From Rhodanobacter sp. (GTDB taxonomy: Bacteria > Pseudomonadota > Gammaproteobacteria > Xanthomonadales > Rhodanobacteraceae): 35,654 bases of DNA. The position numbers and the translations under genes are program-made. The notes below the pieces were generated by a model that was not told the DNA's origin, made no database searches, and saw only the letters and a list, made by a program, of their open reading frames with translations. Of the stretch, positions 1-35,654 are shown in pieces. Numbering within the stretch: position 1 is the stretch's first letter; every line of letters begins with the position of its first letter. Location: contig DZCM01000011.1 of the NCBI GenBank assembly GCA_022730295.1, positions 1-35,654 on the forward strand, in the 5' to 3' direction.

Positions 1-591
1 CCGGTGGTGGTGATCCACGAGCTCGCGCACGCGGTGCCGCTGGCACGCGCACTGGTCGCAGGCGGCGCACCAGCGATCGAGGTCACCTTGCGCACGCCGG
101 TCGCGCTCGACGCGATTCGCGCGATCGCTACCGAGGTCGAAGGCGCAAAGGTTGGCGCCGGCACCGTCCTGTCGCCCCACGACCTCACGGCTGCCACCCA
201 CGCCGGCGCGCACTTCGCGGTGTCGCCCGGCTGCACGCCCGCCCTGCTAGACGCCGCAGCCTACATCGCCGTGCCGTTGCTGCCCGGTGCCGCCACCGCG
301 AGCGAAGTGCTGGCGCTACTTGAGCGCGGTTACACCCTGCAAAAGTGTTTTCCAGCGGCAGTGATCGGTGGCACGGCTTTGCTGAAAGCATGGGCCGGCC
401 CGTTGCCCACGGCGCGTTTTTGCCCCACCGGCGGCATCACCGCGGAGCACGCACGCGAGTACCTCACGCTGCCCAACGTGGTGTGTGTCGGCGGCTCGTG
501 GCTCACGCCGCGTGCGCTGGTCGAAGCCGGTGACTGGCAGGCGATCGAAGCACTTGCGCGCGCCGCAAGTGCGCTGCGCGCGAACGCGTAG
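1..591 (+). CDS. eda: KDPG aldolase (Entner-Doudoroff), 5' end cut off
   Basis: 2-keto-3-deoxy-6-phosphogluconate aldolase, a cytosolic class I (Schiff-base) aldolase that splits KDPG into pyruvate and glyceraldehyde-3-phosphate. The frame is open from the first base, so the true start lies left of the window; the GTG codons at 4-12 are internal. Visible family landmarks are [27 protein letters not shown], the Schiff-base lysine segment LQKCFPAA (KFFPAE-like in homologues) and the phosphate-binding end CPTGGIT. About 196 residues remain of roughly 210, so little is missing. The stop is TAG at 589-591, and the next gene converges with only 9 bp between the two stops. The glycine-rich loop reads AAVIGG rather than the common AEASGG, a conservative difference. 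Confidence 0.93.
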
Positions 592-600
592 GGTCAAGCA

Positions 601-2409
601 TCAGTTCCCGGCGTCCGGCCGGTCATCCGCCATGTCGGCGAGATGCGCCGCCGCGTTGGCGCGAAACGTCGCCCGACCCACCGCCCCAGCCTCGCGACGA
701 AACGCCGGATCGTGCGCATCCCAGTAACGGATCAGGCTTGCCGCCAGCGCGTATTCGCGCGGCATCGACGCGTGCTCGACGCCCTCGCCATCCGTACCCA
801 GCATCACCCGCACGTGCGCCATCAGCATGTCTTTCAGCGGGTGCGCACCGAGCACGCTGGCGACGGCTTGCGCATCATCGGGATTCGGAATCAGCAGCTC
901 GGGCAGGTCGTTCAGCGCGGCATTGCGACTTGGGCGCGCGGCCGCCTGTACTGCGCGTTTGGCAACGTTGCGGCCATCCGGCATGTCGGAAAACGACCAC
1001 GCGCCGGTCGCGAGATTGCTGTCGAGATTGATGTCGGCCTCGATGTGCAGCCGCGCCATGGCCTCGGCTTGCGCCAGCGTTGCGTGGGTGACGTGGCCAA
1101 AACGGATGACGACGTAAGCATCGAAATCCGGATGCGTTTTGCGTACACGCGCAACCGCGTCGATCAACATGCTGATGTTGTCGCGCGGCGCTTGCGCATT
1201 CGTGACGACGTTGCCGTCGAGCACCGGTACCTTGGCGAACATCGACTCGAAGGTCCACGGCTGCGGCGGCGGCCGCTTCGCGTAATACGCGGTGAAGCCC
1301 TCGCCAACATGCGTGTGCACCAGCAACTTGCCATGCCAGCCCAGCGTGCGGCGCGCATGGGCAGCACGATATACGGCGTCGACCAACGCTTCGTAATACG
1401 CCATGCCCGCCGGACTGAAGCAGGTCATCTCCGGACCGGCGGTGTCGATTCCGACCAGGGTGTCGAAGAAATCGGTGCGCACGTCGGCAGGAAGCACTTC
1501 ATGGCCACTGCGGTTACGGCCCAACAACGCGTTGTACATCTGATCCGGAGACAGCTTCAGCACCGCCGGCAACGGCACCGCGTGGCAACGACCCGTGTGC
1601 TCGAAGGTCTGGTAGGCATCGCCAGTCGCATTCTCGCCAAGCTGGTCGGTGTGCGTCATCAGGATGATCCGCACCCGCGGCGGCGTTTCGTACAGACGTG
1701 CGAACGTCGCAGCCAGCTCGCGCGGTTTGCGCGCGGAACAAAGAATGCTTTGCATGCGTGGCGAATGACGCTCCGCATCAAACCGCCAGCCGCCGATGAA
1801 ACTGATCGACTGCTCGGAGCGCGTGATGTGGGTACGCGCCAGCTCCAGCACACCCGCCGTGCACAACGCTTCGCCCAGCGCCTCCGCGCTGCCGGCGTAG
1901 TAGGTGTGCGCGAGCCATGCACTGGCCGGCCCATGGAACGCGTAGGCACTGTCGAACTCGGTGTAGGGCGTCGCCGTGAAGATGCGTTCCAACGCAGCAT
2001 CAAGTGTCTGCGCCGACATGCCTGCATGCGCTGGATGCAACGCCAGCGTCGCGCGCGCGCCCAAACCGTAGCGTTGGTTCGATGCAAACGGCCGGTCGCC
2101 CAGCGCGGCGCGATGCTGTGCATACCAGCCGTCATCCAGCCAGGTGTAGAAGCGCAGCTTGTCCGCTTGTGTGACGCCCGCGCCCGACCCTTCCAGCTTG
2201 CCGATGAAGGCCGGCAGATCGACGTACGCCTGCCACGGCAACACACCACCCATGTGTGAATGCGGGTCGAAATAGCCCGCTGCGCGCGTCGTCGCTGTAG
2301 GGGGCGCGACCTGCCGCACCGGCAGCGTACACCCTGACAGCAACGCCACCGACACGACGATGCCGGCAAGAATGCGCACTCGATACCGCGTGGTGGTGGC
2401 CGCTGCCAT
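601..2409 (-). CDS. Lipoprotein with adenosine-deaminase-like amidohydrolase fold
   Basis: Predicted exported lipoprotein of about 602 residues. I start it at the ATG at 2409 because a basic n-region (TTRYRVR) and hydrophobic stretch then lead directly into the lipobox LLSGC (Cys27); an upstream ATG at 2436 would add nine residues. Metal-centre motifs follow in the order seen in adenosine deaminases: HSH near residues 50-52, HTHVGEG (HAGE-like), FGHVTHA and LGTDGEGVEH. The second Asp of the usual TDD motif is Gly here. The protein is much longer than cytosolic adenosine deaminase (about 340 aa), with extra segments between the motifs. The substrate is unknown; a secreted or periplasmic deaminase or other amidohydrolase is an inference. 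It converges with eda and is not obviously in an operon. Confidence 0.7.
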   Translation of the reverse strand: MAAATTTRYRVRILAGIVVSVALLSGCTLPVRQVAPPTATTRAAGYFDPHSHMGGVLPWQAYVDLPAFIGKLEGSGAGVTQADKLRFYTWLDDGWYAQHRAALGDRPFASNQRYGLGARATLALHPAHAGMSAQTLDAALERIFTATPYTEFDSAYAFHGPASAWLAHTYYAGSAEALGEALCTAGVLELARTHITRSEQSISFIGGWRFDAERHSPRMQSILCSARKPRELAATFARLYETPPRVRIILMTHTDQLGENATGDAYQTFEHTGRCHAVPLPAVLKLSPDQMYNALLGRNRSGHEVLPADVRTDFFDTLVGIDTAGPEMTCFSPAGMAYYEALVDAVYRAAHARRTLGWHGKLLVHTHVGEGFTAYYAKRPPPQPWTFESMFAKVPVLDGNVVTNAQAPRDNISMLIDAVARVRKTHPDFDAYVVIRFGHVTHATLAQAEAMARLHIEADINLDSNLATGAWSFSDMPDGRNVAKRAVQAAARPSRNAALNDLPELLIPNPDDAQAVASVLGAHPLKDMLMAHVRVMLGTDGEGVEHASMPREYALAASLIRYWDAHDPAFRREAGAVGRATFRANAAAHLADMADDRPDAGN

Positions 2410-2673
2410 ATTCTGATCACTTCGGAAACCAGCCATGACTCAGGCTCCCCGAGACCGATGCGCGCATGCCTATCGGAGGCGGTAAAGCATTGCGTTGTTG
2501 CAACGTTCGTCGCGCAACCGCACGTCGCCGGTCCATTGGTGCCTGCCAGCCTTGCACCTTCGAAGTGCCGACCGCCCAGGAGCATCTCGGATGACCCCGC
2601 AGCCGATGTGACGGGTTTACGGGGCCGTCAACGAGTCTGCCTTGCACCGCGCCATACCACGCCGGTCACCCGC

Positions 2674-3672
2674 TCACATCCGCCCCGGCAGTGTCATCGG
2701 GTCGAACTTCACCAGTCGGGCGCGGGCGGCTTTGCCGGTGCGGACGATGTCCATGAATCCGCGCTCATTTCGCTTTTCCTTTACCAGCTCGGTGTAGCTT
2801 TCGAACTGGCTTCGCAGCTTGCCGGAGTTCGTGTACGCCTTGATCACCACTTCCGGCGGGTTGTTCACTTCCCCGTTGTTCACCCCGCAAATGGTGCCGT
2901 CCCCGTTGCTGATAACCCAATGTCCGTTCCAACCGCCGGGCCCCGAATCCTCCATCCACATGTGGACGACGAATCCCTTCGGGATGGCCGGCAGGGTGCT
3001 CGAACCGTTGAACGGTTGACCCGGCAGCCATACCGCCTCGCCTGTGCCGAACAGCTCGTCCAACGCGGCCTCGCCAGTCGGCCCCGGGTTACGCATGAAC
3101 CAGCGCAGCGACACCACTCCGGACTTCAGCAGCCACGCCAACACCCCGCGGTAGCACGTCTCGCTGGGCCCGGAGAGCGGGAAGTTGTTCCGCGATAGGG
3201 TCAGGTTGCCGGCGATCGGCGGCGGGGCGCCGGAGGGAGCGCCTGTCTTGGCTACATCCGAAACGCCGTCCGCGGTCGCCCCGGGGACGATCGCGAACAT
3301 ACCGATGCCGGCACAAATACTCGCCTCGGTTTGCATTCCCCAATGCGCCAAGCTCAGCGCTTTCCAGTTGGTGGGCAGGTAGCTGGAATGGGCGGTGGCA
3401 CCGCCGACCAAACTCATCTTGGCCCACAGGTCGGAGAAGTACACACGCTGGCACAGCAACAGTGCCCGCAGCGCGTTTCGGGCAGGCTTGTTGGCCGTGG
3501 TGTTTTTGTGTACGCCCGGGGTGCTGCCCAAGGCGATTTCCTTCGAGATTGCATCCCGGGCCATGGTGACGATGGTGTTGATGTGATCGCCAATCTTTGG
3601 GACGACGTTCGGAAACGCGGTATTCAGATAATTGATCGTCTCTGTCCAGCGCGCTGCATCGGACTTGTTCAC
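2674..3672 (-). CDS. Orphan protein, possible papain-fold (NlpC/P60-like) hydrolase
   Basis: A 332-residue protein I cannot assign to a family. The start is GTG at 3672 with a good AGGAG six bases upstream. There is no signal peptide. The N-terminal 150 residues look helical, followed by a Pro/Ala/Gly linker (GAPSGAPPPIAG near residue 145). The C-terminal half has a possible nucleophile in SETCYRGVLAWLL, then PKGFVVHMW and, about 35 residues on, GHWVISNGDG followed by GVNNG. That Cys ... P-G-x-V-V-x-x-W ... G-H-W-V pattern resembles NlpC/P60, CHAP and amidase-type papain folds. The gene stands alone between gene-free stretches of 264 and 177 bp, and its composition looks less GC-rich than its neighbours, suggesting acquisition. 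A secreted effector or peptidase is speculative. Confidence 0.65.
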   Translation of the reverse strand: MNKSDAARWTETINYLNTAFPNVVPKIGDHINTIVTMARDAISKEIALGSTPGVHKNTTANKPARNALRALLLCQRVYFSDLWAKMSLVGGATAHSSYLPTNWKALSLAHWGMQTEASICAGIGMFAIVPGATADGVSDVAKTGAPSGAPPPIAGNLTLSRNNFPLSGPSETCYRGVLAWLLKSGVVSLRWFMRNPGPTGEAALDELFGTGEAVWLPGQPFNGSSTLPAIPKGFVVHMWMEDSGPGGWNGHWVISNGDGTICGVNNGEVNNPPEVVIKAYTNSGKLRSQFESYTELVKEKRNERGFMDIVRTGKAARARLVKFDPMTLPGRM

Positions 3673-3678
3673 GGTTAG

Positions 3679-3683
3679 CTCCT
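3679..3683 (-). promoter_or_regulatory. Ribosome binding site of the orphan protein
   Basis: AGGAG read on the minus strand, six bases before GTG 3672-3670. It decides the non-ATG start of the orphan gene and is one of the better Shine-Dalgarno sequences in the window. Confidence 0.7.
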
Positions 3684-3849
3684 GCGCTAGCGGGCGGGCT
3701 TGCAGTCATGTCGGTCGTGCTGGCAACCGCCTGGACCGGCCGGGATGCTTTACCCGGCCTGGGCAACCTGTTGCCCGACCCGGGGTTGGGGGGAACGAGG
3801 ATATCAGTGCCCGGATTAACTCCGTCGGGTCAAGGCGGGAACAATCTGG

Positions 3850-4686
3850 TCACCCCAACGCCTGCGCCATCCACACCAGGCTTGCCATGCGCCCGCTGTG
3901 GGCGGCGTCACGGCGAAACGAATGCAGGCGCGGATCAGTGAAGGTGTCGAATCCGCCCCCGAACATGCGCGTCACGCCTGCCGCATGCAGGCGCTGGCGC
4001 GCGAGCGCGTAGAGATCACACTGCCAATGTCCGGTCCGGGCCGCGGTGAACGCTGCTGCGGCAGTTGCTTCATGCGCGATGAATGCACCGCGTACTTCAT
4101 CTCCAACCTCATATGACTTCGCGGCAATCGCCGGGCCGAGCCATGCGAGTATGTTCGCGCGCGGCGTATGCATCGCAGTCACCGTGGCGTCGAGCACGCC
4201 AGCGACCAGCCCACGCCAACCCGCATGCGCGGCGGCAATTTCGGATCCGTCATCAGCGCAGAACAACACCGGCAGGCAGTCGGCAGTCTGGATCGCCAGC
4301 ACCACGCCGGGAGTGCGGGTTACGGCGGCATCAGCTTCCCCGGTCGCATCGCCCCCATCCACCCTGCGGGCACCTTCCCCTGCAAAAGGGGCCGGGTTGG
4401 GGCGGGGAGAATCAACGTGAACCACTTGCGTACCATGCACCTGCCGCAGCCAACGCGGTACCGAGGGCAACGTTAGCGCGGCTTGCAGGAACTCGCGATT
4501 CCGTGCGACGGCGTCCGGATCATCGCCACAATGCACGCCGACGTTGAACCCGAACGGTGAGTTCTGCGCCAATCCCGGTCCTGCACGCGTGGTGACCACC
4601 GCACGCACATTGGCCGGCGCAGGCCAAACGGGCACCAACCATGAGGACGCCACGTCAGCCACGGCCAGTTTCCGCACCCGCGACAT
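3850..4686 (-). CDS. pgeF: PgeF/YfiH multicopper-oxidase-like (laccase domain) protein
   Basis: Member of the YfiH/LACC1 family (DUF152), 278 residues. In E. coli the protein is a peptidoglycan editing factor that limits misincorporation of amino acids into muropeptides; homologues act on purine nucleosides. The three zinc ligands are present: His84 in VHGTQV, Cys137 in TADCLPV and His154 in AHAGWRG. The C-terminus SFRRDAAHSGRMASLVW matches the family signature, although the preceding GGxxCT is GGGFDT. Residues about 93-112 (PNPAPFAGEGARRVDGG) are an insertion encoded by a GC-rich palindromic repeat, listed separately. The gene follows rluD and overlaps it by 32 bp if the ATG at 4686 is used; a GTG at 4653, just after the rluD stop, is an alternative start. 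The rluD-pgeF pairing is conserved in proteobacteria. Confidence 0.93.
   Translation of the reverse strand: MSRVRKLAVADVASSWLVPVWPAPANVRAVVTTRAGPGLAQNSPFGFNVGVHCGDDPDAVARNREFLQAALTLPSVPRWLRQVHGTQVVHVDSPRPNPAPFAGEGARRVDGGDATGEADAAVTRTPGVVLAIQTADCLPVLFCADDGSEIAAAHAGWRGLVAGVLDATVTAMHTPRANILAWLGPAIAAKSYEVGDEVRGAFIAHEATAAAAFTAARTGHWQCDLYALARQRLHAAGVTRMFGGGFDTFTDPRLHSFRRDAAHSGRMASLVWMAQALG
4351..4408. repeat. Palindromic repeat carried in frame inside pgeF
   Basis: The plus strand reads GCCCCCATCC, ACCCTGCGGG, CACCTTCCCC, TGCAAAAGGGG and then a G-rich arm. The first 34 bases match 30 of 34 bases of the element at 18637-18670 in ileS. Read on the coding strand it adds about 18 residues between VVHVDS and the conserved EADA segment, where the E. 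coli protein has only a short loop. The reading frame stays open across it. Confidence 0.75.
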
Positions 4687-5623
4687 CCGCGCGCAATGCC
4701 ACCAGCAGGTCGAGGAAGTCTCGCGGCGGCGCAGCCTCGAACGCCAGCACCTCGCCGGTCACCGGATGCGTGAACGCCAGCCGCTCGGCATGCAAGGCCT
4801 GGCGCCTGAATCCACGCAGCGCATCGGCAAGTTCACTCGTCGCGCCGCGTGGCAGGCGCAAACCCTTGCCGTACAGCGGATCGCCGACCAGTGGATACCC
4901 CGCGTGCGCCATGTGCACGCGGATCTGGTGGGTGCGACCGGATTCCAGCTCGCATTGCAGCAGCGCCTGCGCACGGAACTTCTCGCGCACGCGGTAGTGG
5001 GTGACGGCCGGGCGCCCGCCCTCGCGTACGGCGCGGCGCAAGCGATCGGCTGGATGCCGGTCCAGCGGGGCATCCACCTTGCCGCCGGCGACCGGCACGC
5101 CATTGACGATCGCGGCATAGCGGCGATGGACATCGCGCACAGCCAGCATTGCGACCAGCGCGGTGTGCGCTGGCAGCGAGCGCGCGACCACCAGCAAGCC
5201 GGAAGTGTCCTTGTCCAGCCGATGCACGATCCCGCCGCGCGGGATCCTGGCGAGGCCGGGATCATGGTGCAACAGCGCGTTCAAAAGCGTGCCATCGCGG
5301 TTGCCCGCACCGGGATGCACGACCAGTCCGGCGGGCTTGTTCAGCACCAGCAGGTCGGCGTCCTCGAACACGACTTCGAGCGTGATCGCTTCGGGGCGGT
5401 CACCGAGTACCGGCGCGTCATCCGCCGTCCAATCCACCTGCTCGCCGCCAGCCACGCGGGTCTTGGGCTGGACCTTGGCGCCATCCAGCAGGATCCGGCC
5501 GTCCTTCACCGCGGCGGCAAGGCGCGCGCGCGAATGGCCAAGGAACAACTGCGGCAATATCTGGTCGAAGCGTTGCCCGGCCGCATCGGCGGGCACCGCA
5601 GAATGGAACTGTTGTTCAGCCAC
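4655..5623 (-). CDS. rluD: 23S rRNA pseudouridine(1911/1915/1917) synthase RluD
   Basis: Cytosolic pseudouridine synthase of the RluA/RluD family, 322 residues, which modifies helix 69 of 23S rRNA. An N-terminal S4-like RNA-binding domain (residues about 17-65, SRARLAAAVKDGRILLDG) precedes the catalytic domain with the signature GGIVHRLDKDTSGLLVV, in which Asp137 is the catalytic nucleophile, and the conserved RTHQIRVHMAHAG near residue 230. Length and spacing are normal for RluD. It is transcribed leftward, divergent from bamD with 72 bp between start codons, and is translationally coupled to pgeF. This rluD-pgeF versus bamD arrangement is typical of gammaproteobacteria and supports RluD over RluA or RluC. 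Confidence 0.95.
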   Translation of the reverse strand: MAEQQFHSAVPADAAGQRFDQILPQLFLGHSRARLAAAVKDGRILLDGAKVQPKTRVAGGEQVDWTADDAPVLGDRPEAITLEVVFEDADLLVLNKPAGLVVHPGAGNRDGTLLNALLHHDPGLARIPRGGIVHRLDKDTSGLLVVARSLPAHTALVAMLAVRDVHRRYAAIVNGVPVAGGKVDAPLDRHPADRLRRAVREGGRPAVTHYRVREKFRAQALLQCELESGRTHQIRVHMAHAGYPLVGDPLYGKGLRLPRGATSELADALRGFRRQALHAERLAFTHPVTGEVLAFEAAPPRDFLDLLVALRADVAGAETGRG

Positions 5624-5660
5624 GCCGTGCGGCCTCCGGGTTGAATGTTGCGGATTCCGC

Positions 5661-5666
5661 TATCAT
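5661..5666 (+). promoter_or_regulatory. Possible -10 element upstream of bamD
   Basis: TATCAT lies 30 bases before the bamD ATG in the 72-bp divergent region. A TTGAAT at 5641-5646 could be a -35, but the 14-bp spacer is short, so only the -10 is proposed. Confidence 0.3.
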
Positions 5667-5695
5667 GACCGATTGCGTTAGCAAAGACCCTATCA

Positions 5696-6535
5696 ATGCC
5701 ATTCCGACGCCCTGCCCCGCTGAAATTTGCCCTCATCCTGCCGTTGCTGCTGGCTCTCGGCGCGTGCTCGATATTCCATCACGGCCCGCGCCAGACACTC
5801 AACAACATGACGGTGGAGCAGTTGTACCAGCGTGCCCACTCGATGTCGGAGGACGGCAACTGGAGCAATGCCGAGGCCGTTTATCAGAAGCTCATCGCTC
5901 GCTTCCCCTACGGCGCGTACAACGAGCAGTCACAGATCGAACTGGCTTACGCGCAATACAAGGACGGCAAACCGGAAGACGCGTATGCCACGATCAACGA
6001 GTTCATCAAGACCTTCCCGACGCAGCAGCACATTGCGTACGCGTATTACTTGCGCGGGCTGATCAACTTCGATCGCACCGGCAGCGGCATCCAGAAGCTG
6101 GCCAAGATCAGCCCGTCACGCTTTGATCAGGGCTACGCGCTGCAATCGTTCGACGACTTCAACACGCTGATCGCGCGCTTCCCGGACAGTCGCTACGCCG
6201 CCGACGCCCGCCAGCGCATGGTCTACCTGCGCAACCAGCTGGCCCAGGGCGAGCTGAACGTTGCCGAGTTCTACCTGCAGCGCAAGGCCTATGTCGCTGC
6301 CGCAGACCGCGCCAAATACATCGTCGAGCACTACCAGCGCGCGCCGCAAGTCGCCGATGCCCTGGCCGTGATGGCCAAGAGCTACCACAAGCTCGGCCAG
6401 CAGCAGTTGTCCGAACAGACCGCACAGGTGTTGAAGCTCAACTATCCGAACCACCCGTATTTGAGCCACCCCAACAGCTGGCCGAAGCACCATTCGTGGC
6501 CGTGGCGGTTGATTCCGCTGACCAGCGCGCATTGA
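5696..6535 (+). CDS. bamD: Outer-membrane assembly lipoprotein BamD (ComL)
   Basis: Essential lipoprotein of the Bam complex, anchored in the inner leaflet of the outer membrane, where it contacts BamA and receives outer-membrane protein substrates. The 279-residue product has a lipoprotein signal with lipobox LALGAC (Cys24), then TPR-like repeats: LYQRAHSMSEDGNWSNAEAVY, followed by FPYGAYNEQSQIELAYAQY and later units. The family signature YYLRGLINFDR and PSRFDQGYALQSFDDF are intact. The C-terminus (SWPKHHSWPWRLIP) is rich in Trp and Pro. It starts at the ATG 72 bp from rluD; no strong Shine-Dalgarno is visible. A large repeat-rich gap follows it, so it is probably monocistronic. Confidence 0.96.
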   Translation: MPFRRPAPLKFALILPLLLALGACSIFHHGPRQTLNNMTVEQLYQRAHSMSEDGNWSNAEAVYQKLIARFPYGAYNEQSQIELAYAQYKDGKPEDAYATINEFIKTFPTQQHIAYAYYLRGLINFDRTGSGIQKLAKISPSRFDQGYALQSFDDFNTLIARFPDSRYAADARQRMVYLRNQLAQGELNVAEFYLQRKAYVAAADRAKYIVEHYQRAPQVADALAVMAKSYHKLGQQQLSEQTAQVLKLNYPNHPYLSHPNSWPKHHSWPWRLIPLTSAH

Positions 6536-6590
6536 GGATCGCGCATCGCGTCATAGCGACGTGAACACGTCGCGGTAACCCCGCGCACAC

Positions 6591-7310
6591 TCGGACTGGT
6601 TGCTCCAAGACTGGCATCCATGCCCATTTTCCGCCCGCCTCCCTGGCGGGCGTGTGACTTTCTCTTGCGTGGCCAAGAGAAAGTCACCAAAGAGAAGGCC
6701 ACCCCGCGGATGCGCCTTCCGCACATCCCTGTGCTGCAGGTTCGCTCGCGGACTCCGGGGTTCGCCGAAGGTGCATCCATGCACCTGCGGCGAACTGGCG
6801 CACATCCCGTGCGCCACCCTGCGGGCTTATCCTGCGTCCGCTCACCGCACCCGAGGGGCCCGTTAGCGCGCATCGTGCGCGCTGTCGCCGCGAAGAACGG
6901 TGTTAGTTCTCGCTCCGGCCGAGGCCATGGATGGCCGCCGGCGAAGCGGAGCTCTCCGGTGCCGTTGGCGGTGACGCAGCCGTGACGCCGAGCGCGCGAG
7001 CAAGGCGCGCATGTTCGAGCACACGGACGTGCCGACTAAATCGGCAGGGATTGCCGAGTTGAACGCCGCAGGCGGCCCGTAGGGCGAGCCACAGGGATGT
7101 GGCGAGTAGTCTCGCGCCGGCGCGCGCGAGGCAAACGGCAAGGGCAGTCGAACGAACACGACGTTCGTTCGACCACTGCCACAGGCGCCATGGTCTTTGG
7201 CCGCTTTCTGCCGAAACAGAAAGTGGCTCGCTCGCCGCCGAGGCGAGCGAAACCTTCGCGAAAGCGCGTGAGGAGCCAAAGCACTGGATTACTCGCGCCA
7301 TCCATGGCGC
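6591..7310. repeat. Gene-free mosaic of palindromes between bamD and nadE
   Basis: The 863-bp gap 6536-7398 contains no convincing gene. It holds perfect or near-perfect inverted repeats: 6632-6652 (8-bp arms, CGCCCGCC), 6654-6687 (13-bp arms, GTGACTTTCTCTT), 7147-7173 (11-bp arms, GTCGAACGAAC), 7201-7226 (10-bp arms with one G-T pair, CCGCTTTCTG), 7228-7250 (9-bp arms, TCGCTCGCC) and 7295-7310 (7-bp arms, GCGCCAT). The left and right hairpins share the core CTTTCT/AGAAAG, as if they bounded a unit of about 570 bp. Short open frames across the block (for example EKVTRPPGRRAE on the minus strand) resemble spurious proteins often annotated in Xanthomonadales and are probably repeat translations. 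Confidence 0.55.
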
Positions 7311-7398
7311 TCGCCCTGCGGGCCATCGGCTTCGCCGATGTTCGCTCCGGCATCCTGCCTCCGCAGTCCGGCCTGCGCCGGGACGACGTTCCAGCGCG

Positions 7399-9033
7399 TC
7401 AGCGCCAGCCATTCGAGATGGGATAACGCCGCTCGCGCCCGAATGCGCACGGCGACACACGCGGTCCCGGCGCAGCCTGACGGCGCTTGAACTCGGCGGT
7501 GTAGAGCATCCGCACCACGCGCTGCACGTCTTCCGTTGCGTAGCCGGCCGCAATGATTTCGGCCTGCGATTCCGCGCCCTCGATGCAGCGCCTGAGGATG
7601 CCGTCGAGTATGTCGTACGCCGGCAATGAATCCTGGTCAGTCTGGTCAGCACGCAACTCTGCCGAAGGCGCACGTTCGATGACGGCAACGGGGATCGGAA
7701 GTGAATACGGGTCAGACGCTGATTTATCGGCCGCGTTGCGCCAGCGCGCCAATGCGTAAACTTGCGTCTTGTAGACGTCCTTCAACGGCGCATAACCGCC
7801 ACACATGTCGCCGTACAGCGTGGCGTAGCCAACCGCCATTTCGCTCTTGTTGCCGGTAGTCAAAAGCAACTTGCCGGTCTGGTTGGACAAGGCCATCAGC
7901 AACACACCGCGGCTGCGCGCCTGCAGGTTCTGCCCGGTCAGGTCGGCAAGATCGCCGCAGGTTGAGGCCAGGGTCGCGGTCGCCGCGTCGACGCTCGTGG
8001 CAATCGACAGGTCAAGATATTCCACACCCAACGAGCGTGCTTGTGCATGGGCCTCGCGCAACGAAAGCTCCGAGGTGTAACGCGAGGGCAGCATCACTGC
8101 GGTGACATTCCGCTCACCCAGCGCATCCACGGCAATCGCCAACGTCAGCGCAGAGTCGATGCCGCCGGACAATCCCAGCAGCACGCCCGTGAAGGCATTC
8201 TTGTGCACGTAGTCGCGCACACCGCGCACCAGCGCCGCGTACATCACGGCATCCGGAGACGCATCCGCTGCCACCGGCCAGTCGCGCGCGTTCCACTTGC
8301 GGGAAGTCGAATCGAAGTCGGCCCACAGCAAGGCATCCGCGAAAGCAGGCGCGCGTGCGGCGAGCTTGCCGTCGCCATCCACCAGCAACGAAGCGCCGTC
8401 ATACACCACTTCGTCCTGGCCGCCGACCATATTGAGGTAGGCGATCGCGCAACCCGTTTCCAGTGCGCGTGCCGTCAACACCGCTTCACGCTGCACCTGT
8501 TTGGCGGCGTCGAAGGGCGAGGCATTGATGACGACAATCAGTTCCGCGCCGGCGCGGGCCGCAGCGGCCACCGGCTCTGCCTGCCAGGCGTCCTCGCAAA
8601 TCAGCACGCCGACGCGCACGCCGTTGAGCGTGGTCACCGTGACCGCGTGACCGGGCTCGAAATAGCGCTTGTCGTCGAACACGCCGTAGTTGGGCAGCGC
8701 ATGCTTGTGCGCGATCTGGGCGATGCGGCCTTCGCGCAAAATGGCCGCCGCGTTGTAAACCACGCCACTGCTATGCGGAAAGCCGACCACAGCGGCAAGT
8801 CCGCCGGTATCCGCAGCGAGTGCGTCCAACTCGATCTGGCAGGCGGCGAGGAAACTGGGCCGCAGCAACAGGTCCTCGGGCGGATAGCCGCTGAGCGCAA
8901 GCTCCGGGCACACAAGGAGGTCCGCGCCACCGGACGCCGCCTCGCCCATCAGCGCGCGCACACGTGCGGCATTGGCTGCAACCGCGCCGACCGGGAAATC
9001 GAACTGTGCCAGTGCCAAGCGCAACGTGGCCAT
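7399..9033 (-). CDS. nadE: Glutamine-dependent NAD+ synthetase
   Basis: Converts nicotinate adenine dinucleotide to NAD+ using glutamine, the last step of NAD biosynthesis. The protein is 544 residues. An N-terminal nitrilase-type glutaminase domain (residues 1 to about 250) shows CPELALSGYPPEDLLLR and the catalytic-Cys segment VLICEDAW. It is fused to a C-terminal ATP-pyrophosphatase domain with the P-loop LGLSGGIDSAL and LTTGNKSEMAVGY. The C-terminus RYPISNGWR is typical of the family. The gene lies 71 bp downstream of sucD on the same strand, but a perfect stem-loop sits between them, so cotranscription is uncertain. Downstream of its stop is the palindrome block. Confidence 0.97.
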   Translation of the reverse strand: MATLRLALAQFDFPVGAVAANAARVRALMGEAASGGADLLVCPELALSGYPPEDLLLRPSFLAACQIELDALAADTGGLAAVVGFPHSSGVVYNAAAILREGRIAQIAHKHALPNYGVFDDKRYFEPGHAVTVTTLNGVRVGVLICEDAWQAEPVAAAARAGAELIVVINASPFDAAKQVQREAVLTARALETGCAIAYLNMVGGQDEVVYDGASLLVDGDGKLAARAPAFADALLWADFDSTSRKWNARDWPVAADASPDAVMYAALVRGVRDYVHKNAFTGVLLGLSGGIDSALTLAIAVDALGERNVTAVMLPSRYTSELSLREAHAQARSLGVEYLDLSIATSVDAATATLASTCGDLADLTGQNLQARSRGVLLMALSNQTGKLLLTTGNKSEMAVGYATLYGDMCGGYAPLKDVYKTQVYALARWRNAADKSASDPYSLPIPVAVIERAPSAELRADQTDQDSLPAYDILDGILRRCIEGAESQAEIIAAGYATEDVQRVVRMLYTAEFKRRQAAPGPRVSPCAFGRERRYPISNGWR

Positions 9034-9051
9034 GCGTGACTCCGGATGGAC

Positions 9052-9077
9052 GAAGGCCGCGACGAATCGCGGCCTTC
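9052..9077 (-). terminator. Perfect stem-loop between sucD and nadE
   Basis: Eleven-base perfect arms (GAAGGCCGCGA / TCGCGGCCTTC) around a 4-base loop, placed 28 bp after the sucD stop and 19 bp before the nadE start. No U-run follows on the minus strand, so it could be an attenuating or mRNA-stabilising hairpin rather than a classic intrinsic terminator. Confidence 0.45.
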
Positions 9078-9084
9078 ATTGTAC

Positions 9085-9109
9085 GGTCGCGGCTGCCGCT
9101 GCTCCTACA
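9085..9109 (-). repeat. REP-like unit overlapping the sucD stop codon
   Basis: Read on the minus strand this is TGTAGGAGCAGCGGCAGCCG followed by CGACC, a variant of the unit seen at 9999, 23021 and 30311. The TAG at its left end is the stop codon of sucD (9107-9105). Confidence 0.7.
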
Positions 9110-9974
9110 TTTTGCTTGCCAGCGTGGCGCCAAGATCGGCCGGCGACTTCACGGTGGTGACACCAGCCTTTTCCAGCGCGGCGAACTTGGCCGCAGCGGT
9201 ACCCTTGCCACCCGAGATGATCGCGCCGGCATGGCCCATGCGCTTGCCCGGGGGCGCGGAGGCGCCGGCGATGAACGCAACCACCGGCTTGGTGACGTGC
9301 GCTTCGATGAACTCGGCGGCTTCTTCCTCGGCGCTGCCACCGATCTCGCCGACCATGATGATGCCCTCGGTCTGCGGATCGTCCTGGAACAACGTCAGGC
9401 AATCGATGAAGTTCATGCCGTTGATCGGGTCGCCACCAATGCCGATGACGGTCGACTGGCCCAAGCCCACATTGGTGGTCTGGAACACCGCTTCATATGT
9501 CAACGTGCCGGAGCGCGACACGATGGCGACCTTGCCCGGCTTGTGAATGTGGCCCGGCATGATGCCGATCTTGCACTCGCCCGGGGTGATGATGCCCGGA
9601 CAATTGGGGCCGATCAGCACGCTGTCGGGATAGTCCTTCAACACGTTCTTGACACGCAGCATATCGAGCACCGGGATGCCCTCGGTGATCGCGACGATCA
9701 CCTTGATGCCGGCGGCGGCGGCTTCGAGGATCGCATCGGCCGCGAATGGCGGCGGCACGAAGATGACCGATGCATCGGCGCCGGTGTCATCAACGGCTTC
9801 GCGCACCGTGTTGAAGACCGGCAGGCCGATGTGTTCGCTGCCGCCCTTGCCCGGCGTGACGCCGCCGACCAGCTTGGTGCCGTAGTCCAGCGCTTGCTGC
9901 GAATGGAAGGTGCCTTGGTGGCCAGTGAAGCCCTGGCAGATGACTTTGGTGTTTTTGTTGACGAGGACGGACAT
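9105..9974 (-). CDS. sucD: Succinyl-CoA synthetase alpha subunit
   Basis: Alpha subunit of succinate-CoA ligase (TCA cycle), forming a heterotetramer with SucC. The 289-residue protein starts at the ATG at 9974 ([18 protein letters not shown]); a frame extension to 9992 lacks support. The N-terminal CoA-binding Rossmann domain has CQGFTGHQG and GGVTPGKGG. The phosphohistidine motif [14 protein letters not shown] lies near residue 245. Its TAG stop is contributed by a REP-like repeat, which also fixes the last residues ATLASKM. The sucC gene lies 99 bp upstream on the same strand, separated by a pair of inverted REP units, an unusually wide gap for a sucCD operon, whose genes normally sit close together or overlap. 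Confidence 0.97.
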
Positions 9975-9998
9975 GACAACCCCTTCATTCAATTATTT

Positions 9999-10071
9999 TG
10001 CAGGAGCGGCGGAAGCCGCGATTCACGTGGCAAAATTGCGCATATCGGTCGCGGCTGCCGCCGCTCCTGCA
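9999..10071. repeat. Inverted pair of REP-like units between sucC and sucD
   Basis: A plus-oriented unit at 9999-10021 (core CAGGAGCGGCGGAAGCCGCG) and a minus-oriented unit at 10047-10071 form a 73-bp inverted pair with about 25 bp between them, resembling a bacterial interspersed mosaic element. It occupies almost the whole sucC-sucD spacer and would form a long hairpin in the sucCD transcript. Confidence 0.7.
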
Positions 10072-10073
10072 CA

Positions 10074-11240
10074 TCACGCCGCTTTCGCCGCCGCTACCGC
10101 TTTCTGCGCGGCGTCGTTCAGATCGTTCGCGGGTGTGATTGCCAAACCCGACTGCGCCAGCAGCTCGCGGCCCTGCTCGACGTTGGTGCCCTGCAGGCGC
10201 ACCACCACCGGGATCTTCAGCCCGACTTCCTTGACCGCCGCGATGATGCCCTCGGCAATCAAATCGCAACGCACGATGCCGCCGAAAATGTTGACGAGGA
10301 TGCAGTTCACTTTCGGTGAAGACAGGATCAGCTTGAACGCCGCGGTCACGCGCTCGGTTGTCGCGCCGCCGCCGACGTCGAGGAAGTTGGCGGGTTCGCC
10401 ACCGGCCAGCTTGATCACGTCCATGGTCGCCATCGCCAGACCGGCGCCGTTGACCATGCAGCCGATCGTGCCGTCCATCGTCACGTAGTTGAGATGATCG
10501 GCCGCGGCTTCGGCTTCCGCCTTGTCTTCCTGCGACACATCGCGCATCGCCGCCAGTTCCGGATGGCGGAACTCGGCGTTGTCATCGGAATTGACCTTGC
10601 CATCCAGCGCCATCAGGTCGCCGGAGGCGATGATCGCGAGCGGATTCAACTCGACCAGCGAGAGGTCTTTCGCGTTGAACAACCTGTACAGGCCCAGCAT
10701 GATTTTCGTCAACTGGTTGACCTGCTTGCCAGTCAAGCCAAGCGCGAAGCCGAGTTCGCGGCACTGGTAGGGTTGCAGGCTTTCGGTGAGATTCACCGTG
10801 ACGGTGTGGATTTCATCCGGTGTCTCGCGCGCGACCTGCTCGATGTCGACGCCGCCACGGGCCGACGCGATGAAGGTGACGGCCTTGGTAGCGCGATCGA
10901 CCAGCACCGACAGGTACAGCTCCTTGGCGATGTCGGTGGCCTCGGTGACCAGCACCAGGTTCACCGGCAGCGCGACGCCACCGGACTGGTAGGTGGCCAT
11001 CCTGGTACCGAGCATGCCTGCGGCTGCAGCCTTCACCTCGTCCAGCGACTTGCAGAACTTGACGCCGCCGGACTTGCCGCGGCCACCGGCGTGGATTTGC
11101 GCCTTCACCATCCATTGTTCGCCACCCAGCATCTTGGCGGCAGCGACCGCTTCCGCCGCGGTCGCTGCCACCTTGCCCGGCGGCACCGCGATGCCGAACT
11201 CGGCGAACAATTGCTTGGCCTGATATTCGTGGAAATTCAT
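10074..11240 (-). CDS. sucC: Succinyl-CoA synthetase beta subunit
   Basis: Beta subunit of succinate-CoA ligase, carrying the nucleotide-binding ATP-grasp domain. It is 388 residues, standard length. It begins [16 protein letters not shown], the canonical start of the family, with the ATP-grasp core [16 protein letters not shown] near residues 46-61, EINPLA-like VELNPLAII, and the C-terminal CoA-ligase part GGGATTERV and [11 protein letters not shown]. The gene is first in the sucC-sucD pair; 90 bp separate it from the lspA stop upstream, leaving room for its own promoter. With the NAD-type isocitrate dehydrogenase at 30.4 kb this gives two TCA steps in the window. Confidence 0.97.
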
Positions 11241-11330
11241 GTGTGGGCCTTGTGATTCCGAAAGTTGCCGGCAACCACGCGGGTCGCCGTCCCGTGCTGC
11301 GGGCAGGGGTCACGCAGGCACGACAGCCGC

Positions 11331-11861
11331 CTATTGTTGCGCTGCAGCGTCCGTGTGTCTACCAAACAGCCCGAACGCAATCAGCAGCACCGCACCGATC
11401 GTGATCGCCGAATCGGCGACGTTGAACGCCGGATACGCCCACGTGCGCCAATAGACCTGGATGAAATCGGTGACCTGGCCGTGCACCAGCCGGTCAACAA
11501 GGTTGCCCAGCGCGCCGCCGATGATCAGCGCCACCGGCAACGCGTTGCGCCAATCACGCCGCGGCAAGCGCGCCAGCCACACGGCCAGACCAACGCTCAC
11601 TACCACCGCGAGAACGCCGAACAGCCACGCCTGCCAGCCCGAACCGCCGGCAAGAAAACTGAAGGCCGCGCCCCGATTGAACGCCAGCGTCCAGTTCAGC
11701 ACATGCGGGACGACTTGATGCGGCATGTACGGCACCAATTCGCGCAACGCGATCATTTTGGTGAGCTGGTCGACCACGATCACGCAGGCCGACAGCAGTA
11801 GCCAGATGAGCGCGTTGGGTCTGGGAAATTTGTTCAAGCCAGTGTCCTTGTCAGGTGGCAC
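11331..11861 (-). CDS. lspA: Lipoprotein signal peptidase (signal peptidase II)
   Basis: Integral inner-membrane aspartyl protease that removes signal peptides from diacylated prolipoproteins, including the several lipoproteins encoded in this window. The 176-residue protein has four hydrophobic segments (about residues 17-35, 76-95, 99-118 and 145-165). The catalytic aspartates lie in GNLVDRLVHGQVTDFI and FNVADSAI, and NRGAAFSFL is also conserved. The ATG at 11861 gives an N-terminal tail (MPPDKDTGLNKFPRPN) of ordinary length. In many proteobacteria lspA directly follows ileS; here it is about 4.8 kb from ileS, with four other genes between them. Confidence 0.96.
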   Translation of the reverse strand: MPPDKDTGLNKFPRPNALIWLLLSACVIVVDQLTKMIALRELVPYMPHQVVPHVLNWTLAFNRGAAFSFLAGGSGWQAWLFGVLAVVVSVGLAVWLARLPRRDWRNALPVALIIGGALGNLVDRLVHGQVTDFIQVYWRTWAYPAFNVADSAITIGAVLLIAFGLFGRHTDAAAQQ

Positions 11862-11906
11862 GAGGAAACCCGAATGATAACGGTACCCATGCCCGGGCCG
11901 TCCGGA

Positions 11907-12521
11907 TCAACGTACTGCCAACGCGACGCGCGCCACCGGCAAGATCGCTTCGACCCAACGTGTGTACTGCGCGCCGGACGGATGCAGGCCGTCGGTGACC
12001 AGCTGATCGCGCGCGTCGAGCGAGCGCGAGATGCCGGTGACGTCGACCCAACGCGCACCCGCGCACTCGACCTCCAGACGCGCTGCGGCGTTGTACAAGT
12101 CGATCTGCGTGGCAATTTCACGAGCGTCGTGGTGTCCGGCGCGAGCAAACGGCGTGACGCCCCAATCTGGAATCGAAACCACCAGCACATGTGAGGCATT
12201 CCCCCCCGCCAGCGCCACGGCACGTTGCAAAAGGTCAGGAAATTGCGTGCGGTATTGATCCAGCGTCTGGTTGCGATACTGGTTGTTGACGCCGATCAGC
12301 AGGCTGACCAGCACGTACGGCGGCGCAAACACATCCGCATCCATCGCCGCCGCCAACTCGTCCGTGCTCCAGCCCGTCTTGGCGACGATTCGCGGATCGG
12401 CAATATCGACACCGTCCAAACGCAGGCGTGCAGCAAGCTGCCGGGGCCAACGTTCCGACTCCGCCACACCCTCGCCGACGGTGTAGGAATCACCCAGCGC
12501 GAGGAAGGAATGCATGATCAT
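11907..12521 (-). CDS. SGNH/GDSL-family hydrolase (esterase)
   Basis: Cytosolic-looking SGNH hydrolase of about 204 residues. Block I is LALGDSYTVGEG (nucleophilic Ser), block III is LIGVNNQYRN (oxyanion Asn) and block V is DGLHPSG (catalytic Asp and His). I place the start at the ATG at 12521 (MIMHSFLALGDSYT); the ATG at 12515 is equally possible, since GDSL proteins usually begin a few residues before block I. A longer frame would run into the upstream aminotransferase gene and adds unconserved residues. No signal peptide is seen. It is the second gene after the AlaA-like aminotransferase, about 80 bp downstream. The substrate is unknown. Confidence 0.85.
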   Translation of the reverse strand: MIMHSFLALGDSYTVGEGVAESERWPRQLAARLRLDGVDIADPRIVAKTGWSTDELAAAMDADVFAPPYVLVSLLIGVNNQYRNQTLDQYRTQFPDLLQRAVALAGGNASHVLVVSIPDWGVTPFARAGHHDAREIATQIDLYNAAARLEVECAGARWVDVTGISRSLDARDQLVTDGLHPSGAQYTRWVEAILPVARVALAVR

Positions 12522-12601
12522 TGACTCGCAGCGGCCGTTGTGGAAAGTCAGGACATGGATGTCCGTTCTGGTGCCCACGACCACGGGCCCCGATGGTTGA
12601 G

Positions 12602-13882
12602 TCAAACCCGAACGGCGCAGCGATCAGGGACGATCGCATCAACAGCTTCAACCATGCGCTCCAGCACGCGCTCGATGCGCGCGAACACGTCGGCGATCTG
12701 TGCCGGCTCGGGCAGCAGCGTGATGCGGAAGTGCCGGCTCGCGTGCAGGTTGAAACTGGAACCCGGCACCACGAGGGCGTGTTCTTCATCCAGCACGCGC
12801 AATGCGAATTCGTTGTCATCGAAATCGGACAGCACGCCGGCGCGCACCGCCGGGAATGCGTACAACGCACCCTGCGGCACCACGCACTCGAGGAACTGGC
12901 TGCGCGCGACCGCGTCCTGCACGGCCCGGCGCGCTTCGTAGAGTCGTCCCCCCGGCGCGGTGAGCGCGGAGATGGTATCGGGGCCGGTCAGCGCCGGCTC
13001 GATCGCCCACTGCGCGGGCACGTTGGCGCACAGGCGCAACGCCGCCAGCAGTTGCAACGCATCGCGATATTCTTCCACGCGCTCGCCGGCACCCGACAAG
13101 GTCATCCAGCCGACCCGGAAGCCACAGGCGCGATGCACTTTCGACAGGCCGCCGAACGATACACATGGCAAGTCACCCGCAAGCGCCGCCAGCGGCGTGA
13201 AGCCGGCATCGTCGTACAGGATGCCGTCGTAGATTTCATCGCACAGCAACAGCAGGCCGTGGCGCGCGGCGATCTCGACGATACGTTCGAGCAGTTCGCG
13301 CGGATAGCACGCACCGGTTGGATTGTTCGGATTGATCAACACCAGCGCGCGCGTATGCGGCCCGCACAGGGCCTCGATCTGGTCCGGGCCGGGCAGGTGT
13401 CCTTGCGCCGCCGGACAGTCGTAATAGCGCGGCGTACCATCATTGAGGATCGTGGCCGCGCTCCACAAAGGATAGTCGGGCGACGGCAACAACACTTCAT
13501 CACCCGGATCCAGCAGGGCGCGTAATGCCAGATCGATCAGCTCACTGACGCCATTGCCGATGAACACTCGGTCAATGTCGGCCACAGCCGCGCCGCGCCC
13601 GCATTGCTGCGCGAGAATCGCCGCGCGCGCCGCTTCCACGCCCTGCTCATGGCAATACGCGTCGCTGTCGGCAAGGTGCGCGGTCATCGCTGCGGTGAGA
13701 TGCGCCGGTGCACGAAAGCCGAAGCGGCCAGGATTCCCGATATTGAGTTTCAAGACTGCGTGGCCGGCGGCTTCAAGTTCGCGTGCACGGCGCGCCAGTG
13801 CGCCACGGATTTCGTAGCGCACCCGCTCCAGCCGCGCGCTGGGCGCCGTGGTAGCCTGATTGGTAATCGATTCGACGGACAT
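12602..13882 (-). CDS. alaA: AlaA-like alanine/glutamate-pyruvate aminotransferase
   Basis: PLP-dependent fold-type I aminotransferase of 426 residues. The PLP lysine is Lys248 in FGGLSKVHRACGFRVGW. NPNNPTG at 184-190, DEIYDG at 215-220 and SPDYPLW are intact. The segment LRLCANVPAQWAIEPAL is characteristic of the AlaA (YfbQ) group rather than AspC, supporting transamination between alanine and 2-oxoglutarate. The start ATG at 13882 is followed by MSVESITNQ. It is transcribed leftward, divergent from rsgA with a 220-bp gap, and is followed by the SGNH hydrolase. The length is about 20 residues above E. coli AlaA, mainly at the N-terminus. Confidence 0.88.
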   Translation of the reverse strand: MSVESITNQATTAPSARLERVRYEIRGALARRARELEAAGHAVLKLNIGNPGRFGFRAPAHLTAAMTAHLADSDAYCHEQGVEAARAAILAQQCGRGAAVADIDRVFIGNGVSELIDLALRALLDPGDEVLLPSPDYPLWSAATILNDGTPRYYDCPAAQGHLPGPDQIEALCGPHTRALVLINPNNPTGACYPRELLERIVEIAARHGLLLLCDEIYDGILYDDAGFTPLAALAGDLPCVSFGGLSKVHRACGFRVGWMTLSGAGERVEEYRDALQLLAALRLCANVPAQWAIEPALTGPDTISALTAPGGRLYEARRAVQDAVARSQFLECVVPQGALYAFPAVRAGVLSDFDDNEFALRVLDEEHALVVPGSSFNLHASRHFRITLLPEPAQIADVFARIERVLERMVEAVDAIVPDRCAVRV

Positions 13883-14102
13883 GGGCGCGCATGGTAGCGA
13901 AACCCACGCTCCAATTCAGCAGCCTCTGGTACATCCGCCGCTCGCCAACGACCGGGGCACATTCGCCAGGCGCCCCCCCGGATGCACGCGCGCCTGAACG
14001 CCAGCCATGCGCCCGGCTGCAAACGGTTTCGGGATCGGGCATGCTAGCGATCACTCCCAGACTCGCACACCTTCCGCGACGTTCCGTATCCGCGAACCCG
14101 CC

Positions 14103-15164
14103 ATGGCAAACAACTCCACGCAAACTGCGCCGCTGCTGCAACGCATCGGCTGGTGCGGCGAGCTTCCGCCGCTGACCGCCCACGCAACCGTCGTCCGCGT
14201 CTCCGCCCAGCACCGGGCCGGCTACGAGGTGCACGACGGCACGCAAACCTTCAACGCGCAACCCGCGCCGAAATTCCTCAAGCGCAATCTCGACCCCGCC
14301 GAGCGGCCAGCGGTCGGCGACTTCGTGGTCATTGAAGCCGGCACGCCACCGCACATCGTGCAGGTGCTGCCACGCCGGAGCGTGCTGACGCGCGCAGCGG
14401 CAGGCGAACGCTACGCGCGTCAGAACATCGCCAGCAATGTCGACGTGGTATTGGTGCTGACCGGTCTGGATGGCGATTTCAATGCGGCGCGAATCGAGCG
14501 CTACCTGGCCCTGATCGAGGGTTCCGGCGCACACGCCGTGGTGGTACTTACCAAGCGCGATCAGGTGGACCAGGCCGACACCGACGCCGCCGTGGCAGCA
14601 CTGGGCGAGAGACTGCCCGCCGGCACGCCGATCCACGCCATCAATGCCAAGGACGCCGCCAGCGTGGCGGCACTTGCAGTACATCTCGCGCCGGGCGTCA
14701 CCGCAGCACTGGTGGGATCTTCGGGTGCCGGCAAATCCACGCTCACCAACACCCTGCTCGGCGAAGCCCGCATGGCCACCGCCGCCACCCGCGCCACGGA
14801 CGGACACGGTCGCCACACCACCACCCATCGCGCGCTGTTGTCGCTGCCTTGCGGTGCCTGCCTGATCGACACCCCCGGCATGCGTGAACTGAAGCTCACC
14901 GGCGACGAAGACCTGGAACTGTTCGCCGACATCGACGCACTCACCGAACAATGCCGCTTCGCCGACTGCAGCCACGGCAACGAACCCGGCTGCACAGTAC
15001 GCCTCGCCATTGAGGAAGGCGAACTCGACCCGGCGCGCTGGCAGCATTACCTGAAGCTGCACGGCCAGCGCGAAGAACAAGCCGCGCGCTTCGAAGAGCG
15101 CCTTGGCACCCCCCGCGAACCGCTGCGCACGCAAAAGCACCGCGGTTGGCAGGAGCGCGAGTAG
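14103..15164 (+). CDS. rsgA: Ribosome small-subunit biogenesis GTPase RsgA
   Basis: Circularly permuted GTPase that acts late in 30S maturation. The 353-residue product begins at the ATG at 14103 (MANNSTQTAPLLQRIGW). An N-terminal OB domain (residues about 20-95) is followed by the permuted G motifs in the order expected: G4 LTKRDQVD, then G1 GSSGAGKSTLTN near residue 205, G2/G3 with HTTTHR and DTPGMREL, and a C-terminal zinc-binding segment with Cys and His in EQCRFADCSHGNEPGC. An upstream ATG at 14007 is in frame but adds 32 residues not typical of the family. The next gene starts 10 bp downstream, suggesting cotranscription. Confidence 0.96.
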   Translation: MANNSTQTAPLLQRIGWCGELPPLTAHATVVRVSAQHRAGYEVHDGTQTFNAQPAPKFLKRNLDPAERPAVGDFVVIEAGTPPHIVQVLPRRSVLTRAAAGERYARQNIASNVDVVLVLTGLDGDFNAARIERYLALIEGSGAHAVVVLTKRDQVDQADTDAAVAALGERLPAGTPIHAINAKDAASVAALAVHLAPGVTAALVGSSGAGKSTLTNTLLGEARMATAATRATDGHGRHTTTHRALLSLPCGACLIDTPGMRELKLTGDEDLELFADIDALTEQCRFADCSHGNEPGCTVRLAIEEGELDPARWQHYLKLHGQREEQAARFEERLGTPREPLRTQKHRGWQERE

Positions 15165-15174
15165 CGGCCGCACC

Positions 15175-16428
15175 ATGAAGCACGCCGCAACCGCGCCAGC
15201 CCAGCGACACTGCGCCGCACTCGACAAGCGGCTGGTGGACGCGGTGCGCCGCATCCGCGTGCTCGACACCGTGTCGTGGCCGGTGGCGGTCGAACGGCAA
15301 TTCCTCGAACAACTGCAACGCGGCCACGAAGCCCTGCCGCACTTCGACTATGCCGCCCCGGACTTCTCGGCCGAGCGCACCGAACTCTCGGCTATCGCGA
15401 ACGAAGCCGATACCGCGCACCCGCTCGGTGCCTATCTCGCGCGCAGCGCAGCCTCATGGCAGACCGCAGCGTGCATGCTGGAAGCAGTCGGCACCGCGGG
15501 CGTCACGGCGCCATCCATCGAACTCTACGGCAAACCCGGCGACGCCCTGCCCGGCGGCACCCAGACCAACTTCGACGCCGCGCGCTATTTTTTTGCGATC
15601 GCCGAAAAGCTGGGTGCTGGCGAAGCCTTGTCCGAAGCCGACTACTGCATTCCGGCGGAAGTGCTGCGCGACGAAGTGCAGGCCGAGGTTGACACCTGTT
15701 TCGGCGCCGGCGCGGTGCGCGTCGAAATCGATCCCGGCTTGACCGCCAAGGCCGCGGCTGGCGCGAGCCGCATCCGCTTGCGTGGCAACACCTGCTTCTC
15801 CGGGTACGACCGCTCGCAACTGCTCGCGCACGAAGCCTTCGTGCACACACTGACTGCGCGCAACGGCCGTGCACAGCCGATCCTGAAATCGCTGTCGCGC
15901 ACTGCGCCACGCGCCACCGCCACGCAGGAAGGTCTGGCCGTGTTCGCCGAGCTGATGTCCGGCTCGATCGACATCGCGCGCTTGCAACGCATCAGCCTGC
16001 GCATCCTGGCCATCGACATGGCACTCGCGGGCGCCGATTTCATCGAGGTCTACCGCTGGTTTCGCGAGCACGGCCAGGGCGTCTCCGACAGCTTCTATTC
16101 CACCCAACGCGTGTACCGCGGCGTACCGCTCACGGGCGGCGCGGCCTTCACCAAGGACAACGTGTACCTTGCCGGGCTGCTCACCGTGCACACGTTCTTT
16201 CGTTGGGCCTTCAAACGCCGCCGGCTGGGCCTGCTGAAGCACCTGTTCGCCGGCAAGCTGGCGTTGGAGGATGCGATTGCTCTGCGGCCGTGCTTTGCCG
16301 ATGGCTCCGTCGCCGAGCCCGAATTCCTGCCGCAGTGGGTGCAACACTCACAGGGCCTTGCCGGCAAACTCGCGTTCTCGCTGTTCGCGAACAAGATACG
16401 CATGGGCCGGATTGGCGAATGGGATTGA
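15175..16428 (+). CDS. DUF1704 / MATCAP-like metallopeptidase family protein
   Basis: A 417-residue protein of the DUF1704 family, often annotated as flavohemoglobin expression-modulating QEGLA motif protein. It carries an HExxxH motif (His219-Glu220 to His224, in LLAHEAFVHTL) and, 28 residues later, the eponymous TQEGLAVFAEL with Glu252. Eukaryotic members of this family (MATCAP/TMCP) were shown to be zinc tubulin tyrosine carboxypeptidases using this HExxxH-plus-Glu arrangement. That the bacterial protein is a peptidase is therefore an inference; the substrate is unknown. No signal peptide is evident. It starts 10 bp after rsgA and converges with ileS, with a 189-bp gap holding only a weak palindrome. 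Confidence 0.85.
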   Translation: MKHAATAPAQRHCAALDKRLVDAVRRIRVLDTVSWPVAVERQFLEQLQRGHEALPHFDYAAPDFSAERTELSAIANEADTAHPLGAYLARSAASWQTAACMLEAVGTAGVTAPSIELYGKPGDALPGGTQTNFDAARYFFAIAEKLGAGEALSEADYCIPAEVLRDEVQAEVDTCFGAGAVRVEIDPGLTAKAAAGASRIRLRGNTCFSGYDRSQLLAHEAFVHTLTARNGRAQPILKSLSRTAPRATATQEGLAVFAELMSGSIDIARLQRISLRILAIDMALAGADFIEVYRWFREHGQGVSDSFYSTQRVYRGVPLTGGAAFTKDNVYLAGLLTVHTFFRWAFKRRRLGLLKHLFAGKLALEDAIALRPCFADGSVAEPEFLPQWVQHSQGLAGKLAFSLFANKIRMGRIGEWD

Positions 16429-16617
16429 GAAGCGCGGAATAACCTGCTGCGCTTGGCAGCTTGCGCGCCGGCAGTGCTCGCCATGCTCACGTACTGGCGT
16501 GTACGCTCCGCTGGCTGCGCGCTGGCGTCACGCAACCCGCCTTCGCTCGCGACGGTTGTTCCGCGTTTCTGGGCCCACGCCCGGTTTGTGCGGGACGCTG
16601 CGACTGGTAGTCAAGCG

Positions 16618-19572
16618 TCAGAACCAGCGCCGATTCTCGCCCGCACCCTGCCCTTCAAACGCGGCCACATTCTCGACGCAGCGCCCGCACAATTCGGGAT
16701 GCTCGGCGTGCTGACCGACATCAACACGATGGTGCCAGCAACGGATGCACTTCGGCGCATCGCTGACACTGGCTGACACCCACACGTTGGCACCTTCGAG
16801 TTCGCTCAGCACCGCATCGGCAGGTGCGTCACCTGCATCGAGGCGCAAGTCCGAGGCGATGAAGAAGAAACGCAATTCGCCGGCGACCTGTTTGTAGCGA
16901 TCGGCCAGTGCCGCATCGACATGGAGGGTGACGGTGGCGTCCAGCGATGAGCCGATCTTGCCGTCCTTGCGCATACCTTCGAGCACGCGCGCGGCGGTTT
17001 CGCGGATGCTGAGCAGATCGGTCCACCAGCGCCGTTGTTCCGGCGTGTTCTGGGTTTCGCGCAGGCCCTGGTACCAGGTCTGGTACAACACCGACGCATC
17101 ACGCACGCTGAAACCACCCCGCACCTCGGTGGGCACGTGCGTCTGGTGCGGCATCGCCTGCCACACTTCTTCGGCGGTGAATGCAAATAGGGGCGCCAGC
17201 CAGCGCACCATCGCCTCAAGGATCCGGAACATCGCCGACTGCGCGCTGCGACGGCCGTGGCTGGCCGCCGGCATCGTGTACAAACGGTCCTTGGTGATGT
17301 CCAGATACAGCGCGCCCATCTCGTTGGTGCAGAAGTTCTGCACGCGCTGCACGACTTCCGGGAAGTCGTAGCGCGCGTACGCGGCGACCACGGCATCTTG
17401 TACATCCGCCGCGCAACGCACCGCCCACTGGTCGAGCAGCAGGCAGCGATCGATGGTCAGGAGATCCGAAGCCGGGCTGAACCCATCAAGATTGCCGAGC
17501 AGGAACCGGCAGGTGTTGCGGATGCGGCGGTAACTGTCGGCGACGCGCTTGAGGATTTCATCCGACAGCGCCATCTCGTTGCGGTAGTCGGCCGAGGCGA
17601 TCCACAGGCGCAGGATGTCCGCGCCGTAGCGGTTCATGACGTCCTGCGGCTCGATGCCGTTGCCGAGCGACTTCGACATCTTGCGCCCCTGCGCGTCGAC
17701 GGTGAAGCCGTGGGTCAACACTTCGTCGAACGGCGCGTGGCCGTGGATTGCGCACGCGGTGATCAGCGATGAATTGAACCAGCCGCGATGCTGGTCCGAG
17801 CCTTCCAGATACATCACCTGATCGCCCGGATTGCGTGCGAGTTCGGGACGCTGGTCAAGCACGCAGTAATGCGTGACGCCCGAATCGAACCACACATCGA
17901 GGATGTCGTTGACTTTGTCGTAGTCCTTGGCTTCATCGCCAAGCAAATCGGCAAGCTCGAGCGCGTACCACGCATCGACACCACCGGTCTCGACACGCTT
18001 GGCGACTTCGCGCAACAACTCGGGGCTGCGTGGATGCGGCTCGCCGGTCACCTTGTGTACGGCCAGCGCGATCGGCACGCCCCAAGTGCGCTGGCGGCTG
18101 ATGCACCAATCCGGGCGGCCTTCCACCATGTTGTTGATGCGCTCCTCGCCCCACGAGGGATAGAACTTCACGTCGTGGTGGATCGCGTGCAGTGCGCTGG
18201 CACGCAGGCCCTGCGCATCCATCGCGATGAACCACTGCGGCGTGGTGCGGAACGCCACCGGCGTACGATGCCGCCAGCAGTGCGGATAGCTGTGGGTGAT
18301 CGTCGCCTTGGCGAGCAGTACACCGCGCTCGCGCAGCAGCTCGATCACCGTGTCGTTGGCCTTCCAGATGTACTGGCCTTCGAAGATCGGCGTGCCCGGC
18401 AAATACACGCCGTTGGGACCGACCGGGTTCAGCACGTTGGCCGGCGTCGTCGCGACGATGCCGTAGCGCTGGCCAATCGTGAAGTCCTCGGCGCCGTGGC
18501 CGGGCGCGGTATGCACCGCACCGGTGCCATCCTCGGCTGATACGTGTTCGCCGACCAGGATCGGAACTTCGCGCTCGTAGAACGGGTGCTTCAACTTCAG
18601 GCCTTCCAGCGCGCCGCCCTTGGCGCGGCCGAGCACGCCCCCATCCGGCCTGCGGCCACCTTCCCCCGCAGGCGGGGGAAGGGAATCATTCTGGTAGCGG
18701 GCAAGCACCTTGTCCGCCAACGCCTCGGCGACTACCAGCAGCACGCGCTTGCCCGCGCGTGGCGGGCCTTCCACCAGCACGTAGTCAAAATCCGGCCCCA
18801 GCGACACCGCCATGCTGGCCGGCAGTGTCCACGGCGTGGTGGTCCAGATCGGCACCGCGACGATCACGCCAGCATCGACCGCGACACCGAACTTCACCGC
18901 CAGCGCCTGCGGATCCAGCGCGTCATACGCGACGTCAATCGCGGGCGACTGCTTTTCCTGATATTCGATCTCGGCCTCGGCCAGCGCCGAGCCGCAATCG
19001 AAGCACCAATGCACCGGCTTGAAACCACGCGCCACATGGCCATTGGCGTACACGTCGGCCAGCGCGCGCAGGATGTCGGCCTCATACTTGAAGTCCATCG
19101 TGCGATAGGGCTTTTCCCAATCACCGAGTACGCCGAGCCGCTTGAAATCCTTGCGCTGCACGTCGATCTGCTGTGCGGCGTACTCACGGCAGTGCTGGCG
19201 GAAAGACTCCGCGTCGACCTTCTGCCCGACCTTGCCGTATTTCTTTTCGACCGCGATCTCGATCGGCAGGCCATGGCAATCCCAGCCCGGCACATAGGGC
19301 GAGCGGAACCCGGCCATCAATTTGGAGCGCACCACGAGGTCCTTGAGGATCTTGTTGACCGCGTGGCCAAGATGGATCTTGCCGTTTGCATAAGGCGGAC
19401 CATCGTGCAGGATGAACGCACTTTCGCGCTGCGCGGTGTGGGCCTGCAGGCCGGCATAGCGCTGCGCGGACTCCCATTCGGCCAGCATCACCGGCTCGCG
19501 TTTGGCGAGGTCGGCCTTCATCGCAAAGTTGGTGACAGGCAGGTTGATGGTTTGCTTGTAGTCGCGGCTCAC
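16618..19572 (-). CDS. ileS: Isoleucyl-tRNA synthetase
   Basis: Class Ia aminoacyl-tRNA synthetase of 984 residues, somewhat longer than E. coli IleS (938). The HIGH motif is HLGH in [16 protein letters not shown] near residue 65, the editing (CP1) domain contains the conserved [12 protein letters not shown], and KMSKSLGN lies near residue 628. A C-terminal zinc site has the Cys pairs CIRC and CGRC. Residues about 296-312 ([16 protein letters not shown]) are an insertion from a palindromic repeat in the CP1 domain. The start overlaps the ribF stop by 4 bp (ATGA), so the two are translationally coupled. The usual downstream partner lspA is absent here; ileS is instead the last gene of its strand, converging with the DUF1704 gene. 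Confidence 0.97.
18637..18684. repeat. Palindromic repeat carried in frame inside ileS
   Basis: The plus strand reads GCCCCCATCC, GGCCTGCGGC, CACCTTCCCC, then CGCAGGCGGGGGAAGG, which includes a perfect hairpin CTTCCCCCGC...GCGGGGGAAG. It encodes about 16 extra residues on the coding strand between RYQN and VLGRAKGG, where E. coli IleS has no equivalent. The frame is preserved. It matches the element in pgeF at 30 of 34 bases. Confidence 0.8.
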
Positions 19573-20528
19573 GCGATCGCTCCGGAAACGGTGGGTGTCT
19601 CGGCAAGAATGTGCCGCGCGGCGGCGGCGTCGTGATCCATCTGCGTGCGCAGCGCAGCCAGATCGGAAAATTTTTCTTCGTCACGCAATTTGGCAACGAA
19701 CTCGACTTCGATGCGCCGAGCGTAAAGGTCACCATCAAAATCGAACAAATGTACTTCGAGCAGCATTTCGCCATCGCCGCTGATGGTCGGGCGAACGCCG
19801 AGACTGGCGACGCCGGGCAAGGCTTGATCGGACACCCCCTGCACACGCACGGCGAAGATTCCGGTGATCGGCGGTACGCGCTTGCCGAGGCGGAGGTTGG
19901 CAGTCGGATAACCAAGCTCATGGCCGAGGCGCTGGCCGCGTACGACGCGGCCGGAAATCGTGAACGGCCGTCCCAGCAAGGCCCGCGCATGCGCGAAATC
20001 GCCGTCCGCCAGCGCACCGCGTACTCGCGAGGCCGACACACGCTCGCCGTCGCCATTGGTAACCGCATCGAGATCGCGCACGTCGTAATGGCCTTCGCCC
20101 TGCATTGCGCGCAGCAGCTCGATATCCCCCGTGCGGTTGTGGCCAAACCGGAACCCCGCGCCGACCCAGATTTCGCGCGCGCCCATGCGTGCAACCAGCA
20201 CCTTGCGAACGAAATCTTCGGCACTCATCGCCACCAGCGAGGCGTTGAAGCGCAGCAACAGCAGTTGCTCGATACCTGCGTCTGCAAACCCCTCCAGCTT
20301 CTCGCGCAGCGACGACAGTCGCCGCAACGGCACCGGCGAGAAATAGCCGCGTGGCAGCGGTTCGAAACTGACGGCGCCCGCGACCAGGCCAAGCGTGCTC
20401 GAGCGCTCACGCACCTTCGCCAGCAGCGCGGCATGACCGCGGTGCATCCCGTCGAATGCGCCGACGGTCAGCACGCAGCCAGCCGGAGCCAGGCAAGGCC
20501 CGGCAATGTCAGAGTGAATCGTAAGCAT
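19569..20528 (-). CDS. ribF: Bifunctional riboflavin kinase / FAD synthetase
   Basis: Makes FMN from riboflavin and FAD from FMN, 319 residues. The N-terminal nucleotidyltransferase domain has [15 protein letters not shown] (HxGH-like) near residue 25. The C-terminal flavokinase domain has [25 protein letters not shown] and the SLGVRPTI and [12 protein letters not shown] segments. I start at the ATG at 20528 ([10 protein letters not shown]); the frame extends 65 codons upstream through a repeat with no supporting homology. TATACT lies 6 bp before this ATG, so the message could be leaderless. It is coupled to ileS by a 4-bp overlap, the classic ribF-ileS order. Confidence 0.95.
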
Positions 20529-20563
20529 CGGGCCAGTATATAAGGTCGGCCCGGCGCGCAGCC

Positions 20564-20628
20564 CGGATGCAGCGAGGCGACTGCGCTTGCACGCGCAAGC
20601 ACATCGCGAGAGCCTCGGAGTGCATCCG
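20564..20628. repeat. Imperfect inverted repeat between folK and ribF
   Basis: Outer arms CGGATGCA (20564-20571) and TGCATCCG (20621-20628) enclose a small perfect hairpin GCTTGC-ACGC-GCAAGC at 20585-20600. It fills most of the 100-bp folK-ribF gap and could separate the two transcription units; there is no clear U-tract. Confidence 0.5.
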
Positions 20629-21123
20629 TCAATCAGCAGCATGGCAACCGGCGGTATCGACGCGGGCCAGCAGGTCACCCACGCGCCCCTGTCCCGGCAC
20701 CTCAAGTTTCGGCGCAACGTCATTCAGAGGCAGCAGTACGAAGGCACGCTGGTGCAGGCGCGGGTGCGGGAGGTCGAGGCCGGGCTCCTGAAGTTTCGAA
20801 TCGCCGTACAGCAGCAGGTCGAGATCGAGCGTGCGGGGACCATTGCGCACACCGCGCACACGACCCGCGCGAGATTCGATCGCGAGCAGCGCTTCGAGCA
20901 AGCCCCGCGGGGGCAATGAGGTTTCCAGCAAAGCGACGGCGTTGATGAAATCCGGTTGCTCGATGACGCCCCAGGGCGGGGTGCGATACAGGCGCGACCG
21001 TGCGATCAGCGTAGTGTGCGGCAGCTGCGCGAGTGCCGTGAACCCGCGCTCGACCTGGGCCTTGGGGTCGTCAAGGTTGCTGCCCAACGCGACGCAGGCG
21101 GCGACCATCCCGCGCATCGTCAT
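20629..21123 (-). CDS. folK: HPPK, 6-hydroxymethyl-dihydropterin pyrophosphokinase
   Basis: Folate biosynthesis enzyme that transfers pyrophosphate from ATP to 6-hydroxymethyl-7,8-dihydropterin; about 164 residues. Landmarks are VALGSNLDDP near the N-terminus, SRLYRTPPWG, QPDFINAVA, and the signature GPRTLDLDLLLYG followed by LPHPRLHQRAFVLLPL. The start is uncertain: the ATG at 21123 overlaps the pcnB stop (ATGA) and would couple translation, while ATGs at 21117 and 21108 lie closer to the conserved ALGSN. No strong Shine-Dalgarno distinguishes them. The pcnB-folK order is the same as in E. coli. Confidence 0.94.
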   Translation of the reverse strand: MTMRGMVAACVALGSNLDDPKAQVERGFTALAQLPHTTLIARSRLYRTPPWGVIEQPDFINAVALLETSLPPRGLLEALLAIESRAGRVRGVRNGPRTLDLDLLLYGDSKLQEPGLDLPHPRLHQRAFVLLPLNDVAPKLEVPGQGRVGDLLARVDTAGCHAAD

Positions 21124-22541
21124 TCGGCTGATTCGGAAGGCTGCCCGGCGGCTTTGTCGGACTTGCCGCGACGGCGGCGACGGCGGCGCTTGAGCTTGGC
21201 GGTATCCTCGCCGGCCTCCGCGTGAGCCGTTTTGGCCGCGTGGGTCTTGGACGCCAGGGATGCGGACAGCTGGTCGGGCGGGACCGCTTGCGCCTGCGTC
21301 CACCATTCGCCCAGCTCACGCAGCTCATCCGATTCGCCGCCGCGCAACAACAGGAAATCGTAAGCCGCCCGGAAGCGCGGATGTGACATCAAGCGGAATA
21401 CGCGCTTGCGAGTGCGCTCGGTAAAACGTGGTTGCAGTGCCCAGATTTCCTCGATGGCGTAGCCGAAGCGGCGCGGGATCGCGACCCGCTTGCCCTGCTC
21501 GCCCATGACCCGGTGCGACGCGCGTTGCCATGCCAGCGAGCGCACCACGCCTTCGTCCTGGAAGTTGCGCGCCAGCGCCTCGACTTCGCCCCACAGCAAC
21601 ACCGCGAACAGGAACGCCGGCGTCACCGGACGCCCGTCCAGCACGCGCGCATCGGTGCCGGCAAGGCCACGTTCGATCAGTGCCATCAACCCGCCCGCAT
21701 CGTCGTGCGCCAGCGCCCGCGCAGTGCCGGGAAACAGTTGCCGCAACAAACCGCACTGCCGCAGCATGCGGAAACTGGCGACGCCGTAACCCGCCAGGAA
21801 CATCTTCTGGCATTCGTCGAACAGGCGCGCCGCCGGCGCGTCCGCAAGCAGACTGCCAAGCTCCGCGAACGGCGCCGCAGCGTTGGCGTCGATCGTGAAG
21901 TCGAGCTTGGCCGCGAGTCGCGCCGCGCGCAACATCCGCACCGGATCCTCGCGGTAACGCGTAGCCGGGTCGCCGATCAGGCGCAGAGTCCGGTCGCGCA
22001 GGTCCTCGATGCCGCCGACGAAATCGATCACGCTGAAATCGGCGATGTCGTAGTACAAGGCATTGACGCGAAAGTCGCGCCGCAGCGCGTCTTCCTCAAT
22101 TGTGCCCCAGACGTTGTCGCGCAGGATGCGCCCGTCCACCACATGGCGATCGCCATTGCCATCGCCGTCGCCGTCGCCGGTGCCGCGGAAGGTCGCCACT
22201 TCGATGATCTCGGGACCAAACACCACATGCGCGAGCCGGAAGCGGCGCCCGATCAGCCGGCTGTTGCGGAAGATCCTGCGCACTTCTTCCGGCGTCGCGT
22301 CGGTGGCGATGTCGAAGTCCTTGGGCTGGCGCCCGAGCAACAGGTCGCGCACGGCGCCACCCACGAGGCAGGCGCGAAATCCGGCGTCCTTCAACCCGTA
22401 CAGAACCTTCAGCGCAGCACGGCTGATTTGCTTGCGGGAGAGGTTGTGCTGCTCGCGCGGAATCACGCGCGGCGCCGGTTGCGGATGACCGGGTGCGATG
22501 GGTTCGGAACTCAAGCTGCAAAAATCCGTTGGGGAGGGCAT
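21120..22541 (-). CDS. pcnB: Poly(A) polymerase I
   Basis: Adds 3' poly(A) tails that promote RNA decay; 473 residues from the ATG at 22541 (MPSPTDFCSLSSEP). The frame remains open to 22622, but that would run into the tRNA-Glu gene, so the internal ATG is chosen. The nucleotidyltransferase core shows CLVGGAVRDLLLGRQPKDFD, followed by DIATDATPEEVRRIFRN and the RRDFRVNALYYD signature. Between ATFRG and the LRDNVWGTIEEDA segment lies GTGDGDGDGNGD, encoded by an imperfect hexanucleotide tandem. The C-terminus is strongly basic (KRRRRRRRGKSDKA), as in many PcnB proteins. It overlaps folK. Confidence 0.95.
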   Translation of the reverse strand: MPSPTDFCSLSSEPIAPGHPQPAPRVIPREQHNLSRKQISRAALKVLYGLKDAGFRACLVGGAVRDLLLGRQPKDFDIATDATPEEVRRIFRNSRLIGRRFRLAHVVFGPEIIEVATFRGTGDGDGDGNGDRHVVDGRILRDNVWGTIEEDALRRDFRVNALYYDIADFSVIDFVGGIEDLRDRTLRLIGDPATRYREDPVRMLRAARLAAKLDFTIDANAAAPFAELGSLLADAPAARLFDECQKMFLAGYGVASFRMLRQCGLLRQLFPGTARALAHDDAGGLMALIERGLAGTDARVLDGRPVTPAFLFAVLLWGEVEALARNFQDEGVVRSLAWQRASHRVMGEQGKRVAIPRRFGYAIEEIWALQPRFTERTRKRVFRLMSHPRFRAAYDFLLLRGGESDELRELGEWWTQAQAVPPDQLSASLASKTHAAKTAHAEAGEDTAKLKRRRRRRRGKSDKAAGQPSESAE

Positions 22542-22568
22542 GCCGCCAATGTGCGACACGAATCCCGC

Positions 22569-22574
22569 TATACT
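22569..22574 (+). promoter_or_regulatory. -10 element of the tRNA-Glu promoter
   Basis: TATACT lies 20 bp before the mature 5' end of tRNA-Glu, followed by a GC-rich AGCGCGCTCGCC stretch resembling a stringent discriminator. No clear -35 hexamer was found. Confidence 0.5.
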
Positions 22575-22594
22575 AGCGCGCTCGCCAAATCGAC

Positions 22595-22670
22595 GCTCCC
22601 TTCGTCTAGTGGCCCAGGACATCGCCCTCTCACGGCGGTAACGCGAGTTCGAGTCTCGCAGGGAGCGCCA
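22595..22670 (+). tRNA. tRNA-Glu (anticodon CTC)
   Basis: A 76-nt cloverleaf including an encoded CCA. Acceptor arms are GCTCCCT and AGGGAGC, discriminator G. The anticodon stem TCGCC/GGCGG (one T-G pair) encloses CTCTCAC, giving anticodon CTC at 22629-22631. The T arm GCGAG-TTCGAGT-CTCGC is intact. The D-arm sequence TCGTCTAGTGGCCCAGGA is typical of bacterial tRNA-Glu. The ferredoxin ATG follows only 11 nt after the CCA. Confidence 0.96.
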
Positions 22671-22681
22671 AAGAATACCCC

Positions 22682-23005
22682 ATGGCCTTCGTCGTCACCG
22701 ACAACTGCGTGAAATGCAAGTACACCGACTGCGTCGAGGTGTGCCCTGTCGACTGCTTCCATGAAGGCCCGAACTTCCTCGCGATCGATCCGGACGAGTG
22801 CATCGACTGCACGCTGTGCGAACCGGAGTGCCCGGCGCGGGCGATCTTCCCGGAAGACGACGTGCCCGCGGGTCAGGAACACTACATCGCGTTGAACAAG
22901 GAATTGGCGAAGTCCTGGCCGGTGCTCACCGAGCGCAAGGATCCGCCTGACGATGCCGCCGAATGGGACGGCAAGCCCGGCAAGTTGCCGCTGCTGGAAC
23001 GTTGA
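22682..23005 (+). CDS. fdxA: 7Fe ferredoxin (FdxA type)
   Basis: Cytosolic [3Fe-4S][4Fe-4S] ferredoxin of 107 residues. Cys9, Cys17 and Cys50 are positioned for the 3Fe cluster and Cys21, Cys40, Cys43 and Cys46 for the 4Fe cluster, with extra Cys12 and Cys25; the start [17 protein letters not shown] is the canonical one for this family. The C-terminal extension after residue 60 (to KLPLLER) is also typical. The physiological partner is not evident from the neighbours. The gene begins 11 nt after the CCA of tRNA-Glu with no Shine-Dalgarno in between, so it may be transcribed with the tRNA. A REP-like unit lies 15 bp after its stop. Confidence 0.95.
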
Positions 23006-23020
23006 GGCCATACGCCCGCC

Positions 23021-23045
23021 TGCAGGAGCGGCGGAAGCCGCGACC
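23021..23045 (+). repeat. REP-like unit downstream of fdxA
   Basis: TGCAGGAGCGGCGGAAGCCG followed by CGACC, a single plus-oriented copy of the same unit found in the sucC-sucD gap and after the LpxO-like gene, with no inverted partner nearby. Confidence 0.7.
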
Positions 23046-23138
23046 ACCTCGCCGCGCGTAGGCATCCTGTTCAAACGGCGCGCTGCCGAACCTTCTGGCG
23101 GCAAGCGCCGCCCGGAACATGGTCGCGCTTCCGGGCGC

Positions 23139-23741
23139 CTACTGCAGGCGCTGACTCAGCACGCCCATCACTTTCGCAGCCGCTTGCGGATCGCCCGACG
23201 CCTCGACCACGCTGCCGGTACCGGACGGCGCCACGCTCACGGTCACCGCACCGGCAACGACTTCGGTCTTGCCGTGGTGAAACAATCGATGGAAGAACCC
23301 GCCCTTCGATTTCGTGGTGACGGTGGTATTGACCGCGACCTGGTACGTGCGCGCGGCATCATCGTGCGCGGTGACCTGCCCGACTTCGCCACGCGCCAGA
23401 GCCAGCCCGACGCGACGATAGACGCTGTCCGGCGTGTCCGGCAGCGTCAGGGGTGCGCTGCTGGCGCTTGACGCACCCGAGCCATCCGCTGCCATGGATG
23501 CGGTCGGTGGCGCTTCAGTCGATCCGGTGGCAGCCGCCGCGCCGGTCCCCGCATTGGGGATCGTGAGTGCTTCGCTGGTGGCCGGCTGGCTCATGCCGGG
23601 GGGCACTTCCAGCGGACGCTCCTGTTGCGCAGTTTTGTAAGCCGGCTCACGCTGCCGGAACGGATTGTGGGCCTTCAGGGTCTGGCAGCCAGCGAGGCCA
23701 ACCGCAGCGAGCACGAGAACCAGCAGTATGAGTTTTTTCAT
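23139..23741 (-). CDS. bamC: BamC-like outer-membrane assembly lipoprotein (single-domain)
   Basis: Predicted lipoprotein of 200 residues: signal MKKLILLVLVLAAVGLAGC with Cys19 as the lipid site. Next comes a BamC-type unstructured segment containing RPLEVPPGMSQP, the family's PPD/PPG motif, then a low-complexity Ala/Ser/Gly linker (residues about 60-95). A single helix-grip-like domain follows (VYRRVGLALARGE, KGGFFHRLFHHG, VSVAPSGTG, ending AAKVMGVLSQRLQ). E. coli BamC is 344 residues with two such domains. It follows dapA by 17 bp, matching the E. coli dapA-bamC order, which supports the call. An in-frame ATG at 23762 overlapping the dapA stop is an alternative start. Confidence 0.75.
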   Translation of the reverse strand: MKKLILLVLVLAAVGLAGCQTLKAHNPFRQREPAYKTAQQERPLEVPPGMSQPATSEALTIPNAGTGAAAATGSTEAPPTASMAADGSGASSASSAPLTLPDTPDSVYRRVGLALARGEVGQVTAHDDAARTYQVAVNTTVTTKSKGGFFHRLFHHGKTEVVAGAVTVSVAPSGTGSVVEASGDPQAAAKVMGVLSQRLQ

Positions 23742-23758
23742 GGGGGCATTGTGCATGA

Positions 23759-24649
23759 TCATGGCGTGGTGGCGCCAGCAAGTGGAATCAGGACGTTGCG
23801 CAGCTGGGTCCGCGCCGGTCCGGGAGCCAAGGCCAGCAGCGGCAGCCGCAGGCCGTCGCGACACAGCCCCAGTTCGGCCAGACCCGCCTTGACCGGAATC
23901 GGGTTGGGCGCGCAATTGATGGCATCCAGCAAGGGTTCAAGGCTGGCCATGTGCGTGCCCACCGCGGCGCGATCGCCTGCCAGCGCGGCATCGCACAAGC
24001 GGCGGAACAACGTTGGCACCAGATTGTTCACCACGGAAACCACGCCTCCCGCGCCGGCCAGCATCGCGCCAGCCGCGCTGCCATCGTCACCGGACAGGTA
24101 GACAAAGCCTGGGCGTCGAAGTTGCACAAGCGCGGCGATGCGTTCGGGCGTACCCACCGCTTCCTTGATGCCAACGATACCCGCAGCATCGCACAGCGCG
24201 GCCACGGTTTCCGGCTGCATGTCGCAACCGGTGCGCGAGGGCACGTTGTACATGATGATCGGGATGTCGCAGTGCTCGGCGACTTCCCCGAAGTGCCGCC
24301 GCAAGCCATCCTGGGTCGGGCGCACGTAATACGGCGTCACGACCAGGGCGGCATCGGCGCCCAGCGCCTGTGCGCGACGGGTCAATGCCACGGTCTTGGA
24401 GGTTGCCGCTTCGCCGCTGCCGGCGATCACCGGCACGCGCCGTGCGATGTGTGCGACGGCGAACGCCAGCAGGCGCTCGTATTCGCGCTCGTCCAGCATG
24501 TGGGCCTCGCCGGTGGAACCGGCGACCACGACGCCCTGGGTTCCGCCCGCCAACTGATGATCAAGCAGGCGTTCAAATGCGGCGAAGTCGAGCGCACCGT
24601 CCGCATCGAACGGGGTCGCAATCGCACACAGACTGCCGGCAATTTCCAC
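23759..24649 (-). CDS. dapA: 4-hydroxy-tetrahydrodipicolinate synthase
   Basis: First committed enzyme of lysine and diaminopimelate synthesis, condensing pyruvate with aspartate semialdehyde; 296 residues. The start is a GTG at 24649 (VEIAGSLCAIATPF), chosen because GGAG lies six bases upstream and the protein then aligns end-to-end with the family; the longer open frame to 24985 has no homology. Pyruvate-binding Lys162 is in IVGIKEAVG, with Tyr134 in YNVPSRTG and Tyr108 in TPYYVRP. GSTGEAHML is intact. Divergent from gcvR by 104 bp and upstream of the bamC-like gene, as in E. coli. Confidence 0.96.
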   Translation of the reverse strand: MEIAGSLCAIATPFDADGALDFAAFERLLDHQLAGGTQGVVVAGSTGEAHMLDEREYERLLAFAVAHIARRVPVIAGSGEAATSKTVALTRRAQALGADAALVVTPYYVRPTQDGLRRHFGEVAEHCDIPIIMYNVPSRTGCDMQPETVAALCDAAGIVGIKEAVGTPERIAALVQLRRPGFVYLSGDDGSAAGAMLAGAGGVVSVVNNLVPTLFRRLCDAALAGDRAAVGTHMASLEPLLDAINCAPNPIPVKAGLAELGLCRDGLRLPLLALAPGPARTQLRNVLIPLAGATTP

Positions 24650-24655
24650 GGACGT

Positions 24656-24659
24656 CTCC
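24656..24659 (-). promoter_or_regulatory. Ribosome binding site deciding the dapA GTG start
   Basis: GGAG on the minus strand, six bases before GTG 24649-24647; no in-frame ATG occurs near the conserved N-terminus. Confidence 0.65.
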
Positions 24660-24753
24660 AACCAAAGCCAGGAATGATACGTCAGCACAGGCCGGCATAC
24701 ACACCATCGCGTGCGATCACGACATGCGTGCATCCGGCGATGATCATGCTGGT

Positions 24754-25347
24754 ATGCTCCGCAACGTGACCGTGAAGACCCTCGCCAGCGTGAACCGCCC
24801 TGCCGCACGTCCCGCCACTGACCACCAGTTGCTGATTCAGGCGGTTGCGCCTGCGCGGCAATCTCCCTTGCTGACGCTGTCGCGGCGGATTGCCGATGCC
24901 GGTTGCAACCTGGTCGAGTCGCGCGTCGCGACGGTCGGCGCGGATGTGTCGGTACTGCTGCTCGCAAGGGGTCCATGGGATGCAATCGCCAAACTTGAAA
25001 ACGCGCTGGCCCGTGTCGGCAAGGACGCCGCCCTGCATCTTTTGAGCTACCGCACCGAAGCCGGCGACCAGCAAAGCCGCCTGCTGCCGTACATGGTCGA
25101 GGTGGTCGCCGCCGACAAGCCGGGCGTGCTGGTGGAACTGATCGATTTCTTCACCGCCCACAAGATCAGCATCGAACAGATGTCCTCGATGCGCTACCAG
25201 GCCATGCAGACCGGCGCCGACATGTTCCAGGCGCAGATCACGGTCGGCCTGCCCGCGGATACCCACATCGCATCACTGCGCGACGAGTTCATGGAGTTGT
25301 GCGACAGCCTCAACCTCGACGCCATCATGGACCCGGTGAAGTTTTGA
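24754..25347 (+). CDS. gcvR: GcvR-like tandem ACT-domain regulator
   Basis: Protein of about 197 residues with two ACT domains: residues about 22-95 (LLIQAVAPARQSPLLTLSRR) and about 110-190 (YMVEVVAADKPGVLVELIDF). GcvR in E. coli restrains the glycine cleavage activator GcvA; here the regulatory partner is not in the window, so function is inferred from family and position. The ATG at 24754 (MLRNVTVKT) is chosen; GTG codons at 24766 and 24772 are also possible. It lies divergent from dapA and 17 bp before bcp, the conserved gcvR-bcp arrangement. Confidence 0.88.
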   Translation: MLRNVTVKTLASVNRPAARPATDHQLLIQAVAPARQSPLLTLSRRIADAGCNLVESRVATVGADVSVLLLARGPWDAIAKLENALARVGKDAALHLLSYRTEAGDQQSRLLPYMVEVVAADKPGVLVELIDFFTAHKISIEQMSSMRYQAMQTGADMFQAQITVGLPADTHIASLRDEFMELCDSLNLDAIMDPVKF

Positions 25348-25364
25348 GCAGGCAACACGGCAGC

Positions 25365-25829
25365 ATGACCCCAAAAATCGGCAACAAGGTTCCCAAGTTG
25401 TCCGGCACGCTCCAATCCGGCGACACCGTGAAACTCGCCGACCTCGCCGGCGGCTGGCTGGTGCTCTACTTCTATCCCAAGGACAACACCTCCGGCTGCA
25501 CGCGCGAAGCCGGCGAATTTCGCGACCTGTACACGCAGTTCCGCCGCCGCGGCGCCGCGATCGTGGGCGTCTCGCGCGACAGCGCGCGCTCGCACCACGG
25601 CTTCAAGGAAAAACTGGGGTTACCCTTCCCGCTGATTGCCGATACCGACGAAGCTTGGTGCAAGGCCTTCGACGTGATCCGCATGAAGAAGCTTTACGGC
25701 CGTGAATACATGGGCGTCGATCGCAGCACGTTCCTGATCGATCCCGACGGCCGGCTGGCCCAGGAGTGGCGCGGCGTAAAGGTTCCGGGCCACGCGCAAG
25801 CCGTGCTCGACGCCCTCCCCGCGCCCTGA
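25365..25829 (+). CDS. bcp: Thiol peroxidase Bcp/PrxQ (peroxiredoxin)
   Basis: Peroxiredoxin of the Bcp/PrxQ group, 154 residues, reducing hydroperoxides with thioredoxin-like donors. The thioredoxin fold contains YFYPKDNTSGCTREAGEFRD, where the Cys is the peroxidatic residue. The resolving Cys found five residues later in E. coli Bcp is replaced by Gly, so this protein probably works as a 1-Cys enzyme or resolves with another partner. The later Arg/Trp-containing segment GVDRSTFLIDPDGRLAQEWR is conserved. It starts 17 bp after gcvR and is probably in the same operon. Confidence 0.94.
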   Translation: MTPKIGNKVPKLSGTLQSGDTVKLADLAGGWLVLYFYPKDNTSGCTREAGEFRDLYTQFRRRGAAIVGVSRDSARSHHGFKEKLGLPFPLIADTDEAWCKAFDVIRMKKLYGREYMGVDRSTFLIDPDGRLAQEWRGVKVPGHAQAVLDALPAP

Positions 25830-25865
25830 CGAGTACGTGTTGCAGACCTCTGGAACAAAAGCATC

Positions 25866-25938
25866 TGGACGTGGATTTACGCAAATGGACGCGGATTACA
25901 AGCCTTCTTCCGTGTTGACCCGCGTTGATCCGCGTCAA
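25866..25938. repeat. Degenerate inverted repeat between bcp and the phoH-like gene
   Basis: TGGACGCGGAT (25886-25896) and ATCCGCGTCAA (25928-25938) form arms with one mismatch; further degenerate copies of GGACGTGGATTT and GTTGACCCGCGTTGA lie around them. The pattern resembles short ACGCGGAT-type intergenic repeats seen in many proteobacteria. Confidence 0.4.
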
Positions 25939-25975
25939 AAACTTTTTTTCGATTTTCCCACGAGGCCCACGCCGC

Positions 25976-27361
25976 ATGACCAAGAAGGCCAAGCAACAGC
26001 GCACCTACGCGCTCGACACCAACGTCCTGCTGCACGATCCCACCGCCCTGTTCCGTTTCGAGGAACACGACGTTTTCATCCCGATGACAGTGCTGGAGGA
26101 ACTTGACGAAAAGAAACAGGGCGTGTCGGAAGTCGCCCGCAACGGGCGCCAGGCCAGCCGCTTCCTCAATGAACTGATCGAACGCAACAACAGCCACGGC
26201 ATCGCCGATGGCGTGCCCCTGACCCAACCCGAAGGCGTCAAGCTGAAGGGCGGCGCCAGCGGACGCCTGTATTTCCAGACCCGCACCGGCAACGGCCACG
26301 GCAAGGCCGACAACCAGATCATCGCGGCAGTGCTGCAACTGCGCGAACAACACGCCGATGCGCAGATCGTGCTGGTGTCGAAAGACATAAACCTGCGGAT
26401 CAAGGCCAAGATTTTCGGACTCGACGCCGAGGATTACGAAAACGACCGCGCGCTCGATGATTTCTCGCTGCTGTACACCGGCGCGACCGAGCTGCCCGCC
26501 GATTTCTGGGACCGGCATCCCGAAGTGCATTCCTGGTCCGAGCGCGGACAAACCTTCTACGAAGTGAAGCCGCGCAATGACGAAGCTTGGCAACCGAACC
26601 AATGCCTGTACCTGCCCGGCGAAAACAGCGTCGAGTTGCGCGTGCTTGAAACGTCGGGCGAGAAAGCCCGGCTGGCGCTGCTGCACGATTACACCGGCAA
26701 CGCGCACAGCGTGTGGGGCATCGCCGCGCGCAACCGCGAGCAGAATTTCGCGCTCAACATGCTGATGGATCCCGACATCGACTTTGTCACCCTGCTCGGC
26801 ACCGCCGGCACCGGCAAGACCCTGCTGGCGCTGGCCGCAGGGCTCGCGCAGGTGATGGACCAGCAGCGTTACCGCGAGATCATCATGACCCGCGCGACCG
26901 TGAGCGTCGGCGAGGACATCGGCTTCCTGCCCGGCACGGAAGAGGAAAAAATGACGCCGTGGATGGGCGCGCTCACCGACAACCTGGAAGTGCTGGCCAA
27001 TCCCGAGGACGGCGGCTCGTGGGGGCGGCAGGCCACCAACGATTTGCTGGCATCGCGGATCAAGATCCGCTCGCTGAACTTCATGCGCGGGCGCACCTTC
27101 CTGTCGCGCTACCTCATCATCGACGAAGCGCAAAACCTCACACCCAAGCAGATGAAGACCCTGGTCACCCGCGCCGGCCCCGGCACCAAGATCGTGTGCC
27201 TCGGCAACGTCGAGCAGATCGACACGCCGTATCTCACCGAGACGACCTCGGGCCTGACCTACGCCGTCGATCGCTTCCAGCACTGGCCGCATGCGGCGCA
27301 CATTACCCTGCGACGCGGTGAACGTTCGCGACTGGCGGATTTTGCTTCCGAGGCGCTTTAG
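25976..27361 (+). CDS. PIN-PhoH family RNase/ATPase (YlaK-like)
   Basis: A 461-residue fusion of an N-terminal PIN nuclease domain with a C-terminal PhoH-type ATPase. The PIN part has the acidic residues in TYALDTNVLLHDP near residue 12, LEELDEKKQG and VSKDINLRIKA. The ATPase part has Walker A LLGTAGTGKTLLALAAG near residue 280, Walker B LIIDEAQNLTPKQMKTL and sensor KIVCLGNVEQID. PIN-PhoH proteins (PhoH2 group) have been reported as RNA-unwinding ribonucleases; a role in RNA turnover is the family expectation. The start ATG at 25976 (MTKKAKQQ) is preferred to a TTG 17 codons upstream. No antitoxin-like small gene precedes it. Confidence 0.9.
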   Translation: MTKKAKQQRTYALDTNVLLHDPTALFRFEEHDVFIPMTVLEELDEKKQGVSEVARNGRQASRFLNELIERNNSHGIADGVPLTQPEGVKLKGGASGRLYFQTRTGNGHGKADNQIIAAVLQLREQHADAQIVLVSKDINLRIKAKIFGLDAEDYENDRALDDFSLLYTGATELPADFWDRHPEVHSWSERGQTFYEVKPRNDEAWQPNQCLYLPGENSVELRVLETSGEKARLALLHDYTGNAHSVWGIAARNREQNFALNMLMDPDIDFVTLLGTAGTGKTLLALAAGLAQVMDQQRYREIIMTRATVSVGEDIGFLPGTEEEKMTPWMGALTDNLEVLANPEDGGSWGRQATNDLLASRIKIRSLNFMRGRTFLSRYLIIDEAQNLTPKQMKTLVTRAGPGTKIVCLGNVEQIDTPYLTETTSGLTYAVDRFQHWPHAAHITLRRGERSRLADFASEAL

Positions 27362-27402
27362 AGCCAGGACTCGGAACTTGGAAAAAGCATAACAACTACC
27401 AT

Positions 27403-27509
27403 CGTCATTCCGGGGCCGCATCCGGATTCACCGGATGCGGAACCCGGAATCCATTTTGACTTTCCTGCCCTGCCCAGGAGAATGGATTCCGGCCTGCTCC
27501 GAAACGACG
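27403..27509. repeat. MITE-like inverted repeat element
   Basis: About 107 bp bounded by CGTCATTCCGG and CCGAAACGACG. Inner arms GGAATCCATT (27446-27455) and AATGGATTCC (27481-27490) are perfect. Within the left arm lies a perfect 10-bp hairpin CCGCATCCGG-ATTCA-CCGGATGCGG (27416-27440). The structure matches the widespread GTCATTCC...GGAATCCAT intergenic repeat type. It ends seven bases before the MBL-fold gene's ATG. Confidence 0.7.
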
Positions 27510-27516
27510 AGCGTTC

Positions 27517-28551
27517 ATGCCCCGCCTATCGCAACCCCGCGTGAGTGCTGATCACCTGGACCACACGAGGAACCATCCTCTGATTGGCGTCGATCACCGC
27601 CGCCGCGCGCTGCTGCAAGGCGCGGGCCTCGCACTCGCCGCGCTGGCGCTGGGTGCACCGCGTACACTGCGGGGCGCCATGCCAACTCCTGCTCCAGTGA
27701 ACCACGACAAGCGCTCGCGCCTGATCCTGCTGGGCACCGCCGGCGGTCCGACGCCCAAAGTCGACCGCTCGGCGCCCGCCAACGCCATCATCATCGGCGA
27801 TGCGATCTACGTGATCGACTGCGGTGATGGCGTGGCGCGACAGATGGTGAAAGCCGGCCTCGACCTTGGCCATATCCGCGACGTTTTCATCACCCACCAG
27901 CATTCCGACCACAACGCCGACTACGGCAACCTGTTGCTGCTGGCCTGGGCCACGGACCTGCACACCAGGGTGAACACCTGGGGCCCGCCGCCACTGAAGC
28001 GGATGACCGAACTGTTTCTTGAACTGAATGAGTACGACATCCACATCCGCGAAACCGACGAAGGCCGCCCGCCACTGGCGCCGCTGATCGTGCCGCACGA
28101 GATCACGCGCGCCGGTCTGGTGATGCGCGATGACAACGTCAAGGTCACCGCAGCGTTGGTGCAACACCCGCCGGTGACGCCGGCGTTCGCGTATCGCTTC
28201 GACTGCCCGGACCGTTCGATCGTGTTTTCCGGTGATACCCGCCCGAGCGACAACCTGGTCGAGCTTGCACACGGCGCCGACATCCTGGTGCACGAGGTGA
28301 TCGATCTGAAGGCCATCGACGCAGTCGTGAAGGACGAAGCCATGGCCACCCGCCTGCGAGCACACCTTGAAGCAGCGCATACGCCCATGTCCGAAGTTGG
28401 GAAAATCGCCGCGCGCGCGGGCGTCAAGACGCTGGTGCTCAATCACTTCGTCCCCGGCACCGCACACATTCCGGATGCGGTCTGGTACGACGCGGTCAAA
28501 GCGCACTTCAAGGGCCGCGTGATCGTCGGCCACGACCTGATGGAACTCTGA
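27517..28551 (+). CDS. Exported MBL-fold metallohydrolase
   Basis: Metallo-beta-lactamase-fold hydrolase of up to 344 residues. The metal motif [10 protein letters not shown] near residues 128-137 (HxHxDH), a central Asp in FSGDTRPSD, and a C-terminal His in LVLNHFVPG match the tRNase Z/arylsulfatase-like subgroup. The N-terminal [20 protein letters not shown] is a Tat-like or Sec signal, pointing to the periplasm and arguing against tRNase Z. The ATG at 27517 lies immediately after a MITE-like repeat and has no Shine-Dalgarno; GTG at 27541 is an alternative start, shortening the long n-region. The substrate is unknown. The thiD GTG follows three bases after its stop. Confidence 0.82.
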
Positions 28552-28554
28552 AGC

Positions 28555-29349
28555 GTGGCAGCGACGCGCGCATGTTGCCTCACCATCGCCGGCTCGGATT
28601 CCGGCGGCGGCGCCGGCGTCCAGGCTGATCTCAAGACGTTTGCGGCACTTGGGGTGCACGGCACCAGCGCGATCACGGCACTGACCGCGCAGAACACCCG
28701 CGCTGTCACCGCTGTGCATCCGGTACCCGTGCGCCAGCTGCGCGCGGAACTCGATGCCGTGTTCGACGACTTCACGATCAGCGCGGTGAAGACCGGCATG
28801 CTTGGCGCTGCGAAGACCGTGCGCTGCGTTGCGCGGGAAATCACCCGCCGCCAGCCACGCTGGCTGGTCGTCGATCCGGTGATGATCGCAACCTCCGGCG
28901 CGCACCTTCTGGAACCCGACGCGGTGCGCGTGCTGATCGACCAGTTGCTCCCGCTCACCGACGTGCTGACTCCCAACCTTCCGGAAGCCGAAGCCCTGCT
29001 CGACATGCGGATCGGGAATGCCCGCAGCGCCGAACGCGCCGGCGAGGCGTTACTCGCAATGGGCGCCAAAGCCGTGTTGTTGAAAGGTGGACACGGCCGC
29101 GCACGCGAAGTGGTCGACCGCTGGTTCGACGCCCGCGGGACCTTGGAACTGCGGCATCCGCGCCTGCCGGGTCAATACCACGGCACCGGCTGCACGCTGT
29201 CTGCAGCCCTGGCGGCAGAGCTGGCGAAGGGCGCGCCGCCGCGTACCGCCGCGCGCCGTGCCATCGGCTTCGTGCAACGCGCCATGCGTGAAGGCTTCCG
29301 CACGCGCCCCGGCGGACTGGTCGTCCTGCGGGTGGGGCCGACACGCTAA
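28555..29349 (+). CDS. thiD: HMP / HMP-phosphate kinase
   Basis: Phosphorylates hydroxymethylpyrimidine and its phosphate in thiamine synthesis and salvage; 264 residues. The GTG at 28555 ([19 protein letters not shown]) gives the canonical N-terminus. Other landmarks are GADLKTF-like [32 protein letters not shown] and the anion-hole end [18 protein letters not shown]. It starts three bases after the MBL-fold gene, implying cotranscription. No thi-box (TPP riboswitch) or other thiamine gene is seen nearby, so it may be under different control here. Confidence 0.95.
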
Positions 29350-29379
29350 CATCAGCCCGTCGCGCCAGACTCTTTCACC

Positions 29380-30315
29380 ATGCTGCTCACAATCCGCCTC
29401 GCGGTCCTCGCCATCATCCTGTTGTTCCTGCTGTGCGCGTTGATCGTGCACCTGCGTTCGCACGTGCGTTTGAAACTCAGCCGGCAACTTGCCGGCCACG
29501 CCACGGTGTTCGCGCCGTACAACTTGATGATGTACGCGTTTTCCGCGGTGCCGGCCGTCGCCTTCCCTGATCGCAAGCGCTTTACTGATGTCGACGTCTT
29601 GCGCGACAACTGGGAAACGATCCGCGACGAGGCCGCGGGCCTTTCCGACCAGGGTCACATTCGGGACGCACTGAAGGACACCGATGCCAGCTTCTCATCC
29701 TTCATCAAGGCTGGCTGGAAGCGGTTTTACGTGAAGTGGTACGGCGATCCGCTGCCCTCGGCGCAGGCGTTGTGCCCCAAGACCGTGGAGCTGGTGAATC
29801 GCATCCCGCGAGTGAAGGCGGCGATGTTCGCGCTGCTGCCGCCGGGCGTCACCTTGAACCTGCATCGCGATCCGTTCGCGGGTTCGCTGCGCTACCACCT
29901 GGGCCTGATGACACCCAACTCGCGCGACTGCCACATCTTTGTCGACGGCCAGGAATATTTTTGGCGTGACGGCGAGGATGTGATATTCGACGAAACCTGC
30001 GCGCACTGGGTCGAGAACAAGACCGACCAGACCCGGGTCATCCTGCTGTGCGACCTTGAGCGGCCGTTGCGTTCACGCCTGGTCGCGTGGATCAACCACC
30101 ACGTCAGCAACTTCATGGGCGCGATCACCGCCTCGCCCAATCAGGCATCGGAGCCAACCGGCGCGATCAACCGCCTGTTCTCCGCCATGCGCCAGCGCCG
30201 CGAGAAGAGCCGCAGCTTCAAACGGCGTCACCACAAGCTGTTCAAGACCATGAAAGTTGCGGGCAGCGTGGTGCTGCTGTGGGTATTGCTGCTGGCGCCC
30301 TGGCCCATTTTGTAG
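29380..30315 (+). CDS. LpxO-like Fe(II)/2-oxoglutarate dioxygenase
   Basis: Aspartyl/asparaginyl beta-hydroxylase family protein, 311 residues, with one transmembrane segment at the N-terminus (residues 3-24) and another at the C-terminus (about 290-308). Alignment by eye with AspH places the iron ligands at His162 (NLHRDPF) and His209 (CAHWVENK) and the 2-oxoglutarate Arg at 219 (DQTRVIL), the AspH spacing of 46-47 and 10 residues. Membrane-bound members include LpxO, which 2-hydroxylates lipid A acyl chains at the inner membrane; that role is likely but not certain. The stop TAG (30313-30315) is part of a REP-like repeat. Confidence 0.88.
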   Translation: MLLTIRLAVLAIILLFLLCALIVHLRSHVRLKLSRQLAGHATVFAPYNLMMYAFSAVPAVAFPDRKRFTDVDVLRDNWETIRDEAAGLSDQGHIRDALKDTDASFSSFIKAGWKRFYVKWYGDPLPSAQALCPKTVELVNRIPRVKAAMFALLPPGVTLNLHRDPFAGSLRYHLGLMTPNSRDCHIFVDGQEYFWRDGEDVIFDETCAHWVENKTDQTRVILLCDLERPLRSRLVAWINHHVSNFMGAITASPNQASEPTGAINRLFSAMRQRREKSRSFKRRHHKLFKTMKVAGSVVLLWVLLLAPWPIL

Positions 30316-30376
30316 GAACGGCGGAAGCCGCGACCGTTCCCGTTCAAGGCCAGCGGTCGCGGCTTCCGTCGCGCCT
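30311..30376. repeat. Inverted REP-like pair; supplies a stop codon
   Basis: A plus-oriented unit at 30311-30335 (TGTAGGAACGGCGGAAGCCG then CGACC) and a minus-oriented unit at 30355-30376 form an inverted pair. The TAG inside the first unit is the stop codon of the LpxO-like gene. The pair would fold into a long hairpin between that gene and the convergent isocitrate dehydrogenase gene and may act as a bidirectional transcript end. Confidence 0.7.
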
Positions 30377-30440
30377 TCAATTCCCCGCCAGGATCTGCCG
30401 GGTCAGCGGCAAGCACCCACGCACATGCGCCCGCCAAACG

Positions 30441-31451
30441 TTAGCCGTGCAGGCGCTCCACCAACGCCTCGGCGAACGTCTCCGTGGTGCCCGCGCCGCC
30501 CAAATCCGGCGTGACGCGATCGTGGGCCGCCAGCGTCTCGCGGATCGCATTGCGGATGCGCGTGCCCTTGTCCACCATGCCGAGGTGATCGAGCATCTGG
30601 GCCGCGGCCAGCAGCAGCGCGCAGGGGTCGGCAATGTGTTTGCCGGCGATGTCGGGCGCCGAGCCATGCACGGCTTCGAAAATCGCCGCATTCGTGCCAA
30701 TGTTGGCGCCGGGCGCGAGGCCGAGGCCACCCACCAGTCCGGCGCACAGGTCGGAAATGATGTCGCCGAACAGGTTGGTGGTGACGATCACGTCGAACTG
30801 CCACGGATTCATCACCAGCTGCATGCAGGTGTTGTCGACGATCATCTCGTTGCAGGTGATCTGCGGATAGTCCTTCGCGATCTCGCGCGCGACATCGAGG
30901 AACAGGCCCGACGCAGTCTTGATGATGTTGGCTTTGTGCACCACCGTGATTTTCTTGCGGCCCCTGGCCACCGCCAGCTCGAAGGCGTAACGCACGATCC
31001 TTGACGCGCCATGGCGGGTGTTGCGCACCAGCGATTGCGCGACCTCGCCATCGGCCGACAGCGTCTGGCCTTCCTGCAGGTATGCGCCCTCGGTGTTCTC
31101 GCGCACCGTGATGATGTCGATGTTCTCGAAATGCGCCTTGGTCCCGGGGAAGCTCAAGGCCGGGCGCACGTTGGCGTACAGGTCGAAATGCCGGCGCAGC
31201 GCCACGTTCAGCGACGAGAAGCCCTTGCCGATCGGCGTGGTCAGCGGCCCCTTCAGGGCGATGCCGTGCTTCGCGATGGTATCCAGGGTCGCCTGCGGCA
31301 GCAGCTCGCCGTGTTTTTCCAGCGCCACCATGCCGGCTTCGACAAATTCATAATCGAGTCCGCAATCGAGCGCATCCAGCACCTTCAGGGTGGCATCCAT
31401 GATTTCCGGGCCAATGCCGTCGCCACGGATTACCGCAATCGTCTTGCTCAC
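30441..31451 (-). CDS. icd: NAD-dependent isocitrate dehydrogenase
   Basis: Decarboxylating dehydrogenase of 336 residues. The short length, SSLNVALRRHFDLYANVRP substrate loop, IDIITVRENTEG, and the coenzyme region HGSAPDIAGKHIADP match the NAD-using isocitrate dehydrogenases found in Xanthomonadales rather than the NADP E. coli type. The start is GTG at 31451 (VSKTIAVIRGDGIGPEI), supported by AAGGAG six bases upstream; the longer open frame to 31550 is not needed. 3-Isopropylmalate or homoisocitrate dehydrogenase are the alternatives; the LRRHFDLYANVRP sequence favours isocitrate. It stands alone, after glutaredoxin on the same strand. Confidence 0.9.
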   Translation of the reverse strand: MSKTIAVIRGDGIGPEIMDATLKVLDALDCGLDYEFVEAGMVALEKHGELLPQATLDTIAKHGIALKGPLTTPIGKGFSSLNVALRRHFDLYANVRPALSFPGTKAHFENIDIITVRENTEGAYLQEGQTLSADGEVAQSLVRNTRHGASRIVRYAFELAVARGRKKITVVHKANIIKTASGLFLDVAREIAKDYPQITCNEMIVDNTCMQLVMNPWQFDVIVTTNLFGDIISDLCAGLVGGLGLAPGANIGTNAAIFEAVHGSAPDIAGKHIADPCALLLAAAQMLDHLGMVDKGTRIRNAIRETLAAHDRVTPDLGGAGTTETFAEALVERLHG

Positions 31452-31457
31452 ACGCAA

Positions 31458-31463
31458 CTCCTT
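31458..31463 (-). promoter_or_regulatory. Ribosome binding site of the NAD-IDH gene
   Basis: AAGGAG on the minus strand, six bases before GTG 31451-31449. It is the clearest Shine-Dalgarno in the window and fixes the non-ATG start. Confidence 0.8.
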
Positions 31464-31665
31464 TATCTTGCGGGCATCCCTGATCGCCGCGTCCTGGGAC
31501 TCTTCAGGCAAGTGCCCACGACACGGGCCGTGGTAGTCCAGAACGGCCATCCGTGGCCTGACTTTTCACAACAGCCGCTCCGCCAGGCGCGGCTGGCTCG
31601 ACAGCGCGGACAAACAAAAGCGCAATTATGGTGGAGTCGTGCCAGAGGGAAAAGCCGCGAACAGA

Positions 31666-31926
31666 CTACGGCGGCGCCAGAAGCTCAGCGAGCTTGCCGC
31701 TGCGCTCGGCCGCCGCCAGCTGGTCAAAGCCGCCCACGTAGTGGCCGTTGATGAAGATCTGCGGCACCGTGCGCGCGCCGCCGGTGCGAGTCGCCATCGC
31801 CGCCCGCGCTTGCATGTCCTGATCAACGCGAAATTCGCGCCATTCGAGGCCCTTGGCCTTGAGCAGACTCTTGGCGGCGGTGCAGTAGCCGCAAAACGCG
31901 CTGGAATAAATTTCGATGTCAGCCAT
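31666..31926 (-). CDS. grxC: Glutaredoxin
   Basis: Small cytosolic thiol-disulfide oxidoreductase of 86 residues, glutaredoxin 3-like. The active site is Cys12-Gly-Tyr-Cys15 (AFCGYCTAAK), CGYC in place of the common CPYC. The glutathione-binding segments TVPQIFINGHYVGGFDQL are conserved, including the cis-proline. The start ATG at 31926 (MADIEIYSSAF) is standard; an upstream extension to 31998 has no homology. The 214-bp gap before the NAD-IDH gene holds a short hairpin (GGCCA-TCCG-TGGCC, 31545-31558) and little else recognisable. The gene name is by family resemblance. Confidence 0.92.
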   Translation of the reverse strand: MADIEIYSSAFCGYCTAAKSLLKAKGLEWREFRVDQDMQARAAMATRTGGARTVPQIFINGHYVGGFDQLAAAERSGKLAELLAPP

Positions 31927-32130
31927 GGGTGGATCAACCTCGATCAGCATGGCCGATTTTACCGCGGCTGAACACCCGCGCGCCGAAAATGGCAGCACGC
32001 TCCGATTGGGCCTATCTTTGACGGGTGGCGGAACCGCGTCGGCGAACGCGGGTCAGAACCTTGCCATCACCAGTCATCCAGCCACGGTCCCTGTGGCCGA
32101 GGCGCCTGCATCGTTCCAGAATCCAAACTC

Positions 32131-33879
32131 ATGCCGATCACCTCGCGTATCCGTTTCCTGCCGGCCTTCGCCGCGACGCTGCTGCTGGCCCTGCCGGCAG
32201 CGGCCCAGCAGGCGGACGTGAAACTGCCCAACCTCGGCAGCGCCGCCGACACCGTGATGACCCCGCAGCAGGCCTCCGATTACGGTGCCGAGTTCCTGCA
32301 CGAATTGCGCGGCGCGCATCTGGTTCTGGACGACCCGCAGGTCGACCAATACCTGCACGCCCTGGGCTATCGCCTCGCGTCATCCAGCGCCGACCCCACC
32401 CAGCACTACACGTTCACCCTGCTCAATATCCCGGAGATCAACTCGTTCGCCACCTTCGGCGGTTATATCTTCATTTTCTCGGGCATGTTCACCGTCACCC
32501 AGAAACAGGACGAACTGGCCGCGGTCATGGCGCACGAACTGGCGCACATCAGCCAGCACCACCTGCAACGCGCGATGGAGGACCAGAAGAAATCCACCCC
32601 GCTGTATGTGCTCGGCGCGTTCGCTGCGGCGTTCGCCGCGGCCAAGGTCGATTCCGGAACAGGCAGCAATCAGCGGCCCTATTACGGCAATGGCTACGGC
32701 TACGACAGTTACAGCGCGGGCGGCGATGCCGCCATGGGCGCGTTCACTGCCGTGATGGCGCTGATGCAGCAACACCAGATCGAGTTCACCCGCAAGGATG
32801 AGGAAGAAGCCGACCACGTCGGCATCAATACGCTGGCCAAGGCGGGCTTCAATCCCGAGGCCATGGCCGATGTGTTTGCCCGCATGCAGAGCCTGATGCG
32901 GCCCGGCGGCGATGGCGGCATGGCGGCGGGCAACCTGCCGGGATTCCTGCAGGATCATCCGGTCACCAGCGTGCGCATCGCCGACGCGCGCGCGCGGGCC
33001 CGCGTGCTGAACAAACAAGCGGCGGCATTCCGATCCAGCGCCGCCACGCCGCTACCCGGCACGCTGTTGCCGTTGCCATTCGGCGCGGCCAGCGCCAAAG
33101 TGCTGGCCGCGTCGCACTCCAGTCCGAGTGAATTGCAATACGAACTGATGCGCGAACGCGTGCGTGTGCTGACCTCCAGCAATCCGCGCGCGACGCTCGA
33201 GTTCTACACCCGCAACATGGCCGCCAGCCGCAGTTTCGCCGCCGCGACATCCAATCGCTACGGCTACGCGTTGGCGCTGGTGCAGTTGGGCCAGGCCGCC
33301 AAGGCCCTGCCCGTGATGACCGAACTGGCAGACGCCGACCCCGGCAACCTGACACTTTCCCTCGGTCTCGCCGACGCCGAACGCCATGCGGGCCAGCGTG
33401 AGCAGGCCTTGCGCCGCTACGCGCGGCTGAATGACCATTGGCCCGGCGACCCCGCGATCGTGCTCGACTACAGCCGCGCCCTGCTGGACGACGGCAGCAA
33501 GACCAGCGCCAAAACAGCGCAAGGTTTGCTGAAGCCCTTGCTCAACGACGATTCCGAGCCGTCGCTGTACGAAGCCTACGGCCACGCCTGCCACGTCGCC
33601 GGCGACGAGGTGAATGCGGGCATCGCCTACGCCGACGCCACGTACCTCAACGGCAACGCAGTGGCGGCGCTGGACCAATTGAACCGCTTGCTGAAGCGCA
33701 CCGACCTCGACTACTACACGCGTGCCGAGATCAACGCCCGCATCGCCCAGATCACGCCGATCGTGCTGGAAATCCGCCGCCGTCATCTCGATCGTGACGA
33801 CGACGGCAACTCCCTGATGGGCACGCAAGCGCAATCCGGCTTCAACGTCTGCGCCGGCGCGGCCTGCACGCGTCCATGA
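32131..33879 (+). CDS. bepA: Periplasmic M48 metalloprotease with TPR domain (BepA/YfgC)
   Basis: Protease/chaperone of 582 residues that assists outer-membrane protein and LptD maturation and degrades stalled substrates. A cleavable signal (MPITSRIRFLPAFAATLLLALPAAAQQ) leads to the M48 catalytic domain with His135-Glu136-x-x-His139 (MAHELAHISQHH), a third ligand Glu in KDEEEADHVG (around 224-226) and the regulatory His276 in DHPVTSVRIADAR. The C-terminal half (about 330-560) consists of TPR-like repeats. The loop after the active-site helix contains a Gly/Tyr-rich insertion (YYGNGYGYDSYSAGG). It is about 100 residues longer than E. coli BepA. The downstream cyclophilin gene lies about 73 bp away on the same strand. 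Confidence 0.92.
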   Translation: MPITSRIRFLPAFAATLLLALPAAAQQADVKLPNLGSAADTVMTPQQASDYGAEFLHELRGAHLVLDDPQVDQYLHALGYRLASSSADPTQHYTFTLLNIPEINSFATFGGYIFIFSGMFTVTQKQDELAAVMAHELAHISQHHLQRAMEDQKKSTPLYVLGAFAAAFAAAKVDSGTGSNQRPYYGNGYGYDSYSAGGDAAMGAFTAVMALMQQHQIEFTRKDEEEADHVGINTLAKAGFNPEAMADVFARMQSLMRPGGDGGMAAGNLPGFLQDHPVTSVRIADARARARVLNKQAAAFRSSAATPLPGTLLPLPFGAASAKVLAASHSSPSELQYELMRERVRVLTSSNPRATLEFYTRNMAASRSFAAATSNRYGYALALVQLGQAAKALPVMTELADADPGNLTLSLGLADAERHAGQREQALRRYARLNDHWPGDPAIVLDYSRALLDDGSKTSAKTAQGLLKPLLNDDSEPSLYEAYGHACHVAGDEVNAGIAYADATYLNGNAVAALDQLNRLLKRTDLDYYTRAEINARIAQITPIVLEIRRRHLDRDDDGNSLMGTQAQSGFNVCAGAACTRP

Positions 33880-33952
33880 CCGCCCTGGCTTGCTGTGCAC
33901 TGCCGAGGCGCCGCGTATCATGGGCGCGGCCATGACCTTCCAGACACCGACA

Positions 33953-34681
33953 ATGACTCGCCATCGGCATTTGCCCATCTGCATGTTGCTCGCGTTCCTC
34001 GCGTGCATCGCCTTCGTCGCACAGGCCGCGCCACCGCCGGCGTCCGCGCCGGGCACCAGCGCCACCACCGTGATCACCCATCCGCAGGTCGAACTCAAGA
34101 CCTCGCTGGGCAACTTCGTGGTCGAATTGTTTCCCGACAAGGCCCCCAAGACGGTCGCCAACTTCCTGCAATACGTGAAGGACGGCTTCTACGATGGCAC
34201 CGTGTTCCACCGCACGATTGCCGGGTATCTGATCCAGGGCGGGTTGTACACGCGCGACCTGCGGCCCAAGCGCACCTTGCCGCCAATCCCCGATGAAGCG
34301 AACAACGGCCTCTCGAACCTGCGCGGCACCCTTGCCGCTGCGCGCAACCCCATCGACGCCGACTCGGCAACCTCGCAATTCTTCATCAACGTGGTCGACA
34401 ACCCTCGCCTCGACTATGTCGGCAACCAAAGCGGCATGACCATGGGCTTCGCGGTGTTCGGCAAGGTCGTACAGGGCATGGACGTGGTCGACAAGATCGA
34501 CAATCTGCCGACCGGCCCGGAGGGGCCATTTGTCGGCGATGTGCCGCGTCCGCTGGTCGTGATCGAAAGCGCCAGGTTGATCGGCGATGCCGCGGCGCCG
34601 GCCAGCGAACCCGTTTCGCCCGTGACCGGGCAGGTGCCTGCATCCGCACCCGCGAAGAAGAAGTCCGGTGCCCAGCACTGA
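33953..34681 (+). CDS. ppiA: Periplasmic cyclophilin-type peptidyl-prolyl isomerase
   Basis: About 242 residues. A signal peptide (MTRHRHLPICMLLAFLACIAFVAQA) precedes a bacterial cyclophilin domain from residue about 44: VELKTSLGNFVVELFPDKAP, then FYDGTVFHRTI with the catalytic Arg, SQFFINVVDN and MGFAVFGKVVQGMDVVDKI. A basic/Ala-rich tail follows (PASAPAKKKSGAQH). I start at the ATG at 33953 because it gives a normal n-region; ATGs at 33932 and 33890 are in frame upstream. The export signal and BepA/LpxH neighbours favour a periplasmic PpiA-type role. Its last 14 bp overlap the lpxH start. Confidence 0.92.
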   Translation: MTRHRHLPICMLLAFLACIAFVAQAAPPPASAPGTSATTVITHPQVELKTSLGNFVVELFPDKAPKTVANFLQYVKDGFYDGTVFHRTIAGYLIQGGLYTRDLRPKRTLPPIPDEANNGLSNLRGTLAAARNPIDADSATSQFFINVVDNPRLDYVGNQSGMTMGFAVFGKVVQGMDVVDKIDNLPTGPEGPFVGDVPRPLVVIESARLIGDAAAPASEPVSPVTGQVPASAPAKKKSGAQH

Positions 34682-35405
34682 CGCGTTGCACACGCTTTTC
34701 ATCTCCGACCTTCACCTCGACGACGCGCGCCCGCACATCGTCGTGGACTTCGAACGTTTTTGTTCCGGTGAGGCGCGCCACGCCAATGCGCTTTACATAT
34801 TGGGCGACCTGTTCGAGGCCTACATCGGCGATGACGATGACGCGGCGTTGAACGCGCGGGTTGCTGCCGCGTTGCGCGGTGTCGCCGGCGCGCGCGTTCC
34901 GGTCTTCTACCTCGCCGGCAACCGCGACTTCCTGCTCGGCAACGGCTACGCGCAGCGCTGCGGCATGACCCTCCTTGCCGACGGCAGCGTCGTCGACCTG
35001 TACGGCACGCCGACCCTGCTCCTGCACGGCGACGTGTTGTGCACCGACGATGCCGCCTACCTTGCGTTCCGCAAGCAGGTGCGCGACCCCGCGTGGCAAG
35101 CCGCGTTCCTCGCGCAGCCGCTCGCCGAACGCCGCGCGTTCGCGGCGCAGGCGCGCGACGCCAGCCGCGCGCACACATCCAGCACCGGCATGGCGATCAT
35201 GGACGTGAACCAGGCAGCGGTGGAAACCGCGCTGCGCGAGGCCGGTGTCACGCGCATGATCCACGGCCACACCCATCGCCCCGCGCTCCACGATTTCATG
35301 TTGGACGATAAACCCGCGCAACGCATCGTGCTGGGCGACTGGTACGAGCAGGGTTCGCTGCTGCGGGTGGCGCGTGACTCAGTCGAGTTGGACGAGCTCG
35401 TGTAG
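34668..35405 (+). CDS. lpxH: UDP-2,3-diacylglucosamine hydrolase
   Basis: Peripheral membrane pyrophosphatase of lipid A synthesis (fourth step), 245 residues, calcineurin-like fold with two Mn ions. Metal ligands appear in order: Asp14 and His16 (ISDLHLDD), Asp47 (LGDLFEAYIGDD), Asn in AGNRDFLLG, His in LLHGDVLCTDD and IHGHTHRPALH. The start is GTG at 34668, 14 bp inside the end of the cyclophilin gene, giving MPSTDALHTLFISDL. The cyclophilin-lpxH pairing mirrors ppiB-lpxH in E. coli. A repeat-rich 140-bp gap follows to the convergent partial gene. Confidence 0.96.
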   Translation: MPSTDALHTLFISDLHLDDARPHIVVDFERFCSGEARHANALYILGDLFEAYIGDDDDAALNARVAAALRGVAGARVPVFYLAGNRDFLLGNGYAQRCGMTLLADGSVVDLYGTPTLLLHGDVLCTDDAAYLAFRKQVRDPAWQAAFLAQPLAERRAFAAQARDASRAHTSSTGMAIMDVNQAAVETALREAGVTRMIHGHTHRPALHDFMLDDKPAQRIVLGDWYEQGSLLRVARDSVELDELV

Positions 35406-35423
35406 ACACGAAAAGCCATCCCC

Positions 35424-35478
35424 CTCAATCCCCCTTCGTTCCGAAGGGGGAAGAAAAACGCGGCAACACACTTCACCT
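35424..35478. repeat. 55-bp direct repeat, copy 1, with palindromic core
   Basis: Identical over 55 bases to 35600-35654. The core is a perfect hairpin CCCCCTTCG-TTC-CGAAGGGGG (35430-35450), followed by AAGAAAAACGCGGCAACACA. Beyond it, 35479-35520 carries two further small palindromes (CCTTCC-GAA-GGAAGG and CGCGCC-GCA-GGCGCG). This copy lies between lpxH and the convergent partial gene. Confidence 0.9.
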
Positions 35479-35545
35479 CCTTCCGAAGGAAGGGGGTCGC
35501 GCCGCAGGCGCGGGGGGATGCCGTCGCCGACGCGCGGTGACCAGC

Positions 35546-35654
35546 CTACGCAACCGCGTCGATGGCAGCGCGGAGGCGATCAACCCCGACGATTTCAAGC
35601 TCAATCCCCCTTCGTTCCGAAGGGGGAAGAAAAACGCGGCAACACACTTCACCT
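35546..35654 (-). CDS. C-terminal fragment of an unidentified protein (3' end only)
   Basis: On the minus strand the frame is open from the window edge to TAG at 35548-35546. Its last 17 residues, LEIVGVDRLRAAIDAVA, read like a genuine protein end and loosely resemble the C-terminus of RadA/Lon-type proteins (G-[IM]-E-[VI]-x-x-V-x-x-L-x-x-A-[IL]). The preceding 18 codons are the second copy of the 55-bp repeat, in frame (GEVCCRVFLPPSERRGIE). Most of the gene lies outside the window, so identity is a guess. Confidence 0.4.
   Translation of the reverse strand, partial: GEVCCRVFLPPSERRGIELEIVGVDRLRAAIDAVA
35600..35654. repeat. 55-bp direct repeat, copy 2, cut by the window edge
   Basis: Second identical copy, 176 bp from the first and in the same orientation. 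It reads through in frame as the upstream part of the minus-strand partial gene. The copy may continue past the window. Confidence 0.9.

Follow-up and report, generated by a model that had tools for sequence, protein, structure and literature searches.

REPIN and BIME elements are short hairpins moved by RAYT proteins, and they are classically extragenic. Palindromes inserted in frame into genes are, in the sections of the literature consulted here, the mark of the Rickettsia palindromic elements (RPEs; PMC2229807, PMC10969869), whose length is given there as 105–146 bp (PMC2229807) or ~150 bp (PMC10969869). The accessible part of Di Nocera and others (2013; PMC3733652) describes GTAG and CGTC REPs, palindromes of 20–40 bp that occur inside the ORFs of many species, including tRNA synthetases of Xanthomonas oryzae and recB of two Xanthomonas. 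According to the same part of that paper, more than half occur as dimers or groups, they may be neutral in linkers and loops, and the GTAG families are associated with transposase genes (PMC3733652). In addition, excerpts of three papers name ERIC, Yersinia RU-2 and Coxiella QMITE as non-autonomous repeats that can fuse in frame to genes (PMC2229807, PMC10969869, PMC5896051).

We describe an in-frame palindromic repeat in ileS of a Rhodanobacter genome, located in a window of 35,654 nucleotides, which is the whole stretch of DNA analysed here. The source organism belongs to the same order as Xanthomonas. The repeat is probably a REP-like, non-autonomous palindromic element of ~47–48 nt that has been dispersed to non-homologous sites and is tolerated as a translated spacer. 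A sequence-only reading of the window had named no standard description of such an element for this group. No description of the element was found, which agrees with that reading; it is qualified by intragenic REPs, those of Xanthomonas included, which had already been described in the available text of PMC3733652. Among the open-licence PMC literature, as far as its texts were accessible, neither the element sequence nor intragenic palindromes in this group beyond PMC3733652 were described, and searches of that text with four 12-base pieces of the element (one of the genus form and three of the form in other genomes) returned only unrelated titles. Nor was any account found there of such a repeat occurring frequently in the group's core enzymes.

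The host gene, ileS, lies on the minus strand (16618–19572) and encodes an isoleucyl-tRNA synthetase of 984 aa. Its frame stays open through the insert, and the protein keeps HLGH and KMSKS, which we take to be the IleS signatures. The element falls at residues ~297–312, presumably within the CP1 editing domain. The repeat had first been noticed at 18637–18684 on the plus strand, in frame in ileS, and this observation was confirmed: the intact copy of a two-hairpin element spans 18638–18684 (+), antisense and in frame, and scores 80.3 bits with the covariance model. Small hairpin 1 (18647–18657, +) has a 4-bp stem and a 3-nt loop; large hairpin 2 (18659–18682, +) is a near-perfect palindrome with a 10-bp stem and a 4-nt loop. 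A 43-base pattern of the repeat (at most three mismatches) matched once in the window and not at all in 100 dinucleotide shuffles. The window genome (G000; 2.27 Mb) is 81.6% complete and divided into 110 contigs, a state that might suggest that the insert arose in the assembly or binning of a single metagenome-derived genome. However, a related insert was present at the same site in the single-contig G014, and also in G011 and G013, and copies of the element were found in named isolates such as Stenotrophomonas humi, which leaves an artefact next to impossible.

Folded as ssDNA, the ileS copy formed two hairpins at −15.6 kcal/mol, and 11 of 200 shuffles folded equally well. The z-score (−1.75) was unexceptional and is weak proof of the hairpins; the strong evidence for the element is its repetition and covariation, which were used instead. 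The repeat is also GC-rich. The second pair of hairpin 1 was swapped from GC to CG in three of ten own-genome copies. Across 91 distinct copies from four other genomes, changes on both sides occurred at 8 of the 14 stem pairs, more than in any of 500 shuffles, in an alignment that was fitted to the covariance model and thus leans towards the structure. The unit is ~47–48 nt long with sharp ends, because conservation fell to near background outside model positions 3–49 among 78 genus copies; position 2 was also conserved in 61 copies from other genomes. No terminal inverted repeats were seen by eye in the conserved ~47-nt unit, and no target-site duplication was readable from the diverged alleles. 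At gathering thresholds, Rfam detected only tRNA in the window and no family for the element.

Other repeats were also observed in the window. A REP-like family unrelated to the element, consisting of TGCAGGAGCGGCGGAAGCCGCGA and its inverse, was located at 9084–9109, 9995–10071, 23017–23045 and 30307–30380, partly as inverted pairs, and it recalls the classical GTAG-type REPs. At the window end, an exact 55-nt direct repeat (35424–35478 and 35600–35654, 176 nt apart) contained a small palindrome.

Further genomic copies of the core were found in the own genome, the genus and the order. A 29-base pattern with at most three mismatches matched 12 times in the own genome, compared with none for the reversed pattern. 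The covariance model, built from 10 own-genome copies, matched in 15 of the 16 genus genomes, with 9 to 110 matches per positive genome (61 in G000); these are upper figures, since the palindromic hairpin 2 echoes on the other strand, and short echo hits made up ~90 of the 255 matches in the genus match list. No match was obtained in the genus genome G002. Across the order, where at most 29 candidates per genome were scored, matches were present in 55 of 200 genomes, G000 among them, and in 32 of 70 genera. Ten of the 14 genomes reached via named records had matches, at most 150 candidates per genome being scored for these and for the genus; Stenotrophomonas humi gave 89 and Rhodanobacter sp. 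FW104-R8 gave 26, and there were none in Stenotrophomonas sp. VV52, S. rhizophila DE0483, Luteimonas sp. BLCC-B24 and Lysobacterales Bin_30_4_2. Luteimonas terrae (G069) had 139 matches, of which the listed ones measured 41–42 nt, shorter than the model, and perhaps form a separate subfamily. The match numbers of the order and of the named genomes likewise contain other-strand echoes of hairpin 2.

IleS was found in all 16 genus genomes, and the site of the element (site 1) was filled in four of them (G000, G011, G013 and G014). The empty site held a six-residue native loop in 11 genomes and a longer, divergent loop without the repeat in G008, and the insert of G013 was split by another short repeat. 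The insert was also absent from 16 aligned outside IleS sequences, chosen from 80 loci that had been obtained with a query alignment containing one mis-framed row (L044, 24% identity). A non-repeat loop of equal length was thus not found in the relatives, neither in the 12 unfilled genus genomes nor in the 16 outside sequences. The addition had been put at about 16 residues. The element does comprise 16 codons, but the net gain of IleS is ~13 residues, because 19 residues stand where the empty alleles have ~6 and the native loop was lost. Two PDB alignments, both of one IleRS, showed a gap at the insert. In an AlphaFold2 model of the window IleS based on 17 sequences (mean pLDDT 78.4), residues 295–310, between a helix (283–296) and a strand (313–318), had pLDDT below 50, and the model predicts a disordered loop at the insert; six other segments also fell below 50, so that the insert does not stand out by its low confidence. 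Elsewhere in the window IleS, a segment of ~13 residues (~811–823) stood opposite a gap in the 16 outside IleS and had low pLDDT; no element match was obtained at these residues.

One strong IleS match was found in each of G000 and the single-contig G014, both with the insert, and the one strong ValS match of G014 carried the element. This suggests that the insert-bearing IleS and ValS probably serve in G014. On a tree of the IleS, ValS and pgeF proteins, with 2 of 14 inner branches well supported, the filled state of IleS needs at least four changes. A single origin of the filled allele is possible, given this weakly supported tree; at IleS, descent with losses, or recombination spreading the allele, is no less possible than repeated insertion. 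Here, one explanation is that the filled allele goes back to an ancient insertion that was passed on within the genus by descent or by homologous recombination, the element itself having ceased to move. The four filled alleles have the same orientation, frame and boundaries, and their presence on the tree is patchy, as this explanation supposes. However, the G000 copy retains a perfect large hairpin, genic copies are paired as well as intergenic ones (paired fraction 0.988, n = 31, vs. 0.974, n = 49; p 0.57), and the differing orientations or frames of the copies in the PurL, M20-peptidase and LysC-LysA loops of different species need several events, so that we regard an immobile relic as unlikely, if not implausible.

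About 8 residues downstream of the element site, a second site of IleS carried inserts of different make-up in G009, G011 and G015. These inserts (L048, L053 and L055) belong to another repeat type, e.g., PLPLQWEGGRGDGVG, PTPTQTLPLRGRAS and PSPQPLSRGERG. A further short repeat, ~AIHGQELRG, was observed inside or beside palindromic inserts in the IleS of G013 (L042) and G015 (L055/L058) and in the ValS of G005 and G012, and the inserts thus seem to be insertion targets themselves.

The same repeat had been reported in pgeF, where it is real and degenerate. The gene (3850–4686, minus strand) encodes a Cu-oxidase_4/laccase-domain protein of 278 aa, and the copy (4350–4410, plus strand) lies antisense and in frame, encoding PAPFAGEGARRVDGG. 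It matches the initial part of the ileS copy at 28 of 31 bases, scores 42.5 bits with the covariance model (E 3.8e-7) and is read in the same frame as the ileS copy (AGEGARRVDGG); its large hairpin has decayed, as judged by eye. The pgeF gene was present in 15 genus genomes. Model-supported copies at this loop occurred also in G001 and G014, the loop was short in G005, G007, G009 and G012, and the other genomes had different repeat-like peptides (by eye). In ValS, the linker that follows WNAARFVLMN was occupied by model-supported copies in G000, G004 and G014 and, as judged by eye, by repeat-like peptides of other kinds in at least G001, G005, G006, G007, G008, G012 and G013, whereas it was short in G009 and G010; the G002 locus ends before the site, and G003 gave no ValS match. 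In the PurL, LysC-LysA and M20-peptidase loops, copies stood in differing orientations or frames between species, so that several insertion events are needed. This points to repeated insertion at sites that appear to be tolerant.

Copies inside and between genes were counted from a comparison of the coding signal in the two flanks of each element, with a test that was trained on genus genes and used thresholds set by hand; “coding” meant one frame on both sides, and such copies are in frame by definition. In the genus, 40 of 102 clusters lay inside one coding frame (37 by a strict rule) and fell into 19 homology groups, one of which joins two genes via a lipoyl domain; the clusters drew on 113 of the best 150 matches (of 255) and represent the best-scoring part rather than a census. 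By loose rules, 54 of the best 150 matches were within one spanning frame, four short ones being skipped. Genic copies occur, in frame, in many genes other than the two first noticed. Random positions were called coding in 0.57–0.93 of cases per genome, and in 0.76 to 0.83 in three outside genomes. Thus the test probably under-calls coding, and the contrast between the genus and the outside genomes given below is not due to a blind test. The coding share of the genus (39%) was below the random-position expectation, which would fit a frequent loss of insertions that land in genes.

Four further clusters had different coding frames on the two sides and were candidates for frame-breaking genic copies. 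The flanking ORFs belonged to unrelated Pfam families (DUF559 and NAD synthase; dihydrofolate reductase and a NUDIX/ThiE protein; a hydrolase and acyl-CoA dehydrogenase; an aminotransferase and EPSP synthase), which marks these clusters as gene boundaries. No frame-breaking copy within a gene was seen among the 102 genus clusters. Pfam hits were obtained for 19 of 20 spanning genus ORFs (none for L185) and for five of six further ones; the matches flanked or crossed the insert in 18 of the 20, and in L210 (Trp/Tyr type) the match lay only before it. With gene names beyond the Pfam labels being our own reading, the 19 insert-bearing ORFs with hits among those 20 comprised ValS, an HrpA-like helicase, two LysC-LysA fusions, two M24 aminopeptidases, Lhr, lipoamide dehydrogenase, PurL, the Trp/Tyr-type tRNA synthetase, two M20 peptidases, GcvP, two LeuS, an E2 subunit, a metallo-beta-lactamase-fold protein, an ABC1/UbiB-like kinase and a Mur ligase.

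By the same coding test, only 3 of 57 clusters in the outside genomes were inside genes, vs. 40 of 102 in the genus (Fisher p 1.6e-6). The three were distributed as 1 of 20 in S. humi, 2 of 23 in G214 and 0 of 14 in G048, the latter two genomes carrying the label of a different family within the order. In G061, which is the nearest outside relative, 2 of 8 clusters were inside genes, both in DNA-methylase-like ORFs; this genome was left out of the test, and with it the values are 5 of 65 and p 4.7e-6. Pfam supported two of these copies, that of S. humi in methionine synthase and one of G214 in an ABC protein, each read in the SLPP frame, and gave no hit for the other G214 coding cluster (L327). 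In the genus the element is thus often within genes, whereas the outside genomes examined hold it almost only between genes.

All six frames of the ileS copy were stop-free, and among 80 genus copies each of the six frames was open in 71 to 80. Through hairpin 2, LPPxAGEG is read in one frame on each strand. Genic copies used several frames and both orientations, and the antisense SLPPxAGEGxRRxDGG frame was favoured, accounting for 12 of 28 gene-group/frame combinations in the genus (binomial p 0.001, assuming equal and independent frames). In the ileS copy this frame was the most hydrophilic of the six, and it lacked C, W, F, Y, M, I and V. Third-codon-position changes made up 21 of 36 in the genic antisense copies vs. 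41 of 106 in the intergenic copies (p 0.052), and selection on the peptide by codon position is borderline. This slight excess would accord with a functional insert, in which the hairpin acts on the mRNA through pausing or stability or the peptide has a selected role. However, the element entered unrelated proteins in several frames and orientations, and 12 of the 16 genomes do without it at the same IleS site, so that a function of the insert seems very unlikely.

The mobiliser is the weak step of the mechanism. The element might be a REP of the GTAG type that depends on a RAYT (HUH tyrosine transposase) for its movement, given its similar size class and hairpin structure, its inverted pairs in several loci, and the presence of PF01797 matches in 7 of the 16 genus genomes (E <= 0.001). 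However, no conserved GTAG or CGTC was found in the element, in the 30 nt upstream or in the 40 nt downstream of it (78 genus and 61 outside copies). The stretches around the 13 PF01797 (RAYT/TnpA) matches of the genus contained no model match, and a linked RAYT was rejected as the mobiliser on this ground. The match numbers per genome, echoes included, did not follow the PF01797 counts (Spearman 0.10, p 0.72), and G013, which had the most model matches, had no PF01797 match. Because neither a tag nor a linked transposase was found, the element was not filed as a GTAG/CGTC REP, and such an origin is rather improbable.

We return to a dispersed element that is probably tolerated as a translated spacer. 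That the repeat is mobile, translated and tolerated in a loop, as the sequence-only reading proposed, is supported by the copies, the presence/absence pattern and the predicted disorder; from these we infer mobility by transposition, translation and near-neutrality. A trans-acting activity would place copies into DNA, most plausibly as an ssDNA hairpin. An insertion within a gene would often leave the frame open, because the unit has ~16 codons and nearly every copy lacks stop codons in each of the six frames. Purifying selection would then keep in-frame copies in loops and linkers, mostly in hydrophilic frames and above all as SLPPxAGEGxRRxDGG. In ileS, the peptide would replace the short native CP1 loop between helix and strand, with the enzyme tolerating a disordered loop, and the same loops would be hit again in different species. 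With more doubt than conviction, we also suggest that this tag-less element without a linked RAYT may be a habitual colonist of coding DNA in the genus: a 16-codon unit, open in six frames and giving the same LPPxAGEG in both orientations, that time and again adds disordered spacers to the same loops in core enzymes such as the tRNA synthetases, perhaps with the help of a novel mobiliser and of a host that is unusually tolerant.

Discussion of translated palindromic inserts has mostly treated them as a peculiarity of the Rickettsiales, together with scattered intragenic REPs elsewhere. Here, among many species of one genus, the same core genes exist side by side in an empty and a filled form, and the same loops hold more than one repeat type. 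These alleles, together with the contrast between the genus and the outside genomes, open three questions to testing: by what means REP-like palindromes move when no RAYT is linked to them, at what frequency core enzymes gain new peptide segments by such inserts, and what a host needs to tolerate translated inserts.

Compared with the described systems, the element shares with REPIN and BIME the short hairpins, the many copies and the frequent inverted pairs; those are classically extragenic, and no RAYT link was found for the present element. The MITEs (ERIC, RU-2 and QMITE) are likewise non-autonomous and, in the excerpts available, can form in-frame coding fusions. However, they are described there as ~100–200 bp or more, most with terminal inverted repeats, whereas the present element has two internal hairpins and no evident terminal repeats. 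The GTAG and CGTC REPs also occur as palindromes inside ORFs of known function, tRNA synthetases included, but they are tagged and the GTAG ones are transposase-associated, neither of which applies here; this comparison covers the accessible text of PMC3733652, and some overlap with the entries of its table of intragenic REPs is possible. The likeness proposed at the outset, that to the Rickettsia palindromic elements, was borne out by an in-frame palindrome in unrelated coding genes. Like the RPEs and the Wolbachia palindromic elements, the repeat lies in frame in many unrelated conserved genes and also between genes. As they have been described, the RPEs are longer and belong to the Rickettsiales, whereas the present element has ~47 nt, two hairpins and gammaproteobacterial hosts. 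It works like the RPEs but is probably not a member of them, being set apart by its length and host group.
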